A stretch of 64,000 bases of DNA from the NCBI RefSeq assembly GCF_018613195.1, contig NZ_JAGGQQ010000010.1, positions 62,001 to 126,000 of the forward strand. Direction: 5' to 3'. Shown one piece after another: positions 1 through 64,000 of this stretch (position 1 is the stretch's first letter; each line of letters starts with the position of its first letter). A model generated the notes under the pieces. It was not told the DNA's origin. It saw nothing but the letters and a program-made list of their open reading frames with translations, and ran no database searches. The translations under genes and the position numbers were made by a program. The stretch comes from Bacillus sp. ISL-45. Lineage in GTDB: Bacteria > Bacillota > Bacilli > Bacillales > Cytobacillaceae.

Positions 1-1924
1 CACTTAATGTCGATGGAGCTTCTTCAAGATTAACTCCTGATAAAGTGACCGCCTTTGTTCCATCCTCTTCAGAACCAGCTATAATAGTTAATGCTTCTTG
101 CTGTTTTTGAGTCTCAACAACTGTTAAAATTTCATGCTCGCCAGCTGATTGCTCCTTCTCCTGTACTGGATGAACATCTGGAAGGCGATCCGTGGACAGC
201 TCTTCTTCGGCCGCTTTGTTTTTCTGAGCAGACGAGGATCCTTCAAAATCGGTATGAATTTCCTTCGACTCGGACTTTTCCGAACCACCAGTCTTTCTTT
301 CTTCAGTCATAAAAGAGGGATATTTAGACGTGTTGCGCGCTTCCCACTTCCTCTTGTCCTGCTTAAGCATAAGAACATTAAATGGAAGCTGCCTTTTGTG
401 TTCTGAAGGCTTATTCTCTATTTTTGGTTCAGCATCATGACTCGGTTCAGCATCTGATTCCTCATTAGTATCTACAGTCTCCGTGATTTGTTCACTATGA
501 ACAGTGACAGGCTGGCCATAATTATCTTCAGCTTTCGGTTGATAGTCTGTTGTTTCTGACTCTTCCTCGCTTTGCTGATAGCCGATTGTTTCTGACTCTT
601 TCTCGCTTTGCTGATAGCCGATTGTTTCTGACTCTTTCTCGCTTTGCTGATAGCCGATTGTTTCTGACTCTTCCTCGATCTGTTGATATCCGATTGTTTC
701 TGACTCTTCCACGCTTTGTTGATATCCGGTTTCAGATTCTTCCTGGCTTTGTAGGGAGTCAGTTTCTTCCGAATCTCCTAGACTATGTTGTAAGCCGGTC
801 TGTCCTGATACTTCAGGAATAGGCACAAGACTGGTCTCTTTTGTTTCTTCCTGGCTTTGCTGAGAACCGGCCTCTGCTGATTCTACATGACTTTCTTGAT
901 AGACGGTCTCTGTCAGGTCAAGGTGGGAATCAATCACTTCTATCTCTTCCGGTACTTGGTTCGAATCAATCAATTCTATCTTTTCCTGATCAGGTTCATA
1001 GCGTAATGCTTGTGGCTCTTTGACCACAAGCTCATTTCCGGCCTCAGTCAGCGTTTCAATTTGTGGATCTGCATGACTAAACTCAGGCTCATTATCGAGA
1101 ATGATATCAATTGCCTCAGATTCCAGGTCCCACTGTTCTACTCGTTCCTCGATTTCAGTGACCTCAAAATCCTGGGTTTCAGCAAGATCATCTTCTATGT
1201 ATATTTCTTGTGTCAGTTCCTCATTATGAACTTTTGTTGAATCAGGAAATGCCTCTACAGCAGGTGCTTGCGGCATCCTGTTTGTATCGGTTTGACTGGA
1301 TTGTTCAACCAGGCCCGCTTGACTCCTCTCAAAACCAGTCAGTTCAAATTCAACATCCTCAAGATTTGTTTGGGTCTGCCTTTTACTAGGAGGCCTGTTA
1401 AACGCATAAATCGGTGACGGTATTTCTGTTGGCCTGAATGGCTGCCGGAATTTAGGTCCGCTGTCCTTCCGTGTTTCATAATGGAACTTCGTTGCAGGTT
1501 CCTCGGGTTTTTTTGGCCTGGATGCTTCATTTGGTTTCCTCTTAGGTTCACGTCTGAAAGTGCTTCGAGCATCCACGACGGAATCCTGGTGCGGATCGTG
1601 AAAAGAATCACTTTCAGATTGACGTTCATTCATCCTCAACGAACCGTGCTCTTTAATGAAAGGCTTTATTTCATCAATTTGGCTGGCCCTTTCCTGCCGC
1701 CCCTTTCTCGGCTTTGTTTTTTCAGGGGCTGGGTTCTCATCCGGGATCAGCGGGAAACGAAACTGACCTTTTGGATATTGATATAATACTTTTGCTTCTA
1801 TATCCCTTTTTTCACTCTTCTCACTTTTTAATGGCTTTGAGACAGGCTGATCCTGATCCATACCAGTAAATTCATCATCGTTATCGTTTTGGAACTTGGT
1901 AAAAATCTTTTTAATCCAACTCAA
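1..1924 (-). CDS. sftA: DNA translocase SftA, N-terminal part (runs off window)
   Basis: Reading the minus strand from a TTG start at 1924 (protein begins MSWIKKIF) the frame stays open for 641 codons to the window edge. Two stretches match what I recall of SftA: LYQYPKGQFRFPLIPD near residue 50 and LPFNVLMLKQDKRKWEAR near residue 515. SftA is a soluble FtsK/SpoIIIE-family DNA pump acting at the division septum; its motor domain would lie to the left of the window. What is visible is an acidic, low-complexity linker rich in Glu, Ser and Gln. It includes about five 12-residue repeats of the type ESETIGYQQSEK (36-bp units, about 545-735). The linker looks longer than in B. subtilis, where the whole protein is about 950 residues. 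Assignment rests on the N-terminal motifs and on ytpQ/ytpP next door. Confidence 0.85.
   Translation of the reverse strand, partial: MSWIKKIFTKFQNDNDDEFTGMDQDQPVSKPLKSEKSEKRDIEAKVLYQYPKGQFRFPLIPDENPAPEKTKPRKGRQERASQIDEIKPFIKEHGSLRMNERQSESDSFHDPHQDSVVDARSTFRREPKRKPNEASRPKKPEEPATKFHYETRKDSGPKFRQPFRPTEIPSPIYAFNRPPSKRQTQTNLEDVEFELTGFERSQAGLVEQSSQTDTNRMPQAPAVEAFPDSTKVHNEELTQEIYIEDDLAETQDFEVTEIEERVEQWDLESEAIDIILDNEPEFSHADPQIETLTEAGNELVVKEPQALRYEPDQEKIELIDSNQVPEEIEVIDSHLDLTETVYQESHVESAEAGSQQSQEETKETSLVPIPEVSGQTGLQHSLGDSEETDSLQSQEESETGYQQSVEESETIGYQQIEEESETIGYQQSEKESETIGYQQSEKESETIGYQQSEEESETTDYQPKAEDNYGQPVTVHSEQITETVDTNEESDAEPSHDAEPKIENKPSEHKRQLPFNVLMLKQDKRKWEARNTSKYPSFMTEERKTGGSEKSESKEIHTDFEGSSSAQKNKAAEEELSTDRLPDVHPVQEKEQSAGEHEILTVVETQKQQEALTIIAGSEEDGTKAVTLSGVNLEEAPSTLS
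545..740 (-). repeat. 36-bp tandem repeats inside sftA
   Basis: About five in-frame 36-bp units, each encoding a 12-residue block close to ESETIGYQQSEK. The central units are nearly identical and the outer ones degenerate. They lie in the disordered linker of SftA, so copy number probably varies between strains. Confidence 0.85.
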
Positions 1925-2085
1925 TTTAAATCACTCTTTCTTTCGCATTTCATTATTATTTTAACAGTAAATCCATATTTTTCGAGATAAATTGAAAGAA
2001 TGAGCATTTTTTACGAGAAGAAATCTTCTGGAACAATCAACTTTAGGCTCAGTTATTTACAAAACATGGCACCGGATGTACATAA

Positions 2086-2515
2086 AGGAAAGTGCAAGCA
2101 CCTTGGTCAGCCCCGACAAGCGCTGCCCGCCTATAACGCCACGTCCTCCCAAAAGCTAACGCTTTCGGTCGTGCGATGCATCGCTTCGAAGTATTTCTTA
2201 TCCTGTGGCTGGCGGGTCTAGCACAACGTGTGCCTCGGAGGGCCGACCGGTGAAGTCGTTCTTTGACTTCATTGGGCGGACTGAAACCGGAAAGTATAGC
2301 CGACTGTCCAGAAACGCAGAAACTGGAGACTCCGACCCTTCCGGCGGAGTTGAAGTTTCGGAGTTTCTAGGAGGCGACACTAGACAAACGTCTCGAGGAG
2401 TTAGGAGCCGCAGCTAGACAAGCGACTCGAGCTGCTCAAAGCTAACGCTTCTCGCAAGATACTCGAGGAAACACTCTCAGGGATGAAAACTGGCTAGGCG
2501 CTGGAACTAGACAAT
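2086..2515 (+). repeat. Modular interspersed repeat, copy A (long form)
   Basis: Head (gcaccttggtcagccccgac), a first optional module (2125-2250) with inverted ends CCCGCC...GGCGGG, a core hairpin GAAGTCGTTCTTTGACTTC, a second optional module (about 2281-2390) with GAAACGCAGAAACTGGAGAC, and a tail ending in ggctaggcgctggaactaga. Related copies sit at 20621, 21920 and 54560. It fills most of the 1925-2557 gap between sftA and ytpQ. Short ORFs inside it are not genes. Confidence 0.85.
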
Positions 2516-2520
2516 GGAAA

Positions 2521-2543
2521 AAAGCCCGATAATTCCGGGCTTT
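2521..2543 (-). terminator. Terminator of ytpP-ytpQ
   Basis: On the minus strand AAAGCCCG, 7-nt loop, CGGGCTTT followed by T residues, directly after the ytpQ stop. Confidence 0.85.
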
Positions 2544-2557
2544 CGCTTCTTTCCTTA

Positions 2558-3352
2558 CTAGTCCTTTTTTGTTTTTCCTAAAATAAAGATTGGTTCAAGT
2601 TCTCCATCTTCATACAGGAAACTCAGAGCAGTGATTGGCACTCTTCCACTCGCAAAAAAGCTCATTGTCATCTGGGCCAAAATATCATAGCCTGTGTTAT
2701 TTTCCACATCGGCGATAATCAAGACATCTTGATGGGGAACCGCCACAGTCATGGTTCCCTTCATCCTTTTCTTCATTTCATTCAAAAAGCTCGTATTCAA
2801 AATCCTGCTCGCATCATAACCGTCATTCGTATTGAGGAAATAAAAGGTGTTCTCGGCCACACGATCCTCTTTTATTTTTACGGAGAGGGAACGGACATTG
2901 AACAAAGCGGTCTCGCGGACCTGACCCGCTGACCATCCTTCTTTTTTCAAAAGCTTCGAATCAATCAGCCTGTATGTTGTGCCTAAATCCAAAGCATAAT
3001 AGATCCTTGTTTCGGCGGTATGATCATCATAAAGAAAGGGAACCCCTTCCTCGGCTTCAGATGGGAAGGACGTCGAACGGATGACAGGAAAAATATTCTT
3101 TTCCTTTCCTGACAGTTCGAGCTGGCTTTCCATGGCATTGAGGCCTTCCGTTACATAATAGACCACCTCATCAATCGCTTTTTCCTTCTGATCCTGCCAC
3201 TTGGCGACAATCCCAGGCAAGGCAATGGTGATGCCGCGTCCAGTCGTTTTATTTTCAATTCTCAACTGATCCTTTTCCCTGTCATAGGAAAAAGTCCGAT
3301 CGGGATGTTGAAGACGATTCTCCAGCTCTTTACGCATTTTTCTGCTATCCAT
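2558..3352 (-). CDS. ytpQ: YtpQ family protein (DUF1444)
   Basis: 264 residues, matching the YtpQ/DUF1444 family in length and in the N-terminal pattern [20 protein letters not shown] and the [16 protein letters not shown] segment. The biochemical function is unknown. I chose the ATG at 3352 (MDSRKMRKE) because GGAGGG lies 7 nt upstream, whereas the ATG at 3367 has no ribosome site. It lies about 85 bp downstream of the thioredoxin-like ytpP on the same strand and ahead of a strong terminator, so the two are probably one operon. In B. subtilis ytpR follows ytpQ; here that gene is absent and a repeat element occupies the space before sftA. Confidence 0.85.
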
Positions 3353-3436
3353 AGTACTACCCTCCATTTCTTCAGGAGTTTCTGCAACTCATTTTACATG
3401 AAATTTCCCTCCACCTCAAAAGATGGAGGGAAAGAT

Positions 3437-3751
3437 TTAAGCAAGACCTTCAATGAAATTTTCGATTTCAGTCTGTGTCTTTCTGTTCTTGCTGACAAAA
3501 CGGCCAAGCTCTTTGCCATTTTCAAAAGCGACGAAGCTAGGAATGCCGAAAACATCCAGCTGGATGCAAAGATCGATAAAATCATCACGATCGACCGAAA
3601 CAAATTCGTAATCGCTGTATTTGCTTTCAATTTCAGGCAACACTGGCTCGATTACACGGCAATCCGGGCACCAGCCCGCTGTAAATAAAAATATATGCTT
3701 GCCATCGTTTTTCAACGCTTCAAACTGTTCCATTGATTCCAAGTTTTTCAT
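3437..3751 (-). CDS. ytpP: Thioredoxin-like protein YtpP
   Basis: 104 residues with a thioredoxin fold signature: the WCPDC redox motif at residues 27-31 and a cis-proline segment GIPSFVAF near residue 70. No signal peptide, so cytosolic. The WCPDC variant differs from the WCGPC of TrxA and is typical of the YtpP group. GGGAGGAT precedes the ATG. It is the first gene of a two-gene unit with ytpQ. A role in thiol-disulfide exchange is inferred from the family. Confidence 0.87.
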   Translation of the reverse strand: MKNLESMEQFEALKNDGKHIFLFTAGWCPDCRVIEPVLPEIESKYSDYEFVSVDRDDFIDLCIQLDVFGIPSFVAFENGKELGRFVSKNRKTQTEIENFIEGLA

Positions 3752-3980
3752 AACATATCCTCCCGGAAAAATCTCATTGTACTTCCCTTATTTTACCCAT
3801 GCATGTTTAAAAAAGAAACTAATCTGATTTAAGCTTTTTTGGCAAAAGCTGGAGCCAGACAATCCGCTGGCTGCATTAATCTGCACTCTAAATACAGGCT
3901 CTTTTCGCAAACATTGTTGCTTTCACAAAATGAGGGTGCAGGATCGGTACGAAAAGCAACAATTCCGGAAGTGCCCAATT
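3752..3980. other. Intergenic, nothing recognised
   Basis: About 230 bp between the ytpP start and the terminator of the lipoprotein gene. I see no ORF with a ribosome site and no clear RNA structure. Confidence 0.5.
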
Positions 3981-4010
3981 AAAAAAAAACGCCATCAAAT
4001 TGAATGGCGT
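3981..4010 (-). terminator. Terminator of the lipoprotein gene
   Basis: Minus strand ACGCCAT, 8-nt loop, ATGGCGT then a run of nine T; it abuts the stop codon. Confidence 0.9.
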
Positions 4011-4513
4011 CAGTTCATTTTAACCGAGTTGGCAATTTGCATCATCGCTTCTGCGTCTTCTTTTACGTTCTCAGTTTCGGTAGTCAATTTGACGCCGCCA
4101 ATCCCGACAATCAGCTGATAATGGTTTTCTTTCAGCTTTTTAACAAGTAAATAGCCAAATTTCCCATCCTTACTGAAGGTCTCATTAGCATCCCATTCCT
4201 TCTGCTGCTTCACAGTAGAATCATAGACGACTTTACTATCTTCAAGTTCATGCTGGTTGTAAAAAAGGATATATGTTTTTTCTCCATCTTTGAGCAGTAC
4301 ATTATTAGGTGTTTCTTTATCTACCTTGACACTGGTCGGCAAATAATAATCTATGTCTTTTGTACTATTGTTTGTTTTTTCAGGTTGGCTTTCGAAGGTG
4401 GCCGCTACTTCCTCTTTTATGTCAGCCTTTTGTTCGGAAAATGAGGCAGAACAGGCGCTCAGCAGAAATACCCCTGCTACAACAAGCCCAAATGCCCTTC
4501 TGAACTTTATCAT
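4010..4513 (-). CDS. Predicted lipoprotein of unknown function
   Basis: 167 residues. Residues 1-21 form a lipoprotein signal ending in the lipobox LLSAC, so the mature protein should be lipid-anchored on the outer face of the membrane. The remainder is a single small soluble domain with a predicted strand-rich core (KTYILFYNQHELEDSKVVYD, then FGYLLVKKLKENHYQLIVGI). I do not recognise a named family and assign no function. Monocistronic: it has its own terminator and a gap of 350 bp upstream. Confidence 0.8.
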   Translation of the reverse strand: MIKFRRAFGLVVAGVFLLSACSASFSEQKADIKEEVAATFESQPEKTNNSTKDIDYYLPTSVKVDKETPNNVLLKDGEKTYILFYNQHELEDSKVVYDSTVKQQKEWDANETFSKDGKFGYLLVKKLKENHYQLIVGIGGVKLTTETENVKEDAEAMMQIANSVKMN

Positions 4514-4864
4514 ACTTTCTTCCCCCTTGCTAAGGACTTATCCACTTCTTTTCTATCATACCTTTCTTAAATGATGGGTGACAAGGCTTCGTTTACACTT
4601 TTTGGTGAAATTTATGGTATTTTTCAGAAATTTGTCGAGAAATATTAGTTTACAGGCGATTGCGGAATAAACCTTTAGTTGCTAGCCCGGAAGTTATTAG
4701 GGGTTTCTTCTTCCTTTTATTAGGATCTCTCTCTGGCAACAATCTTCACCAAATGAATTTTATATATTTGACCTAATCAGCTTTTCAGGACACCAATATG
4801 GATATATGCTTTTTCCCAAGAGTCTGAATGAATTGAAAGAAGGAGTAAAGAAAAAAACAGCCTT
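4514..4864. other. Intergenic, nothing recognised
   Basis: AT-rich 350 bp between two minus-strand genes. It must hold the lipoprotein promoter and the end of the DUF84 transcript (weak hairpin ACAGTC-TAAAA-GGCTGT plus T run at about 4853-4880). No ORF or conserved RNA seen. Confidence 0.5.
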
Positions 4865-5392
4865 TTAGACTGTCTTTTTATCTTGCCCTATTTGATATTC
4901 ATATTGTCCGGCAAGCAGTTTCATGACATGTGTGAACATTTCACTTCTGTTGATTTGTCCATTCGTGAAAATCCCGACTGCTCCTTCGTTTTTGCGGACG
5001 TTTTGTTTTTTTGCATATTCGTCCATCACTGGGCCTAGTTCAGCACCCTTCAATAACTGCCCGGCAATCTCTTCGGGAAGCGGAATCCTTGCGCCGCCGG
5101 CAATGATTGGCTCCATTCCTTTTACAGCCAAAGCCCCCCAGTTGCATAGCATCAGTCCAAATGGAGTCTGCTGGACGCCGCCTTCCAGTCCAATCCCGAT
5201 ATCAGCTTCAGTTCTTTCGGCCGCCTGTATGGCCCTGTTGACTGCCCCTTTGATGGTTTCCTCGTCAGACATCGGCTGCTCGCTCACACCTGATTCAGCA
5301 TCAACAGAAACGATTTTGTATGGACCCTCCATGAACGCGCCCTTAACCGCGTTTATTTTAGCCGGATTCTTTGAACCAATAGCAACTCGCAT
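4865..5392 (-). CDS. DUF84 family NTP phosphatase (inosine/xanthosine triphosphatase type)
   Basis: 175 residues. The N-terminus MRVAIGSKNPAKINAVKGAF is the nucleotide-binding loop typical of the YjjX/DUF84 family, which hydrolyses non-canonical purine triphosphates such as ITP and XTP. The family segments DAESGVSEQPMSDEETIKGA and GIGLEGGV are also present. Cytosolic; a house-cleaning role is inferred from the family. It is followed on the same strand, with a 66-bp gap, by no further gene of its own; ytoP lies upstream. Length is normal. Confidence 0.82.
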   Translation of the reverse strand: MRVAIGSKNPAKINAVKGAFMEGPYKIVSVDAESGVSEQPMSDEETIKGAVNRAIQAAERTEADIGIGLEGGVQQTPFGLMLCNWGALAVKGMEPIIAGGARIPLPEEIAGQLLKGAELGPVMDEYAKKQNVRKNEGAVGIFTNGQINRSEMFTHVMKLLAGQYEYQIGQDKKTV

Positions 5393-5458
5393 AATTTATG
5401 CCACCTTTCTTGCATGAAAAAGGAGCAGTTTTTACCTGCCCCCTTCATTTCCTTTTTA

Positions 5459-6532
5459 TTAGCTATTATTCTTGATTGTTTCCACAGTTGTTTTATCTGC
5501 TGCTTTTACAAGCTTGACTAGAAGTTCTTTTGCAGCCGCATAGTCATCGACATGGATCATAGATGCTGCGGTATGGATGTAGCGTGAGCAGATGCCGATT
5601 ACGGCACTCGGAATCCCCTGATTGGAAGTATGCACTCTTCCTGCATCCGTTCCGCCCTGGGACACGAAGTACTGGTAAGGAATATCATGAGTTTCAGCCA
5701 TATCAAGGATGAACTCTCTCATGCCTCTGTGCGTGACCATTGAGCGGTCAAGGATTCTTAACAGAGTTCCCTTGCCAAGCTGGCCGAACTCATTCTTATC
5801 ACCTGACATATCATTAGCCGGGCTTGCATCCAATGCGAAGAAGATGTCCGGGTCGATCATGTTCGCAGCAGTCTGCGCGCCTCTTAAGCCGACCTCTTCC
5901 TGGACCGTAGCACCTGAGTAAAGCGTGTTCGGCAGCTGAATGTCCTTTGTTTCCTTTAACAGCTCAATAGCCAGGCCGCAGCCATAGCGATTATCCCAAG
6001 CTTTAGCAAGAATCTTCTTGTCGTTTGCCATTGGAGTGAACGGACAGATCGGTACGATTTGCTGACCTGGTTTGATGCCGATGTTGATGGCATCTTCTTT
6101 ATCGTCTGCACCGATATCAATCAGCATGTTCTTGATTTCCATCGGCTTGTTGCGCTTCGACTCATCCAGCAGATGAGGAGGAATCGAGCCAATTACGCCT
6201 GTTACCGGTCCATTTTTCGTGATGATCTGGACGCGCTGTGCTAGCAGTACCTGGCTCCACCAGCCGCCAAGGGTCTGGAATCGGATCATCCCGTTTTTCG
6301 TGATCGATGTGACCATGAATCCAACTTCATCCATATGTCCGGCAACCATGATTTTCGGGCCGTTCGTATCACCTTTTTTAACGCCGAAAACACTGCCCAG
6401 TTTATCCTGGATCAGTTCATCCGAATACTGCTCCAATTGCTCGCGCATGAATTTGCGGACTGCATGCTCGTTGCCTGGTGCTCCAGGAAGTTCTGTCAAT
6501 GTCTTAAACAGACTCAATGTTTGCTCGTTCAT
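5459..6532 (-). CDS. ytoP: M42 family metallopeptidase (glutamyl aminopeptidase-like) YtoP
   Basis: 357 residues of the M42 aminopeptidase family. Metal ligands are visible in [11 protein letters not shown] (His-x-Asp, about residue 67), the AWDNRYGCG segment (second Asp), the catalytic [10 protein letters not shown] (Glu-Glu), and ALDASPAND. The His ligand lies in [10 protein letters not shown] near the C-terminus. These are cytosolic, dinuclear-metal enzymes that form large assemblies and trim peptides. The ATG at 6532 has AAGGAG 9 nt upstream; the longer frame reaching 6589 has no ribosome site. ytzB is transcribed divergently. Confidence 0.87.
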
Positions 6533-6736
6533 ATAACTTCTCCTTCTCACGATAAATTTAGATTTACTAAAGATTATGTATTTATACATTCCATTTTACA
6601 GAACATTCATTATGCTTGCCAGTCTAAATCGTCCCATACGTGTTTTTTGCGGGCATTATTTCTTTGCTCCGTATGTTTGATTTGTTATGATGAAGGTAAC
6701 TTGAAATTCCATATATAACCTTGGAGGTCCTTGACT

Positions 6737-7051
6737 ATGAACTGGAAAGCCTTTTTCATTGGCGTTGGCGCCGGACTGGCCGGTGCGTATGCCGTAAAGG
6801 AACTTGCGTCACAAAAAGAAACCGTATCAGCTGATAAAGTACTGAATCATGCGAAGGCAGCATTTAAGAAATCAGGGCCAATCAGCGGCTCATGGATCAA
6901 TATGACGGCTGAACCATATTCAAAACCACCTGTTGATTACCAGGTATATAAAGGTGGTATTTCCCGCAATGTCGACGGCAGGGTGGAACAATATGAATTC
7001 ATCGCCGACGCAGCAACAGGTGCAATTCTCGATGCATACCCGCTGGATTAA
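6737..7051 (+). CDS. ytzB: YtzB, PepSY-domain protein
   Basis: 104 residues. An N-terminal membrane segment (WKAFFIGVGAGLAGAYAV) is followed by a PepSY-like domain (VDYQVYKGGISRNVDGRVEQYEFIADAATGAILDAYPLD). PepSY domains are thought to inhibit or hold peptidases, and this one is divergent from the peptidase gene ytoP; a functional link is inference only. The ATG at 6737 follows TTGGAGGT by 7 nt; the TTG at 6731 is too close to it. Confidence 0.83.
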   Translation: MNWKAFFIGVGAGLAGAYAVKELASQKETVSADKVLNHAKAAFKKSGPISGSWINMTAEPYSKPPVDYQVYKGGISRNVDGRVEQYEFIADAATGAILDAYPLD

Positions 7052-7066
7052 TATCTATTGAAATGA

Positions 7067-7096
7067 AGACCTGCTTAGCGCAGGTCTATTTTTTTC
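7067..7096 (+). terminator. Terminator of ytzB, shared with ytnP end
   Basis: AGACCTGC-TTAGC-GCAGGTCT followed by ATTTTTTT. The stem overlaps the ytnP stop codon, so two convergent genes share it. Confidence 0.85.
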
Positions 7097-7925
7097 TCTC
7101 AATTGTCTGAGTTATTTTACCATCCTGATCAAATTTTACTGCACGATAGACTGCATCATGATAAAAAGTGAACCAGGCGTCCTTGCTGATCCCAAATTCA
7201 AGCCATTTCTGCTTGGCGAAAATCGAATCCATTGGAAAATCGTCGTATGCCATTACCCATAGAGGGTTTTGATGAGCGTGAGTAGGCATGATATCAGCCA
7301 TATGCACAACAGTCACATCTTCATCCTCAATGATGAGGATTGAATGTCCGTCACTATGGCCGCCGGTGTGGATCATTTTAATCGGACCAAATGACCATTC
7401 CGCCTCAAATGTCTCAACCTGCTGCTCAATTCCTTGCCAGTTCTCTTTCCAGTATGTACTCTTGGACCTGATATTCGGATTGCGCATTTCATCCCATTCG
7501 ACCTGGGAAGTGATGATTTTCGCGTTCGGGAAAACTGAGACAAGTTCCCCGCCTGAATCCTTCGTCAACCCGCAGGCATGGTCAAAATGCATATGAGTCA
7601 TCAATACGTAATCGACATTTTCAGGCTTCAAGCCCCGCTTTTCCAGCTCTAACATCAGGCTTGATTCCTCTAGAACTCCAAAATTGCGTTTTTGCTTCTC
7701 GTTCAGTTTTCCATTACCCATGCCGCTTTCAACAAGGAAATTCTTTCCCACTGCCTGGATCAAAATCGGATCTGTTCGCAGCTCAATCTGATTTTTTTCA
7801 TTCACAGCATATTTTCGCGACCATAATGGTTTCGGGACGACTCCGAACATTGCCCCGCCATCAAGATGAGTGACCCCGCCGTTCAGCCACTCCAGTTTTA
7901 CGTTCCGAAGCTCAAGCTTTTCCAT
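7086..7925 (-). CDS. ytnP: YtnP, metallo-beta-lactamase fold lactonase-like hydrolase
   Basis: 279 residues. The zinc motif [10 protein letters not shown] (His-x-His-x-Asp-His) and the downstream ligands in [10 protein letters not shown] place it in the AHL-lactonase branch of the metallo-beta-lactamase superfamily. B. subtilis YtnP has been reported to quench a Streptomyces signal, so a role in degrading lactone signals is plausible. The conserved opening [25 protein letters not shown] matches YtnP. I start at the second ATG (7925), 9 nt after GGGGG; the first ATG at 7934 overlaps the ribosome site. Confidence 0.85.
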
Positions 7926-8052
7926 CGCACACATCCCCCTTTTTTACTTGATTGTAACACTCGGATTTTAAATTTTTAAATAATTCTGCTCTTTTTTTAT
8001 TTCGGTGACTGAGATATGATCATATTTTTAGCTCCATTCAATAGGAATTCTA

Positions 8053-8130
8053 TTTTATTGGCGGAGTTCACAATTTTATTGGCGATATTTTATTTTTATT
8101 GGCGATTTTCACATATTTATTAGCGAACTG
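8053..8130 (+). repeat. Tandem phrase TTTTATTGGCGA
   Basis: Four imperfect units of about 20 bp, each built on TTTTATTGGCGA or TTTATTAGCGAA, between ytnP and trmB. No ORF. Confidence 0.7.
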
Positions 8131-8156
8131 GAAAATAACGAGCTTTTTTACCAAAT

Positions 8157-8188
8157 AAAAAAACCGGCCGATGCAAAATCGCCGGTTT
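8157..8188 (-). terminator. Terminator of trmB
   Basis: Minus strand AAACCGGC, 12-nt loop, GCCGGTTT then TTTTT; just after the trmB stop. Confidence 0.85.
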
Positions 8189-8199
8189 GTCCGTCTTTA

Positions 8200-8844
8200 T
8201 TATTCAGAAATAAATTGTACCTCACAACGGTAAATGCGGCTGCCCCGGGAGGAGAATTTCTCTTCGTATTCAGTCATGATGTTGCCCTCGTACTCACTGT
8301 TGTGAAGATCGAGGCTTACATAATTAAGCTTCATGCCATAATGCGAAAAGCTGACAAGGGAGTATTCAAACAAACCCTGGTTGTCTGTCTTGAAGTGAAT
8401 TTCACCATTTTTCACCAGGATGGATTCGTATACTTCAAGGAATGACTTGAATGTCAATCTTCTCTTTTCATGGCGTGTTTTTGGCCATGGATCGGAGAAA
8501 TTCAAATAGACTCGGCTCACGTCGCCGCTTTCAAAGTACTTGCTAAGCTCTGCTCCATTCACGTTCATCAGCTTGCAGTTTGGCAAATCCTCTTCAATCA
8601 GCTTGTCCAGCGCGCTGACGATGACGCTCTCCTGCAATTCAATGCCAATATAGTTAATGTCCGGATTGGCTTTTGCCATACCCGTGATGAACTGGCCTTT
8701 TCCTGTACCAATCTCAATGTGGAGGGGTTGATCCTTCTCAAACACTTTTCCCCAGTTTCCACGGTGCTGTTCAGGTTCATGTATCACAAAATTCGAATAC
8801 TCAAGTAATTTATCTTTAGCCCAAGGCTTGTTTCTTAGTCTCAT
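8200..8844 (-). CDS. trmB: tRNA (guanine-N7-)-methyltransferase TrmB
   Basis: 214 residues, the usual length. SAM-binding motif EIGTGKGQF at residues 44-52, acidic loop GIELQE after beta-2, the catalytic region [16 protein letters not shown] near residues 116-131, and the C-terminal TEYEEKF. It forms m7G46 in the tRNA variable loop using SAM. Divergent from ytzH, monocistronic with its own terminator. Confidence 0.95.
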
Positions 8845-8937
8845 ATTGACACCTCTGTACTATTTTCATTCGTTTCAAACAATATCATGCAACCCATATG
8901 TTTTCAAGGTGAAATTTGTCGCGGCTGCATAAACACA

Positions 8938-8974
8938 AAAAGGAATCCACAATCTATAGGTGAATTCCTTTTAA
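8938..8974 (+). promoter_or_regulatory. Hairpin in front of ytzH
   Basis: AAAAGGAAT-C-CAC, 9-nt loop, GTG-A-ATTCCTTTT. It ends 8 nt before the ytzH ribosome site, within the trmB/ytzH divergent region. It may be a leader structure; function unknown. Confidence 0.5.
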
Positions 8975-8991
8975 AAGAAAGGGTGATCATT

Positions 8992-9270
8992 GTGCCTTTA
9001 AGCCACCATGACCAGGTAAATTTATTAAAAGATATATTAAGCAACCAGCAGACTGACTGCTGCGGTTCGGTTGCTGAGTATCAGCAATTGGAACGCCTGA
9101 TCAAATCGTTGATGGTCAACACGAATGTTGACGGCAACATCAAATCGATTCTGCAGGATGTTTATCAGTATAGCCAGAACGGTGTCAATGCCTCTGACCT
9201 GGAACAGCATATCCAGACAAATCGGGGACAGTTAACCCAATGGGTGGATGACATCGGACAATTCTCATGA
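8992..9270 (+). CDS. ytzH: YtzH-like protein
   Basis: 92 residues matching YtzH in length and in the opening PLSHHDQVNLLKDILSNQQTDCCG and the ending QWVDDIGQFS. Function unknown. The start is GTG at 8992, supported by AAGGGTGATC just upstream and by the family start MPL; reading further upstream lacks a ribosome site and runs through the hairpin. It converges with ytmP, the stops being only 7 bp apart. Confidence 0.8.
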   Translation: MPLSHHDQVNLLKDILSNQQTDCCGSVAEYQQLERLIKSLMVNTNVDGNIKSILQDVYQYSQNGVNASDLEQHIQTNRGQLTQWVDDIGQFS

Positions 9271-9276
9271 GAGAAA

Positions 9277-10050
9277 TTAAATAAGTGCCTTTAAAAAATC
9301 AATCCATTTTTCCATTTCTGGAATGCGATTCTGGCTTTTATGCCATTGAATCGCTGACAGTGACTGAGCAAGTGCGTACCATTTCATCCGTTGCTTAAGA
9401 CTTTCGGTCAGGATGATGCCGTATTTATTCAGCCAGTCCTCCCATTCCTCAACTGGAATATAGGAATACAAGAGAAGTCCAAGGTCGATGGCAGGGTCGG
9501 CGATCATTGCGCCATCCCAGTCGATTAAATACAACTGGTTGTCTTCGGTAAGCAGCCAGTTGTTATGATTTACATCACAATGGCAGACAACCTTTTCGTC
9601 AACATCGATATGGCCAACGTTTGCAGTTAAAAACTTAAACGAATCTATGACAGCCTGCTTCGTACGAAGCTCCTCATCCAATTCCTCATTCAGGGCATGA
9701 AGGAACATCTCGGGTTTCAGCGGGCTTTTTCCCAGCCTGGTAAGCATCCCAAGAAGCGGTTCTGACGCATGGATTTTCTTCAACAGCTTGGCCACACAGT
9801 CATTGTTCATATCCCCGGGCTTCAGCTCTCGTCCATTCATCCATTGCTGTGCCGTAATAACATCTCCGTTTTCTAACCTTTTCGTCCAAACAAGCTTGGG
9901 TACAATTCCTTCTGCGGAGAGAACAGCAAGAAAAGGGGATGAATTACGTTTAAGAAACAGCCTTTGTTCTTCATGCTGCGCAAAATAAGCGGCACCGGTT
10001 GCACCGCCTGCAGGAACGATCTCCCAATCCTGTCCAAATAAATGTTCCAA
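9277..10050 (-). CDS. ytmP: YtmP, aminoglycoside phosphotransferase-fold kinase
   Basis: 257 residues with the APH/choline-kinase fold: catalytic loop CHCDVNHNNW near residue 157 (Asp base, Asn metal ligand) and the metal-binding LIDWDGA near residue 178. The family phosphorylates small hydroxyl compounds such as choline, methylthioribose or aminoglycosides; the substrate here is unknown. In B. subtilis it sits with ytzH, trmB and amyX, as here. Cytosolic. A resistance role is unlikely given the conserved chromosomal context. Confidence 0.83.
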   Translation of the reverse strand: MEHLFGQDWEIVPAGGATGAAYFAQHEEQRLFLKRNSSPFLAVLSAEGIVPKLVWTKRLENGDVITAQQWMNGRELKPGDMNNDCVAKLLKKIHASEPLLGMLTRLGKSPLKPEMFLHALNEELDEELRTKQAVIDSFKFLTANVGHIDVDEKVVCHCDVNHNNWLLTEDNQLYLIDWDGAMIADPAIDLGLLLYSYIPVEEWEDWLNKYGIILTESLKQRMKWYALAQSLSAIQWHKSQNRIPEMEKWIDFLKALI

Positions 10051-10334
10051 AGTTAGTCACCTTCATTTATCACTATTTCCCTTATGCTAAAAAACCGGAA
10101 ATGGATTCTATAAAATCAAAATTCACTGTTGTACTTATTATCGGAAATAAAAAGACAGCTATTGATAGAAAAATCCACACACAATAGCTATCCTATAAAT
10201 TTTATCCCCTAGAGGCTGAGTACGTCAACCCCATGGATCTTAAATTAATATTGTGAAAAAGTTATCAAAAGAAAAGCAAAAGCTCTTTTATTAGCAGGAG
10301 AGGGCACTCGACTGCGGAGTATTAGTGAGTCTCA

Positions 10335-12485
10335 CTATTTTGCCAGAACAAACAACGAACATGGCTCCAGCAGGACTTTATCTCCATCTATATGGCGAAA
10401 TGGCTGTGCTGAAGCCTTTTCATGGTCGGCGAGGACACTCCATTTTGTATCTTCCGTAAGTTCCACAAGATGCTGATCCATTGTTGGGTTAATGAACACA
10501 ATTATTTTTTCCCAATGTCCTCTATCTTCTATTTCCGTCAGCGCATAGCCAATCAACGGAACTGGCAATTGTAAGAACCCCATCCGCCTGCGGATCTGTT
10601 CATTGTCCGGAAGACGGAAAACTTCGTTCGATCTGCGAATGTCGATAATTCCTTTGATGTATTCGACATTATCCATGTTTGCATCACGCAGGTCCCAATC
10701 GAGCCAGTTTATTTCATCAGGAGACCGGTAGCTGTTGCCAATCCCTTTTTTCGACCTGAAAAATTCCTGGCCGCTGTGCAAAAATGGAATCCCCTGTGCC
10801 AGCAAGACCATCGAAGTCGCCAGTCTGTGCTGCTTTTTTAAAATAGCTTCATCCTGGTCAGGATCACTTATTTTCAGCTTATCCCACAATGTATGGTTAT
10901 CATGCGATTCAATGTAATTCACGGATTGTCCCGGCTGCAAAAACAGGCCATGTTTCCGCTTTCCGATGCCTACGCTACCAGCCATCACCTGTTTGGCTGC
11001 TTCCAGATAGCGATCATTGCCTAAAGCGTAGCCTTTATCATAAATATTAAAGGTACTGCCTTTAATGGAATCCCGGAACCAATCATTGAACTGGCCTATT
11101 CCAGGCAGTTTTGACTGATTCGAAATATTGGCTTTCCGATCAGGCGGGAGCGGAGTATTCAGGTCCCAGCCTTCCCCTATGATCAATATATCGGGACTCA
11201 CGGTATTTACCGCATTCCTGACAGCTGTCATTGTATCCGTATCCAAAATGCCCATTAAATCAAAGCGGAAGCCGTCAACATGATATTCATTCAGCCAATA
11301 CATAACAGAATCAACAATGTATTTTCTCGCCATCAGCCTTTCGGAGGCAATATCGTTCCCCACTCCGGTCCCATTTGAAGGAAGGCCGTGTGCATCGTGG
11401 CGGAAATAATAGCCGGGAACGATTTTTTCAAAAGGTGACTCCTCGCGGATGTAGACGTGATTATAGACCACGTCCATAATGACGCCCACCCCCTGGAAAT
11501 GTATGGCATTAATCAACTGTTTCAGCTCGGTGATCCTGTTATAGGGATCTTCGGGGTCAGACGCATAGCTCCCATCTGGTACATTATAATGAACCGGGTT
11601 ATATCCCCAGTTATAGTCCCTGGCGCGGTCCAGTTCGTCTACTCCCTCAAAATCGTGAAAAGGCAGCAGTTCTATATGCGTGACTCCCAGGTTTTTAATG
11701 TAAGAAAGTCCAGTCTCCATTCCGTTAGCACTTTTTGTGTCTGCTTCCGCTGCACCCAGGTATGTCCCTTTCCTGATAGCTCCACTGTGCGGATGCATCG
11801 TCAGGTCCCTGATATGGACTTCATAGATGATGGCGTCAACTGGCTGGATTAATTTCGCGACGTCAATATGGGCTGCCTTGGCATTTTCCGTGTCGATGAC
11901 CACGCCATATTCACCATTGACAGTTAAAGCAGTTGCATATGGGTCAACAGCTTCTCTCCATTCAAGGTTGATACAGACCATGAACGAGTACTTGTAAAGC
12001 TCCAGGTTCCGGTCTACCTCAATATGCCATACGCCCTTATCGGCCCGGTTCATATCAAAAAGCTCAGGGGTCTCGTCATCTTCCTTGAAAAGCCTCAGCT
12101 TTACTTTTGTAGCGGTCGGAGCCCATAGCTTGAAAATGGTCCTTTCAGCTGTATGGCTGACACCAAGGTCATCCCCGCCGTAAAAAAATAATGAATCAAA
12201 TTCCTCCGTTCGGATGACTGCTCCGATTTGCAGATCCGTTTGTCCGCCATGCTCATCTAAAATCACATAAGTTTTACCTAACTCAGGCCTGATACTGCAT
12301 AAGCAAATGTATTTTACTGCATCCTCCAGCAATACCTTCTCCTGGATTGCCAATGGCAAATCAACGCCTTCTCCTTTTAGGCGGAACTCATTGGAGGTTC
12401 CTTCAAAATATGAATAAGGAAGCAATACGGTAATAACATCCACTTGATCAAGATAGGCGTTAAATTCCCTTTCAATGGCAATCAT
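10335..12485 (-). CDS. amyX: Type I pullulanase AmyX
   Basis: 716 residues without a signal peptide, so intracellular. An N-terminal CBM48-like region (FKLWAPTATKVKLRLF) precedes a GH13 barrel. The signature YNWGYNPVHYNVPDGSY marks type I pullulanases. GH13 motifs are DVVYNHV, GFRFDLMG near residue 405 (nucleophile Asp), IGEGWDL near residue 438 (acid/base Glu) and ESHDNHT near residue 528. It cleaves alpha-1,6 branches of glycogen-like glucans or maltodextrin. The start codon overlaps the end of ytlR by 14 bp, so the two are translationally linked. Confidence 0.93.
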   Translation of the reverse strand: MIAIEREFNAYLDQVDVITVLLPYSYFEGTSNEFRLKGEGVDLPLAIQEKVLLEDAVKYICLCSIRPELGKTYVILDEHGGQTDLQIGAVIRTEEFDSLFFYGGDDLGVSHTAERTIFKLWAPTATKVKLRLFKEDDETPELFDMNRADKGVWHIEVDRNLELYKYSFMVCINLEWREAVDPYATALTVNGEYGVVIDTENAKAAHIDVAKLIQPVDAIIYEVHIRDLTMHPHSGAIRKGTYLGAAEADTKSANGMETGLSYIKNLGVTHIELLPFHDFEGVDELDRARDYNWGYNPVHYNVPDGSYASDPEDPYNRITELKQLINAIHFQGVGVIMDVVYNHVYIREESPFEKIVPGYYFRHDAHGLPSNGTGVGNDIASERLMARKYIVDSVMYWLNEYHVDGFRFDLMGILDTDTMTAVRNAVNTVSPDILIIGEGWDLNTPLPPDRKANISNQSKLPGIGQFNDWFRDSIKGSTFNIYDKGYALGNDRYLEAAKQVMAGSVGIGKRKHGLFLQPGQSVNYIESHDNHTLWDKLKISDPDQDEAILKKQHRLATSMVLLAQGIPFLHSGQEFFRSKKGIGNSYRSPDEINWLDWDLRDANMDNVEYIKGIIDIRRSNEVFRLPDNEQIRRRMGFLQLPVPLIGYALTEIEDRGHWEKIIVFINPTMDQHLVELTEDTKWSVLADHEKASAQPFRHIDGDKVLLEPCSLFVLAK

Positions 12486-13452
12486 TCATTTTCAACTCCT
12501 CGGTATGCCCTGGAATGCTTTTTCCAGATAGAATTTTCAAGGCTTTTGGACATGCCTGGATTTTCAGCGGTGTATGTCCGATTGTTTCACCATCTGCATG
12601 AGCTAAAACTTTGGCAGTGGATTCAATGGTGATCGATTTACCGGTAAACTGCTCGACCTCCCGGAATTTTGTATGCTTTCCCCAGAAGACACTGATGAAA
12701 ACCATTAACAGCTTCAATCTCGAGATCTGATGCACGACCGTTACGTCGAGAATCCCGTCATCCGGGAGAGCAGCTGGAGCGATCTTCATGCCCCCTCCGT
12801 AGTATGGCTGGTTCGAAACGGTGACAAACCAGGCTTTGCTATATTTATACACTTTGCCATCAACCGTCACTTCAACTGGAATCGTCCTGAAAGTGAGCAG
12901 TTTTTTAACAAGGATATAAACATAGACCAGCCTTCCTAATGAAAAACGGTTCAGGAGACCTTTCATCCGGGAGTCATTTGAATCCTTTGCGACAGCAGCA
13001 TCAAAGCCTACTCCCATATTATTCATGAAATAGGTTTCCTGTAATTCATTATGCTGAATTTTTCCGATATCGATTTCCAAGGTGTGGCCATTACTTTTAT
13101 CAACGATCAAATTGAAGGCATGTACTGACTTTTTCGGTATTTCAAAGCCTCTTGAAAAATCATTCCCTGAACCGCCTGGGATGAACCCGACAGTAATGTT
13201 CGAATAGGACGCCGCTCCGTTCACCACTTCATGCAATGTTCCGTCCCCTCCGACTGCCGCAATTACTGCGGGTGTGCCGTCAGTTTTTCGGGCTAAAGAC
13301 TCTGCCAGCTCCTGCGCATGTCCCGGGTATTCAGTAAAAAAAGCAAGATACGGAATGTCCAGGTCCTCCAGCTCTATCTCTATGTTTCTCCAAATCTCCC
13401 GGCAGCTCCCATTTTTCGCATTGGGATTGACGATAAAATAGATCTTCTCCAT
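12472..13452 (-). CDS. ytlR: YtlR, diacylglycerol/lipid kinase family protein
   Basis: 326 residues of the DagK catalytic family. VNPNAKNG at the N-terminus, the nucleotide motif GGDGTLHEV near residues 66-74 and GGSGNDFSRG near residue 98 are the family hallmarks. Such enzymes phosphorylate diacylglycerol, sphingosine-like or related lipids at the inner membrane face; the substrate is not known here and B. subtilis DgkB is a separate protein. It overlaps amyX by 14 bp and lies just downstream of ytlQ. Confidence 0.85.
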   Translation of the reverse strand: MEKIYFIVNPNAKNGSCREIWRNIEIELEDLDIPYLAFFTEYPGHAQELAESLARKTDGTPAVIAAVGGDGTLHEVVNGAASYSNITVGFIPGGSGNDFSRGFEIPKKSVHAFNLIVDKSNGHTLEIDIGKIQHNELQETYFMNNMGVGFDAAVAKDSNDSRMKGLLNRFSLGRLVYVYILVKKLLTFRTIPVEVTVDGKVYKYSKAWFVTVSNQPYYGGGMKIAPAALPDDGILDVTVVHQISRLKLLMVFISVFWGKHTKFREVEQFTGKSITIESTAKVLAHADGETIGHTPLKIQACPKALKILSGKSIPGHTEELKMNDCH

Positions 13453-13484
13453 ACGATCAACCTTTATCTAATTAATAGGTCTTT

Positions 13485-14435
13485 TTATTGTTCGCTCTTC
13501 GAATTGTTTTCCCACTCAAGCCTTCTGACTGATGTTGTCTGGCCATATTGCAAAAGAACCTGTGCTGCTTTTAATTGCATATGCTTCAATGGAGATTTCA
13601 TGCCTCTTAGGGCCATGAACCAGTCCTCGAAGTTTCGTTTTTCAATGAATTGTACGCCATAAGGCGGCAGTGGATAGTCGATGAACCCATTCCTGCTGAT
13701 CAGCAGCTTTTGCACCGGAAGCTCAACACCGTACATATCGAAAAGAGTCTTGACGATTTTCTCTGTCCGGTTTAGTGCAATCAGCGGATTCAGGATTTTT
13801 TTTTCCTTATTCCTCGTTTTCTTGATCCAGAAGCGGTCCTTGGACCCGACATAAGCAGCATTCTCTTCGGCTTCGATGAACGCAATGCACATGGCTGCAG
13901 CTGGAGTGATGATGATCAGCTCTGCCTCGACCGGCGCTTTTTTTAATAAAAATATAGGCTTATATAAAATGAGAAAGGTATCAGGAAATCGCTGCAGTAA
14001 AAATTTCAGGGTCGGATCGCTGACGAATTCTTTTGCAATGAATGACCTTTCCGTCAATGTCGAGCTGGCCCATTTCAGCTGGAATGGAAGCAATCCGTCG
14101 AGGAAATGCTGTTTTAATTCCTCAATTGACTGTAAGTTGCTGATTGAATTCAACATACCGTCATCCATCAGCTGATCCTGATCTTCCCGGAAGCTCTCCT
14201 CCTTCATAGGCTCTGGCTGGCGCACCATGCTTTTGAGCTTATGAAGGAAATTATTTGGCTCCTCCTCCTGATGGATATCAAAGTGATTTCCAATAGTTTG
14301 TTCAGGACTGTTTTCCCATTTCTCCCTTATGCCCTCCCATTGTTTTTTCTTCAGACGGACATATCTTGAAGGATAAAGGTAAATGTCCTGGGCATATCGT
14401 GATACGTAGTCCTGGAGCTTGATTAATTGTGCCAT
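13485..14435 (-). CDS. ytlQ: YtlQ family protein (NERD-like)
   Basis: 316 residues, no signal peptide or membrane segment. The C-terminal half (ELIIITPAAAMCIAFIEAEENA ... RFWIKKTRNKEKKILNPLIALNRTEKIV) resembles the nuclease-related NERD domain, a restriction-fold module. The N-terminus is charged and helical. Start ATG 14435 follows GGCAGGT; the longer frame to 14474 lacks a ribosome site and overlaps thpR. It is placed between thpR and ytlR as in B. subtilis. No function is established. Confidence 0.75.
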   Translation of the reverse strand: MAQLIKLQDYVSRYAQDIYLYPSRYVRLKKKQWEGIREKWENSPEQTIGNHFDIHQEEEPNNFLHKLKSMVRQPEPMKEESFREDQDQLMDDGMLNSISNLQSIEELKQHFLDGLLPFQLKWASSTLTERSFIAKEFVSDPTLKFLLQRFPDTFLILYKPIFLLKKAPVEAELIIITPAAAMCIAFIEAEENAAYVGSKDRFWIKKTRNKEKKILNPLIALNRTEKIVKTLFDMYGVELPVQKLLISRNGFIDYPLPPYGVQFIEKRNFEDWFMALRGMKSPLKHMQLKAAQVLLQYGQTTSVRRLEWENNSKSEQ

Positions 14436-14470
14436 TATTCGACCTGCCTTTAATCCGGCTTCCCATCGCA

Positions 14471-15031
14471 TCAAGAACGGGAAGCAAGCGGGAATAGTGT
14501 AATTGGTTCATATTTTGGACTTTTCCCCAAATGAGTCTTGTACAAAACGACCCTCTCAGCTTGAAAAGTTAGTTCTTTCTTAAAAGGGTTGACTGCATCC
14601 AGCTGGTCAGCTTTAAAGGCTTCCTCGCCTGCCCACTTCCTTGCCATGGTGATATGTGGGCTGAATGGGCGTGTTTCAAGGGTAAAACCAGCGGCACTGC
14701 ATGCAGAAAAAACCATTTCTCTTATTTGATTTAATTCGGTGGATTTTTCAAGACCTGCCCAAAAAATCCTTGGAGAATCCTTTCGTCCGAAGGTGCCTAA
14801 ATGATTGATCTCCAGTTTAAAAGCTGGTGTATTATTCAAATCAAGCACTTCATTCGCTGCCTTTATCATTGCTTCAGGTGCATTTCCGAGGAAAGCAAGC
14901 GTAATGTGTAAATCCTGTGGATGAACCCAGGTTTTAAAAGGCATTTTTTCCTTCATGCTGTGGATTGTTTCCTCCAGTATTCCTTTTGTCTCCCCAGGAA
15001 GTTCGAGAGCATAGAAATAATGCGTATGCAA
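14471..15031 (-). CDS. thpR: RNA 2',3'-cyclic phosphodiesterase (2'-5' RNA ligase family)
   Basis: 186 residues of the 2H phosphoesterase superfamily: two HxTx motifs, HITL (about residue 42) and HITMARKW (about residue 125). YtlP is the B. subtilis counterpart. The family hydrolyses 2',3'-cyclic phosphates on RNA ends; ligase activity is a side reaction. First gene of the thpR-ytlQ-ytlR-amyX run on the minus strand. Confidence 0.87.
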   Translation of the reverse strand: MHTHYFYALELPGETKGILEETIHSMKEKMPFKTWVHPQDLHITLAFLGNAPEAMIKAANEVLDLNNTPAFKLEINHLGTFGRKDSPRIFWAGLEKSTELNQIREMVFSACSAAGFTLETRPFSPHITMARKWAGEEAFKADQLDAVNPFKKELTFQAERVVLYKTHLGKSPKYEPITLFPLASRS

Positions 15032-15250
15032 TCAAATACACCCTTTCTTGTCCACTTGAATTTATTGTAGCAAATGGCATGTAATATTGGCAGAATTTCC
15101 TTATAAACATTTCTAATCCATACAAGTTGATAGGAATAGTCTTTTTTTATATGATAAAAAGAAGCTATAATTATTTTTCAGTTGATTATCATCAATTATT
15201 CACTTAATTGGAATACTAAAGCAGTCCATCACGATAAAGGAGGCTATCAT

Positions 15251-16186
15251 ATGAGAGTCGTTAATAATATCGCGTCATTAATTGGCGAAACGCCGCTTGT
15301 AAAATTGAATAAGTTGGCACCCGAGGGTGGAGCATCGGTTTACCTCAAGCTTGAAAACTTCAATCCTAGCAAAAGCGTAAAAGACAGGGCTGCATTCAAC
15401 ATGATTGTTTCAGCTGAAAATGAAGGAAAGCTGAAGCCCGGTTCTACAATCATTGAGCCCACAAGCGGCAACACAGGCATCGGCCTGGCAATGAATGCAG
15501 CGGCAAGAGGCTATAAAGCGATCCTGGTCATGCCGGACACGATGACCGAAGAGAGAATCAATTTGTTAAAAGCATATGGAGCAGAAGTCGTGTTAACGCC
15601 AGGCGACGACAAAATGCCAGGAGCAATCAAAAAGGCGGAAGAGTTGGTAAAGGAAATTCCCGATAGCTTCATGCCAATGCAGTTTGAAAATGGAGCGAAT
15701 CCAGACGCCCACAGGCAAACAACAGCAAGAGAAATCGTCGAGGCGATGGAAGAACTGAAAAAGCCTCTCAGCGCGTTCGTCGCTACCGCTGGAACTGGCG
15801 GAACGATCACTGGAACTGGCGAAGCCCTGAAAGAAGAATTCCCTGGACTGGCAGTACACGTTGTTGAACCTGCTGGGTCCCCAGTGCTATCAGGCGGCAA
15901 GCCCGGCAAGCACAAACTGGTCGGCACAAGCCCAGGTTTCATCCCTAAAATCCTCAATCAGGATGTTTATGAAAAAATCCATAAAATCGAGGATGAGGAC
16001 GCCTATGAAACAGCTCGAAGACTGGCCAAAGAAGAAGGCATCCTTGTCGGTCCATCATCCGGAGCCGCCTGCTTTGCAGCCATCAATGTCGCTAAGGACC
16101 TAAATCCCGATGAAGTCGTCATCTGTATTGCCTGTGATACAGGAGAAAGGTACCTATCCAGTGACTTATTCAGGTTTGAGGAATAA
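15251..16186 (+). CDS. ytkP: Cysteine synthase-like PLP enzyme YtkP
   Basis: 311 residues, fold type II PLP enzyme. The Schiff-base lysine is in NPSKSVKDRA (Lys44), and the substrate/phosphate loop TSGNTG follows near residue 73. GTGGTITG near residue 178 is the PLP phosphate cup. This is the O-acetylserine sulfhydrylase pattern; YtkP is a CysK paralogue and its exact substrate is not certain. ATG 15251 has AAAGGAGG 7 nt upstream. Monocistronic with a strong terminator. Confidence 0.88.
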   Translation: MRVVNNIASLIGETPLVKLNKLAPEGGASVYLKLENFNPSKSVKDRAAFNMIVSAENEGKLKPGSTIIEPTSGNTGIGLAMNAAARGYKAILVMPDTMTEERINLLKAYGAEVVLTPGDDKMPGAIKKAEELVKEIPDSFMPMQFENGANPDAHRQTTAREIVEAMEELKKPLSAFVATAGTGGTITGTGEALKEEFPGLAVHVVEPAGSPVLSGGKPGKHKLVGTSPGFIPKILNQDVYEKIHKIEDEDAYETARRLAKEEGILVGPSSGAACFAAINVAKDLNPDEVVICIACDTGERYLSSDLFRFEE

Positions 16187-16197
16187 ACTTTAAGAGG

Positions 16198-16224
16198 ACT
16201 CGCCATGTGATGGCGAGTTTTTTT
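16198..16224 (+). terminator. Terminator of ytkP
   Basis: ACTCGCCAT-GTG-ATGGCGAGT followed by TTTTTT. Confidence 0.93.
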
Positions 16225-16253
16225 ATTATATAAGGGATTGGTGCCTTTTTGGA

Positions 16254-16352
16254 GGTTTCGTACCCTTATAATGCCGATTCCTTTTGCATAAGGGTACCGT
16301 TCCGACGCTTTCGTACCCTTATGACGTCGGTTCCTCTCGCATAAAGGTACCT
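16254..16352 (+). repeat. Tandem inverted phrase around GTACCCTTAT
   Basis: Two units of about 60 bp, each TTTCGTACCCTTAT, 18-nt spacer, ATAAGGGTACC (second arm ATAAAGGTACC in unit two). Each unit is an inverted repeat. Lies between convergent ytkP and speD. Confidence 0.8.
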
Positions 16353-16385
16353 TTCTGGCCATCTCCATTCTTTTCTCAAACTATA

Positions 16386-16423
16386 AAAGACTGCAGACAA
16401 ACCATGGGCCGTCTGCAGTCTTT
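16386..16423 (-). terminator. Terminator of speD
   Basis: Perfect 13-bp stem AAAGACTGCAGAC / GTCTGCAGTCTTT, 12-nt loop, weak T run on the minus strand. Confidence 0.75.
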
Positions 16424-16451
16424 GACTTTGAAGTCACACACCTTATTCGTG

Positions 16452-17300
16452 TTATTCTTCTGTTTCCTCGTCTTCATCTTCAAAGATCGTTCCCGAATGG
16501 AGCGTTACTCCGGAAACGATTTCTTCCATTTCTGCCTGGATTCTTTCCGTGATTTCTTCTCGTTCTTCTGGTGAAAGTGATTCCTTTGTATACCCGAAAA
16601 GATAATTATCCAAATCGAATTCTCTTAGCTTGCATTTTGTATGGAAGAGGTTTTCCTGATAGACATTGACGTCGACCATATCAAATTGATTTTTGATATT
16701 TTCAGGGATATAGTTTTGGATCGAACTGATGTCATGGTCAATGAACAGCTTGTTGCCATCTTTATCCCTCGTAAAGCCCCTGACCTTATAATCCATCGTC
16801 ATGACATCTGTTTCGAAAGAATGGATCAGATAATTCAATGCTTTCAAAGGTGTAATCTCGCCGCAGGTTGAGACATCGATATCGGCACGGAACGTACTGA
16901 TTCCTTCATCAGGATGGAACTCCGGGTACGTATGGACGGTGATATGGCTTTTATCTAGCTGCAAAACGACATTGTCAGGCAGCGGTCCCGGCGACTCATC
17001 ATACGCTTCATCAGGCACCTCGACGACCGGGCCTTCGGAGACCAGGATGGTCACGCTGGCCCCCTGCGGCACATAGTCCTGCTTGGCCACATTCAAGACA
17101 TGCGCCCCAATGATATCTGAAACATGAGTAAGTATTTTAGTCAGCCGGTCAGCATTATACTGTTCATCAATATAATCAAGATAAGCTTCACGCTCTTCTT
17201 TGGTTTTCGTATAACAGATGTCATACATATTAAAACTTAATGATTTCGTAAGATTATTGAATCCATGCAATTCAATATGCTGTTCAGAAGTGAATTTCAT
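16452..17300 (-). CDS. speD: S-adenosylmethionine decarboxylase proenzyme, long E. coli type
   Basis: 282 residues, strikingly like E. coli Spe[74 protein letters not shown] and [16 protein letters not shown]. The proenzyme cuts itself before Ser118 (in LDKSH) to make the pyruvoyl cofactor, and decarboxylates SAM for spermidine synthesis. The B. subtilis SpeD is a short (about 126-residue) form, so this is a different subclass. The C-terminus ends in an acidic tail ([10 protein letters not shown]). ATG 17300 follows GGGGGA. No spermidine synthase gene is in the window. Confidence 0.95.
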
Positions 17301-17394
17301 TACTGTTCCCCCTGTTCGGTACTCTGCTGTACTGTGTTTGCAATTGAACAAAAGCAGGTATACGGATGATTTAAATATTTTTATGATACCCATT

Positions 17395-17575
17395 CCCTGC
17401 CGAGAAAAAACAAAGCAAGTACGAACCTGGTTATACCTTGGGACAACTTTTCCTTCTCGAGGCTCCATTTTGTCCAAACCTTGCACAACTTTTCTTACTT
17501 TGTCCAAATCTGACAGCTCCTCAACTTTGCCCGCCTTTTTGTCCGAACCTGCCTCCTTCAGACTACAATAAGTGT
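17395..17575 (+). repeat. Degenerate phrase repeats (TTTGTCCAAACC / CACAACTTTTC)
   Basis: Roughly three loose units combining TTTGTCCRAACCT and CAACTTT phrases in the 324-bp gap between speD and dat. Too degenerate for exact unit borders; no ORF with a ribosome site. Confidence 0.5.
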
Positions 17576-17584
17576 CTTCACAAC

Positions 17585-17618
17585 GAAAAAACCTGCAGCT
17601 TTGATAAAAGCTGCAGGT
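17585..17618 (-). terminator. Terminator of dat
   Basis: Minus strand ACCTGCAGCTTT-TATC-AAAGCTGCAGGT followed by TTTTT. Confidence 0.93.
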
Positions 17619-17624
17619 CGAGTA

Positions 17625-18479
17625 TTAAAGCGTGCCGCACTGGCTTTCAATTTCTGCTTTAAAAAGGTTTTGCAGATTCTTTGTAACAGGTCCTGGCTCT
17701 CCGTTTCCAACAGGCTTACCATCAACTTCAACAATTGGCATGACTTCGACTGTCGTGCCAGATGAGAAGACTTCGTCGGCAGAGGACAACTCATCAAGCG
17801 TATATGCCCGCTCCTCAAAAGCAATGTTCTCATTTCTGCAAATCTCAAGAACCTTTTGTCTTGTGATTCCATTGAGAATCAAATTGTCTGCCTGATGCGT
17901 GATGATCACGCCGTCTTTTACGATTGAGATGTTGGAGTGGCTTCCCTCGGTGACTGTTTCTCCCCGATGGAGAATGGCCTCAAAACAGCCGGCCTCTGCT
18001 GCCTTTTGCTTCGACAGCAGATTCCCAAGCAAATTCAGGCTTTTGATGTCACAGCGAAGCCATCGGATGTCTTCATCAAGGATGGTACGAACACCTTTTT
18101 CCATTGGATCGACAGGGCGTGGAACCTTGCGTGTATAAGCGACGAAGGTTGGTGCCACATCTTTTCCTGGGAAAATATGGTTACGTGGTGAAGTTCCTCT
18201 TGTGAACTGCATATACACGATCCCAGTGTCCAATTCGTTTTTTGATATCAGCTCTTCCATTTTTGACTCAAGCTCCTCTGGGCCGTACGGAAGCTTCATC
18301 CTGATTTTTTCTGCACTTTCTACTAACCTGTTCAAATGCTCTTTTCCAGTGAACATTTTGCTGTTATAAACCCGGATCACCTCATATACACCATCACCAA
18401 ATTGATACCCTCTGTCCTCGATGTCTACCTTGGCGACCGCTCTGTCAAGAATCTCGCCGTTAACAATTACATATTCCAT
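17625..18479 (-). CDS. dat: D-amino acid aminotransferase
   Basis: 284 residues, fold type IV PLP transaminase. Lys146 in CDIKSLNLL is the Schiff-base lysine; DRGYQFGDGVYEVIRVY at residues 22-38 and the ending region SSGTTVEVMPIVEVDGKPVGNG are typical of D-alanine transaminases. It interconverts D-Ala and D-Glu, feeding peptidoglycan synthesis. GGGAGGG precedes the ATG. It lies 27 bp after pepV on the same strand, so both are probably one unit: pepV frees amino acids from dipeptides, and dat supplies D-amino acids. Confidence 0.93.
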   Translation of the reverse strand: MEYVIVNGEILDRAVAKVDIEDRGYQFGDGVYEVIRVYNSKMFTGKEHLNRLVESAEKIRMKLPYGPEELESKMEELISKNELDTGIVYMQFTRGTSPRNHIFPGKDVAPTFVAYTRKVPRPVDPMEKGVRTILDEDIRWLRCDIKSLNLLGNLLSKQKAAEAGCFEAILHRGETVTEGSHSNISIVKDGVIITHQADNLILNGITRQKVLEICRNENIAFEERAYTLDELSSADEVFSSGTTVEVMPIVEVDGKPVGNGEPGPVTKNLQNLFKAEIESQCGTL

Positions 18480-18506
18480 TCACTTTTCCCTCCCTAATTT
18501 CTTCCT

Positions 18507-19922
18507 TTATTTTGCCAATTCATAAATTGCCTGCGCATAAATCGCTGTTGCTCTCAGGAGGTCCTCAATTATCATATATTCATCCTTCTGGTGAGCAATG
18601 TCAGGCCTTCCTGGGAAAAGCGGTCCAAATGCCACACCAGATTTCAATGACCTTGCATAGGTTCCTCCGCCAATAGAAATAAGTTCGGCTTTTTCACCAA
18701 CCTGCTCTTCGTATACCTTTTTCAAGGTCTGTACGAGGAAATCTTTCTCATCGACATGATGCGGATTCGAATTTGAGAATTTCTCGATGGTTAGCCCTTC
18801 AGCCTCTAACACTTGATTTAAAATTCCCTTTGTCTTCTCAAGGTCGGTCGTTACTGGATAGCGCATGTTTAAACCAGCACGGCCTCCCTTAGCCTTTGAG
18901 TAAGATAGCTTGCCGACATTGATCGTCAAGTCTCCGGTAATGTCATCCGCAAAAGCGATGCCCAGCTCTCGGCCGCGTGAATCTTTGCCCAGGTACTTAG
19001 AGACGAATTGAAAGAACTTTTCACTGCTTCCATCCAGATTCAATTCAGACAGGAAGCTTGCCATGAGCAGACCTGCGTTCTTGCCATTGTCAGGCTCCAT
19101 GCCGTGTGCTGATATACCTTCAAGCTCAAGGATTAACTTGCCGCTTTCTACGACAGCTCTGCCATCCAATTCATTGTTCCTTTTGAATTCCTCAAAGCGC
19201 TGGACAACATCTGTTTGCCCTTGCTGAACGGCCAGTTCTACCTTCGCAAAATCAGGTACCATATTATAGCGGCGTCCGGAAGAAAACTCGATTATCTCTG
19301 CATCAAAATCTTCCTTTGCAAGACCGTCTCCTTTTGATACCAAGTCATAATCGGCAATCCCTTTTTCAGCGTAAATGATCGGAAAATCGGCATCCGGCGC
19401 AAAGCCCATCGCTGGCATTTCCTCATGTTCAAAATAATGGTCTACACAGCGCCAGTCGCTTTCCTCATCTGTACCAATGATCATCCTGACACGCTTATTA
19501 AGGGGCAAACCCAATTCTTTAACGATTTTCATCGCATAATATGCTGCCATCGTTGGCCCTTTGTCGTCAATCGCTCCGCGGGCAAAGATTTTTCCGTCCC
19601 GGATTTCTGCACCGTAAGGATCACTTGTCCAGCCGTCTCCTTCTGGCACTACATCAACATGGCAGAGGACTCCGACGATTTCATCTCCTTGCCCGAATTC
19701 AAGGTGACCGGCCAGATTGCCGACATTTTTAGCTGTAAAGCCGTCCTTTTCTCCCAGCTGAAGCATGAAATCCAATGCTTCTCTGACACCCTCGCCAAGC
19801 GGTGCTTCAGGTGTGGCATTTTCCTCGTCCAGGACACTCTTGATTTTAAGCAGGTCCTGAGCATCCTTAATTAAATCTGTTTCTCTTTTTTCTACTTCCT
19901 TCGTCCAATTGATTGAAGTCAT
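18507..19922 (-). CDS. pepV: Dipeptidase PepV (M20 family)
   Basis: 471 residues. Zinc ligands and catalytic residues of the M20 family are visible: HVD (His88, Asp90), GAIDDKGP (bridging Asp near 120), GTDEESDW (catalytic Glu), and DADFPIIYAEKG. SIGGGTYAR near the C-terminus carries a substrate-binding segment. Cytosolic dinuclear-zinc dipeptidase acting on unsubstituted dipeptides, including beta-Ala and D-Ala forms in characterised relatives. GGAGG precedes the ATG. Start of the pepV-dat unit. Confidence 0.92.
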   Translation of the reverse strand: MTSINWTKEVEKRETDLIKDAQDLLKIKSVLDEENATPEAPLGEGVREALDFMLQLGEKDGFTAKNVGNLAGHLEFGQGDEIVGVLCHVDVVPEGDGWTSDPYGAEIRDGKIFARGAIDDKGPTMAAYYAMKIVKELGLPLNKRVRMIIGTDEESDWRCVDHYFEHEEMPAMGFAPDADFPIIYAEKGIADYDLVSKGDGLAKEDFDAEIIEFSSGRRYNMVPDFAKVELAVQQGQTDVVQRFEEFKRNNELDGRAVVESGKLILELEGISAHGMEPDNGKNAGLLMASFLSELNLDGSSEKFFQFVSKYLGKDSRGRELGIAFADDITGDLTINVGKLSYSKAKGGRAGLNMRYPVTTDLEKTKGILNQVLEAEGLTIEKFSNSNPHHVDEKDFLVQTLKKVYEEQVGEKAELISIGGGTYARSLKSGVAFGPLFPGRPDIAHQKDEYMIIEDLLRATAIYAQAIYELAK

Positions 19923-20394
19923 TTTTCCAAACCTCCATATCTAGTTCTATATGTATTTCCCTTAAGGTGTACACTTAAGCAAGCAATGTCATTATTGTAC
20001 CTCAAAAGTTATGTTGAAAACTTGAATTTTATTTTACTCCTGTTAACCCCAATCCGTAAACAGCGTCATACTTCAGATTTATTCTTAATTTTCAAACATC
20101 TGTCATATTTAACCTGTTTAAGACCATATCGTTAAGTATATAAACGATTTGAAGGGAGGCAGTTATCTAATTAATTATTAATTTTTTATAAAAAACAGTG
20201 AATAATCTGGAATTTTACATTATTAAAGTGTAAAATAGTCCAAAAGGTAAGACATCTTATGATTGCCTTTTAAAATGGACTCAAAAGGAGCTGTCTGGAA
20301 AGAAGAAAACTACATACTTGGGGATTCGTCTTCAATCAATAGTCGGTTGCAGGAATATGACAAAGGGGTTTAAAAAAGGATAGGGAGTGGTTGT
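19923..20394. other. Long intergenic, only promoters expected
   Basis: 470 bp between divergent pepV and ytzE. AT-rich; I find no ORF with a ribosome site, no recognised RNA and no copy of the repeat families. Confidence 0.5.
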
Positions 20395-20616
20395 TTGAAA
20401 CCTTCGACTAACCGGATGATAAACCGCATCAAATCCATCTACATGTATATATGTCAGAATGGTACTGTCACAACTCAAGATCTTGTAGAGGAATTCGGAA
20501 TTACTCCTCGAACCATCCAGAGGGATTTGAATGTCCTGGCTTATAACGACTTAGTGAAAAGTCCGAGCCGAGGTAAATGGACAACGACCCAGAAAAAGGT
20601 AAAGATGTCGTCTTAA
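20395..20616 (+). CDS. ytzE: Small DeoR-type helix-turn-helix protein YtzE
   Basis: 73 residues made almost entirely of one winged helix DNA-binding domain: IKSIYMYICQNGTVTTQDLVEEFGITPRTIQRDLNVLAYNDLVKSPSRGKW, matching the DeoR N-terminal pattern. No effector domain, so it is either a stand-alone regulator or part of a larger complex. TTG start at 20395 with GGGAGTGG 5 nt upstream. A modular repeat element begins 5 bp after its stop. Confidence 0.85.
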   Translation: MKPSTNRMINRIKSIYMYICQNGTVTTQDLVEEFGITPRTIQRDLNVLAYNDLVKSPSRGKWTTTQKKVKMSS

Positions 20617-20620
20617 TACG

Positions 20621-20740
20621 AAAAGCGCAAGCGCCTTGGTCAGCCCCGACATGCGCTGGAGGTCCGGACAGTGAAGTCGTTCTTTGACTTCATTGGCAGG
20701 ACCGAAGCGTCTCGAGGGGCTAGGCGCTGGAGCTGGACAA
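20621..20740 (+). repeat. Modular interspersed repeat, copy B (short form)
   Basis: Head AAAAGCGCAAGCGCC plus AGCCCCGACA, the core hairpin GAAGTCGTTCTTTGACTTC, and tail CTCGAGGGGCTAGGCGCTGG. Both optional modules are absent. Head GCGCC..AGCCCC and tail GGGGCTAGGCGC are complementary. Confidence 0.88.
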
Positions 20741-20771
20741 GTCTCGAAGTAAATATATGCTTACTAATAAT

Positions 20772-20816
20772 AAAAAAAAAGAAATCGCCTGAGGAGGATC
20801 CTCGGCGATTTTTTTA
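20772..20816 (-). terminator. Terminator of the RsuA-family gene
   Basis: AAATCGCC / GGCGATTT stem followed by TTCTTTTTTTTT on the minus strand. Confidence 0.85.
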
Positions 20817-21530
20817 TACCTCATAGGTTTGCAGCATTTCCACTTCTTCATCGGTAAGTTCCCTGTATTCGCCGAGCTCCAGCGTTTCATCAAGCTTCAG
20901 CGGACCCATCGATAAACGTTTCAGATAAATGACCCTTTTTCCGACAGCTTCGAACATCCGCTTCACCTGATGGAATTTCCCTTCGGTGATCGTCAGCTCA
21001 ATATCAGACGTTAAGCCAGATTTTAAGATAACAAGTTCACCTGGTTTGGTTTCATAGCCATCATCGAGTGTGACGCCTTTTTTAAAAGCTGTGATATCTT
21101 CTTCCGTCACCTCACCCTCAATTACCGCGAAATATGTCTTGGGGACATGTTTTTTTGGCGATAAGAGCCTGTGGGAAAGCTGTCCATCATTTGTGATCAG
21201 CAAAAGGCCCTCCGTATCCTTATCAAGCCTCCCTACCGGAAATGGCTCAAATACCTGGTCTTCGATCTCAAGCAGGTCGATGACTGTCTCATCATGGTTG
21301 TCCTCTGTCGCTGAAATGACACCAGGCGGCTTGTTCATCATTAAATAAATAAATTCTCTATAATGAATTTCTTCACCGTTTAATGTTATCGAATCGTTTT
21401 CAGGATCCACATGATGCTTTGCATCTTTGACAATTGCATTATTTACTTTTACAGCACCGTCTTTTAAAAGTTTCTTCACGTCTTTCCTGCTTCCGTATCC
21501 AAGGTTGGAAAGCACTTTATCGATTCTCAT
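20814..21530 (-). CDS. ytzG: 16S rRNA pseudouridine synthase, RsuA/RluB family
   Basis: 238 residues. An S4 RNA-binding domain at the N-terminus (MRIDKVLSNLGYGSRKDVKKLLKDGAVKVN) precedes the catalytic domain with the signature GRLDKDTEGLLL, where Asp103 is the catalytic residue. The family isomerises a specific uridine of rRNA, probably 16S position 516. ATG 21530 has AAAGGAGG 7 nt upstream; the longer frame to 21602 has no such site. Symbol follows the B. subtilis counterpart. Confidence 0.88.
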   Translation of the reverse strand: MRIDKVLSNLGYGSRKDVKKLLKDGAVKVNNAIVKDAKHHVDPENDSITLNGEEIHYREFIYLMMNKPPGVISATEDNHDETVIDLLEIEDQVFEPFPVGRLDKDTEGLLLITNDGQLSHRLLSPKKHVPKTYFAVIEGEVTEEDITAFKKGVTLDDGYETKPGELVILKSGLTSDIELTITEGKFHQVKRMFEAVGKRVIYLKRLSMGPLKLDETLELGEYRELTDEEVEMLQTYEV

Positions 21531-21633
21531 TGCTGAACCTCCTTTATTCATATGGGCAGGTGCCCATTCCCTTTCTTGCTGCCTTACATAGACTAATATC
21601 ATACTTTAACATGATTATGAGGAGATGACCTGA

Positions 21634-21909
21634 ATGAACCATAGACAACAAGGACAAGGCTTGTACATCCCTATTCCCGGCCTGCCAGGCGGAGGCTTCC
21701 CGGGTGGTGGTTACCCTGGTGGAGGATATCCTGGTGGAGGATATCCTGGTGGAGGATATCCCGGCGGCGGAGGCGGATTTGACCAAAGACTCGACCGGCT
21801 GGAAAGGCAGGTTCAAAGACTGAGCAACCAGATTGACCGGCTGGACCGCAGGGTTGACAGGATTGAACGCCGCCTCAATATCCGCGATAACGACCAGCAG
21901 TTCTATTAG
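21634..21909 (+). CDS. Glycine-rich (GGYPGG) repeat protein with basic coiled coil
   Basis: 91 residues with two parts. Residues 11-46 are PGLPGGG followed by about five GGYPGG repeats, an extended collagen-like or elastin-like stretch. Residues 47-85 (FDQRLDRLERQVQRLSNQIDRLDRRVDRIERRL) are strict heptads with Leu/Val at a and d and Arg/Asp on the faces, a strong coiled coil. No signal peptide. GAGGAG precedes the ATG. I do not recognise the family; a structural or spore-associated role is only a guess. Followed 10 bp later by a modular repeat. Confidence 0.75.
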   Translation: MNHRQQGQGLYIPIPGLPGGGFPGGGYPGGGYPGGGYPGGGYPGGGGGFDQRLDRLERQVQRLSNQIDRLDRRVDRIERRLNIRDNDQQFY

Positions 21910-21919
21910 GTTGCAGAAC

Positions 21920-22395
21920 AAAAAGCGCAAGCGCCTCGTTAAGCCCCGACAAGCGCTGCCCGCCTATGACGCCACGTCCTCCCAAAAGCTACCGCTTTCG
22001 GTCGTGCGATGATTCGCTTCGAAGCTTTCCTTATCCTGTGGCTGGCGGGTCTAGCACATCGTGTGCCTCGGAGGGCCTGACAGTGAAGTTGTTCTTTGAC
22101 TTCATTGGCAGGAACCGAACTCGAAAAGTATAGCCGACTGCTTAGAAACGCAGAAACTGGAGACTCCGACAAAGAAGCGCTTTTTGCTTCTGCCGGCGGA
22201 GTTGAAGTTTCGGAGTTTCTAGGAGGCGACACTAGACAATTCGAAAGGAGGAGGCGACTGCCCAACTCCGACAAGCGCTGGAGGGCCTGACAGTGAAGTC
22301 GTTCTTTGACTTCATTGGCAGGAACGAAGCGTCTCGAGGAGTTAGGAGCCGCAGCTAGACAAGCGACTCGAGGGGCTAGGCGCTAGAGCTGGATT
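21920..22395 (+). repeat. Modular interspersed repeat, copy C (longest, nested)
   Basis: Head, first optional module (CCCGCCTATGACGCCACG..), core hairpin, second optional module (GAAACGCAGAAACTGGAGAC..), then a second core starting at ACAAGCGCTGGAGGGCC with its own hairpin, and tail CTCGAGGGGCTAGGCGCT. It looks like one element inserted in or recombined with another. Confidence 0.85.
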
Positions 22396-22454
22396 AAGAA
22401 AACTTCAGAGAGTTATCCACAACTCAATAACTTTTATAAATTCCTTAACCATTA

Positions 22455-22484
22455 AAAATGGCCTTCATAACCGAAGGCCATTTT
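22455..22484 (-). terminator. Terminator of murJ
   Basis: AAAATGGCCTTC-ATAACC-GAAGGCCATTTT, 12-bp stem. Confidence 0.88.
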
Positions 22485-22488
22485 CCTA

Positions 22489-24117
22489 TTAAACCGGCAG
22501 CCTTAATTTGCGCTTGAATTTGGTGACTCGGTCTCCGAATAGCCTGTCTACCAACTTGGTCCGGAATCCAAGGTAAAAATAAACTGCAGCGCCTACCAGT
22601 GCTGAGATTCCGATAAGCACAATCGACTGGAACTTTGCAGCCGGTGAAAGAAATTGGACAAGCATTTCATAGAATGCCATCGTTACTCCAGCCATCAAAC
22701 CGGAGAAAATCAATATCAAACTAATTCTTCTTGCCACAAAGCCCATTGGATATTTGGCATATTTTTTAATGACAATTATGTTAATGATAATTGCCGCTGT
22801 ATACCCTAACGCTGTCGAAAGGACAGCTCCTTGTGTCTCGAGCAGCTTGATCAACGGGATGTTCAAGGATAGCTTCACCAATAATCCCGTCAGCAAACTC
22901 AAAATCGTGAATCGCTGCTCATTGATCCCCTGGAGGATGGCAGCGGTGACGGAGAAGAGTGCGAATAGAATGGCTACTGGAGCGTAAGTTCTTAACACTT
23001 CAGTTCCTAAAGGGTCATTTTCAAAGAATACGGTGAACATTGGCTGTGCAAGCAAAGAAATACCTAACGCTGCTGGAACAGTCAGATACATAAGTACCTG
23101 GAATGTTTGGTCCAGCTGGCGCCGCATTCCCTTTCGGTCATTATCAGTAAAGGCTTTTGTAATGCTTGGAACCAATGTTAAAGAAAATGCAGTAGCCAAT
23201 GAAACTGGGATAATCACCAATTTATGCGTCTGGAAATTCAGTACACCAAAAGCTGCCTGGGCTTCTTTATGTACTACGCCAGCAGCACGCATTGCCCTTT
23301 CAAATGTCAGCATATCGACGAACTGGAATAATGGATTGGCGATTCCAACAAAAACAAACGGTGCTGCATAAATTAATATTTCCTTATATATTTCTTTCAA
23401 GGAAATATCCATTGTCCCCTTGTCTTCTTTAAGCAACTCATCAAGATGAGGTTTACGTTTGAACCAGTACCAGCCAAGTACACCTAAACTTCCAAGTGCC
23501 CCAATGAAAGCAGCAAAGGTCGCAACGCTGACAGCTGAAACCATGCTTCCTTTCATGATATAAAGGACAATATATGCACCCGACAGCAAAAAAACAATCC
23601 TGACGATCTGCTCAACAACCTGCGATACAGCAGATGGCCCCATCGATTGATGCCCCTGGAAGAAACCTCTGATCAAGCTCATGAATGGAACAACAATCAA
23701 GGCAAAACTGACAGCACGTATAACGGTTGTAGCATCCTGCGCACTGATGACAACATCTTCATCATCACCGCTGGAAATAACTATGTCCGCAAGGCCTGGT
23801 GCTGTAAAATACATAATCAAGAAGGAAACAAATCCTGTAGCAAGCATGACTATTACACCAGACTTAAATAGTTTCCTGCCGACAGCATATTCCCCTAGCG
23901 CGTTATACTTAGCAATGAATTTAGAGACTGCAAGTGGCACGCCCGCTGTTGCCACGCTAATAAAAATCGTATAAGGAATATAAGAATATGAATAAAGTAC
24001 CGTCCCGTATTTATCGATAATTGCATAAAAAGGGATAATATAAAACAGTCCCAGCACTTTAGATAAAATCGTGCCAAGCGTCAGTATGAACGTCCCTCTT
24101 AAAAGCTTTGATGACAT
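22489..24117 (-). CDS. murJ: Lipid II flippase MurJ (YtgP), MOP superfamily
   Basis: 542 residues with about 14 hydrophobic segments, opening MSSKLLRGTFILTLGTILSKVLGLFYIIPF, the polysaccharide-transport (MVF/RfbX) pattern. YtgP of B. subtilis is the MurJ-type flippase that moves lipid II across the membrane for cell wall growth; SpoVB and YkvU are paralogues, so the specific role is inferred from synteny (ytzG-ytgP-ytfP). ATG 24117 has AGGGA upstream. The frame extends a further 85 codons upstream but crosses the phrase repeat and lacks a ribosome site. Confidence 0.87.
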   Translation of the reverse strand: MSSKLLRGTFILTLGTILSKVLGLFYIIPFYAIIDKYGTVLYSYSYIPYTIFISVATAGVPLAVSKFIAKYNALGEYAVGRKLFKSGVIVMLATGFVSFLIMYFTAPGLADIVISSGDDEDVVISAQDATTVIRAVSFALIVVPFMSLIRGFFQGHQSMGPSAVSQVVEQIVRIVFLLSGAYIVLYIMKGSMVSAVSVATFAAFIGALGSLGVLGWYWFKRKPHLDELLKEDKGTMDISLKEIYKEILIYAAPFVFVGIANPLFQFVDMLTFERAMRAAGVVHKEAQAAFGVLNFQTHKLVIIPVSLATAFSLTLVPSITKAFTDNDRKGMRRQLDQTFQVLMYLTVPAALGISLLAQPMFTVFFENDPLGTEVLRTYAPVAILFALFSVTAAILQGINEQRFTILSLLTGLLVKLSLNIPLIKLLETQGAVLSTALGYTAAIIINIIVIKKYAKYPMGFVARRISLILIFSGLMAGVTMAFYEMLVQFLSPAAKFQSIVLIGISALVGAAVYFYLGFRTKLVDRLFGDRVTKFKRKLRLPV

Positions 24118-24208
24118 AAAATCCCTACTTTTCAATCTATAAGTTAAAAACAGATTACAAACTTGTATTTTACCATAAACACAATCAGACACTATGATAT
24201 TTATCAAT

Positions 24209-24277
24209 GGATGCAGATATTTCCTGCATCCACGCTGCAGATATTTCCTGCATCCCTGCCGATTCCCTGCATTCCCT
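24209..24277 (+). repeat. Tandem phrase GCAGATATTTCCTGCATCC
   Basis: Two near-identical units, ATGCAGATATTTCCTGCATC and GCAGATATTTCCTGCATCC, plus a degraded third (GATTCCCTGCATTCCC). Each unit contains GCAG..CTGC. Lies between divergent murJ and ytfP. Confidence 0.75.
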
Positions 24278-24430
24278 AGTTTACTCCTTCTCCAGCCCGA
24301 CTGCCAGTTTTCCGCCAGGGAATTCGTTTGAAGGACATCTTTCAAGGAAATGTTTTTACTGAAGAGTTGCATTATAATAATAAAGGTGTTGAAATGATTA
24401 AAAAAAGTGAAACGAAAAGTTGGTGAAGCA

Positions 24431-25696
24431 ATGAACTATGATGTAATCGTCCTTGGCGGCGGTCCGTCTGGCTTGATGGCCGCGATTGCTGCTGGTGAGA
24501 AAGGCGCAAAGGTGCTGCTGATTGACAAAGGAGACAAGCTTGGCCGAAAGCTGGCGATATCTGGCGGGGGCCGCTGCAATGTGACCAATCGGCTGCCAGT
24601 GGATGAAATCATTAAACATATACCCGGAAATGGGCGCTTTTTATACAGCGCGCTCTCCATTTTTAGCAATGAAGATATCATTTCGTTTTTCGAAGGGCTT
24701 GGCATCCAGCTGAAAGAAGAGGATCACGGCCGGATGTTCCCGGTAACGGATAAAGCTCAATCTGTTGTTGATGCCCTTTTATCAAAGCTAAAAGAATTAA
24801 AGGTAGAAATCAAGACGAACACTCCTGTTGCCGATGTGCACTACAAGGATGGCAAGGCTGAGTCTGTTGAATTGAAAAATGGTGAAGTGTTTTATGCAGG
24901 CAGCGTCATCATTGCTGTCGGCGGAAAATCAGTTCCCCACACCGGATCCACTGGTGATGGGTATGCGTGGGCGGAAAAAGCGGGCCATACAATCACGCAA
25001 CTATTCCCTACTGAAGTGCCACTTACGTCTGCTGAACCTTTTATAAAAGAAAAGGTCCTCCAGGGGCTTTCGCTGAGGGGAGTCGCACTCAGCGTCCTTA
25101 ATCCAAAAGGGAAAGCACTGATCACTCACAAAATGGATATGATTTTTACCCATTTTGGCATCAGCGGTCCTGCGGTTCTGCGCTGCAGCCAGTTCGTCGT
25201 CAAAGCGATGCAAAAATGGAGTCTTCAAGAAGTCGCCATGTCCCTGGATGCCCTTCCTGATATGAAAGAGGAAGAATTGTTCCAGGAGATCAATAAACTG
25301 ATCAAAGCCGAGCCGAAAAAAGCGGTGAAGAATTTATTGAAGGGTCTCCTGCCAGAACGGTATCTACTGTTCCTGCTTGAGCTGAATGAGATTGACCCGG
25401 CGATGCAGGGCGGACAGCTGGGCCATGAAAAAATCAGGAGTTTTGCCAAGTCAGTCAAACAGTTCGAATTCAAAGTCAACGGCACGCTGCCGCTTGATAA
25501 GGCTTTCGTTACTGGCGGAGGAGTGTCCGTCAAAGAAGTCGAACCGCAAACAATGGCGTCAAAAAAAGCAGAAGGCCTGTATTTTTGTGGAGAAATCCTC
25601 GATATCCATGGATATACGGGTGGCTACAATATTACCTCCGCTCTTGTGACTGGACGTCTCGCCGGGACAAATGCCGCAGGGTTTGCTCTGCAATAA
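24431..25696 (+). CDS. ytfP: YtfP, HI0933-like FAD/NAD(P)-dependent oxidoreductase
   Basis: 421 residues. The N-terminus [23 protein letters not shown] is a Rossmann FAD-binding motif; GGGRCNVTN near residue 45 and the C-terminal [40 protein letters not shown] are hallmarks of the HI0933/BaiN flavoprotein family. Substrate unknown. The ATG at 24431 is preceded only by GGTGAAG; a GTG at 24407 would add 8 residues without a better site. Confidence 0.87.
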
Positions 25697-25713
25697 TAGT
25701 GTGGATGAATCAA

Positions 25714-26010
25714 TGTCCGTCATAATTTTATGACGGACACTTTTGCGTTTTTTCCGCTGGTTTTTGTCCGTCATGCCTTTGATGACGGACACTTTTGCTC
25801 TTTTCATGACAGTTTCTGTCCGTCATCGCCCTGATGATGGACATTTTCTCTCGTTTTCCATCTATTTCTGTCCGTCATGCCTTTGATGACGGACACTTTT
25901 GCTCTTTTCACGGCAGTTTCTGTCCGTCATCGCCCTGATGATGGACATTTTCTCTCGTTTTCCATCTATTTCTGTCCATCATGCCTTTGATGCCCGCCAC
26001 TTTTGCTCAT
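25714..26010 (+). repeat. Tandem palindromic repeats TGTCCGTCAT..ATGACGGACA
   Basis: About five palindromes TGTCCGTCAT-(5-7 nt)-ATGACGGACA separated by 30-nt pyrimidine-rich spacers (CTTTTGCTCTTTTC or TTTTCTCTCGTTTTCC). A two-palindrome block of about 125 bp is repeated twice almost exactly (about 25767 and 25869). The last unit is degraded. Fills the gap between convergent ytfP and cse60. Confidence 0.9.
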
Positions 26011-26045
26011 CTTCCACCTGTTTCTGACCCTTACCCTAAACAAAA

Positions 26046-26075
26046 CAGAGCCTGAGTGAAGTGACTCAGGCTCTG
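26046..26075 (-). terminator. Terminator of cse60
   Basis: CAGAGCCTGAGT-GAAGTG-ACTCAGGCTCTG, 12-bp stem overlapping the stop codon. Confidence 0.85.
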
Positions 26076-26251
26076 TACACAACCATGGCTGAAAAACAGT
26101 AGATCTGTTCTTCGTCCTCTTCTTCTGGTATGACCGCGACATTGTATTTAATGTCCAGGAGCTTTTTCTCATCAAGCTTCTCCAGAAAGCGGTTCATATC
26201 CTGTTCTAAATCTTTTTCATGTTCATGATCAAATACTCTGACCTGGATCAA
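26066..26251 (-). CDS. cse60: Cse60-like small sporulation protein
   Basis: 61 residues (MIQVRVFDHEHEKDLEQDMN... ending CFSAMVVYRA), matching Cse60 of B. subtilis, a protein of about 60 residues made early in the mother cell. I start at TTG 26251 because AAGGAAGG lies 9 nt upstream and gives the family length; the ATG at 26281 has no ribosome site. Function unknown. Next to ytwF and ytfP as expected from synteny. Confidence 0.75.
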   Translation of the reverse strand: MIQVRVFDHEHEKDLEQDMNRFLEKLDEKKLLDIKYNVAVIPEEEDEEQIYCFSAMVVYRA

Positions 26252-26308
26252 GGTAAGTCGTCCTTCCTTTTTAACATCCATTCTGGCCAGATTTTCAGAA
26301 TTTTATAA

Positions 26309-26620
26309 TTATGGACGCTTAGTTTCTCCGCCCCAGCTCATCATGCCGCCAACCATGTTGCGGACTTTGAAGCCTTGTTCGTTCATGTAGTGGCAGACGT
26401 TGCCGCTGCGTGCGCTTGAACGGCAGATGAAGATGTATTCCTTGTCCTTGTCAAATTCGTTCAGTCTTTCAGGGATTTCGCCCATTGGCACGTGCTTAGC
26501 TCCCGGGATCATGCCAGATTCAACTTCATCTTGTTCGCGTACATCAACCATTTCCAGCTTTTCTCCAGCTTCCAGTTTCTTTTGAAGTTCTTCAGGAGTA
26601 ATGTTTTCAACTTTATTCAT
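26309..26620 (-). CDS. ytwF: Rhodanese-domain protein YtwF
   Basis: 103 residues, a single rhodanese domain. VDVREQDEVESGMIPGAKHVP is the N-terminal rhodanese signature and ICRSSARSG is the active-site loop with Cys66. Sulfurtransferases of this size carry persulfide sulfur between partners; the partner is unknown. GGAGG lies 8 nt before the ATG at 26620; the ATG at 26623 is an equal candidate. Confidence 0.87.
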   Translation of the reverse strand: MNKVENITPEELQKKLEAGEKLEMVDVREQDEVESGMIPGAKHVPMGEIPERLNEFDKDKEYIFICRSSARSGNVCHYMNEQGFKVRNMVGGMMSWGGETKRP

Positions 26621-26759
26621 CATCGTTTCCTCCATTTTTTCAGTAAGATTATCCTAAAAAAAGGATTACATACCTTAATGTATTTTCCCCTATTTATTAT
26701 ATAAAAACTCTTTTAATAATACAAAGAAAAAACCACAGGGGGTATGTTCATATTAAAAC

Positions 26760-26783
26760 AAAGGACCGCCATTGCGATCCTTT
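26760..26783 (-). terminator. Terminator of leuS
   Basis: AAAGGATCGC-AATG-GCGGTCCTTT then GTTTTA on the minus strand. Confidence 0.8.
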
Positions 26784-26794
26784 GCGTGTGCATA

Positions 26795-29209
26795 TTAATT
26801 TGCAACAATATTGACAAGCTTTCCTGGTACAGCAATCACTTTACGAACTGTTTTACCGTCGATTTGTTCTTTCACGGTATCGTCGCCCATCGCGATCTGC
26901 TCTAGTGTTTCTCTGTTCGCGTCTGCCGGTACCATCATTTTCGCTTTGATTTTACCGTTTACCTGGACAACGATTTCTACTTCGTCGTCGACTAGCTTGG
27001 CTTCATCATATGCTGGCCATGCTGCATATGTGATTGACTCACTGTGGCCAAGCTTAGCCCAAAGCTCTTCTGCGATATGCGGTGTAATCGGCGCCAGCAT
27101 TTTTACAAAGCCTTCAACGTATGCTTTTGGAAGTTCTTCGGCTTTATATGCTTCATTGATGAAGACCATCATTTGAGAAATCGCTGTATTGAAACGAAGC
27201 CCCTCATAATCTTCCGTCACCTTTTTAACAGTCTGATGGTAGACCTTCTCAAGGTTCGTGTTTTCAACATCCTTGATTTTCTCACTCAAGCTGCCGTTTT
27301 CATTGACAAACAGGCGCCAGATGCGGTCAAGGAAGCGTCGTGATCCATCCAGTCCATTTGTAGACCAGGCGATGGATGCTTCAAGCGGCCCCATGAACAT
27401 TTCATAAAGACGAAGCGTATCCGCACCGTGGCTTTCAACAATTTCATCCGGGTTGACGACATTTCCTTTTGATTTGCTCATCTTTTCATTATTTTCACCA
27501 AGAATCATTCCCTGGTTGAAAAGCTTTTGGAAAGGCTCCTTCGTGTGGACAACTCCCACATCGTAAAGGACCTTGTGCCAGAAACGAGCGTAAAGCAGGT
27601 GCAATACGGCGTGCTCCGCTCCACCGATATAGATATCAACCGGAAGCCACTGCTTTAATTTTTCCTCATCGGCAAGTGCCTGGTTGTTCTTCGGATCGAT
27701 ATAGCGCAGATAGTACCAGCAGCTGCCAGCCCATTGCGGCATTGTGTTCGTTTCCCTGCGGCCTTTTTTGCCTGTTTCAGGGTCAACAACGTTCACCCAG
27801 TCATCAATATTGGCAAGTGGGGATTCACCTGTGCCTGATGGTTTGATTTCAGTTGTTTTTGGCAAGATCAGCGGCAGTTGGTCTTCAGGTACAGCGGACA
27901 TCGTTCCATCTTCCCAGTGGATGATTGGAATCGGCTCGCCCCAGTAGCGCTGGCGGCTGAACAGCCAGTCACGAAGGCGGTAAGTGACCTTTTTCGTACC
28001 AATGCCTTTTTCCTCAAGCCATTCAATCATCTTGCTGATGCCCTCTTCTTTGTTCAAGCCGTTAAGGAATTCAGAGTTGATGTGCTCGCCATCGCCAGTG
28101 TAAGCTTCTTTTTCGATATTTCCGCCGGCAACGACTTCCTTGATTTCCAAATCGAATTTTTTGGCAAACTCATAGTCGCGCTCATCATGCCCTGGTACTG
28201 CCATGATTGCCCCTGTACCATATGAAGCAAGAACATAGTCAGCGATCCAGATTGGCATTTTTTCGCCGTTCGCTGGGTTGATTGCGTAAGCGCCAGTGAA
28301 GACGCCCGTTTTGTCCTTCGCAAGGTCCGTACGCTCAAGGTCGCTTTTGCTCTTGATTTCATCGATATATTTTTCGACTGCAGCCTTCTGGTCAGCTGTC
28401 GTGATTTTATCAACAAGCTGATGTTCTGGTGCAAGGACCGCATAAGTTGCGCCGAAAAGTGTATCAGGACGAGTTGTGAACACAGTGAAAGTTCCTTCAT
28501 GTCCTTCGATGTTGAAAGTGACTTCTGCACCTTCTGAACGGCCGATCCAGTTGCGCTGCATATCCTTCAGGCTTTCGGGCCAATCAAGCAAATCCAGATC
28601 CTCAAGCAGGCGGTCCGCATAAGCAGTGATTTTAAGCATCCACTGCCTCATCGGACGGCGCTCTACCGGGTGGCCTCCGCGCTCACTTTTTCCGTCGATT
28701 ACTTCTTCGTTCGCTAAAACAGTTCCTAGCGCAGGGCACCAGTTAACTGCTACTTCATCAATGTAGGCAAGGCCTTTTTCATAAAGCTTAAGGAAAATCC
28801 ATTGCGTCCATTTGTAGTATTCAGGATCCGTCGTGTTGACTTCGCGATCCCAATCGTATGAAAAACCTAATGCCTTGATCTGGCGGCGGAACGTATTGAT
28901 ATTCTGCTCCGTGAATTCAGCCGGGTCATTTCCCGTATCAAGCGCATACTGTTCTGCAGGAAGGCCAAACGCATCCCAGCCCATTGGATGAAGGACGTTG
29001 AAGCCCTGCATCCTTTTCAAGCGTGAAAGGATGTCAGTCGCTGTGTAACCTTCCGGGTGTCCAACGTGAAGGCCGGCACCAGATGGATACGGGAACATAT
29101 CAAGCGCGTAGAACTTCTCTTTCCCTTTATCTTCGGTTGTTTTGAACGTTTTGTTCTGTTCCCAATGCGATTGCCATTTTTTTTCGATTTCCTGATGGTT
29201 AAAACTCAT
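26795..29209 (-). CDS. leuS: Leucyl-tRNA synthetase
   Basis: 804 residues, the usual bacterial length. HIGH-type motif in [16 protein letters not shown] near residue 45, the CP1 editing domain with [12 protein letters not shown] (Thr-rich, Asp) and [15 protein letters not shown], and KMSKSKGN near residue 577. Anticodon-binding domain near the C-terminus. Charges tRNA-Leu and edits misactivated amino acids. Transcription is controlled by the T-box immediately upstream. Confidence 0.97.
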
Positions 29210-29269
29210 CGTTTTTGTCCTCCTGTTTAGGTTCTATTTATTTTACGGATGGGATTTTCTTTAAAAAAA

Positions 29270-29515
29270 TAAAAAACTCCCGTCCCTGTAAAAGGGACGA
29301 GAGGCTATGTATAATCTCCCGCGGTACCACCCAAATTAGTGTGCAACACTCGCTTCATTCAATCCTTAACGCGGAAAACGGCAAACGCTACTTATGTTCA
29401 CGTCTGCGACTCAAAGGCGAGTTCATGATGGACCCGTCTGGCTTGCACCAACCGCCAGTTCTCTAGTACAGGTTTTACACCACTACTACTCCTTGTCGAA
29501 GTCTTTCGTTATGAA
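29270..29515 (-). promoter_or_regulatory. T-box leader of leuS (specifier CUC)
   Basis: On the minus strand the leader shows a stem I base near 29511, the AG-bulge region GAGAACTGGCGG, GTGCAAGCCAG, a specifier region GAACTCGCC with CTC (Leu) at 29419-29421, the T-box GGTGGTACCGCGGGAG at 29316-29332, and a terminator CTCGTCCC..GGGACGGGAG plus TTTTTT at 29271-29303. Uncharged tRNA-Leu would stabilise the antiterminator and allow leuS transcription. Confidence 0.95.
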
Positions 29516-29646
29516 TATAGAGATATTGTAATAAAATTCCCTCCCATATGCAAGCGGGGATGGAATATTTGATGGTAGTGAGTAGTATATGCTTGTTTTA
29601 CCTGCTGGTGCAGGCTTTTACATAACCCAGCATGGACAGATAAGAA

Positions 29647-29670
29647 GCCCATCTGTAAATTCAGATGGGC
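29647..29670 (-). terminator. Terminator of glcDF
   Basis: GCCCATCTG-AATTTA-CAGATGGGC then TTCTT on the minus strand. Confidence 0.8.
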
Positions 29671-29679
29671 CATCGATCT

Positions 29680-31011
29680 TTACTGATCCGTTAGTGCCGC
29701 TTCCATTAGGAGGTCGACAATATGCACGCCTCTTATTTTGCCAGAAAGTCCTTCCCGCTCAATCCCGAGCTTCATTTGAAGAAGACAGCCTGGATTAGCC
29801 GTTACAATCGTCGTTGCATGGGTGACCTTTGCCTCAACCATTTTGGAATCAAGGAGTTGCATGGACATCTCACTCTCAACTATATTGTAGATTCCTGCTG
29901 AACCACAGCAACGGTCAGCATTTTGCATTTCACGATATTCGCTTCCTTTGATCGACTGCAGCAACGTCCTCGGTGCTGAAGCTGTTTTCATTACATTGCG
30001 CAGATGGCATGAATCCTGATACGTAATGATTTGATGCGGCAGCTCCAGGTTCACTTTTTCATGAAAGCCCACTTCGACCAAAATTTGTGAGATATCCTTG
30101 ATTTTACCGGCAAATCCCTGGGCCCTGAGCCTCCATTCTGGATCGTCCTTAAGCAAGTGGTCATAATCAACCAGGAAGGCACCACATCCCCCTGCATTGG
30201 TGATGATATAATTGACCCCGGTCTCTTCGAAGGCTTTAATATTGCGGCGAGCAAGTGATTTGGCATCTTCTTTTTCACCACTATGACCATGAAGAGCTCC
30301 GCAGCAGGCCTGCTCCTTCGGGATGACTATTTCACAGCCAGCGAGCTGCAAAAGCTTCATCGTCGCATTGTTAGTTTCCAGGAACATGGTATCCATCAGG
30401 CAGCCGCTGAAGAATGCAACCTTATGAGTCTTTGTCCCGATTGGTTCAAGATGCACAGGCCGATTTTTCAGCTCCTTCATTGTCGGTACCTTTGGAAGGA
30501 CTTTCTCCATAGTGGCGAGCGATTCAGGGAACAGCTTCATCACACCTGTGCCGCGCGCCATTTTTTGCAGGCCAGAACGTTGATAGAATCCAATAAGTCC
30601 TGTCAGCCCCCTCATGCGTTCCTGATGCGGAAAAAGCCCTTTGAAGACTGCATTCCTGACCACTTTTACGGGCATTGAAAACTTCTTGTTTTGATTGACA
30701 ATATCACGGGCATCTTCGAGAAGGTGTCCATAATTCACCCCGGATGGGCAGACAGGCTCACATGCACGGCAGCCAAGGCAAAGGTCCAGTGATCGTTCAA
30801 AATCCTCATCCGGTTCAATAATCCCATCGACGACCGCCTTCATTAAAGCAATCCGCCCGCGTGGTGAATGTGATTCCTGATAGCCCGATTCGATATAGGT
30901 AGGACAGGTAGGCAGGCAGAAACCGCAGCGCATGCAGTTCAATAGTTCGTCCTGGTCCATCTTTTCCTGGAATTCTGTCTGGATTCTCTGCTGTTCCTGG
31001 ATCGTTGTCAT
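29680..31011 (-). CDS. glcF: Glycolate oxidase iron-sulfur subunit GlcF
   Basis: 443 residues. Two ferredoxin-type 4Fe-4S motifs are visible: CMRCGFCLPTCP at residues 26-37 and CLGCRACEPVCP near residues 78-89. Two CCG domains follow (CCGALHGHSG and RCCGSAGIYN), as in GlcF and LutA/GlpC-type proteins. With GlcD it oxidises glycolate or lactate and passes electrons to quinones at the membrane. Its ATG overlaps the glcD stop (ATGA), indicating translational coupling. B. subtilis YsfD is the likely counterpart. Confidence 0.9.
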   Translation of the reverse strand: MTTIQEQQRIQTEFQEKMDQDELLNCMRCGFCLPTCPTYIESGYQESHSPRGRIALMKAVVDGIIEPDEDFERSLDLCLGCRACEPVCPSGVNYGHLLEDARDIVNQNKKFSMPVKVVRNAVFKGLFPHQERMRGLTGLIGFYQRSGLQKMARGTGVMKLFPESLATMEKVLPKVPTMKELKNRPVHLEPIGTKTHKVAFFSGCLMDTMFLETNNATMKLLQLAGCEIVIPKEQACCGALHGHSGEKEDAKSLARRNIKAFEETGVNYIITNAGGCGAFLVDYDHLLKDDPEWRLRAQGFAGKIKDISQILVEVGFHEKVNLELPHQIITYQDSCHLRNVMKTASAPRTLLQSIKGSEYREMQNADRCCGSAGIYNIVESEMSMQLLDSKMVEAKVTHATTIVTANPGCLLQMKLGIEREGLSGKIRGVHIVDLLMEAALTDQ

Positions 31012-32420
31012 TTTGAAACCACCACCCGTTTCCTGCTGTCCTTCGCGAAAACCTTACCAGGATTCATGATGTTGTTGGGATCAAGGGCCATTTTCACAGC
31101 TTTCATAGCCGCAACTCCTTCTTTGCCCAATTTCAACTCTAGGTACGGTGCTTTCATGACACCGACGCCGTGCTCACCCGTAATCGTTCCGCCGAATTCA
31201 ATAGCCTTTTCAAAGATTTCAGCAAATGCCTTTTCGACTTTTTCCATTTCATCATGATTCCGTGAATCTGTCGGACAAGTAGGATGAAGGTTTCCATCTC
31301 CTGCATGGCCAAAGGTACAGATATTCAAGCCATACTTTTCCGCAATTTCATTGATTGCATTGACCATTCTCGCAATCTCCGACCTTGGAACAGTAGCATC
31401 CTCCAATATTGTCGTCGGCGCTAACCTCGCCAATGCAGACAATGCACTTCTGCGCGCAGTCCTCAGTGCTTCAGCTTCAGCTTCTGTTTGGGCCAGTTGC
31501 ACAGATACAGCTTTTTCCTCTTTACAAACCTCGGCAATCCTCGCCATATCACGCTCGACCACTTCAACAGGACCGTCCTGTTCAATCAATAGCACAGCTT
31601 TAACATCTGTTGGCAGCCCGATTTTAGCAAAATCCTCCACAACCTTCAGGGTCGGCTGATCCAGGAATTCCAGCGTAGCCGGAATGATTTTGCTAGAGAT
31701 AATCTTGGAAACTGATTTAGCTGCTGCTTCAAGATCTTGATATAAAGCCAGCATTGTTTGTTTTGTCTCTGGCATAGGTATCAGCTTTAGGGTTGCTTCG
31801 GTAATGATGGCCAATGTCCCCTCCGAGCCAACCAGCAGCCTGGTAAAATCATATCCGGCAACATCCTTAGCCAATTTCCCTCCTGTGCGGATGATATCCC
31901 CGTTTGGGAGCACAGCCTCAAGCCCGATCACGTAATCCCTTGTCACTCCATACTTCAATCCGCGGAGACCGCCAGAGTTTTCATTAATATTGCCGCCGAT
32001 GGTTGATATTTTCATAGAGCTTGGATCCGGCGGATAAAACAGGCCTTTTGGCTCGACCGCTTGGATTAAATCAAGAGTCACAACACCAGGCTGTACAGTA
32101 ACGGTTAAATTCTCTTCGTCCACCTCAAGGATCTTGTTCATGTGCTTAAAAAGAAGCACGATCCCTCCTTCTGTCGGACAAGTGCCTGCACACAGATTCG
32201 TGCCTGATCCGCGGGGGACAATAGGAACTTTATATTCATTGCACAACTTAACAATTTGCGATACTTCTTCTTTATTCCGCGGACTTACAACCGCATCCGG
32301 CATTGATTGAAAGTTAGGTGTTGCATCATATGAATAGACAAGCCTGCCCGTTTTTGAGTCATCAAAATCAGCGGCAGTTACGATGGAGATCAATTTATCT
32401 TTGACTATATTTGGAAGCAT
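31008..32420 (-). CDS. glcD: Glycolate oxidase FAD subunit GlcD
   Basis: 470 residues of the FAD-linked oxidase (VAO/PCMH) family. VPRGSGTNLCAG near residues 66-77 and SSMKISTIGGNINENSGG bind FAD; the C-terminal segment FGHAGDGNLHPT and GEHGVGVMKAPYL carry catalytic His residues. Oxidises glycolate or D-lactate. First gene of the glcDF unit; a palindromic operator candidate sits 194 bp upstream, next to the divergent GntR regulator. YsfC-like. Confidence 0.9.
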   Translation of the reverse strand: MLPNIVKDKLISIVTAADFDDSKTGRLVYSYDATPNFQSMPDAVVSPRNKEEVSQIVKLCNEYKVPIVPRGSGTNLCAGTCPTEGGIVLLFKHMNKILEVDEENLTVTVQPGVVTLDLIQAVEPKGLFYPPDPSSMKISTIGGNINENSGGLRGLKYGVTRDYVIGLEAVLPNGDIIRTGGKLAKDVAGYDFTRLLVGSEGTLAIITEATLKLIPMPETKQTMLALYQDLEAAAKSVSKIISSKIIPATLEFLDQPTLKVVEDFAKIGLPTDVKAVLLIEQDGPVEVVERDMARIAEVCKEEKAVSVQLAQTEAEAEALRTARRSALSALARLAPTTILEDATVPRSEIARMVNAINEIAEKYGLNICTFGHAGDGNLHPTCPTDSRNHDEMEKVEKAFAEIFEKAIEFGGTITGEHGVGVMKAPYLELKLGKEGVAAMKAVKMALDPNNIMNPGKVFAKDSRKRVVVSK

Positions 32421-32613
32421 AATAGTTCCCCCTTCATTGGTAAAATAGAATCATTCATTTAGACCTGCAGTTTTTAATGTTTTTTGTAGACTTTGCAGTT
32501 CTCGCTGTTTAAAAAGTAAAGTCCAGTTTCTGGTTTTTCACGAGAGTATTAAGCAGATAGAAGAGTTCTCCGAAGCCAAAACTCAAATGGGAAATCGCTT
32601 TCAAAAGTGGTGA

Positions 32614-32634
32614 TATGGTCATCAGATGACCATA
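32614..32634. promoter_or_regulatory. Palindromic operator between glcD and gntR-type regulator
   Basis: TATGGTCAT-CAG-ATGACCATA, a perfect 9-bp inverted repeat with 3-bp spacer. FadR-subfamily GntR regulators bind short palindromes with a TGGT..ACCA core, present here. It lies about midway between the two divergent genes. Confidence 0.7.
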
Positions 32635-32817
32635 CCTTAAATTATAGGATGTTCATTAGGAAAATTTCAATATATATTTACATTTAGTAAAATATTGTTA
32701 CGGTTGAGTATCGTTTTTTTATATGAAATTTCCCGCTTCTAAATGACGAGGATTATAATAGAGCTGAGATAAAACTGTATAATGAGAGTCTAGAGAACGA
32801 ATTTTGGAGGTTTTACC

Positions 32818-33540
32818 TTGCAATATAATAAAATAAAACCTAAAAAGATATATGAAGAAGTGGCGGAAGCAATCCATGCCATGATCAGTTCTGGCCAATT
32901 GCAGCCAGGGGATAAACTGGATTCTGTCCAGCAGCTGGCGGAGAATTTTCAGGTGGGCCGCTCTGCGATCAGGGAAGCATTGACTGCATTGAGAGCAATA
33001 GGGCTCATTGAAATCAGGCAAGGCGAAGGAACATATGTGAAGCAGTTCGAGTCCGAGCAAATCAGCTTTCCGTTATCGACAGCCATCCTGATGAATGCTC
33101 AGGATACAGCACACCTGTTGGAAGTCAGGAAGATCCTTGAGGCAGGGACTGTTTTTTCCGCTGCAAATAAACGGACCGAACACCAGCTGCAGACAATAAA
33201 AGAGGCGCTCGAGGAAATGAAACGTGCGAGTGGTAATGAGGAGCTTGGTGAAAAAGCTGATTTACAGTTCCATCTGGCCATTGCGGAAAGCTCGCATAAT
33301 CCATTATTGATCAGCTTGATGAACCATGTTTCCGGCCTGATGGGAGAAACAATGAAAGAAACCCGGCGGCTGTGGCTTTACTCAAAACAAACTACAACAG
33401 ATCGCCTCTATGAAGAACACCATGCTATTTACGAGGCGATAAAAGAACAGAATGCTGAAAAAGCAAGAAGTATGATGCTCAGCCATATCGAGAATGTGGA
33501 AATTATTCTCCATAAATATATGAACCAGGCTAAAATTTAG
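32818..33540 (+). CDS. GntR-family regulator, FadR subfamily
   Basis: 240 residues. N-terminal winged helix (residues 8-75: IYEEVAEAIHAMISSGQLQPGDKLDSVQQLAENFQVGRSAIREALTALRAIGLIEIRQGEGTYV) and a C-terminal FCD-type helical effector domain with the metal-ligand pattern DLQFHLAIAESSHN and the late EEHHAIYEAI. TTG start at 32818 with GGAGG 8 nt upstream. Divergent to glcDF, so it probably controls that operon in response to a hydroxyacid; this is inference from position. Confidence 0.88.
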   Translation: MQYNKIKPKKIYEEVAEAIHAMISSGQLQPGDKLDSVQQLAENFQVGRSAIREALTALRAIGLIEIRQGEGTYVKQFESEQISFPLSTAILMNAQDTAHLLEVRKILEAGTVFSAANKRTEHQLQTIKEALEEMKRASGNEELGEKADLQFHLAIAESSHNPLLISLMNHVSGLMGETMKETRRLWLYSKQTTTDRLYEEHHAIYEAIKEQNAEKARSMMLSHIENVEIILHKYMNQAKI

Positions 33541-33551
33541 TTTATATCAAA

Positions 33552-33735
33552 GGCTGTTTTCGTAACGATTGTTGTTAAAATCCTAAAGCCGATTTTAACG
33601 TGATAAAAAGCCGTTTTGTAGTTCGGTATTAAGTGTGCAGCTCTTTTCTCATAATAAGCTTTAATTTTGTGAAGAAACATAGATCATCCAATCCTATTTT
33701 GTAGTCAATAGCAACAAAGTTTGAGAAAAGAGCCA
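33552..33735 (+). repeat. 185-bp interspersed repeat, copy 1
   Basis: Starts GGCTGTTTTCG and ends GAGAAAAGAGCC. Contains the hairpin GTTAAAATC-CTAAAGCC-GATTTTAAC and a second pairing between internal GCTCTTTTCTC and the 3' end. A second copy in the same orientation lies at 34586. No ORF. Confidence 0.9.
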
Positions 33736-33747
33736 TATCCTATAAAT

Positions 33748-33787
33748 CAAGATAAGCTGGCTTCCCAAAGGGAGCCAGCTTATCTTG
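33748..33787 (-). terminator. Terminator of the dehydrogenase gene
   Basis: Perfect 15-bp stem CAAGATAAGCTGGCT / AGCCAGCTTATCTTG with a 10-nt loop. Confidence 0.8.
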
Positions 33788-33788
33788 A

Positions 33789-34565
33789 TTATTGTATCGT
33801 ATACCCTCCGTCGATGACCGCCGCCTGGCCAGTGATTCCTTTCGCAGCATCACTGGCTAGGAACATAACATAGCTGGCGATTTCCTCGACAGCCAGCAGC
33901 CGCTTTTGCGGTATGAGCGGAAAGATGACTTCTTCAAGCACTTTTTCAAGCGGAACATTCCTTGTTTCAGCAAGGGGTGAAAGCTGGTTGCGCACAAGCG
34001 GTGTGTCGACATATCCCGGGCAGACAGCGTTCACTGTGATGCCATGCTCAGCCGCTTCGAGTGCAGCCACCTTTGTCAATCCAATGACCCCGTGCTTGGC
34101 ACTGTTGTATGCTGCTTTACCGGCAAACCCGACAAGCCCATTGATGGATGCCATGTTGATCACCCGTCCCGAACCTTGCTTTTTCATGACTGGCAGCACA
34201 TGCTTCAAGGCTATGAATGGAGCAGTCAACATCACTTTTATCAACAGTTCAAATTTTTCCGTCGGGAAGTCTTCGATCATGGATACAAATTGCAAGCCAG
34301 CATTGTTGATGAGAACATCGACACGACCAAAGTGCTCAATGCATTTTGCGACTGCCTCCTCAATTTCATTTTCGCTGGTTACATCACATTTCAAACCAGC
34401 GGCTTCAAGCCCTAATTCACGCAGACTGACAGCCGCCTTCTCCACAGCTTCTTCCTGTAAATCCGTCAGAAATACCTTTCCCCCCTGCTCAGCAAAGCTC
34501 TTGGCGATCTCGTACCCGATTCCCTGGGCGGCACCGGTAATCATCACAACTTTATCTTTTACCAT
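33789..34565 (-). CDS. 3-hydroxybutyrate dehydrogenase (SDR family)
   Basis: 258 residues, classical short-chain dehydrogenase: cofactor motif TGAAQGIGYEI at residues 10-20, NNAGLQFV near residue 87, Ser in MASINGLVGFAG and Tyr152-x-x-x-Lys in YNSAKHG. The C-terminal pattern PLVRNQLSPLAETRNVPLEKV and the length fit 3-hydroxybutyrate dehydrogenase (NAD-dependent, acetoacetate/3-hydroxybutyrate). It follows a GntP-type permease on the same strand, consistent with uptake and oxidation of a hydroxyacid. Flanked on both sides by the same 185-bp repeat. Confidence 0.85.
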   Translation of the reverse strand: MVKDKVVMITGAAQGIGYEIAKSFAEQGGKVFLTDLQEEAVEKAAVSLRELGLEAAGLKCDVTSENEIEEAVAKCIEHFGRVDVLINNAGLQFVSMIEDFPTEKFELLIKVMLTAPFIALKHVLPVMKKQGSGRVINMASINGLVGFAGKAAYNSAKHGVIGLTKVAALEAAEHGITVNAVCPGYVDTPLVRNQLSPLAETRNVPLEKVLEEVIFPLIPQKRLLAVEEIASYVMFLASDAAKGITGQAAVIDGGYTIQ

Positions 34566-34585
34566 TGGGAATCTCCTTTCGTTAG

Positions 34586-34770
34586 GGCTGTTTTCGTGAA
34601 GATTGTTGTTAAAATCCTAAAGCCGATTTTAACGTGATAAAAAGTCCTTTTATATGTCGGTACTAAGTTTGCAAGCTCTTTTCTCATAATAAGCGTTAAT
34701 TTTTGTAAAGAAACTTAGGTAATACGATCCTATTTTGTAGTCAATAGCAACAAAGTTTGAGAAAAGAGCC
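34586..34770 (+). repeat. 185-bp interspersed repeat, copy 2
   Basis: About 85-90% like copy 1, same orientation and same ends (GGCTGTTTTCG .. GAGAAAAGAGCC). It fills the gap between the permease stop and the dehydrogenase start. Confidence 0.9.
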
Positions 34771-34774
34771 TTCA

Positions 34775-36094
34775 TTAAATACCTAATCCTAGAGAGAATA
34801 GAACAATCGCAATTGCTACACCAATCAACGGCACAATGACAGTAACAGCCGCCACTGGATTGTATGCATCCTGATGGGACTCGCCACAGATCGCCCGGAC
34901 AGTCGTAACCACGTACCCGTTATGCGGCAGTGAATCAAGCGCTCCAGAGGAAATAGCCGCTACCCTGTGCAGTGCTTCAGTATTGACGCCCATATCCATG
35001 TAGTGAGGTGCAAGCAATGGAAGCGCAATTGCCTGGCCCCCGGATGCAGAACCAGTCATCCCGGCAATGACACTGACAGCAATCGCCGCACCAATCAACG
35101 GGCTGCCTGGAATATTCGTCATCGCATCAACCGCCGTCTGGAAAGCCGGCACTGCTTTTGCGACACCGCCAAAACCGACTACAGCAGCTGTGTTACCAAT
35201 CGCAATCAAGGCACCCATCGTCCCTTCTGAAAGAGCTTCCCAGAAATTTTTAAAGTACTTGCGATTTAATAGATAGGCAGATACAACCCCGCCAAGCAGG
35301 GCGATGATCAAAGCTGACTGTTTTAATGAATCATGGAAAATGAATGAAATAACCAGTACCACGACCAAAGGAATAAGACCCATCAAAGGATGAGGCAGCT
35401 CCCGTTTTTCCAACATTGGATCTGCCTTCCTGGCTTCGAACTTCTCGCCTCTTGCAACCGCTTTTGTAATCATTCGTTTCAGCCACCAGTAGCCAAAAAT
35501 CATCATGAAGACGGCAACGATGGCACTGACCTCCCAGCCTGCCCAAGGGGTAGTATCCAGGAATTGGATTGGGATCCAGTTCTGGATTTCCGGAGAACCG
35601 GCAGAAGTCATTGTAAAAGTGACCGACCCGAAGGCCAATGCAGCCGGAATGAATCTCCTAGGCAAATTTGCCTGCCTGAACAAACTCAATGCCATTGGAT
35701 AAACAGAAAATGCGACAACAAACAAGCTGACGCCGCCATATGTCAACACGGCACAGGCAGCGATAATTGCAAGCACTGCATATTTCATCCCTAATGTATT
35801 AACAATTAACTCAGATACACTGTCAGCCGCGCCGCTATCCTCCATTACCTTTCCAAAAATCGCTCCCAGCAGGAACATCATGTACCAGGCAGTAACAAAT
35901 CCAGAAAACCCAGACATATAGTTACCGACAAAGTTGGCTGCCCCTTCTTCAACCAGTTGCGGAAACAGCGGCATTCCGCTGAACACAGCAACAAACAACG
36001 CAGAAATCGGCCCGACAATCAGCAGGTTCATGCCCCTCATCGTCAGATAAATCAACAAAGCCAGACCGCCAATCAACCCAATCATACTCAGCAT
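34775..36094 (-). CDS. GntP-family permease
   Basis: 439 residues with about 12 membrane segments (MIGLIGGLALLIYLTMRGMNLLIVGPISALF at the start), the gluconate:proton symporter superfamily. The motif MTGSASGGQAIALPLLAPHYM near residue 345 is typical of the branch linked to hydroxybutyrate or hydroxyacid uptake rather than gluconate itself. Upstream is a sigma-54 promoter. Together with the 3-hydroxybutyrate dehydrogenase it probably makes one operon, with the repeat element in between. Substrate is inferred. Confidence 0.85.
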   Translation of the reverse strand: MLSMIGLIGGLALLIYLTMRGMNLLIVGPISALFVAVFSGMPLFPQLVEEGAANFVGNYMSGFSGFVTAWYMMFLLGAIFGKVMEDSGAADSVSELIVNTLGMKYAVLAIIAACAVLTYGGVSLFVVAFSVYPMALSLFRQANLPRRFIPAALAFGSVTFTMTSAGSPEIQNWIPIQFLDTTPWAGWEVSAIVAVFMMIFGYWWLKRMITKAVARGEKFEARKADPMLEKRELPHPLMGLIPLVVVLVISFIFHDSLKQSALIIALLGGVVSAYLLNRKYFKNFWEALSEGTMGALIAIGNTAAVVGFGGVAKAVPAFQTAVDAMTNIPGSPLIGAAIAVSVIAGMTGSASGGQAIALPLLAPHYMDMGVNTEALHRVAAISSGALDSLPHNGYVVTTVRAICGESHQDAYNPVAAVTVIVPLIGVAIAIVLFSLGLGI

Positions 36095-36203
36095 TCTTTT
36101 TCCCCCTTGTAATTTAAAGTGAAAACCAACGCACCCTGCCCTCCTTGCTCAAAATATGATAACGCTTACAAAAAATATTGAATAAAATTGCTGTATTATC
36201 TTA

Positions 36204-36221
36204 TTGCAACTATCGTGCCAA
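36204..36221 (-). promoter_or_regulatory. Sigma-54 (SigL) promoter of the permease gene
   Basis: Minus strand TTGGCAC-GATAG-TTGCAA, an exact match to the -24/-12 consensus TGGCAC-N5-TTGCA, about 110 bp upstream of the permease start. Confidence 0.88.
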
Positions 36222-36272
36222 CTTTGCAGGGTACAATAATCAATGTTTATTCTTAATTTTCAGTTAGTTAAT

Positions 36273-36287
36273 TCCGGATTTTCGGAC
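36273..36287 (+). promoter_or_regulatory. Activator-site candidate 1 (TCCGGATTTTCGGAC)
   Basis: 15-bp inverted motif about 55 bp upstream of the -24 element. The same pattern recurs at 36410-36424 and 36430-36444, the latter two exactly 20 bp apart. Confidence 0.5.
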
Positions 36288-36409
36288 TCTATCATGCTTC
36301 CATTGTTTTTATTTGATAGAATAAAAGTTATTCAAGCTGTCCTGTTCCCCGAAATTAATACCATTCATACAGTGAAAAACCTTTAAAATATTACTAGAAA
36401 TAAAAGAAG

Positions 36410-36444
36410 TCCGGAAACTCGGACAGCATTCCGAATTCCCGGAC
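36410..36444 (-). terminator. Hairpin after the activator gene, also two activator-site candidates
   Basis: TCCGGAAACTCGGAC and TCCGAATTCCCGGAC. On the minus strand they can fold as GTCCGG..CCGGAC followed by TTCTTTTATTT, a terminator just after the activator stop. The same halves match the upstream-site motif at 36273. Confidence 0.6.
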
Positions 36445-37808
36445 TACAAGAGGCCGTATTTATTTAGCTTTTCATAAAGTGTCGACCTGCTGATCCCCAG
36501 TTCCCTCCCCACCCTTGCTTTATCGTCTTTATTCCTTTCCAGACTTTGCTTCAACACCCATTGTTCTGTTTCTTCAACAATATCCTTAAGCTTTTTGTTC
36601 TTGAATCGGTAAATGGCTGTTTGTGATTGCAGGTAATCCGGCAATGACTCCAGCGTAATCTGTTCTCCTTTTGTCAAATGAACCGCAGCTTCAATGACAT
36701 TTTCAAGTTCTCGGATGTTTCCAGGCCAGCTGTATGATTTAAGAATTTCCATTACGTTACTATCAATTCCTGCAATCCGCTTGCCTAATCGATTCGTGAC
36801 CTTGGCAATAAAATAGGCAATCAGCAGCGTTAAGTCCTCAGCGCGTTCTCTTAATGGAGGAACACTGAAAGGAACGACATTGATCCGATAAAATAAATCC
36901 TCCCTGAATCGTTTCTCCTCAATCATGTTCTCAAGAGGCCTGTTTGTGGCAGCAATAATCCGGACATTAACCGAAATCGATTTTGTTGAACCAATCGGTT
37001 CTATCTCCCCATCCTGTAAGGCACGCAAAAGTTTTACCTGCATGCTTAGCGGCATGTCTCCAATTTCATCCAGGAAAAGGGTCCCGCCATCAGCCAATTG
37101 GAACTTTCCCTTTTTGCCTCCTTTTTTCGCACCTGTAAACGCTCCTTCTTCATAACCAAACAACTCTGATTCAAGCAGGTTTTCAGGGATTGCTCCGCAG
37201 TTCACCTTAATGAACGGCTTCCGGCTTCTGCCGCTTAACTGGTGAATGCTGTGGGCGAACAATTCCTTGCCCGTTCCGCTCTCTCCCCTGATCAGAATGG
37301 AAATATCGCTGTTGGATACCATTTTTACTTTTTCTTTTAAACTGATAATCTGCTGGGACTCGCCAAGGATGTCATCAAGAGTATACTTCACGCCAGAATC
37401 AATCTTCTGGATGTATGGCTGCATCCTGGTCAGCAGGCTTTTTACATGGCTGTCCATTTTCATCCATTCTTGTGTATCCCTGAAAAACACCGTTCCAAAT
37501 GCTGCAATTACTTCGCCATTTTTAATGATGGGCACCCGGTTGGCAATCATATAGTTGCCCTTGATGAATTGCAGGTCAGCCAGCTCCTCTTTTCCAGTCT
37601 GGGCCACAATATGCATCCTTGTATTCTCGATCACTTCAGTCACATGCCTGCCTATCGTCTCTTCACGATTGACTTCAAGGAATTCACAGTAATTATGATT
37701 GATATAGATAATCCTTCCTTCTCGATCAACCACAACAAGCCATTCAAACGCATTCTCGACAATGGTTTCAATAATATCTGCCGGGATATGTAAAAGATTC
37801 GTTTTCAT
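36444..37808 (-). CDS. Sigma-54-dependent activator with PAS domain
   Basis: 454 residues. An N-terminal PAS sensor (residues 10-110: AFEWLVVVDREGRIIYINHNYCEFLEV) is followed by an AAA+ central domain with Walker A GESGTGKE near residue 178, the sigma-54 contact loop GAFTGA near residue 223, Walker B GGTLFLDEIGDM and the R-finger region, then a Fis-type helix-turn-helix (DKARVGRELGISRSTLYEKLNKYG). RocR/AcoR-type architecture. It should activate the adjacent sigma-54 promoter of the permease-dehydrogenase unit; the ligand sensed by PAS is unknown. Confidence 0.92.
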   Translation of the reverse strand: MKTNLLHIPADIIETIVENAFEWLVVVDREGRIIYINHNYCEFLEVNREETIGRHVTEVIENTRMHIVAQTGKEELADLQFIKGNYMIANRVPIIKNGEVIAAFGTVFFRDTQEWMKMDSHVKSLLTRMQPYIQKIDSGVKYTLDDILGESQQIISLKEKVKMVSNSDISILIRGESGTGKELFAHSIHQLSGRSRKPFIKVNCGAIPENLLESELFGYEEGAFTGAKKGGKKGKFQLADGGTLFLDEIGDMPLSMQVKLLRALQDGEIEPIGSTKSISVNVRIIAATNRPLENMIEEKRFREDLFYRINVVPFSVPPLRERAEDLTLLIAYFIAKVTNRLGKRIAGIDSNVMEILKSYSWPGNIRELENVIEAAVHLTKGEQITLESLPDYLQSQTAIYRFKNKKLKDIVEETEQWVLKQSLERNKDDKARVGRELGISRSTLYEKLNKYGLL

Positions 37809-37873
37809 AATCCGCCACCTGGTTTTTCTTTCGATTTTATCATATTTTTCTGAAAACTATAGATAACATAAAA

Positions 37874-37897
37874 AAAGCACCTGAAAATAGGTGCTTT
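37874..37897 (-). terminator. Terminator of cueP
   Basis: AAAGCACCT-ATTTTC-AGGTGCTTT followed by TTTT on the minus strand. Confidence 0.92.
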
Positions 37898-37900
37898 AGT

Positions 37901-38431
37901 CTACATAAGCTGCATTGTGGTAATGCAAGTGGCGTCATTCTGAAAAGTGGATATTTCTGATTCAACCGTTTTGCCGTTATATCCAATCTTTGTATTGAAC
38001 TTTTTATCACGCGGGAGCCACAAATCGATGAAACCATTCTGATGGGACGTCATTTTCTCATCAACGACCACGTTACCGTCTTCATCCTCAATATATACAT
38101 CAAACTCTTTTTCTGCCAGTTCACCTTGACAACCTGTCAAGCTATGATTCGCTCAAGGATGGGTTTGATTTTCGTAAGGCGCGATTGAGACGAAGAAGTC
38201 TTCGTCTGATATGTCATAGACTTGCTTGTCCCCTTCACTGTCATCAATTGTCACTTCTTGTGAGGTGATGGAAGCTTTATGGCCCTTAATTTCGCCCGTG
38301 CTGTAATCACTCACCAATTCCTTGATGTTCTCTTGTTGTTTTTCAGGTTGAGCAGATTTTTCTTCTTCACCACTACAGCCAGTTAATATACCGGCAGCCA
38401 AAAACGCAATTCCGAGGAGTTTAAACTTCAA
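37901..38431 (-). CDS. cueP: CueP copper-binding lipoprotein with in-frame UGA (candidate selenoprotein)
   Basis: Read through one TGA (38153-38155) this is a 176-residue CueP-family protein. Residues 1-19 are a lipoprotein signal with lipobox ILTGC. The sequence around the TGA is VSIAPYENQTHP-[UGA]-ANHSLTGCQGE, then FIDLWLPRDKKF and TFQNDATCITTMQL. The family carries Cys-x7-Cys and a third Cys 68 residues further; from memory Salmonella CueP uses Cys96, Cys104 and Cys172. Here UGA93, Cys101 and Cys169 reproduce exactly that spacing, so UGA replaces the first metal-binding Cys. No frameshift is needed and no other stop occurs. The codons after UGA form a SECIS-like hairpin. TTG start 38431 follows AAGGGGGTGA. 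The alternative is a TGC-to-TGA nonsense mutation. Confidence 0.75.
38114..38155 (-). promoter_or_regulatory. SECIS-like hairpin directly after the cueP UGA
   Basis: Minus strand: UGA, 11 nt (GCGAAUCAUAG), then CUUGACA-GGU-UGUCAAG, a perfect 7-bp stem with loop GGU (38127-38143). The loop begins 18 nt after the UGA. As I recall, E. coli fdhF has the same 18-nt distance and an AGGUCU apical loop. Confidence 0.7.
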
Positions 38432-38495
38432 CCCATTCACCCCCTTGTCTTTCAAAAATGATTATATCATAAACTCACAGTCCTATATTAGAAGT

Positions 38496-38533
38496 AAAAT
38501 ATGCATTTTCTATCGAGAAAAAATGCATATTTT
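38496..38533. promoter_or_regulatory. AT-rich inverted repeat upstream of cueP
   Basis: AAAATATGCATTTT, 10-nt spacer, AAAATGCATATTTT; a 14-bp perfect inverted repeat 65-100 bp upstream of the cueP start. Candidate operator for a metal-responsive repressor, identity unknown. Confidence 0.5.
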
Positions 38534-38611
38534 GTGACTGATTGCAAAGGGGTACAGGCGTCTTGTTCAATCCAGAAAACTCTGGTACCGGACAATCTCC
38601 AAAGTTTAAAA

Positions 38612-38641
38612 AAAGAGCCGGGCACCCTGGCCCAGCTCTTT
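38612..38641 (-). terminator. Terminator of the MFS gene
   Basis: AAAGAGC-T-GGGC, loop, GCCC-G-GCTCTTT followed by TTTT on the minus strand. Confidence 0.9.
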
Positions 38642-38650
38642 GCTGATTTT

Positions 38651-39838
38651 CTATGCTTGTGCAGCAACGTTATGTGATTCCCTTATTTTCCGGTCGTAGA
38701 TGACAGTAGTGAAAATACCGACAAACATGAGCGCAATCAGGATTGCGAATAACATTGGCATACCGTATAGGTCGACAAGAATCCCGCCCATAAGCGGGCC
38801 GATCATCCTGCCGCCAGTTGCGGTGCTGTTGACAATCCCCTGGTAAAAGCCTTCCCGGCCTTTTGGCGCCAGGTCATTTGCGATTGTCGGTACAGCCGGC
38901 CAGATTAGCATTTCCCCAATCGTCAGGATCACCATACCGGCCACGAAGCCTGAGAATGCATTGGCTCCTGCAGCAACTGCATAGGAAACCATGAAGATAA
39001 CCATGCCGATGATGATTTGGAGCTTCAATTTATTCTGGAACGGCTTGATCAGCCTGTTCACAATTGGCTGGCCAAGAACGATCAAAGCACCGTTGATTGT
39101 CCAGAGGATGCTGTATTGATTCAGGGAAATGTTCAATTCCTGAGTATAAGCGGCAATCGTTGTTTGCCATTGGACGTAACCAACCCAGCAAAGCAAGTAG
39201 CCAACAGCAAGGATAAGAAGTGCATACAGCTTTGTATGGCTTTTGACCGCACCATTCTCCTGGAGTACATTCGTCTGCTTCGCTGCCCGGGTGTCGATGC
39301 TGCGATAGCCAAAAATAGCGATCATCATAAATATCAGGTACATGGCTGCGTTGGCCATGAAAATCAGCTGGAATGAATAAGATGCGACAAGCCCGCCAAG
39401 CGCGGCTCCCACTGCAACTCCGAGGTTCTGTGCCACATAAATGGCGTTGAACGCTTTACGGCCGCCTTCCTTCCACACCGAACCCGCCATTGCATACATA
39501 GCCGGAAAGACGATTCCAGATCCAAAACCAACCACTGTCAAAAAGAAAATATATTGCGGCCAGCCTGGCCATAGGGTTAGGCCAAGCAGCGCCAGGATGG
39601 TAATGCTGATTCCAAGAATGATAGACTTATATCCGCCAATTTTATCAAAAAGACTGCCGCCAAAAAGATTGCCAATAACGCTTGCTGCAGAATTAAGCAT
39701 CAATACGATGCCGGCAACAGACAAGGATTTGCCAAGGTGCTCATGTATATAGATAGTGTTCAAAGGCCATAAAAAAGAGGAACCAGTAACATTGACTGCC
39801 ATCCCGATAATTAAAAGCCATAAGGCTCTAGGCATCAT
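38651..39838 (-). CDS. MFS transporter (YttB-like)
   Basis: 395 residues with about 12 membrane segments. Opening ALWLLIIGMAVNVTGSSFLWPLNTIYIHEHLGKSLSVAGI is like the YttB group of the major facilitator superfamily. The loop 2-3 motif GGSLFDKIGGYKSII is present. Function is probably drug or small-molecule efflux, but no substrate is known. Monocistronic between cueP and the nrf cluster. Confidence 0.82.
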   Translation of the reverse strand: MMPRALWLLIIGMAVNVTGSSFLWPLNTIYIHEHLGKSLSVAGIVLMLNSAASVIGNLFGGSLFDKIGGYKSIILGISITILALLGLTLWPGWPQYIFFLTVVGFGSGIVFPAMYAMAGSVWKEGGRKAFNAIYVAQNLGVAVGAALGGLVASYSFQLIFMANAAMYLIFMMIAIFGYRSIDTRAAKQTNVLQENGAVKSHTKLYALLILAVGYLLCWVGYVQWQTTIAAYTQELNISLNQYSILWTINGALIVLGQPIVNRLIKPFQNKLKLQIIIGMVIFMVSYAVAAGANAFSGFVAGMVILTIGEMLIWPAVPTIANDLAPKGREGFYQGIVNSTATGGRMIGPLMGGILVDLYGMPMLFAILIALMFVGIFTTVIYDRKIRESHNVAAQA

Positions 39839-40192
39839 TCAACGCCTTCTTTCACAAATAAATTTCGAATACCAAAGTAATTTTAGAGGTTTTCACAATT
39901 GGTTGCAATAGGAATTTAAGCAGGGATATGAAGTTGAAATTTTCTATTTTTTTCGGGGAGGTTTTTTAGGTTTAAATGGAAAAATTCCGCTGTTTTTCCT
40001 GTTGGCAAATTACCTTCGTTTCCGCGAATATAATTGTGATTGTTGAGCAAACATGTGCCCGAAGTCAATCTTTCTAACGAGGCACGGTCACAAGTCGTGG
40101 CAACATATGGCCTAAAACAATCTTCCTGGAACGCTATGATGATTTCTCCATCTCCCTCCTTGACACTTACAGAAATTTCTGCAAAACTAAAG
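39839..40192. other. Intergenic, possible weak ORF only
   Basis: About 350 bp between the MFS start and the nrfA terminator. A minus-strand frame (39916-40206, 96 codons) exists, but its ATG lies inside the nrfA terminator, it has no ribosome site and its codon use is unremarkable, so I do not call a gene. Confidence 0.5.
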
Positions 40193-40228
40193 AAAACACC
40201 GTACAAACTACCATTTGCACAGTGTTTT
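40193..40228 (-). terminator. Terminator of the ccm-nrf cluster
   Basis: AAAACACT-GTGCAAA, loop, TTTGTAC-GGTGTTTT then CTTTAGTTTT on the minus strand, 32 bp after the nrfA stop. Confidence 0.85.
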
Positions 40229-40260
40229 CGTATTTATCTTTTCTCTAAATTTACTATTCT

Positions 40261-41694
40261 CTATTTTTTTGGAGCTGGCTGTTGTGCCGGGAAGTAACTG
40301 TTCACTGCTTTCTCTTTCTTCTTGAAGTTATCTTTTTCGTCGAAAACAGCCTTCTTCACTTTTTCAATCTCTTCTTTGACCTCTTCCAGATTTACACCCT
40401 TCTTGATCAACTCTTCGATGGCAAGATTGATTGCCTCATTCGATTCTTCTATCGATACTCTCAGTGAATCCATTGCTCCCTGCGGATTATGGAATCCTGC
40501 AGCACTTTCAGCTGCAACAATATCCCAGAACCATTGACCTTTCCTGATATGCTCCTGAGCCTGCTTGATTTTCTCCTCGCTTACTCCAGAAGTGATCATC
40601 TTATTCACGTAATAGTGTGAGGTGATCGAAATATCCTCAGCTTTATGAAGTGCTTCCATATGTTTATCCTGGATACCGATTACTCGGTCCTTCAGCTCAT
40701 CCATATCCCTGTTGGTATGGCAGGTTGCACATGACTGATCCATTGTCTTAAGCGGTGATGTCCACCAGTGTGAGCTGATTTTCTTTTTGCCGTCAACCCT
40801 GTCATATGGCATGTGGCAGTCTGAACATGTAACCCCTGCTTCACCATGCGGACCTTCGATATGAGTCTCAAAGTCAGGGTGCTGCGCTTTTAGCATTGGC
40901 GTTCCTGAGACATTGTGGACCCAGTCCTTCTCAAAACCTTGCTCCTTAGCAGTAGTTTCGTAGTATTCGTACATATCTTCCGGCTCAAAGCCGTTTGCCC
41001 AAGGGTAAGTTACTTCTCCATTGTCTGCGGCAAAATAGTACTCTACGTGGCACTGTCCGCAAACATAGTTTCTCATGTCATTCTTCGTTGGGTTGGACAT
41101 GTCGATTCCCTGTGACTCCATTGCCTTAATGAAGCTAGGACGTGTTACGCGCAAATCCATTGTCTGCGGGTCATGGCAGTCCGAGCAGCCGATCGGTGAA
41201 TGGCCCATTGCTTCTGCCTTTGGCCAAATGTCTTCGTTAAAATTGCCGCCCCAGTAATCGTCGCCCATTTCCTCAATCATGTGAGGAACAGCAGTCGACT
41301 TACAGGTTAAGCATGATCCGATTGATTTGTCAGTGATACGCGCAATCGCCCGAACATCCTCATTTGCATAGATATGGCCGCGGTCCTCATTATACTCAGT
41401 CGCAAAGCCATAGCCGTTAAAAAGGACTGGCAGATAAGGTTCCTTATCATGGTCGAACTTGCTTCGTTTGACGGAACCGCTGTACTTCGTATCCTCCATT
41501 TTTTCATTTTGCTTGTAGCTGTCATATTGCAGCGGGAAAAGGTCCTTGAAGGCCTCATTGCTGATTTCGTCTTTGCTCAGCCCCGTTTTCAGCTCGCTTG
41601 CGGAAGTTGCTTCTTCTTCCGAGCTGGAGCAGCCTGTTATGATGAGCATGACAGCCGCAAGGAGCAAAAATGCCCAGCGGAAATTTCTAGCCAT
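40261..41694 (-). CDS. nrfA: Ammonia-forming cytochrome c nitrite reductase NrfA
   Basis: 477 residues with five heme motifs: the active-site CLTCK (about residue 127, the CxxCK type unique to NrfA) and four CxxCH (CSDCH about 171, CGQCH 213, CSDCH 291, CATCH 323). It reduces nitrite to ammonium by six electrons. Residues 1-22 are a lipoprotein signal with lipobox IITGC, so the enzyme should be lipid-anchored outside the cell, as expected without an outer membrane. It overlaps the nrfH stop by 8 bp. The C-terminal tail is lysine-rich. Confidence 0.96.
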   Translation of the reverse strand: MARNFRWAFLLLAAVMLIITGCSSSEEEATSASELKTGLSKDEISNEAFKDLFPLQYDSYKQNEKMEDTKYSGSVKRSKFDHDKEPYLPVLFNGYGFATEYNEDRGHIYANEDVRAIARITDKSIGSCLTCKSTAVPHMIEEMGDDYWGGNFNEDIWPKAEAMGHSPIGCSDCHDPQTMDLRVTRPSFIKAMESQGIDMSNPTKNDMRNYVCGQCHVEYYFAADNGEVTYPWANGFEPEDMYEYYETTAKEQGFEKDWVHNVSGTPMLKAQHPDFETHIEGPHGEAGVTCSDCHMPYDRVDGKKKISSHWWTSPLKTMDQSCATCHTNRDMDELKDRVIGIQDKHMEALHKAEDISITSHYYVNKMITSGVSEEKIKQAQEHIRKGQWFWDIVAAESAAGFHNPQGAMDSLRVSIEESNEAINLAIEELIKKGVNLEEVKEEIEKVKKAVFDEKDNFKKKEKAVNSYFPAQQPAPKK

Positions 41695-42220
41695 TGTTCA
41701 TCGTACCTCCTTTATTTTCTAAAAGCTCGCCTGGTTTCGGCGGTTTAAAATAATCCTCTGTTTTGAAGCCTTTGCCGTGCGGCACTGCCTGGTGGCAGCT
41801 TGAACAGCTGTCTTTCGCATCATGTGAAACGTTGTCCAGTGTATTCTCATGGCAACTGATGCAGTTCTCATTTATGACTTCTTCAGAACCTTCCGTTGCA
41901 TGCAGTACCTTCGGGATTTTTGCCTCGCCCAGTGTATTGAAATACACATGCGTCATCCCGGCCTTTGCCTTATAGGTGTATTTATTAACCATACTATCGT
42001 GCGGTAAATGGCAGTCGCCGCAGGACAGACCGGCGTGGTTGGAATCAGAGAACGAGTCATGGACCTCTGTCATGATATGGCAGCTCGAGCAAAATTCAGG
42101 TGAATCCGTATAAGCAAGCGTTTTGACAGTGACGACAGAAACAATGATTCCAGCAAATACGCCAATGAATAACAGCATCTTTTTGTCTATTCCCAGTAGC
42201 TTTTTCAGCATCTTTTTCAC
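41687..42220 (-). CDS. nrfH: NrfH, tetraheme quinol dehydrogenase of the nitrite reductase
   Basis: 177 residues of the NapC/NirT family: one N-terminal membrane anchor (residues 15-36) and four heme motifs, CSSCH (44-48, followed by I-M50, the Met-ligated heme 1 typical of NrfH), CGDCH, CISCH and CSSCH. It takes electrons from menaquinol and feeds NrfA. AAGGGAGGTG precedes the ATG. It overlaps nrfA, so the pair is translationally coupled. Confidence 0.95.
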   Translation of the reverse strand: MKKMLKKLLGIDKKMLLFIGVFAGIIVSVVTVKTLAYTDSPEFCSSCHIMTEVHDSFSDSNHAGLSCGDCHLPHDSMVNKYTYKAKAGMTHVYFNTLGEAKIPKVLHATEGSEEVINENCISCHENTLDNVSHDAKDSCSSCHQAVPHGKGFKTEDYFKPPKPGELLENKGGTMNNG

Positions 42221-42251
42221 CTCCCTTAAAGCGGATTCTTGCTATCTACTA

Positions 42252-42288
42252 AAAGCTGTATTCGCATGGTTCAACCGAAAACAGCTTT
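42252..42288 (-). promoter_or_regulatory. Hairpin between the thioredoxin gene and nrfH
   Basis: Minus strand AAAGCTGT-T-TTCG, 11-nt loop, CGAA-T-ACAGCTTT, not followed by a T run. It could be an RNA processing or stability element that sets nrfHA levels apart from the ccm genes. Confidence 0.5.
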
Positions 42289-42317
42289 ATTAAAACACGG
42301 ATGTGCTTTAACCAAGG

Positions 42318-42824
42318 TTATGGTGAAACTTTTTCCTGGATCATTTTGATTAAATCGTCTTTCGTTGTCGGGCCGGAGAAACGTTCAACAATGACGCCGT
42401 TTCCGTCGATGATGATGGTTTCAGGCTGGCCGATGACATTGTAATCCTTTGATATGTCTTCTTTTGTGTCTAAAAGATACGTAAGCTCAGAGCCGCTTTT
42501 CGAGATGTATTTTTCCATCCGTTTCTTCGATTCGCCTTTAGCAAGGATCAGCAGCTTTGCATCCTTATACTCTTTGCCGAACGCTTCCAGTTCAGGAGCT
42601 TCGTCAATGCACGGTGCGCACCAGGTTGCGAAAAAGTTAAGGACCACTGGCTGGCCTTTAAAATCCGATAATTTATAAGTGTTGCCTTCGATATCCTGCA
42701 GCTCAAACTCGATGGACTGGTCTCCAGGCTGGGCCGATGCTTTCCCTCCCAGTCCGCTGACCAAAAAGCCGAGAACTCCGATGACGGCAGCGATGACAAT
42801 GACCGGAACTATCTTTTTGCCCAT
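42318..42824 (-). CDS. TlpA/ResA-type thiol-disulfide oxidoreductase (CcmG role)
   Basis: 168 residues. An N-terminal membrane anchor (residues 4-30) is followed by an AhpC/TlpA-type thioredoxin domain with WCAPC (Cys69, Cys72) and the cis-Pro segment VIGQPETIIID. ResA and CcmG use this fold to reduce apocytochrome CxxCH cysteines before heme attachment. Position between ccmD and nrfH supports that role. I start at ATG 42824 (MGKKIVP); a GTG at 42833 is possible. Confidence 0.88.
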   Translation of the reverse strand: MGKKIVPVIVIAAVIGVLGFLVSGLGGKASAQPGDQSIEFELQDIEGNTYKLSDFKGQPVVLNFFATWCAPCIDEAPELEAFGKEYKDAKLLILAKGESKKRMEKYISKSGSELTYLLDTKEDISKDYNVIGQPETIIIDGNGVIVERFSGPTTKDDLIKMIQEKVSP

Positions 42825-42839
42825 TATATTCACCCGCTT

Positions 42840-42971
42840 TTAAAAATCTGAGTTCCATTCTTCAAGTAGTTCGAGCTCTTTCTTCAGCTGCTTCTGGCGG
42901 CGCCCAAGCACTAATACATAACCAGCGATCAACGTCCAAATAACTGAGTAAGCCATGAATAAGTAAGTCAT
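42840..42971 (-). CDS. ccmD: CcmD-like small membrane protein
   Basis: 43 residues (MTYLFMAYSVIWTLIAGYVL ... ELLEEWNSDF): one membrane segment followed by a charged tail with GRRQKQLKKELE, the normal make-up of CcmD. AAGGAGGAG lies 7 nt before the ATG. It is located right after ccmC, where CcmD normally sits. CcmD helps release holo-CcmE from the CcmABC complex. Confidence 0.8.
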   Translation of the reverse strand: MTYLFMAYSVIWTLIAGYVLVLGRRQKQLKKELELLEEWNSDF

Positions 42972-42991
42972 TTTAAACTCCTCCTTAGTGA

Positions 42992-43705
42992 TTATCCTGC
43001 AAGCTTTTCAATTGCTTTTGACTTTGCCTTTTTGACGATATGCCGCATTTTTTCAATTTCGATTCCTTTGCGCATCAAGAACGCGTAAAGCACGGTAATC
43101 GTAAAGATCGAGAATAGCAGTGCGACCAGCATATCTGGTTCGATTCCGCCGCCCGACTGGTTTTTGCCTTCACCGAAGACAACTGGATGAAGCTTCGTGT
43201 TCCACCAGCGGATGGCCATGAAGACGATCGGGACATTGATGACGCCAATAATGCCAAAAACAGCTGACAGCCTTGCGATTTTGTCCATCGACCCATCCAT
43301 CTTGCGGACGAACAGATAAGCAACATAGATGAACCATAGAATAAGGGTTGTCGCGAGGCGCGGCTCCCATGTCCACCATGTATTCCAGCTTGATTTTCCC
43401 CAGATCATCCCGGTGATCAGTGTGATTGTTGTAAAAAGAACGCCAATTTCTGCGGAGATTCCCGCATTGATATGATGCTGGAGTCTCGGCTTGATCAGCA
43501 CTCTCACGCTGTAATAACCCACGACACCGAATGCGAGGAAGGCGACCCAGGCACTGCCAACATGGAAGTAGAATATTTTTTGTGCAGCGCCCATCACCTT
43601 TTCAACCGGAGACCAAATAAAAATAAGATATAGTGCTATGAAAAATGATGGAATTAACGTGAATAGCAACAACCGGTCGATAATGCCAGTATTCTTTCTC
43701 ATCAT
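42992..43705 (-). CDS. ccmC: Heme exporter / heme-handling protein CcmC
   Basis: 237 residues, six membrane segments, and the tryptophan-rich heme-handling motif as WGKSSWNTWWTWEPRLAT (about residues 105-122), with conserved His residues in FYFHVGSAW and LHPVVFGEG. CcmC loads heme on CcmE. ATG 43705 follows GGAGGGG and overlaps the ccmB stop (ATGA). System I cytochrome c maturation is unusual in Bacillaceae, which normally use ResBC (System II). Confidence 0.92.
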   Translation of the reverse strand: MMRKNTGIIDRLLLFTLIPSFFIALYLIFIWSPVEKVMGAAQKIFYFHVGSAWVAFLAFGVVGYYSVRVLIKPRLQHHINAGISAEIGVLFTTITLITGMIWGKSSWNTWWTWEPRLATTLILWFIYVAYLFVRKMDGSMDKIARLSAVFGIIGVINVPIVFMAIRWWNTKLHPVVFGEGKNQSGGGIEPDMLVALLFSIFTITVLYAFLMRKGIEIEKMRHIVKKAKSKAIEKLAG

Positions 43706-44385
43706 GACCCCTCCATAATAAATTCGAATAAGAAAAAGCATGCAGCCAGGAACAATAAATCGTAAGCAGCCATCAATCTGATCCAGGAAGATGCATCCGC
43801 AATCATTTCATTTTCAAGAATGATTCTTGTCGCCTGGACCCCGGCGATCAGCAGCGGGCTTAGAAGCGGCAGCAGCAACACCGGCAAAAGCATCTCGCTG
43901 TTCTTTGCGTTCGCCGATAGCGCAGCCAGGAAGGTCCCGACTATGATGAAACCGAGCGTACCAATGATGACCACAAGGATGAACCAGCTTACTTTTCCAA
44001 AAAAGCGATAGTCGAACAGCAGAAACAAAACAGGGATGCTGACAAGCTGTACTGCCGTTACGAGGATGAAGTTCGCCAGCACCTTGCCAAGATAGATGCT
44101 CGAAGGATCGATTGGTGCCGAACGCAAACCTGTCAGTGCATCGTTTTCGTGCTCAGAAAGAAAGGAACGATTTAGTCCCAGAATTCCGGAAAACACGGTG
44201 ATCAGCCAGACAAGCCCTGGAATGACCGCTTTGACCATATTATTTGTCGGATCGAACGCAAAGCTGAAGATCAGGACGACGAGACTCGAGAAAATGACCA
44301 TCATCCCGATTGTCTGCTTAGTTTTGATCTCATTGCTCAGGTCTTTGCTGGCAATAGTCCACGCATCTTTAAGGATTGAAATCAT
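43702..44385 (-). CDS. ccmB: Heme exporter membrane protein CcmB
   Basis: 227 residues with six hydrophobic segments; matches CcmB in size, topology and motifs (EHENDALTGLRSAPIDPSSIYLGK; LLLPLLSPLLIAGVQATR). It forms the ABC-type complex with CcmA that releases holo-CcmE. Both ends overlap neighbours by 4 bp (ATGA with ccmA and ccmC). Confidence 0.92.
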   Translation of the reverse strand: MISILKDAWTIASKDLSNEIKTKQTIGMMVIFSSLVVLIFSFAFDPTNNMVKAVIPGLVWLITVFSGILGLNRSFLSEHENDALTGLRSAPIDPSSIYLGKVLANFILVTAVQLVSIPVLFLLFDYRFFGKVSWFILVVIIGTLGFIIVGTFLAALSANAKNSEMLLPVLLLPLLSPLLIAGVQATRIILENEMIADASSWIRLMAAYDLLFLAACFFLFEFIMEGS

Positions 44386-45086
44386 GAGCTCTTCACCTCT
44401 GCTTCGTACCAGGTTTTCATCTCTGCCAGAGTTACTTCCTCTCCAAGATGCTTTGTTGAGACAATCTTTCCTTTTTTCAATACGGCCGCCCTGTCAGTTA
44501 GTGCATGAACCTGCTCAAAATCATGCGAGATGATCAGGATTGACGTCCCGCTGTCCCGTTTCTGTTTAATGATTTGATTCAAAAGCCCAACAGCCTCCTG
44601 ATCAAGGCCGGTGTGCGGCTCATCGAGCATCAGGATATCAGGGTTCGGGAGCAGTACCCTGGCAATCGCGAGTCTTTGCATCATCCCTCTTGAAAAAGAC
44701 CGGATCGGCATATTCCTGAAAAGGTAAAGCCCTACTTCCTTTAAAAGTTCATTTGCTTTCCTGTCAAGTTCCGTCACCTTGTAAAGCTTTCCGTAAAATT
44801 TGAGATTTTCGAGCGGGGACAGATTATTGTACAAAAAGGATTCATGACCTAAAAAGCCAATCCGCTGCTTAATCTCAGCCGTATTTTTTTTAACAAGCTT
44901 TCCATCCAGGAGAATCTCTCCGCTCGTTGGCTGCAGGAGTCCGACTGTGCATTTAAAGAAGGTGCTCTTCCCTGCTCCATTCGGGCCAATCACCGCTAAG
45001 ATCTCCCCTTTTTCCAATGAAAGGGTGATGTTCCTTAATACGAGCTTATCTCCCAGCATTTTGGTCATTTTCCTCAGTTCCAGCAT
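44382..45086 (-). CDS. ccmA: ABC transporter ATP-binding protein CcmA
   Basis: 234 residues. Walker A GPNGAGKST near residue 35, signature region SFSRGMMQRLAIAR, Walker B DILMLDEPHTGLD and H-loop IISHD. ATPase of the CcmABCD complex. ATG 45086 chosen (MLELRK), preceded by GTTGGGGACC; TTG 45095 is an alternative. Coupled to ccmB. Confidence 0.9.
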   Translation of the reverse strand: MLELRKMTKMLGDKLVLRNITLSLEKGEILAVIGPNGAGKSTFFKCTVGLLQPTSGEILLDGKLVKKNTAEIKQRIGFLGHESFLYNNLSPLENLKFYGKLYKVTELDRKANELLKEVGLYLFRNMPIRSFSRGMMQRLAIARVLLPNPDILMLDEPHTGLDQEAVGLLNQIIKQKRDSGTSILIISHDFEQVHALTDRAAVLKKGKIVSTKHLGEEVTLAEMKTWYEAEVKSS

Positions 45087-45103
45087 GGTCCCCAACTCTT
45101 TCG

Positions 45104-45445
45104 TTAAGTGTATTGTTCCAGTTCCTTGTTTACCTCAGCGAGATGGCTCTGGTAATCAAACTTCATCTTGTTAAAATTCTCCTCGGTGATTTCCGCTGCC
45201 GACAGCCTTGCTTCAAGGCCAGCCAGCTCAGCTTCAATCACTTTTTTTCTTGCCAACAGGTGTTTGAACAACTGATCTTCCTCATTCCCGATGTCTTCAG
45301 CAGCCTTTCTCCGCTTTCGCCGAAACCAGACAACAGCCATGACAGCAGCTAAAACAATCAGTAAATAGTGTGGGTTCACCATGTTCAACCCCGGTGTTGT
45401 CAGCCAGAAGTTCACAAGCCATTCAGGATGGTAGGCTGGCGCCAT
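45104..45445 (-). CDS. Small membrane protein of the ccm cluster (CcmI-like tail)
   Basis: 113 residues: one membrane segment (PHYLLIVLAAVMAVVWF, residues 25-41) then a cytosolic helical region (LLARKKVIEAELAGLEARLSAAEITEENFNKMKFDYQSHLAEV) with the short ITEENF phrase typical of CcmI N-terminal regions. ATG 45445 has AAGGGGTGA upstream, overlapping the end of the previous gene. Not a full CcmI (no TPR domain). Probably a paralogue of the next gene. Confidence 0.65.
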   Translation of the reverse strand: MAPAYHPEWLVNFWLTTPGLNMVNPHYLLIVLAAVMAVVWFRRKRRKAAEDIGNEEDQLFKHLLARKKVIEAELAGLEARLSAAEITEENFNKMKFDYQSHLAEVNKELEQYT

Positions 45446-45450
45446 ACTGA

Positions 45451-45831
45451 TCACCCCTTCTGCTGGCGAAGCTTCTTAAGCTCTCTAAGAATATCTGCTT
45501 CTGCTTCGGCATCCTTTTTCTTCTTTTTGCTCTCTGGAAGTTGTTTTGACTTTCCTTGCTTGAGTCCCTCTGTTTCTTCCTTTAACATTTCAGCCGCGAG
45601 TAAATGATAATTCTCTTTCAATTTCTCGAAATCCTCACGGGTGATTTTCTTCATTAAAAAGTCCATTTCCAGTTCATTCACAGCGCTGTAGACCTGCTCA
45701 AGAGTAAGCTTTTCACTTTCTGTCTCCACTCCCGAGGCAGGCACCTCGCCAGCCGAGAAGAAAGGAGAGATGATGAAGTAAAAGCAAGTAATGATCACGA
45801 GTGTGCCTATTATTAAGAATACATAATCCAT
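45451..45831 (-). CDS. CcmI-like N-terminal domain protein
   Basis: 126 residues: one N-terminal membrane segment (VFLIIGTLVIITCFYFIISPFF), then LEQVYSAVNELEMDFLMKKITREDFEKLKENYHLLAAEML, the pattern of the first cytosolic part of CcmI, and a Lys/Glu-rich tail. CcmI chaperones apocytochrome c to the CcmFH ligase in proteobacteria, but its TPR domain is missing here. GGAG precedes the ATG. Confidence 0.65.
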   Translation of the reverse strand: MDYVFLIIGTLVIITCFYFIISPFFSAGEVPASGVETESEKLTLEQVYSAVNELEMDFLMKKITREDFEKLKENYHLLAAEMLKEETEGLKQGKSKQLPESKKKKKDAEAEADILRELKKLRQQKG

Positions 45832-45843
45832 TTTGATCAGCTC

Positions 45844-46314
45844 CTAGAAAAGCTTCCGGCGCTCTTCGTCAAATGTTTTTGCCGCAATTTCTTTTTCCAC
45901 TTCCGAATTCCATGCAGCCTTCGTCTCAAGCTTTGATTCTGCCTTTTTGACCGTTAACTTCCTTAGCCAGACACCGACAATCACACTGCCGATTCCGACT
46001 CCGGCAGCTGGCATTCCCCAGGCAATCCAGCCACTTGTGCCCCCGCCCGGAGTTCTCAAAGCCGCCTGCCCGTATTCATCAACATAGGACTGGATGATTT
46101 CCGGTTCTGTTTTGCCGCCGTTCAGCATTTCAACCACTTCATCGTAATAAATCTTCTTTACTGAACAGGTGGACAATTCATGATCCGCATGGCCCTGCAT
46201 ATCAAGCTGTCCGATGATTTGCTTGAATTCCTTTGAGTTGTAAGTGAAAGCTGTTGTCATGCCAGGTATCAGGATAAGCAAAAGGAGTGTTGTTAAAAGA
46301 ATTTTCCTGTTCAA
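45844..46314 (-). CDS. ccmH: CcmH-like protein lacking the CxxC motif
   Basis: 156 residues: signal/anchor segment (residues 4-22), a short soluble helical domain (YYDEVVEMLNGGKTEPEIIQSYVDEYGQAAL, the three-helix CcmH fold), and a second membrane segment near residues 85-103. The region that normally holds the redox cysteines reads QLDMQGHADHELSTCS: only one Cys (Cys50) remains, so thiol reduction by the usual pair is not possible. TTG 46314 is chosen because GGGAGG lies 9 nt upstream; GTG at 46323 is too close to it. Confidence 0.75.
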   Translation of the reverse strand: MNRKILLTTLLLLILIPGMTTAFTYNSKEFKQIIGQLDMQGHADHELSTCSVKKIYYDEVVEMLNGGKTEPEIIQSYVDEYGQAALRTPGGGTSGWIAWGMPAAGVGIGSVIVGVWLRKLTVKKAESKLETKAAWNSEVEKEIAAKTFDEERRKLF

Positions 46315-46319
46315 TTTTT

Positions 46320-48302
46320 TCACCCTCCCACTCTCGAAATGCCTTTATTGATCTGGTAGCGGAATGTTGCCGGCCTGCCGCCTATGAGGGCGAATGCTGT
46401 GCCGATCACCATGATGATGCCGCCCATCCAAATCCAGCTTACGAATGGATTCACTTTTACCATGAATGTCACTTTGTCTTTGTTCTCCCAGGAGCTTAAT
46501 ACTACGTACAAATCCTGGCTCCAGTTCGTCTTGATCGCTACCTCTGTTGACGGTTCAGGCCAGGTTTCGTAAAAGATCTTTTCCGGCTTGATTTTGCCGA
46601 TATCCTTGCCCTTATATGTCACATCAATATCAGCCACCACTATTCCATTGCCGTTTTTCGTATGTTCAGTCAGTTCATTGAATTTAAGGCTGTAATCACC
46701 GGCCTTGATGCTGTTGCCTGCATCTACCGTTTTAAGCACTTCGGTTGAGTAAGTGTGCGAAGAAATGACACCTACCGCGATGACCGCAATCCCGATATGG
46801 ACGATATAACCGCCATAGCGCCGCTGGTTTTTTACCGTCAGCTTGAACGCCGCCTTCAGTAAATTTTCTTTCGTCGCTTTCTGTCGGGCCCTGATGCCTC
46901 TGGCGAATTCCTGCAAGTGCGTTCCAAACATGAAGCTTGTTGCCGATAAGCCGATAATCGCGTAAATTCCCTTGACGCCAAAAGCGAGCAGGATGATGGC
47001 TGTGGCGACACCCATTGCCAGCGGCCAAAGCATGTTCTTCATGAACTTTTCAAACACCGCTTTTTGCCAGGCGATCAGCGGACAGATGCCCATCAATACA
47101 ATCAGCACCAACAGGATCGGAGCCATCACTTTATTGAAATACGGTGCGCCGACATTGACCTTTGTACCTGTAAAAGTTTCCGAAATCAGCGGATACATCG
47201 TCCCCCAGAAAACGGCGAAAGCAGCAGCCACGAGAATCAGGTTGTTCAGCAGGAAGCTGCTTTCTTTTGAAAAATAAGCCTCTATTGGACTGCTGTCCTT
47301 TTTTATCAGTCCGTACCTTGTCATGACGATATAAAGAGAAAACACCATCATGAACGCCATGAAAACAAGGAAGTAGGTGCCTAAATTGCTGTCCCCGAAC
47401 GCATGGACACTCGTCAGGATTCCGCTCCTGACAAGGAAGGTTCCAAACAGTGTCAGGATGTAAGAAAGAATAATCAAGCTTACATTCCACGTCTTCAGCA
47501 TGTTTTTCCGTTCCTGGATCATCACAGAGTGCAGGAATGCCGATACGGTCAGCCATGGCAGAAACGAGGCATTTTCAACCGGGTCCCATGCCCAGTAGCC
47601 GCCCCAGCCTAACTCCAGGTAGGCCCACCAGCCGCCAATCACATTGCCGAGTGTCAGGAACAGCCATGCAAGCAAGGTCCATCTTCTCGTCAGCTTGATC
47701 CACTCTGAATCCAGTCTCTTCAGGATCAGAGCCGCAATTCCGAACGCGAATGGGACTGCCAGCCCGACATAACCCATATAGAGTGTGACAGGGTGCAGGA
47801 TCATTCCCGGATTTTGCAGCATCGGGTTAAGCCCTTTTCCGTCTGCGGGAATTTTATCGGTCATTTCAAACGGGTTGGCATTGAGAGCCATCACTGTGAA
47901 AAAGAACAGGATGTTGACCATCAGAATGCTGGATACATACGGCATCATCGGGTTCTTTTTTTCTTTTGAAAAAACGACCATTGCTGCATATAGCGCTAAA
48001 AGGAAAGCCCACAGCAAAAGGGATCCTGCATTACCCGCCCAAAAGGCTGTAAGCTTATAGGCCATGGGCAGGCTTTCATTTGTATAGGAAGCCACATATT
48101 TATATTGGAACTGGCTTGTGCCGAGCAAGTAGAGCAGCATGAAGGATGCAATGCTCGCTACGAAAGCAAGTGAAAGAACTGCCCCCCTTGCGCTTTCAAT
48201 CCACTTGCTGCTTTTCTTCTTTATCCCGACGATATTGGCAATGATTCCATAAAGTGAAATCACGATTCCAAGGTAGATTGAGATGTTCCCAATTAGATAC
48301 AT
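46320..48302 (-). CDS. ccmF: Cytochrome c heme lyase CcmF
   Basis: 660 residues, about 14-15 membrane segments. The WWD heme-handling motif appears as LGWGGYWAWDPVENASFLPW near residue 240, preceded by WWAYLELGWG. It is the heme-attaching core of System I. The large periplasmic-equivalent domain near the C-terminus (about residues 525-625) is present. ATG 48302 has GGTGG upstream; stop is 5 bp before the ccmH start. Confidence 0.95.
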   Translation of the reverse strand: MYLIGNISIYLGIVISLYGIIANIVGIKKKSSKWIESARGAVLSLAFVASIASFMLLYLLGTSQFQYKYVASYTNESLPMAYKLTAFWAGNAGSLLLWAFLLALYAAMVVFSKEKKNPMMPYVSSILMVNILFFFTVMALNANPFEMTDKIPADGKGLNPMLQNPGMILHPVTLYMGYVGLAVPFAFGIAALILKRLDSEWIKLTRRWTLLAWLFLTLGNVIGGWWAYLELGWGGYWAWDPVENASFLPWLTVSAFLHSVMIQERKNMLKTWNVSLIILSYILTLFGTFLVRSGILTSVHAFGDSNLGTYFLVFMAFMMVFSLYIVMTRYGLIKKDSSPIEAYFSKESSFLLNNLILVAAAFAVFWGTMYPLISETFTGTKVNVGAPYFNKVMAPILLVLIVLMGICPLIAWQKAVFEKFMKNMLWPLAMGVATAIILLAFGVKGIYAIIGLSATSFMFGTHLQEFARGIRARQKATKENLLKAAFKLTVKNQRRYGGYIVHIGIAVIAVGVISSHTYSTEVLKTVDAGNSIKAGDYSLKFNELTEHTKNGNGIVVADIDVTYKGKDIGKIKPEKIFYETWPEPSTEVAIKTNWSQDLYVVLSSWENKDKVTFMVKVNPFVSWIWMGGIIMVIGTAFALIGGRPATFRYQINKGISRVGG

Positions 48303-48323
48303 ACAGATAACCACCCATCTGTT

Positions 48324-48773
48324 TTATTCCTGCTTGTCATTTTTGTACATTTCCTTATGCATTTCAGTATCATAGTTCTCCATGTCTTCGCCTTCATATT
48401 TGGTCGGGCATTTCGTCTGGACTTTTTCCGCTTCGAACACTCCGTCTTTTTGGATAAAACCTTCTACGAGGACGATGACATCCTCTGAGAAGTTATCCGG
48501 CTTAATGCCTTTATGGAATACCTGAAGCGTTCCCTGGCCTTCCTCGTAAAGTTCAAAACGAAGCTCCAGCTTGTCGGCATCCCATTTCACCGATTCTTTA
48601 TTGAGCAATCCCTGCGTCATAATATAATCGCCTTCATATTTCGAACCATTTTTGCTGAGGTCGGCAATCGTAATTTCCTTGCTCCCTGCGCTCGGCATTG
48701 TTGAAAACATCATAATCACGAATGCCACTGCTGCCAGGCTCAGCCCCACTGCGATTTTTTTATTTTTGGACAT
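48324..48773 (-). CDS. ccmE: Heme chaperone CcmE, CxxxY variant
   Basis: 149 residues: N-terminal membrane anchor (residues 6-27) and an OB-fold beta-barrel (VEGFIQKDGVFEAEKVQTKCPTKYEGED). The canonical heme-binding motif is HxxxY; here it is Cys122-P-T-K-Tyr126, the cysteine variant known from Desulfovibrio and archaeal Ccm systems. It carries heme from CcmC to CcmF. Its ATG overlaps the stop of the preceding gene (TAATG). Confidence 0.93.
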   Translation of the reverse strand: MSKNKKIAVGLSLAAVAFVIMMFSTMPSAGSKEITIADLSKNGSKYEGDYIMTQGLLNKESVKWDADKLELRFELYEEGQGTLQVFHKGIKPDNFSEDVIVLVEGFIQKDGVFEAEKVQTKCPTKYEGEDMENYDTEMHKEMYKNDKQE

Positions 48774-49732
48774 TACTTTCTACCTCCCAGCTTTTTGATC
48801 AATTCGTTGTATTCTGCTTCCGTTATACTTTCTTCCACAAGCATTGCGCGGAGCCTTGCCTTTTTCGCATCAAATTCATTTGACGCACCGCTTTTTACCG
48901 GCTGAACTTTCCTTTTCCTCATGATGAAAATTAAAAGGATCGCTGCCAATACTGTCATACTGCCAACGACTGTAATGACAAGCCACAGAGGCATTTTTTC
49001 ATCATTTTGTTTTACAGTGCCGGCCTTCTTTGCATCCCCGGCCATCGCTTCCATGATTTCTGCTGTAGTCCTCTCATCAGTCCGTTTGTATTCAAGTGAG
49101 ATATTCTTTTTATCACCAGGCTTCATTCCCTGGCTTTGATACAAGAACATGTTCATGTTGTAAGAGTTTTTCTGGTGCTGCTCGGAAGCTGGCTCCAGCT
49201 TGAAACTTTCCGTATTGAGCGGCTCGACGAAAATAAGGTTAAATAATCCGATATCAGCGAAGTTTTTAAAATCATAGGTCATCGACTTCTTCCCGTCTTT
49301 TTCCTTGATGCTGTCGGTATAATACTCAACCACAAACTTGTAGATCTCCTGCGGCTGGATTTCTTCGCTCGTTTCCCAGGAAATCGTTCCTTTTTCTTTA
49401 TCCAGCTCATATTCAATTTCATTCATTTCTGTAAGGTCCCGGGAATAATCGGCCACAAAGCCAATTCTGAAGTTCTTCTCATCCATTGGCAGCGGAATGA
49501 CTACCTGGCCTTTTTGGGCCTCTTCGGCATTGTTTTTCAAGGCCCCATGATAGCCCACCAAAAGCGGGGCATTCTTCTTCTTATCTTTTGGGTGATAAGA
49601 ATATTCCGGCATCACCTGGATTGTAAGCTCCTCCATATTCAGGACATTGGATTTTGCCTCAGCGTTACCCTTATCCGGAAGCTGGAAAATGAATAATAAA
49701 ATGATGGCCGATACTAACTTCATAATTTTCAT
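48773..49732 (-). CDS. Membrane-anchored protein of unknown function heading the ccm-nrf cluster
   Basis: 319 residues. Signal peptide at residues 1-24, an extracytoplasmic beta-rich domain of about 200 residues (LTIQVMPEYSYHPKDKKKNAPLLVGYHG.. WETSEEIQPQEIYKFVVEYYTDS), one membrane segment near residues 250-272 (LWLVITVVGSMTVLAAILLIFIM) and a short cytosolic tail ending in EESITEAEYNELIKKLGGRK. I do not recognise the family. It is the first gene of the cluster, coupled to ccmE, so it probably serves cytochrome maturation or nitrite reduction. AAAGGAG precedes the ATG. Confidence 0.8.
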   Translation of the reverse strand: MKIMKLVSAIILLFIFQLPDKGNAEAKSNVLNMEELTIQVMPEYSYHPKDKKKNAPLLVGYHGALKNNAEEAQKGQVVIPLPMDEKNFRIGFVADYSRDLTEMNEIEYELDKEKGTISWETSEEIQPQEIYKFVVEYYTDSIKEKDGKKSMTYDFKNFADIGLFNLIFVEPLNTESFKLEPASEQHQKNSYNMNMFLYQSQGMKPGDKKNISLEYKRTDERTTAEIMEAMAGDAKKAGTVKQNDEKMPLWLVITVVGSMTVLAAILLIFIMRKRKVQPVKSGASNEFDAKKARLRAMLVEESITEAEYNELIKKLGGRK

Positions 49733-49763
49733 TTGATTGACTCCTTTCTATATGTGACAAATT

Positions 49764-49779
49764 CGTGAATGTTTTCACA
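49764..49779. promoter_or_regulatory. CRP/FNR-type site 2
   Basis: CGTGA-ATGTTT-TCACA, 9 of 10 to TGTGA-N6-TCACA, 32 bp before the start codon of the first ccm gene. Its closeness to the start codon would fit repression or a second promoter. Confidence 0.5.
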
Positions 49780-49891
49780 AGACAACTTAGATGAAAAAAA
49801 CGATTTATTTTCTAATAGGATTTTAAAACTTAATCATTTTCCTGACCCTTTTGGTCTACCTTATTTAAACCATTTCTAAATGGCCCCAATC

Positions 49892-49907
49892 TGTGATTTA
49901 CATCACG
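49892..49907. promoter_or_regulatory. CRP/FNR-type site 1 with promoter
   Basis: TGTGA-TTTACA-TCACG (9 of 10 to the Bacillus Fnr consensus). On the minus strand a -10-like TTAAAT lies at 49868-49863, so the site is centred near -41.5 of a start at about 49858, a class II activation layout for the ccm-nrf cluster. Confidence 0.65.
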
Positions 49908-49965
49908 GAATTTTCATCAGTTTTATCCGATTTGTGAACGGGGGGTATAGGTTGAATAAACAAGG

Positions 49966-50100
49966 CTGTTGATTTTCGTTCCAGGCGCTTCGCTTTCCAC
50001 GGGTGGCCCGGGAAGCCTCCTCGTCGTTTAACCCCCTGCGGGGGTCTCCCCTGCTCCATGCTCCCGTAGGAGTCTTCGCGCCTTCCATTACAATCAACAG
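49966..50100 (+). repeat. 135-bp element with 9-bp terminal inverted repeats
   Basis: Ends CTGTTGATT and AATCAACAG are perfect inverted repeats. Inside are GGCGCTTCGCTTTCC, GAAGCCTCCTCG, CCCCTGCGGGGG and CGTAGGAGTCTTCGCGCC, phrases of a repeat common in Bacillus genomes. No ORF. Confidence 0.85.
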
Positions 50101-50133
50101 GTGCAAAAACAAAATTGACTTTTCCAATACCAA

Positions 50134-50166
50134 TAAAAAAACCTCACTTCCCTTTTGGAAGTGAGG
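50134..50166 (-). terminator. Terminator of the small protein gene
   Basis: CCTCACTTCC-AAAAG-GGAAGTGAGG then TTTTTTT on the minus strand. Confidence 0.92.
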
Positions 50167-50177
50167 GTGTTACAAAT

Positions 50178-50357
50178 TTATGAAGATTGCTCTGGTTCAG
50201 GATGGAATTTGGATTTTACAGGCTGCCCGCCGCTTTTTTCATATTTTTTCTTCGCTTCTTTTACCGGATCATGATCCATTCCAAGCTCGAGATCCTGGTT
50301 ATTAATACCGTTCCTTGTTTTTTGTTCAGGATTATTCTGCTTTGAGCGCTTTTTCAA
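50178..50357 (-). CDS. Small hydrophilic protein, unknown
   Basis: 59 residues (MKKRSKQNNPEQKTRNGIN ... KFHPEPEQSS), very polar and without predicted secondary structure beyond one helix. TTG start at 50357 with ACAGGAGGG 7 nt upstream; the ATG at 50387 has no site. The composition resembles small acidic-basic spore proteins, but I do not recognise a family. It follows ytzC closely on the same strand and has its own terminator. Confidence 0.65.
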   Translation of the reverse strand: MKKRSKQNNPEQKTRNGINNQDLELGMDHDPVKEAKKKYEKSGGQPVKSKFHPEPEQSS

Positions 50358-50376
50358 GATGCTTTCCCTCCTGTAT

Positions 50377-50640
50377 TTAGTGATCAAGCAAAATCATGTT
50401 GTTTTGGACTTGCTGCAGTTGAAGCCTCATTCTGTGCAATTGCTCGCGCTGCTGGGAATTAGCGCTGAAGGAAAGCTTGGCAAGATCATTGTATGCGTCT
50501 TCAAGCGCTTGCAGAGCATTAGTAAAATTGCCATCATTATAATGCTGCTGTGTGGCAGCATCCTTGTATTGATCCTGGGCAAGATTGATTGCATCCTCAC
50601 ATTGCTGAAGTAACTGGTCAACCGATTGACGTGTTGCCAA
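50377..50640 (-). CDS. ytzC: YtzC-like protein (DUF2524)
   Basis: 87 residues, helical, matching YtzC: ATRQSVDQLLQQCEDAINLAQDQYKDAATQQHYNDGNF ... REQLHRMRLQLQQVQNNMILLDH. Function unknown. TTG start 50640 is placed by AAAGGAGGGG 6 nt upstream and the family start MATRQS; the longer frame to 50778 has no such site. Confidence 0.82.
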   Translation of the reverse strand: MATRQSVDQLLQQCEDAINLAQDQYKDAATQQHYNDGNFTNALQALEDAYNDLAKLSFSANSQQREQLHRMRLQLQQVQNNMILLDH

Positions 50641-50855
50641 TAGTAGCCCCTCCTTTACTTGATGCTGAAGCAAAGTCTGCTTCTTCTTTATTTTGTTCAC
50701 AATACATTTTCCTATCACGATTTTGCGAATGTTTAATGATGGCAATTGCGTTGGGGACATATTGTAATCTTTTTGCAATTGGATTCACGTTCTCTAAATG
50801 GTACAATTTTTATTATTCATTTTTTTGACAGACAGGCTATTAGGAGGTTTCTGGC

Positions 50856-51830
50856 ATGATTCAGATCAACCCTTTTCACTACGCAACAGACGATAAACGA
50901 TACCATACATGGAATTACCATTTACGTAACCATTTTGGCCATAAGGTTTTTAAAGTGGCGCTTGATGGCGGATTTGATTGTCCGAACCGTGACGGCACGG
51001 TAGCCCACGGCGGCTGCACTTTTTGCAGCGCAGCTGGTTCAGGAGATTTTGCCGGAGACAGAGTAGAGGATCTCGGTACACAGTTCACGAAGATAAAAGA
51101 AAAAATGCATTCAAAATGGAAAGATGGCAAGTACATGGCCTATTTCCAGGCTTTCACGAATACCCATGCACCGGTTGAAGTACTGAGGGAAAAATACGAA
51201 ACGGTACTGAAAGAGGAAGGTGTCGTAGGGCTATCAATCGCAACAAGGCCAGATTGCCTGCCTGATGACGTTGTTGAATATCTGGCTGAACTCAATGAGC
51301 GAACGTATTTATGGGTTGAGCTTGGACTTCAGACGGTTCACGAAAAAACAGCCAATCTGATCAACCGTGCTCATGATTATGAAACGTACAAAGAAGGTGT
51401 GGACAAGCTCCGGAAGCACGGCATCAGAGTTTGCTCACATATTATTAACGGGCTGCCTCAGGAAACACCCGAAATGATGATGGAAACTGCACAAGAAGTC
51501 GCGAAGCTCGATGTGCAGGGAATCAAGATCCACCTTCTCCACTTGCTGAAAGGAACTCCGATGGTCAAGCAATATGAAAAAGGGCTGCTGGAATTCCTTA
51601 GCTTTGAGGACTATGTAAAATTGGTCTGCGACCAGCTCGAAATCCTCCCCCCTGAAATGATCATCCACCGAATTACCGGGGATGGACCGATTGAGCTGAT
51701 GGTCGGACCGATGTGGAGCGTCAATAAATGGGAAGTGCTTAATGCGATTGACAAAGAGATGAAGCGCCGCGACAGCTGGCAGGGAAAATTTTATACTGGG
51801 AACAAAGTGGTGATTGAAAATGAAGCTTGA
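50856..51830 (+). CDS. ytqA: YtqA, radical SAM protein (TIGR01212 type)
   Basis: 324 residues. Iron-sulfur ligands lie at Cys42, Cys54 and Cys57 (CPNRDGTVAHGGCTFCS), a C-x11-C-x2-C spacing that differs from the usual Cx3Cx2C and is characteristic of the YhcC/TIGR01212 group. AGGAGG precedes the ATG. Its stop overlaps ytqB by 11 bp, so the two are one operon. Family members are thought to be RNA- or metabolite-modifying; YtqA and YtqB have been linked to a tRNA modification in recent work as far as I recall. Confidence 0.87.
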   Translation: MIQINPFHYATDDKRYHTWNYHLRNHFGHKVFKVALDGGFDCPNRDGTVAHGGCTFCSAAGSGDFAGDRVEDLGTQFTKIKEKMHSKWKDGKYMAYFQAFTNTHAPVEVLREKYETVLKEEGVVGLSIATRPDCLPDDVVEYLAELNERTYLWVELGLQTVHEKTANLINRAHDYETYKEGVDKLRKHGIRVCSHIINGLPQETPEMMMETAQEVAKLDVQGIKIHLLHLLKGTPMVKQYEKGLLEFLSFEDYVKLVCDQLEILPPEMIIHRITGDGPIELMVGPMWSVNKWEVLNAIDKEMKRRDSWQGKFYTGNKVVIENEA

Positions 51831-52392
51831 ACGGATTCTCCCTTTTGCCAGGAACCTTCTTGAACTGGCAGTGAAACCCGGTGACATCGCAGTTGATGCC
51901 ACCGTCGGCAACGGGCATGATACCATATTTTTAGCCAACCTGGTTGGCCCTGCCGGCAGGATTTACGGCTTTGATATTCAGGATGAAGCATTAATGTCAT
52001 GCAAAACGAAGCTTCGTGAACATGAACTGCAGGATCAGGTGACCCTGTTTCATACTGGACATGAAAACATCACAGAGTGCATTCCCCCGCTGCATTTTGG
52101 AAAAATAACCGGCGCCGTTTTCAACCTCGGCTATCTGCCAGGCGGCAATAAGGACATTGTCACAGTTCCGGAAACGACCATCCAGGCCATCGACCAGCTC
52201 CTGGAAATCATGGTGCCAGAGGGTATCATTGTGATTGTGATATACCATGGACACCCCGAAGGCAAGGTTGAACGAGAATATTTATTGCGTTATGTAAAAT
52301 CACTGGATCAAAATATAGCACATGTATTGGAATATAAATTCTTGAACCAGAAAAATAATCCGCCATTTATTATTGCGATTGAGAAGAGATAG
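51820..52392 (+). CDS. ytqB: YtqB, SAM-dependent methyltransferase (rRNA methylase family)
   Basis: 190 residues. SAM motif DATVGNGHDTIFLA near residue 27, acidic FDIQDEA, and NLGYLPGG near residue 105 in place of motif IV (NPPY type). It belongs to the YtqB class I methyltransferase family. ATG 51820 overlaps the end of ytqA, so translation is coupled. Ends before a strong terminator. Confidence 0.87.
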   Translation: MKLERILPFARNLLELAVKPGDIAVDATVGNGHDTIFLANLVGPAGRIYGFDIQDEALMSCKTKLREHELQDQVTLFHTGHENITECIPPLHFGKITGAVFNLGYLPGGNKDIVTVPETTIQAIDQLLEIMVPEGIIVIVIYHGHPEGKVEREYLLRYVKSLDQNIAHVLEYKFLNQKNNPPFIIAIEKR

Positions 52393-52393
52393 G

Positions 52394-52422
52394 AAGCCTT
52401 CCCGGAATCGGGAGGCTTTTTT
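52394..52422 (+). terminator. Terminator of ytqAB
   Basis: AAGCCT-T-CCCG-GAAT-CGGG-AGGCTTTTTT. Confidence 0.9.
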
Positions 52423-52532
52423 CTTTGGACAAGAAGGGAGATCCTTGCCCATGTCGGCCATACATTTCGCTTTTATGTTCCCGGTTTCTCCCTCTTGGAC
52501 AAAAACCGGGCACATATTTATTATCCAAACCC

Positions 52533-52565
52533 TAAAAAGCAGCCAGGGAATCTAACTCCTGGCTG
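52533..52565 (-). terminator. Terminator of ytpA-ytpB
   Basis: CAGCCAGG, 10-nt loop, CCTGGCTG then CTTTTTAG on the minus strand. Confidence 0.85.
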
Positions 52566-52569
52566 TACT

Positions 52570-53664
52570 TTACTTTATAAACGCCTTCACCACTCCTGCA
52601 GGAATCCACCTCTGCAATGATCGATATGCTCGTCCATTTATATAAAAGAAGTAGCTGACGGGGCCGGCTGTTTTGATCATTTCCCTGGCCAGCTTCCTGA
52701 TTCTCTCCTGGCGCCTTACTTTTTCATCGGACAGGTAAACGCCGAGCAGTCCGCGATTAATTAGTTTGTGGAAGTTCCGATGCGGCAATCGTGCCGTGTG
52801 ATGATCGGCATTTTCCACGAAATGCCGGAGCCGCTCGAATAATGCTTCTTCATTTTCATAATAGAAGCAGAAGTTCAAATCCCCGCCTTCAAGGTCCTCT
52901 TCCTGGTCAATGAAATAATCGAGCAGGATGTGCAGCCCTTGTATGTATGGAAAATAGCCATTCCGGATGCTGTCAGCATACTCCGGTTTGAAATCCTCGC
53001 GAAGCGCGTAGCTCACCAGGCAAAAGATTCCGAGCGTCGAGCCGGTACAGGCAGAGAATTCGTACCACTCCATGTCCGGAATATTTTCACGGTGACCGTC
53101 GAACCATGTTTGCAGTCTCGGGACTCGCTCTTTGACCTCAACGTGCTTGTGAATCTGCAAATCACAGTAATAGTCACATAGCTCCTGCAAATGCTGCTGG
53201 ATCTCATGATAATGATCCAGTTCTCCAAGGACTTCTCGGCAAACGGTCACCAGCTCGATCAGATATCCGCCATCATTCTGGTCTTCCCGTTCGCGATAGT
53301 AATTTTTCAGCTGGCTGTTAAGAGTAAGGGCATCTGACATTGATTCATGCAGCGCTGAGAAGTCCTTGGGATCCATTGACGTGCTGCGATCACAGAGATT
53401 ATCAAGATAATCGCTGATTGTCTGGTATGCGACAATGAACCGGATCGCCTGCTTATATTGTTTTTTCGCAGTCAGGCTTAATATCGAGCCACCCTCACAA
53501 TGAAATGTCTTATGCTTGATACTGGCCAGCGCCTGTTTCCTTAATTCCGGATTGGGAATCTCCTCTGCCCTGCTTTTCCAGTATGCAAGCTCACGGTGTA
53601 CCTGAGGCAGGACTTGCCTGTACACACGATACATCAAACTGATGGGCATTGATGGGATCATCAT
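52570..53664 (-). CDS. ytpB: Tetraprenyl-beta-curcumene synthase family protein YtpB
   Basis: 364 residues, all helical (DUF2600). YtpB of B. subtilis cyclises tetraprenyl diphosphate to a sesquarterpene. Acidic metal-binding candidates include SDYLDNLCDR near residue 85 and YFIDQEEDLEGGD near residue 244. It lacks a classical DDxxD in the first position, as expected for this family. Located 25 bp after ytpA on the same strand, an operon known for lipid-derived products. Confidence 0.87.
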   Translation of the reverse strand: MMIPSMPISLMYRVYRQVLPQVHRELAYWKSRAEEIPNPELRKQALASIKHKTFHCEGGSILSLTAKKQYKQAIRFIVAYQTISDYLDNLCDRSTSMDPKDFSALHESMSDALTLNSQLKNYYREREDQNDGGYLIELVTVCREVLGELDHYHEIQQHLQELCDYYCDLQIHKHVEVKERVPRLQTWFDGHRENIPDMEWYEFSACTGSTLGIFCLVSYALREDFKPEYADSIRNGYFPYIQGLHILLDYFIDQEEDLEGGDLNFCFYYENEEALFERLRHFVENADHHTARLPHRNFHKLINRGLLGVYLSDEKVRRQERIRKLAREMIKTAGPVSYFFYINGRAYRSLQRWIPAGVVKAFIK

Positions 53665-53688
53665 GCTGCAGCTTCATCCTCTCCATAG

Positions 53689-54492
53689 CTAATACACATA
53701 ACCAATCGCCTTCAGCTGACTGATGGCAAAATCATGTGCATAATCAAAAACCTCTTCTCGTTCAGGTTCGTTGAAAACTTCATGATAGCACTTCGGCCAT
53801 TCTTTATATCTTTTTTCCGACAATGGCGCATTATTGAACCATTCCTTGACAGAACGTTTATCTACAATATGATCATCGCCGCCTTGAATTAGCAAAGTCG
53901 GGACGTCCTGTACTTTATCTATATTTTCAAACGCCTGCTCCATTGCTGCCACCAGCTCACGGTACCAGCGCACCGACACCTTGGTGATATAGAGTGAATC
54001 ATTTGCGTCGACTGCCCTGACATCCTCATTCCTGGTGGCCATCTCGACTGACAGGCCAGGAGAAATCCTGAAAGTCGGCACAGTGACATTCAAGCCGTGC
54101 GACAGCATATCCAGCATTTTCGAAGGATAATTCACCAATCCGAGGCAAGGCGATGACAAAATCAGGCCGGCAATTTCGACCCGCTCCTCCTGCAGCATAC
54201 GGATGGCAACGAGCCCGCCCATGCTGTGGCCCAGTAAAAATACTGGGAGATCAAAGTCATACGCAGCTTCAACCCATTCTTTCACTTCCATGATATATTC
54301 GTCAAATGAATCAATATGGCCACGGTTCGCCCTTGTCGTCATGCCCTGCCCAGGCAAATCACCCATTATGACATGAAATCCGGATGAGCGCCAGGCTTCA
54401 ATCAGCCAGCCATACCGGCGATGATGCTCCAACGCACCATGAATCATCACGATTACAGCCTTAGCATCCCCATCAGCTTCCCATTTCCACAT
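53689..54492 (-). CDS. ytpA: YtpA, alpha/beta hydrolase (lysophospholipase)
   Basis: 267 residues. Catalytic triad candidates: Ser90 in LLGHSMGG, Asp in LIQGGDDHIVD near residue 207 and His in CYHEVFNEPE near residue 239. The N-terminal HGALEHHRRYG is the oxyanion segment of the monoacylglycerol lipase-like family. In B. subtilis YtpA makes the phospholipid antibiotic bacilysocin. ATG 54492 has GGGGGA upstream. First gene of ytpA-ytpB. Confidence 0.87.
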   Translation of the reverse strand: MWKWEADGDAKAVIVMIHGALEHHRRYGWLIEAWRSSGFHVIMGDLPGQGMTTRANRGHIDSFDEYIMEVKEWVEAAYDFDLPVFLLGHSMGGLVAIRMLQEERVEIAGLILSSPCLGLVNYPSKMLDMLSHGLNVTVPTFRISPGLSVEMATRNEDVRAVDANDSLYITKVSVRWYRELVAAMEQAFENIDKVQDVPTLLIQGGDDHIVDKRSVKEWFNNAPLSEKRYKEWPKCYHEVFNEPEREEVFDYAHDFAISQLKAIGYVY

Positions 54493-54559
54493 GACCATTC
54501 CCCCACTCAAATACTTTTTCTTTCTTTAAAAGAACTATAATATATAATTAGTGAATTAG

Positions 54560-54799
54560 AAAAGCGGAAGCGCCTCGGTCAGCCCCGAAAAGCGCTGGAG
54601 GGCCGAACAGTGAAGTCGCTCTTTGACTTCATTGGGCGGACCGAAACCGAAAAGTATAGCCGACTGCCCAGAAACGCAGAAACTGGAGACTCCGACAAAG
54701 AAGCGCTTTTTGCTTCTGCCGGCGGAGTTGAAGTTTCGGAGTTTCTAGGAGGCGGCACTAGACAAACGACTCGAGGGGCTAGGCGCTGGAGCTGGACAA
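54560..54799 (+). repeat. Modular interspersed repeat, copy D (medium form)
   Basis: Head AAAAGCGGAAGCGCCTCGG, core hairpin GAAGTCGCTCTTTGACTTC, second optional module (GAAACGCAGAAACTGGAGAC, GAAGCGCTTTTTGCTTC), tail CTCGAGGGGCTAGGCGCTGG. The first optional module is absent. Fills the gap between divergent ytpA and ytoA. Confidence 0.88.
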
Positions 54800-54874
54800 T
54801 TCTCAAAGTTAATTTTATACTTTCTAATTCTAAATTAAAAACGAAAGCATCAATAAATTACAGGAGTGTGCGCA

Positions 54875-55390
54875 ATGATTTACCCTTACAAAGGAAAAAC
54901 ACCTAAAATAGCGGATTCTGCTTTTATTGCGGATTATGTAACAATTACCGGAGACGTCGAAATCGGCGAGGAATCGAGTGTCTGGTTCAATACCTCGATC
55001 CGCGGCGATGTAGCTCCGACGGTCATTGGCAATAAAGTCAATATCCAGGATAACTCAGTCCTGCACCAGAGTCCGAACAATCCATTAATCCTCGAAGATG
55101 AAGTGACGGTCGGACATCAGGTCATCCTTCACAGCTGCATCATCAGGAAAAAAGCCTTGATCGGGATGGGCTCGATTATCCTTGACCAGGCTGAAATCGG
55201 AGAAGGTGCGTTTATCGGTGCCGGCAGCCTTGTTCCGCAGGGAAAGAAAATCCCGCCCAACACACTGGCTTTTGGTCGCCCGGCAAAGGTCATCCGTGAA
55301 TTGAATGAAGACGATATCCGCGACATGGAACGGATCTCCAGAGAATACGCTGAAAAAGGACAATACTATAAAAGTTTGCAACAAAGGTGA
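54875..55390 (+). CDS. ytoA: YtoA, gamma-carbonic anhydrase-like hexapeptide protein
   Basis: 171 residues of left-handed beta-helix repeats (IGEESSVWFNTSIRGDVAP; IGNKVNIQDNSVLHQS; VGHQVILHSC; IGMGSIILDQAEIG). Metal ligands His64, His81 and His86 match the gamma-carbonic anhydrase site. The family includes carbonic anhydrases and acyltransferases; activity is not certain. ATG 54875 has AGGAG 10 nt upstream. Confidence 0.88.
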   Translation: MIYPYKGKTPKIADSAFIADYVTITGDVEIGEESSVWFNTSIRGDVAPTVIGNKVNIQDNSVLHQSPNNPLILEDEVTVGHQVILHSCIIRKKALIGMGSIILDQAEIGEGAFIGAGSLVPQGKKIPPNTLAFGRPAKVIRELNEDDIRDMERISREYAEKGQYYKSLQQR

Positions 55391-55475
55391 ATGATCCGCT
55401 AAAAAAACTCCCTCACCAGTCCGATACTAAATAATATAATATACCCTTTTATTTTTGAAATATGCGGACGTGGTG

Positions 55476-56360
55476 ATGGATGTGGACAAACTGTATTTAC
55501 CGCTTGCGGCGATTATCCCGCTGGTGTTCTTGTTTTTTCTGTTGATCCGAAAACAAAATAGCATGATGAAATCTATCCTGATGTTCCTGTTTGTTTTTAC
55601 ATCGATCCTCGGGGCTTTCCTGATGGAAAATGTGCAGGCTTCCCATGTTGCCAAGGCCGTACAATCGGTGAAAAACTGGCTTGAAGAGCCTGAACCGGCT
55701 TCCGAAAGGGCACCTGTGATCATAGAAAATTATGAACCTGATATCATCCCGATTAAAAAACAGGTACTCCTGGACGCGCCGATCATCTGGCAAATGCCTG
55801 AGCTCCCAAGAGGATGTGAGGTCACAAGCCTGGCCATGCTTCTGCAGCATCAAGGGGTGGAGGCTGACAAGCTGACACTCGCAAGAGAAGTGAAGAAAAA
55901 CCCTGCCGAATATCGTCTTAGTGATGGCAAAATCTATTTTGGCGATCCGAATAAAGGGTTTGTCGGCAATATGTACACCTACACAGAACCAGGACTTGGA
56001 GTCTATCACAAGCCGATTGCCGAACTGGCAGAACAGTATCTTCCCGGCAAAATAAAAGATTTGACGGGCGCAGAATTACAGGAGCTGAAAATCCACCTGT
56101 CAGATGGCCGGCCGGTTTGGATCATCACGAACACCGAATACAGAAAACTGGACGATAGCTTTTTCCAGACATGGTATACGCCTGATGGACCCGTGAAAGT
56201 AACCATGAAGGAGCATTCAGTCCTGATTACAGGCTATGATGAACACTTCATTTACTTCAATGACCCATTAACGGGCGAAAAAAATAAAAAAGCACCCATG
56301 AAGGACTTCGTGGAAGCCTGGGTGCAAATGGGAAGGCAGGCCATTACCTACCTTCCCTGA
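55476..56360 (+). CDS. C39-like peptidase family membrane protein (YvpB-like)
   Basis: 294 residues. Two N-terminal hydrophobic segments (residues 7-25 and 33-50) are followed by an extracytoplasmic C39-type papain-like domain with Cys in LPRGCEVTSLAMLLQ (about residue 114), His in KEHSVLITGYD and Asn/Asp in FIYFNDPLTGE. This arrangement matches YvpB/DUF3335-type proteins, not bacteriocin exporters. ATG 55476 chosen; the TTG at 55455 has no ribosome site. Substrate unknown. Converges on asnB. Confidence 0.8.
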   Translation: MDVDKLYLPLAAIIPLVFLFFLLIRKQNSMMKSILMFLFVFTSILGAFLMENVQASHVAKAVQSVKNWLEEPEPASERAPVIIENYEPDIIPIKKQVLLDAPIIWQMPELPRGCEVTSLAMLLQHQGVEADKLTLAREVKKNPAEYRLSDGKIYFGDPNKGFVGNMYTYTEPGLGVYHKPIAELAEQYLPGKIKDLTGAELQELKIHLSDGRPVWIITNTEYRKLDDSFFQTWYTPDGPVKVTMKEHSVLITGYDEHFIYFNDPLTGEKNKKAPMKDFVEAWVQMGRQAITYLP

Positions 56361-56363
56361 TTA

Positions 56364-58259
56364 TTAAGACTGCAATACTTTTTGAGCCTCATACTCCTTT
56401 TGGTAGGAGTATTTTTTTTCGACATACACATCATGCCACATCATGAACATCAATACCGTCCAGATTTTGCGGCTGTTATCCGCCTTGTTCTGGCAGTGGT
56501 CATCCAGCAGCTTCAAAAGGTATGACTTATTGATGAGATGCTCTGTGTTGCTTTCCTTGATGATATTCTTTGCCCATTCATTCATTTCATTCTTCAGCCA
56601 GTGGCGGATCGGCACCGGGAAGCCCAGCTTCTTGCGGGTTAACACATGCTCAGGAACCACACCTTCAGCCGCTTTACGTAAGATATACTTCGTTGTATTA
56701 TTAGCCGTCTTCAGGCTTGTAGGAATCTTCGAAGCTGTTTCGAAAACAATCTTATCCAGGAACGGAACACGAAGCTCCAGTGAATGAGCCATCGTCATTT
56801 TATCAGCTTTTAATAAAATGTCGCCGCGCATCCATGTATGAATGTCGATATATTGCATCGTATCAACCGGGTCATATCCTCTGCTCTCCCTGTAAAGAGG
56901 TTTCGTGATATCCCTGTAATCGTACTGGCCGTTATATACGTGCAGCAGCTCGCTCTTCTCTTTTTCAGTGAACATCTTCGCATTTCCGATATAACGTTCT
57001 TCCATTGGCGTCACGCCGCGTTCAATGAAGCTTTTCCCCTTCATTCCCTCTGGCATCATTTTCGCGATGCCTTTTAGCATGACCTTCCCTGCCTGTGGGA
57101 TTTTTTTGAACATCTCAAGATCCTGCGGTTCACGGTAGATATTGTATCCGCCGAACAGTTCATCCGCTCCTTCACCTGAAAGGACAACCGTTACATGCTT
57201 CCGTGCTTCACGGGCAACAAAATACAAAGGGATCGCTGCCGGGTCGGCAAGCGGGTCATCCATATGCCACATGATTTTCGGCAGTTCATCCATGTATTCC
57301 TGAGGACTGATTACATAGCTGATGTTTTCGACACCGAGTCGATCGGCTGTTTCCTTCGCGACGTCAATTTCGCTGAAGCCATTCTGTTCAAAACCAACAG
57401 AGAATGTCTTGATTCCAGGATGGTACTGCTTCGCAATCGACGCGATGATCGAAGAATCAATTCCGCCAGAAAGGAATGATCCAACCGGCACATCACTGCG
57501 CATGTGGATTTTTACGGATTCAAACAGGACGTCCCTGATCTCCTTCGTGAATTCATCCTCCGTTTTGTGGATTGGCGAAAAGCTCGCTTTCCAGTAACGC
57601 TTGATTTCCATCGGTGAACCGATTTTCTTTGTAAAATAATGCCCCGGTTCAAGCTTGTAAATGCCTTCGGACATTGTATTCGGCTCTGGTACGAACTGAT
57701 ATGTCAAATAATGCTGGAGAGCCTTGTAATCAAGGACATCGTTTTCCAGTGCAAGCAGGATACTCTTTTTCTCAGAACCAAAGAACGTGCGGTCGCCATC
57801 TTCAAAGTAGAAAAATGGCTTGATGCCAAAATGGTCACGGGCACCGTAAAGAACCTGCTCCTGCTTATCCCAGATGACAAACGCGAACATTCCGCGCAGC
57901 TTGTCGACAGCCTGCTCTTTAAGATGGCTGTATAGAGCAATGATGACTTCAGTATCCGAGTGAGTTTCGAAGCTAAGCCCTTCTTCAATCAACTCTTCAC
58001 GAAGCTCAAGATAGTTGTAGATTTCCCCGTTGAAAATGATCCAGTAACGCTCATTTTCATAGGTCAAGGGCTGATGGCCAGCCTCAAGGTCGATGATGCT
58101 CAGACGGCGGAAGCCGAATTGGATATGCTCATCATAGAAATATCCATCATCATCAGGCCCGCGATGGGTAATGATATTATTCATATTTTTAAACAGCTGC
58201 TTATTATATCCGCTGAATTCCTGTGCATTCTCATGTACACAACCGATAAAACCACACAT
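56364..58259 (-). CDS. asnB: Asparagine synthetase B (glutamine-hydrolysing)
   Basis: 631 residues. Cys2 after the initiator Met (MCGFIGCV) is the glutaminase nucleophile, so the ATG at 58259 is the start; HRGPDDDGYF and FNGEIYN follow. The synthetase domain has the PP-loop SGGIDSS near residue 265. Makes asparagine from aspartate with glutamine nitrogen. Placed next to metK and pckA as in B. subtilis. Confidence 0.95.
   Translation of the reverse strand: MCGFIGCVHENAQEFSGYNKQLFKNMNNIITHRGPDDDGYFYDEHIQFGFRRLSIIDLEAGHQPLTYENERYWIIFNGEIYNYLELREELIEEGLSFETHSDTEVIIALYSHLKEQAVDKLRGMFAFVIWDKQEQVLYGARDHFGIKPFFYFEDGDRTFFGSEKKSILLALENDVLDYKALQHYLTYQFVPEPNTMSEGIYKLEPGHYFTKKIGSPMEIKRYWKASFSPIHKTEDEFTKEIRDVLFESVKIHMRSDVPVGSFLSGGIDSSIIASIAKQYHPGIKTFSVGFEQNGFSEIDVAKETADRLGVENISYVISPQEYMDELPKIMWHMDDPLADPAAIPLYFVAREARKHVTVVLSGEGADELFGGYNIYREPQDLEMFKKIPQAGKVMLKGIAKMMPEGMKGKSFIERGVTPMEERYIGNAKMFTEKEKSELLHVYNGQYDYRDITKPLYRESRGYDPVDTMQYIDIHTWMRGDILLKADKMTMAHSLELRVPFLDKIVFETASKIPTSLKTANNTTKYILRKAAEGVVPEHVLTRKKLGFPVPIRHWLKNEMNEWAKNIIKESNTEHLINKSYLLKLLDDHCQNKADNSRKIWTVLMFMMWHDVYVEKKYSYQKEYEAQKVLQS
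56391..56419 (+). terminator. Plus-strand terminator inside the 3' end of asnB
   Basis: ATACTCC, 8-nt loop, GGAGTAT, then TTTTTTT. It serves the plus-strand C39-like gene but lies in the asnB coding sequence (residues KKYSYQKEY). Confidence 0.8.
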
Positions 58260-58277
58260 TATGTACTTCACCTTCTC

Positions 58278-58325
58278 CATTTCAGAAAAAATTTAGTTTT
58301 TCATTTCAGAAAAAATTTAGTTTTG
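58278..58325 (+). repeat. 24-bp tandem duplication in the asnB leader
   Basis: CATTTCAGAAAAAATTTAGT plus TTTT, twice in a row, 20 bp upstream of the asnB start. The rest of the gap to metK (58326-58535) shows no gene or recognised RNA. Confidence 0.85.
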
Positions 58326-58535
58326 CGCTGATTTCCGCTCAAGGCGCGATTTTTATAACAAAGAACCTAAAGAAATGCATCTTTCTAAAAACATACCATC
58401 TAATACTATCATTAAACGCAAAATTTTTGCAGTAAAATCTAAGGGAAATTTAAGGTAATACTCTATTTTACACCTTTTGAACCAGGTGCAAACCAGGTGA
58501 GTTTTTGAGTGTTCCCTGATTAGACGGCAAATAAT

Positions 58536-58569
58536 AAAGGGAGTTACATATTCCTATGCAACTCCCTTT
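58536..58569 (-). terminator. Terminator of metK
   Basis: AAAGGGAGTT, 14-nt loop, AACTCCCTTT then ATTATT on the minus strand. Confidence 0.75.
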
Positions 58570-58577
58570 GTACTTTT

Positions 58578-59780
58578 TTATTTATCTAGTGCTTGGGTGC
58601 GAAGCGTCTCTGCCTTGTCTGTACGTTCCCATGGAAGGTCAACGTCAGAACGGCCAAAGTGTCCATAAGCAGCTGTCTGCTTGTAGATTGGCTTGCGCAG
58701 GTCAAGCATATTGATGATTCCAGCAGGACGAAGGTCGAAGTTGCTTTCTACAACGTCGATCAATACATCTTCGCTTACTTTGCCTGTTCCGAAAGTATCG
58801 ATTGAGATGGATACCGGACGAGCAACACCGATTGCGTATGCAAGCTGAACTTCAACTTTTTCAGCAAGGCCGGCAGCTACGATGTTCTTCGCAACGTAAC
58901 GTGCAGCGTATGCAGCTGAACGGTCAACTTTTGTAGGATCCTTACCAGAGAATGCGCCTCCGCCATGGCGAGCGTATCCGCCGTAAGTATCTACGATGAT
59001 CTTGCGGCCAGTAAGACCTGCATCACCCTGTGGTCCGCCGATTACGAAACGGCCAGTTGGATTGATGAAGTATTTTGTGTTTTCGTCGATCAATTCCGCT
59101 GGTACAACAGGCTTGATGACATGTTCTTTAAGGTTGCGCTGGATTTGCTCGAGCGAAACTTCCGGGTGGTGCTGAGTGGAGATAACAATTGTATCGATGC
59201 GGACTGGCTTGTCGTTCTCATCGTACTCTACTGTTACCTGAGTTTTTCCGTCTGGACGAAGGTATGGAAGGATTTCTTCCTTGCGCACTTCAGTCAGGCG
59301 GCGGGAAATCTTATGTGCCAATGAAATCGGAAGCGGCATTAGCTCTTTCGTTTCGTTGCAGGCAAACCCGAACATTAAGCCCTGGTCTCCTGCTCCGATT
59401 GCTTCGATTTCTGCATCGGACATTTGGCCTTCACGTGCTTCAAGCGCCTGGTCAACACCCATTGCGATGTCAGCAGACTGCTCGTCAATTGAAGTCAATA
59501 CAGCGCATGTTTCAGAGTCGAAACCGTACTTCGCGCGAGTATAGCCAATTTCCTTGACTGTTTCACGAACGATTTTCGGAATGTCTACGTATGTAGATGT
59601 AGTGATTTCCCCTGCAACAAGTACAAGTCCTGTTGTAACTGATGTTTCAGCAGCAACACGTGCATTAGCATCTTTTGCAAGGATCGCATCCAAAATCGCG
59701 TCAGAAATCTGGTCGCAGATTTTATCCGGATGGCCTTCTGTTACTGATTCAGAAGTGAACAAACGGCGTTTGTTTGACAT
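58578..59780 (-). CDS. metK: S-adenosylmethionine synthetase MetK
   Basis: 400 residues. [23 protein letters not shown] at the N-terminus, [12 protein letters not shown] near residue 120 and [19 protein letters not shown] near residue 265 are the MetK signatures. Makes SAM from methionine and ATP. ATG 59780 follows GGGAGGAAC. Controlled by the SAM-I riboswitch far upstream. The SpeD and TrmB encoded in the window use its product. Confidence 0.97.
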
Positions 59781-60013
59781 CTGAGTTCCTCCCTTATTTA
59801 TAAAAATTGATCGAGGCTGTCCCAATACAGACCCCGGGTTGATACGGTACTCATTCCCTATGTAGTATGAAATAAACGCTGAGTTTTTATTAGAAAAATT
59901 TGTTTAGGATTCATGGTGAATGTCTTTTTTTCCTAATTTCACCCACGGGAGCAATGACACCTAAGAAGGCAGTCCAGCAGCATTTCCATGCATCGGACAG
60001 AAAAAAGCAATAT
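59781..60013. other. metK leader downstream of the riboswitch
   Basis: About 230 nt between the riboswitch terminator and metK. No ORF with a ribosome site; no further structure recognised. The length is unusual for an S-box leader. Confidence 0.6.
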
Positions 60014-60210
60014 AAAAAACCTCTCCATTTACGAGGAAAGGTTTTTGCTTAAATCCGCGCCTTTCGCTCTTATCGTTCAAGGGCAGTTCCCTTGCGTCAG
60101 GTTAGCACCTTTGCCCGGAAAAAGATCAGCATTCCAAAGGCTGTTTTTTCACGTTTGCAGGTTGCTGGGTTTCATTGGGCCTGTCCCTCCACCAGCTCGG
60201 GATAAGAGAG
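60014..60210 (-). promoter_or_regulatory. SAM-I (S-box) riboswitch of metK
   Basis: Minus strand: P1 strand CTCTTATC near 60205, GAGCTGGTGGAGGGAC, GGCCCAATGAAACCC, AGCAACC, then GGTGCTAACC and the closing P1 strand GATAAGAG at 60067-60074. The terminator AAAACCTTTCC..GGAGAGGTTTT plus T run is at 60014-60046. SAM binding should terminate transcription before metK. Confidence 0.96.
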
Positions 60211-60336
60211 TATCCGTTCAAGGACAAATCATATCGAAACTATAATTGCATGTCAATGATTTTCTCGGTAATTTTGTCGATTGTTGTTGAAAGTTTTTTT
60301 GTATAATAAAAAGGTACTTAAATGAACCCTTTTTGC

Positions 60337-60365
60337 TTGACTATATAAAGAAAGAATTATATAAC
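60337..60365 (+). promoter_or_regulatory. Sigma-A promoter candidate upstream of pckA
   Basis: TTGACT-N17-TATAAC, about 125 bp before the pckA start. Confidence 0.55.
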
Positions 60366-60420
60366 GCAAGTGAGGTACAAGGTAATTTTCCGAATCATTA
60401 GTATAGATTAATTGAACCAA

Positions 60421-60431
60421 TGTGTTATACT
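60421..60431 (+). promoter_or_regulatory. CcpN-type operator with a -10 box
   Basis: TGTGTTATACT fits the CcpN consensus TRTGHYATAYW as I remember it, and contains a -10-like TATACT. CcpN represses pckA and gapB on sugars in B. subtilis. Confidence 0.5.
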
Positions 60432-60491
60432 AATAACGAGATGTAAACACTTACAAATTATTAATCTTTTAAAAAAGGAAGGTATTCTCCG

Positions 60492-62081
60492 ATGAATGTT
60501 GTAGGAATATCAAATGAACTTTCAGCATTATTAAAAGGAAGCAATGTACAGGTGCAGTTATCCGTTCCCCAGCTTGTTGAAAAGGTCCTGAACCGGAACG
60601 AAGGGCTCCTGACTTCAACTGGTGCAGTCAGAGCGACTACTGGTAAATATACTGGCCGTTCACCTAAAGATAAATTCATTGTCGAAGAAGAGTCAGTGAA
60701 GGATAAAATTGACTGGGGTTCTGTCAACCAGCCGATTTCCGAGGAATCTTTTACAAAGCTATATAATAAGGTATTGAATTTCCTTAAAGAAAAAGAAGAA
60801 GTTTTTGTATTCAAAGGATTCGCTGGCGCTGACAAGAAATACCGCCTTCCGATCCAGGTCATCAACGAATACGCCTGGCACAACCTTTTCGCACATCAAT
60901 TGTTCATCCGTCCAACTGAGGAAGAGCTTGCAGACCATGAATCTGAATTCACGGTCATATCTGCACCGACTTTCAAAGCGGATCCAGAGGTTGATGGAAC
61001 GAATTCCGAGACATTCATCATCGTTTCCTTTGAACAGCGCGTCGTGTTGATCGGCGGAACAGAATATGCGGGCGAAATGAAGAAATCGATTTTCTCCGTG
61101 ATGAACTACCTGCTTCCTGAAAACGGCATCCTTTCCATGCACTGCTCTGCAAATGTGGGACGCGAAGGAGATGTTGCATTGTTCTTCGGCTTGTCCGGAA
61201 CCGGAAAAACAACTCTGTCAGCTGATAACAATCGCCGCCTGATTGGTGATGATGAGCATGGCTGGTCAGCTAACGGTGTCTTCAACATCGAAGGCGGCTG
61301 CTACGCGAAGTGCATCAACTTATCGAAGGAAAAAGAACCGCAGATTTATGATGCAATCCGCTTCGGATCTGTTCTTGAAAATGTCGTGGTCGATGATGAG
61401 ACCCGAGTTGCGGATTATGATGACGGCAGCCTGACTGAAAACACTCGTGCAGCTTATCCGATCCAGGCAATCGATAACATCGTAGACCCTAGCATTGCCG
61501 GTCATCCGAACGCGATCGTCTTCCTGACTGCTGATGCTTTCGGAGTCTTGCCTCCAATCGCCAGGCTGACGAAGGAACAGGCAATGTACCATTTCTTGAG
61601 CGGATATACATCAAAGCTCGCTGGAACTGAGCGCGGGATCACTTCACCGCAGGCAACGTTCTCGACTTGCTTTGGTTCACCTTTCCTTCCGCTTGCAGCA
61701 ACAAGATATGCGGAAATGCTCGGTGAAAAAATTGACGAGCACAATGCGAAGGTCTTCCTCGTGAACACAGGCTGGACAGGCGGGGAGTATGGCACAGGAA
61801 GCCGCATGAAGCTGGCCTACACACGCGCAATGGTCCAGGCAGCACTTGAGGGCGAACTGAACAATGTCGAAACCGTCAAAGACGAAATCTTCGGCCTGGA
61901 TATTCCGGCACATGTACCTGGTGTACCTGACGATGTCCTCCAGCCCGTCAAAACATGGAGCGACAAAGAATCATACTACGCAAAAGCAAACGAACTCGCA
62001 GGCAAGTTCCGTGAAAACTTCAAAAAGTTCACAAACGTACCATCCGTGATCGAAGAAAAAGGCGGACCTACAGCGAAATAG
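60492..62081 (+). CDS. pckA: Phosphoenolpyruvate carboxykinase (ATP)
   Basis: 529 residues. The P-loop [13 protein letters not shown] near residue 236, [11 protein letters not shown] near residue 265 and the preceding [12 protein letters not shown]-like SMHCSANVG segment are PckA hallmarks. Converts oxaloacetate to PEP for gluconeogenesis. AAGGAAGG lies 11 nt before the ATG. Divergent from metK. Confidence 0.97.
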
Positions 62082-62085
62082 ACAT

Positions 62086-62121
62086 AAAGGCCATTTCCAA
62101 ACGGAAATGGTCTTTTCTTTT
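62086..62121 (+). terminator. Terminator of pckA
   Basis: AAAGGCCATTTCC-AAAC-GGAAATGGTCTTTT followed by CTTTTC. Confidence 0.9.
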
Positions 62122-62173
62122 CTCCAATCTATTGGTTAACGTGAAAAAACAAAGCTAACTATGGCAATTCATA

Positions 62174-63184
62174 CTAATTACTTCTGTTTCTTAATGCTTC
62201 CCTATCGACATTTTGCGGAGGCTGTTCCATCCATCTGTTATTAATCATTATTTTAATCCCGTCATTTGCATATTGAAGGATTTCAGTCACAAGTCTTGTG
62301 TAATCTCCGCCTAAATCTTTTCTTAGGCTTGCTCCCATTGCTGTTCCGTAACCACCAACACTGATAGCATTCAAACTGTTGGTTTGAAACATCATCAGCT
62401 TATCGGAAAAAGGCGGAACAATTGATTGTGAAATCGCTGAATCCCAGGTACTTGGAAGCGGGACCCCATCTTGTATTAGAATTTCTCTAAATACCGATTC
62501 ATGCTTAGCAGCTATTTCAGAACCTCTTTCCATAAACGTTCGAACCTCTGGTGATTTGGCTGTCTGAGAAAAACCTGCTAAAAAGGTTCTGCCAATGGAA
62601 TTTGTCTCTGTATTTTTAGATATATGAGCCAGTTCCACAGCGGTAAGCGGACGGTGTCTTCCAATTAAACTCGATAAAAATGATTCATCCTGAAGATATT
62701 CCGCTTTCTCCATTGGAGGTATTGTTGGTGAGCGTACGAATGTACCTTTTTTTAGAAGCAAGTCACAGGAATCATTATAAAGTTTCATAAATGTCTCAGA
62801 AGTCTTCGAAAATAATTGTCTTACATCATTCCTGGCCAATACTTCCAGAAAAGCTGCTGATGCAACTGTTCCAGCCGAAGCCATATATTTAATATATCGC
62901 AATGCAAAAAGGTCTGAATACACTCGGCTTGCCTCTAGATTGACGTCCTCCTGAGTGAAACCGATAGGCAGTGCATGTTGATCTTTTTCGAAAATCGATT
63001 TGACTTGATCCACTACAAATTTGCAGTTTGATAATGCAGTATTGATGATTTCCGTCATTGAGGTATCTTCATTTACCTTTGCAAAATGCTGAACAATACA
63101 GTGAGCCATTGAATTCTGCATATACGCTCCCCACATTGCGGCAACCTCTGATGAAGTCAATTGAGGGTTATGTTCCATTGTCAT
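62174..63184 (-). CDS. DUF3231 family protein
   Basis: 336 residues made of two homologous helical halves: the N-terminal half starts LTSSEVAAMWGAYMQNSMAHCIVQHFA and the second RPLTAVELAHISKNTETNSIGRTFLAGFSQTAKSPEVR, an internal duplication typical of DUF3231 (ferritin-like helical bundles). No signal peptide. Many Bacillus genomes carry several copies, sometimes linked to spores; function unknown. AAAGGAG lies 7 nt before the ATG. Its position between pckA and ytmB is not part of the B. subtilis order that I recall. Confidence 0.8.
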   Translation of the reverse strand: MTMEHNPQLTSSEVAAMWGAYMQNSMAHCIVQHFAKVNEDTSMTEIINTALSNCKFVVDQVKSIFEKDQHALPIGFTQEDVNLEASRVYSDLFALRYIKYMASAGTVASAAFLEVLARNDVRQLFSKTSETFMKLYNDSCDLLLKKGTFVRSPTIPPMEKAEYLQDESFLSSLIGRHRPLTAVELAHISKNTETNSIGRTFLAGFSQTAKSPEVRTFMERGSEIAAKHESVFREILIQDGVPLPSTWDSAISQSIVPPFSDKLMMFQTNSLNAISVGGYGTAMGASLRKDLGGDYTRLVTEILQYANDGIKIMINNRWMEQPPQNVDREALRNRSN

Positions 63185-63284
63185 TCATAACTCCTTTTTT
63201 TCTTATTTTTCGCCAAAAAAGAGATAATATTCGTTCTTTAATGTTGTCAAGAGATAATCAAAAACATAAATTTAAAATTTATAT

Positions 63285-63314
63285 ACAAAAAAACAGAGCA
63301 CAATATGTGCCCTG
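63285..63314 (-). terminator. Terminator of ytmAB
   Basis: CAGGGCACA-TAT-TGTGCTCTG then TTTTTTT on the minus strand. Confidence 0.9.
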
Positions 63315-63316
63315 CC

Positions 63317-63559
63317 TTAGTTCGTAGAATTTAAGGAAACTAATTGGTAAGTAATTGTTGTCTCATTTTCGGTCCACTCGACTTTTGAAATGACGCCTGT
63401 TCCTGTGAGGTCACCTTCGATTGTTTTCTTGACTTCTAGTGGAATGTCAATTGGATAAAGCCTGTAGCCTTCCTTTTTCAGAGAGAAGAAATTGTCTTCG
63501 AGCCTCTTTTCCCGGCCCTTTGTTACGATCATTGTATTCAACTCTAATGGCATCCCCAT
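63317..63559 (-). CDS. ytmB: YtmB-like protein (DUF2584)
   Basis: 80 residues, small beta-barrel-like domain: MGMPLELNTMIVTKGREKRLEDNFFSLKKEGYRLYPIDIPLEVKKT. Function unknown. ATG 63559 is placed by GAGGAG 10 nt upstream and fits the family start. It follows ytmA on the same strand as in B. subtilis. Confidence 0.83.
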   Translation of the reverse strand: MGMPLELNTMIVTKGREKRLEDNFFSLKKEGYRLYPIDIPLEVKKTIEGDLTGTGVISKVEWTENETTITYQLVSLNSTN

Positions 63560-63611
63560 CGTACTCGCTCCTCTGTTGTTCATCATTGATTTCATATTCA
63601 TTTTATCATTG

Positions 63612-64000
63612 TTATTCGTGTGATTTCATCCAATTCGTTAAATCGGTGACCACTTTCCGGTTCATCACCGGGGGAAAGTAGTGCGTATACTCATCAAAGT
63701 ACCAGCTTTCCACAGGCTTGTCCAACTCTTTTAACCGCTTTTCTAGCCGGTATGAATGCTCAGCTGATACATTGCGGTCATTGCGGCCGTGGATGAGCAG
63801 CACTGGTGCCTGCAGGTTTTCAATTTCGTACAAAGGTGTCCTGAATTTATATCTGCTTGGCACTTTTTTCGGTGACCCGCCGATTACCCTTTTCATCATC
63901 CTGCGCAAATCCTTTCTTTCCACATACGTTAAAACCATATCCGTAACCCCGCCCCAGGTAACGACGGAGGCTGTTTCGGGAAACTGAATGGCCGTCAGCA
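63612..64000 (-). CDS. ytmA: YtmA, S9-type serine hydrolase, C-terminal part (runs off window)
   Basis: 129 codons open to the window edge. The visible part holds the second half of an alpha/beta hydrolase of the prolyl oligopeptidase type: APVLLIHGRNDRNVSAEHS supplies the catalytic Asp and DEYTHYFPP the His. The nucleophile Ser and the start lie outside the window; the ATG at 63938 is internal. Substrate unknown. Confidence 0.82.
   Translation of the reverse strand, partial: LTAIQFPETASVVTWGGVTDMVLTYVERKDLRRMMKRVIGGSPKKVPSRYKFRTPLYEIENLQAPVLLIHGRNDRNVSAEHSYRLEKRLKELDKPVESWYFDEYTHYFPPVMNRKVVTDLTNWMKSHE

Follow-up and report, generated by a model that had tools for sequence, protein, structure and literature searches.

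CueP of Salmonella is a periplasmic copper protein which, in the accessible text of PMC13201067 and PMC7558416, is tied to copper tolerance and to the metalation of SodC; the accessible text of PMC13201067 also states that the exchange C104S abolishes its effect. For the hairpins that direct selenocysteine (Sec) insertion in bacteria (bSECIS), the accessible text of a 2026 review (PMC13188914) gives as limits an apical loop of 3-9 nt, an upper stem of 4-16 bp, a G within the first two loop positions, a UGA-to-loop distance of 16-37 nt and an MFE of at most -7.5 kcal/mol. Table 1 of this review also lists predicted Sec proteins of the CopZ-family 2Fe-2S type (cd10141), the SO_0444 Cu/Zn efflux transporter (NF033936), MbdU (NF045648) and an E1-E2 ATPase (TIGR01525). 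In the window analysed here, a stretch of 64,000 nucleotides from Bacillus sp. ISL-45, the frame of a cueP gene is interrupted by an in-frame UGA; this observation was confirmed (Table 1). The original prediction had taken the gene for a candidate selenoprotein gene, a reading that is strongly supported by comparative sequence evidence.

As had been predicted, the two half-frames share the same phase and are separated by the TGA codon only. Reading through this codon yields a complete CueP-like lipoprotein, with family-model matches that extend across the UGA. Counted from the TTG codon at 38431, Sec would be residue 93; counted from the TTG at 38455, as in the protein P0001 used for numbering below, it would be residue 101. 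By eye, a Shine-Dalgarno-like AAGGGGG was seen upstream of TTG 38431, and the N-terminus, LAAGILTGC, looked lipoprotein-like. The Sec position presumably corresponds to Cys96, the first Cys of the metal site, in the numbering of Salmonella CueP, and we take C109 and C177 of P0001 to be its Cys104 and Cys172. When the window was checked for chance occurrence, four TGA codons were found that were flanked on each side by 20 or more open codons and had a hairpin of at least 6 bp in range; among these four the cueP codon alone had long frames on both sides (102 + 83 codons).

Table 1. Features at and around the cueP gene (positions in the window)
Feature	Position	Strand	Remarks
cueP coding sequence, read via UGA	37901..38431	-	TTG start 38431, TAG stop 37903-37901; CueP-family lipoprotein
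In-frame UGA in place of the first invariant Cys of CueP; proposed to encode Sec	38153..38155	-	
Lipobox-like Cys (LTGC), predicted lipid-modified N-terminus of mature protein	38375..38377	-	assigned by eye; predicted
His codon, H104 of P0001, in THPUxxH	38144..38146	-	invariant in alignment A1
Second conserved Cys, C109 of P0001	38129..38131	-	codon within SECIS stem
Third conserved Cys, C177 of P0001	37925..37927	-	
bSECIS core, 7-bp stem CUUGACA/UGUCAAG	38125..38141	-	GGU loop 38134-38132
Rho-independent-terminator-like hairpin 3' of cueP	37874..37897	-	1 found, shuffle mean 0.8
Inverted repeat AAAATATGCATTTT-N10-AAAATGCATATTTT upstream of cueP	38496..38533	.	14-bp arms

The read-through product matched the CueP model PF21172 with 150.1 bits (E 4e-44, cut-off 27) and NF038094 with 184.9 bits (E 6e-55, cut-off 60), and the half-products matched neighbouring segments of PF21172 (profile positions 14-56 and 59-138). 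Against the stricter, exception-level model NF038095 (copper-binding periplasmic metallochaperone CueP) the product scored 152 bits, below the cut-off of 195; it is a member of the CueP family that falls below the model for the enterobacterial type. In the alignment to the solved CueP structure 4gqz (E 6e-33), the UGA was found opposite the Cys of THPCFNHSL. The spacing of 8 and 76 residues between the UGA and the two following Cys residues equals the Cys spacing in 4gqz, which places the UGA at the first conserved Cys, as the original prediction had held. H99, H104, C109 and C177 were invariant in the 14 rows of alignment A1, and position 101 was either Cys or UGA.

The perfect 7-bp stem predicted to close a GGU loop was found, with the first loop G 19 nt past the UGA. 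The GGU of E. coli fdhF is likewise located at codon 7 after its UGA (nt 19-21), i.e. in the same register as in cueP, just as the original prediction had stated; the 48-nt segment used for this check was 100% identical to annotated fdhF among the matches listed. The two genes differ in sequence context and in product, fdhF encoding formate dehydrogenase and cueP a small metal-binding lipoprotein. The 28-nt hairpin folded at -8.1 kcal/mol (z -2.7), a value equalled or bettered by 2 of 200 shuffles, and the 41-nt stretch starting at the UGA was weakly unusual (-9.8, z -1.2, 23 of 200 shuffles). With a 3-nt loop starting with GG, 7 bp, a distance of 18 nt from the UGA and -8.1 kcal/mol, the hairpin falls within the bSECIS limits given in the accessible text of PMC13188914. 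The minimum-energy fold also had a longer lower stem (UCAU with GUGA), which was dropped for lack of conservation, column 39 of alignment A2 being variable. An Rfam search of the region yielded nothing near the gathering score, and the fold of L028 1501-1600 was left out, as the site was not covered.

Sequence contexts of the codon were compared among relatives after removal of 12 identical rows from 131, leaving 119 distinct contexts (60 UGA, 59 Cys). The 7-bp stem (G-U allowed) with a GGU loop was present in 60 of 60 UGA contexts versus 2 of 59 Cys contexts (Fisher 4e-32, kinship ignored); one further Cys context showed the stem, with GGG as its loop. The arms in UGA genes were CTTGACA/TGTCAAG (48), CCTGACA/TGTCAGG (10), TTTGGCA/TGCCAAG (1) and TCTGACA/TGTCAGG (1). 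Across 52 distinct rows of A2, 100% of stem cells were paired, a level reached by none of 500 shuffles, and double-sided changes at two stem pairs accounted for 11 cells, likewise in none of 500 shuffles: U-A was replaced by C-G in 10 of the 52 rows and A-U by G-C in 1 of 52. The count of pairs changed on both sides was reached by 6 of 500 shuffles, and further pair types showed no excess (3 versus a shuffle mean of 3.9). Sliding the stem by +1 gave a covariation score of 0.101 versus 0.112 in the true register, but left just 42.6% of cells paired. The same stem laid on the 59 Cys rows paired in 68.5% of cells, which is the shuffle level. In UGA genes, the five stem-loop codons had a mean synonymous entropy of 0.30 bits, and the 49 other conserved codons one of 1.29 (p 5e-4); the corresponding values in Cys genes were 1.45 and 1.38 (42 other codons, p 0.70). 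The residues encoded by the stem-loop are largely alike in UGA and Cys genes, indicating that the hairpin is not imposed by the protein sequence. In UGA genes compensatory changes have preserved it, and in Cys genes it is not conserved.

Of 61 genomes, comprising the own genome and 60 relatives, 34 showed CueP matches; two of these matches (G042, G032) were weak and partial and were not counted as CueP, and the remaining 32 genomes comprised 28 with UGA and 4 with Cys. All 21 same-genus genomes (G000-G020) carried the UGA, the close relatives having retained it and not TGC or TGT. The 23 loci of named relatives were divided into 11 UGA and 12 Cys loci, UGA carriers including Mesobacillus selenatarsenatis, M. 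boroniphilus, Litchfieldia salsa, Neobacillus kokaensis, Cytobacillus citreus and an Alkalihalobacillus macyae MAG, and Cys carriers including Cerasibacillus, Virgibacillus, Paenibacillus, Citrobacter and Vibrio. CueP was matched in 88 of 397 genomes sampled from the order; 42 of the 88 carried a UGA gene, and the other 46 had Cys alone. Among 398 genomes sampled from the phylum, 7 further ones had CueP, none of them with an internal stop. CueP was also found in 23 plasmid records at less than 60% identity; 19 of the 20 listed were annotated as CueP family and one as hypothetical. A record titled Chryseobacterium sp. ISL-80 (L050) contained a Mesobacillus-like cueP with 85% identity and is probably mislabelled.

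The following were left out of the counts: the degenerate L156 of G194, the frame-broken L166 of G237, fragment rows of G003, G165, G220, G237, G241 and G384, and, as repeats of genomes, L070-L072, L074-L079, L081, L082, L084, L085 and L089. L167, which lies at a contig end and is short of the full 120-nt context, was retained, and L020 is absent from the tree and the codon test. The read frame of G241 is cut by a contig end.

A frame interrupted by UGA might also be a pseudogene, i.e. an ordinary nonsense mutation in a decaying gene, or a sequencing error. Decay of cueP does happen: the second copy L156 (G194 C1:355476-356291) is degenerate, and in 3 of 56 UGA genomes (G003, identical with locus L054 of the named relatives; G165; and G384) the read frame is additionally broken, in G003 further on. 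The same UGA was, however, found in 60 distinct contexts spanning 21 genus codes of the order, most frames being otherwise open, and its presence in independent genomes answers the doubt about sequencing. Moreover, synonymous constraint on the hairpin was confined to UGA genes, and the decayed L156 has TAC at the Sec/Cys position and its TGA at another codon, that of the second Cys; its genome has neither SelB nor SelA. Decay or error, which has hardly any chance of being correct, is refuted by the conservation of the UGA.

The machinery for Sec insertion was searched in the own genome (4.6 Mb, 99.84% complete), and all four genes that the original prediction had named for such a search, selA, selB, selC and selD, were present. 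SelB scored 365.6 bits, over its cut-off, SelA 560.4 bits and SelD 394.9 bits, and tRNA-Sec scored 58.3 bits (gathering 47), with ARAGORN assigning the anticodon TCA. The SelD gene itself contains an in-frame TGA, which by itself makes SelD look like a selenoprotein of this organism; by eye, its context was read as KAGUGCKI (L100 1482-1600). At L039, the tRNA-Sec gene (1501-1597) is followed on the opposite strand by an ORF (1706-2920) that appeared integrase-like by eye, which suggests an element integrated at selC.

Occurrence of the UGA gene tracked that of SelB. In the order sample, SelB was found in 41 of 42 UGA genomes versus 16 of 46 Cys-only genomes (p 1.2e-10), and when both genome sets were pooled, SelB over the cut-off was found in 54 of 56 versus 16 of 47 (p 2.5e-12, kinship ignored). 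The two UGA genomes without SelB, G009 and G234, are drafts (66% complete and 480 contigs, respectively), and both have SelA over the cut-off. The predicted alternation of UGA and Cys at this position was found. Decoding of the UGA without selenium, by near-cognate Trp read-through, by a suppressor tRNA or as a reassigned codon, could draw on the general knowledge that UGA is the leakiest stop codon. It is contradicted by the finding that those of the 119 contexts without UGA have Cys and never Trp (Tyr in the excluded, decayed L156), by the association of UGA genes with SelB and by the fit of the hairpin to the bSECIS limits. Furthermore, of 51 long ORFs in the window that do not overlap one another, 12 terminate with TGA, so that UGA looks like a working stop. 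On these grounds reassignment and Trp read-through were rejected, and selenium-free decoding as a whole is considered extremely improbable.

A regulated stop was also considered, in which the main product would be a truncated lipoprotein and read-through a minor, selenium-dependent functional switch. Bacterial Sec-UGA codons are generally known to terminate in part under Se shortage. The truncated product would, however, be without the metal site, because H104, C109 and C177 all follow the UGA, and the half of the gene downstream of the UGA showed no visible decay in the alignment, in agreement with the original description of it as intact. This alternative is considered very unlikely, if slightly less so than the two preceding ones.

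Sec and Cys forms appear to have been exchanged within the family. A quick tree of 118 proteins, which was poorly resolved, required 14 state changes by parsimony, two of them forced by starred branches; a test of independent pairs yielded two pairs and had no power. The Cys gene L123 of G366 has a perfect hairpin with a GGU loop and is placed by starred branches together with C. citreus and N. kokaensis, whose cueP genes have UGA. G366 has no SelB match and a SelA-like hit of 54.5 of 267.9 bits, below the cut-off. A Cys gene with an intact hairpin among UGA genes is most simply explained by a change from Sec to Cys that left a fossil SECIS. The Cys-type cueP of an uncultured Bacillus MAG (L056) likewise has a perfect SECIS-like hairpin with a GGU loop, and the hairpins of both Cys-type genes are probably fossil SECIS elements. 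One genome (G068) contained one UGA and one Cys copy, and two (G064, G190) contained two UGA copies each.

In the window, cueP looks monocistronic. A consensus promoter scan yielded 2 sites versus 2.1 expected, both within cueP, i.e. nothing above chance. The core TTTCTCGAT of the inverted repeat upstream of the gene was found in 19 of 21 same-genus upstream regions, with a damaged left arm in L018, and was missing in L021 and L029; it was found in none of 15 other loci (130 nt upstream each). The 28-base core is unique in its own genome at up to 3 mismatches. The repeat is regarded as a candidate operator. Further upstream in the window (40261-43741), an NrfH/NrfA-like multiheme cytochrome pair, a ResA-like thioredoxin and a cytochrome c assembly-like gene were observed, all named from reading the ORFs. 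The UGA-type cueP of G097 has a SelO-family gene on its upstream side (L088 2202-3521; PF02696, 381.5 bits).

Neighbouring genes were scanned at 13 UGA loci, one or more per locus, and none of them exceeded the cut-off of a copper-specific family. The Cys locus L057 lies amid metal genes, with a Cu-ATPase over the TIGR01511 cut-off, AhpC/TSA-thioredoxin-like and DsbD-like proteins, a Csp1-like (copper-storage-like) protein below the cut-off and a multicopper-oxidase domain protein. A DsbD_2 gene precedes cueP at the UGA locus L061 and at the Cys locus L056, as does a two-component system; cueP of L092 is downstream of a histidine kinase. The neighbours (1-3 each) at the window locus and at L021, L022, L024, L025, L027, L029, L055, L073, L088 and L096 belonged to other families. 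Gene neighbourhood was rejected as proof of copper function, a metal-gene setting having been found at L057 only; a copper role of CueP in Bacillota is suggested by homology.

In each comparative test with deciding power, the gene behaves like a true selenoprotein gene. Conservation of the UGA, conservation of the SECIS with covariation, the presence of the machinery and co-distribution with SelB together support Sec-CueP, and its best reading, from comparative evidence, is that of a genuine selenoprotein family. Mesobacillus and many of its relatives almost certainly make CueP with selenocysteine at a key position of the metal site. A protein in which Sec is inserted via SelB and SECIS, and which is exported, lipid-anchored and equipped with a copper/redox site, is with great confidence the best explanation overall. 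The UGA at the first conserved Cys would be decoded in vivo by SelB:GTP:Sec-tRNA-Sec(UCA), the complex being recruited by the SECIS hairpin with its GGU loop 19-21 nt past the UGA. The product would then be exported and lipid-anchored outside the cell, where the selenol would share the metal/redox site with two invariant Cys and the invariant His residues. By homology with enterobacterial CueP, the protein may bind copper and either protect from copper and oxidants or hand copper on. Selenium might be of advantage through tighter binding of Cu(I) and/or faster reduction of Cu(II) or oxidants, as well as easier recovery from oxidation. An extracellular selenolate-Cu(I) site formed by Se with Cys/His, coupled to repeated Sec/Cys interchange with gain and loss of SelB and fossil SECIS elements, is possible and is put forward tentatively; perhaps Cu(II) would there be reduced through an Se-S bridge, in a natural selenium-copper lipoprotein.

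The original remark on the novelty of a selenolate as Cu(I) ligand had to be softened, since Sec predictions already exist for other proteins connected with copper or metals (PMC13188914); CueP, PF21172 and NF038094 are themselves absent from the 119 families/subfamilies in Table 1 of that review. The word CueP does not occur in the accessible text of the deep-Sep paper (PMC12013277), supplements aside, and PMC9312934, as far as its searchable text goes, is not among the papers pairing CueP with selenoprotein. A full-text literature search for CueP with selenoprotein or selenocysteine returned only a hydroxyapatite paper. Haft and Gwadz 2023 (J Bacteriol), Haft and Tolstoy 2025 (mSystems) and current RefSeq aside, priority for Sec-CueP is probable. 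Sec-CueP would be a widespread selenoprotein family that was not found catalogued, its UGA form occurring in 42 of the 88 CueP-bearing genomes of the order sample, and ordinary gene calling is expected to truncate this form. Since natural Sec and Cys variants exist of a small protein with a solved relative (4gqz), the benefit of selenium at a copper/thiol site should be measurable. The gene also documents how SECIS elements are gained and decay, with hairpins that probably persist as fossils where Sec has given way to Cys.

The CopZ-family, SO_0444, MbdU and E1-E2 ATPase proteins resemble Sec-CueP in the placement of a predicted Sec within a metal-handling protein, but belong to other families by accession, none being CueP. 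Salmonella CueP and 4gqz share with the window gene full-length homology, the motifs THPxxxHxxxGCxGE and TC, and the Cys spacing of 8 and 76. Unlike Salmonella CueP, the window gene has UGA, proposed to specify Sec, in place of the first Cys, encodes a Gram-positive lipoprotein with a lipobox-like motif and scores below the NF038095 cut-off.
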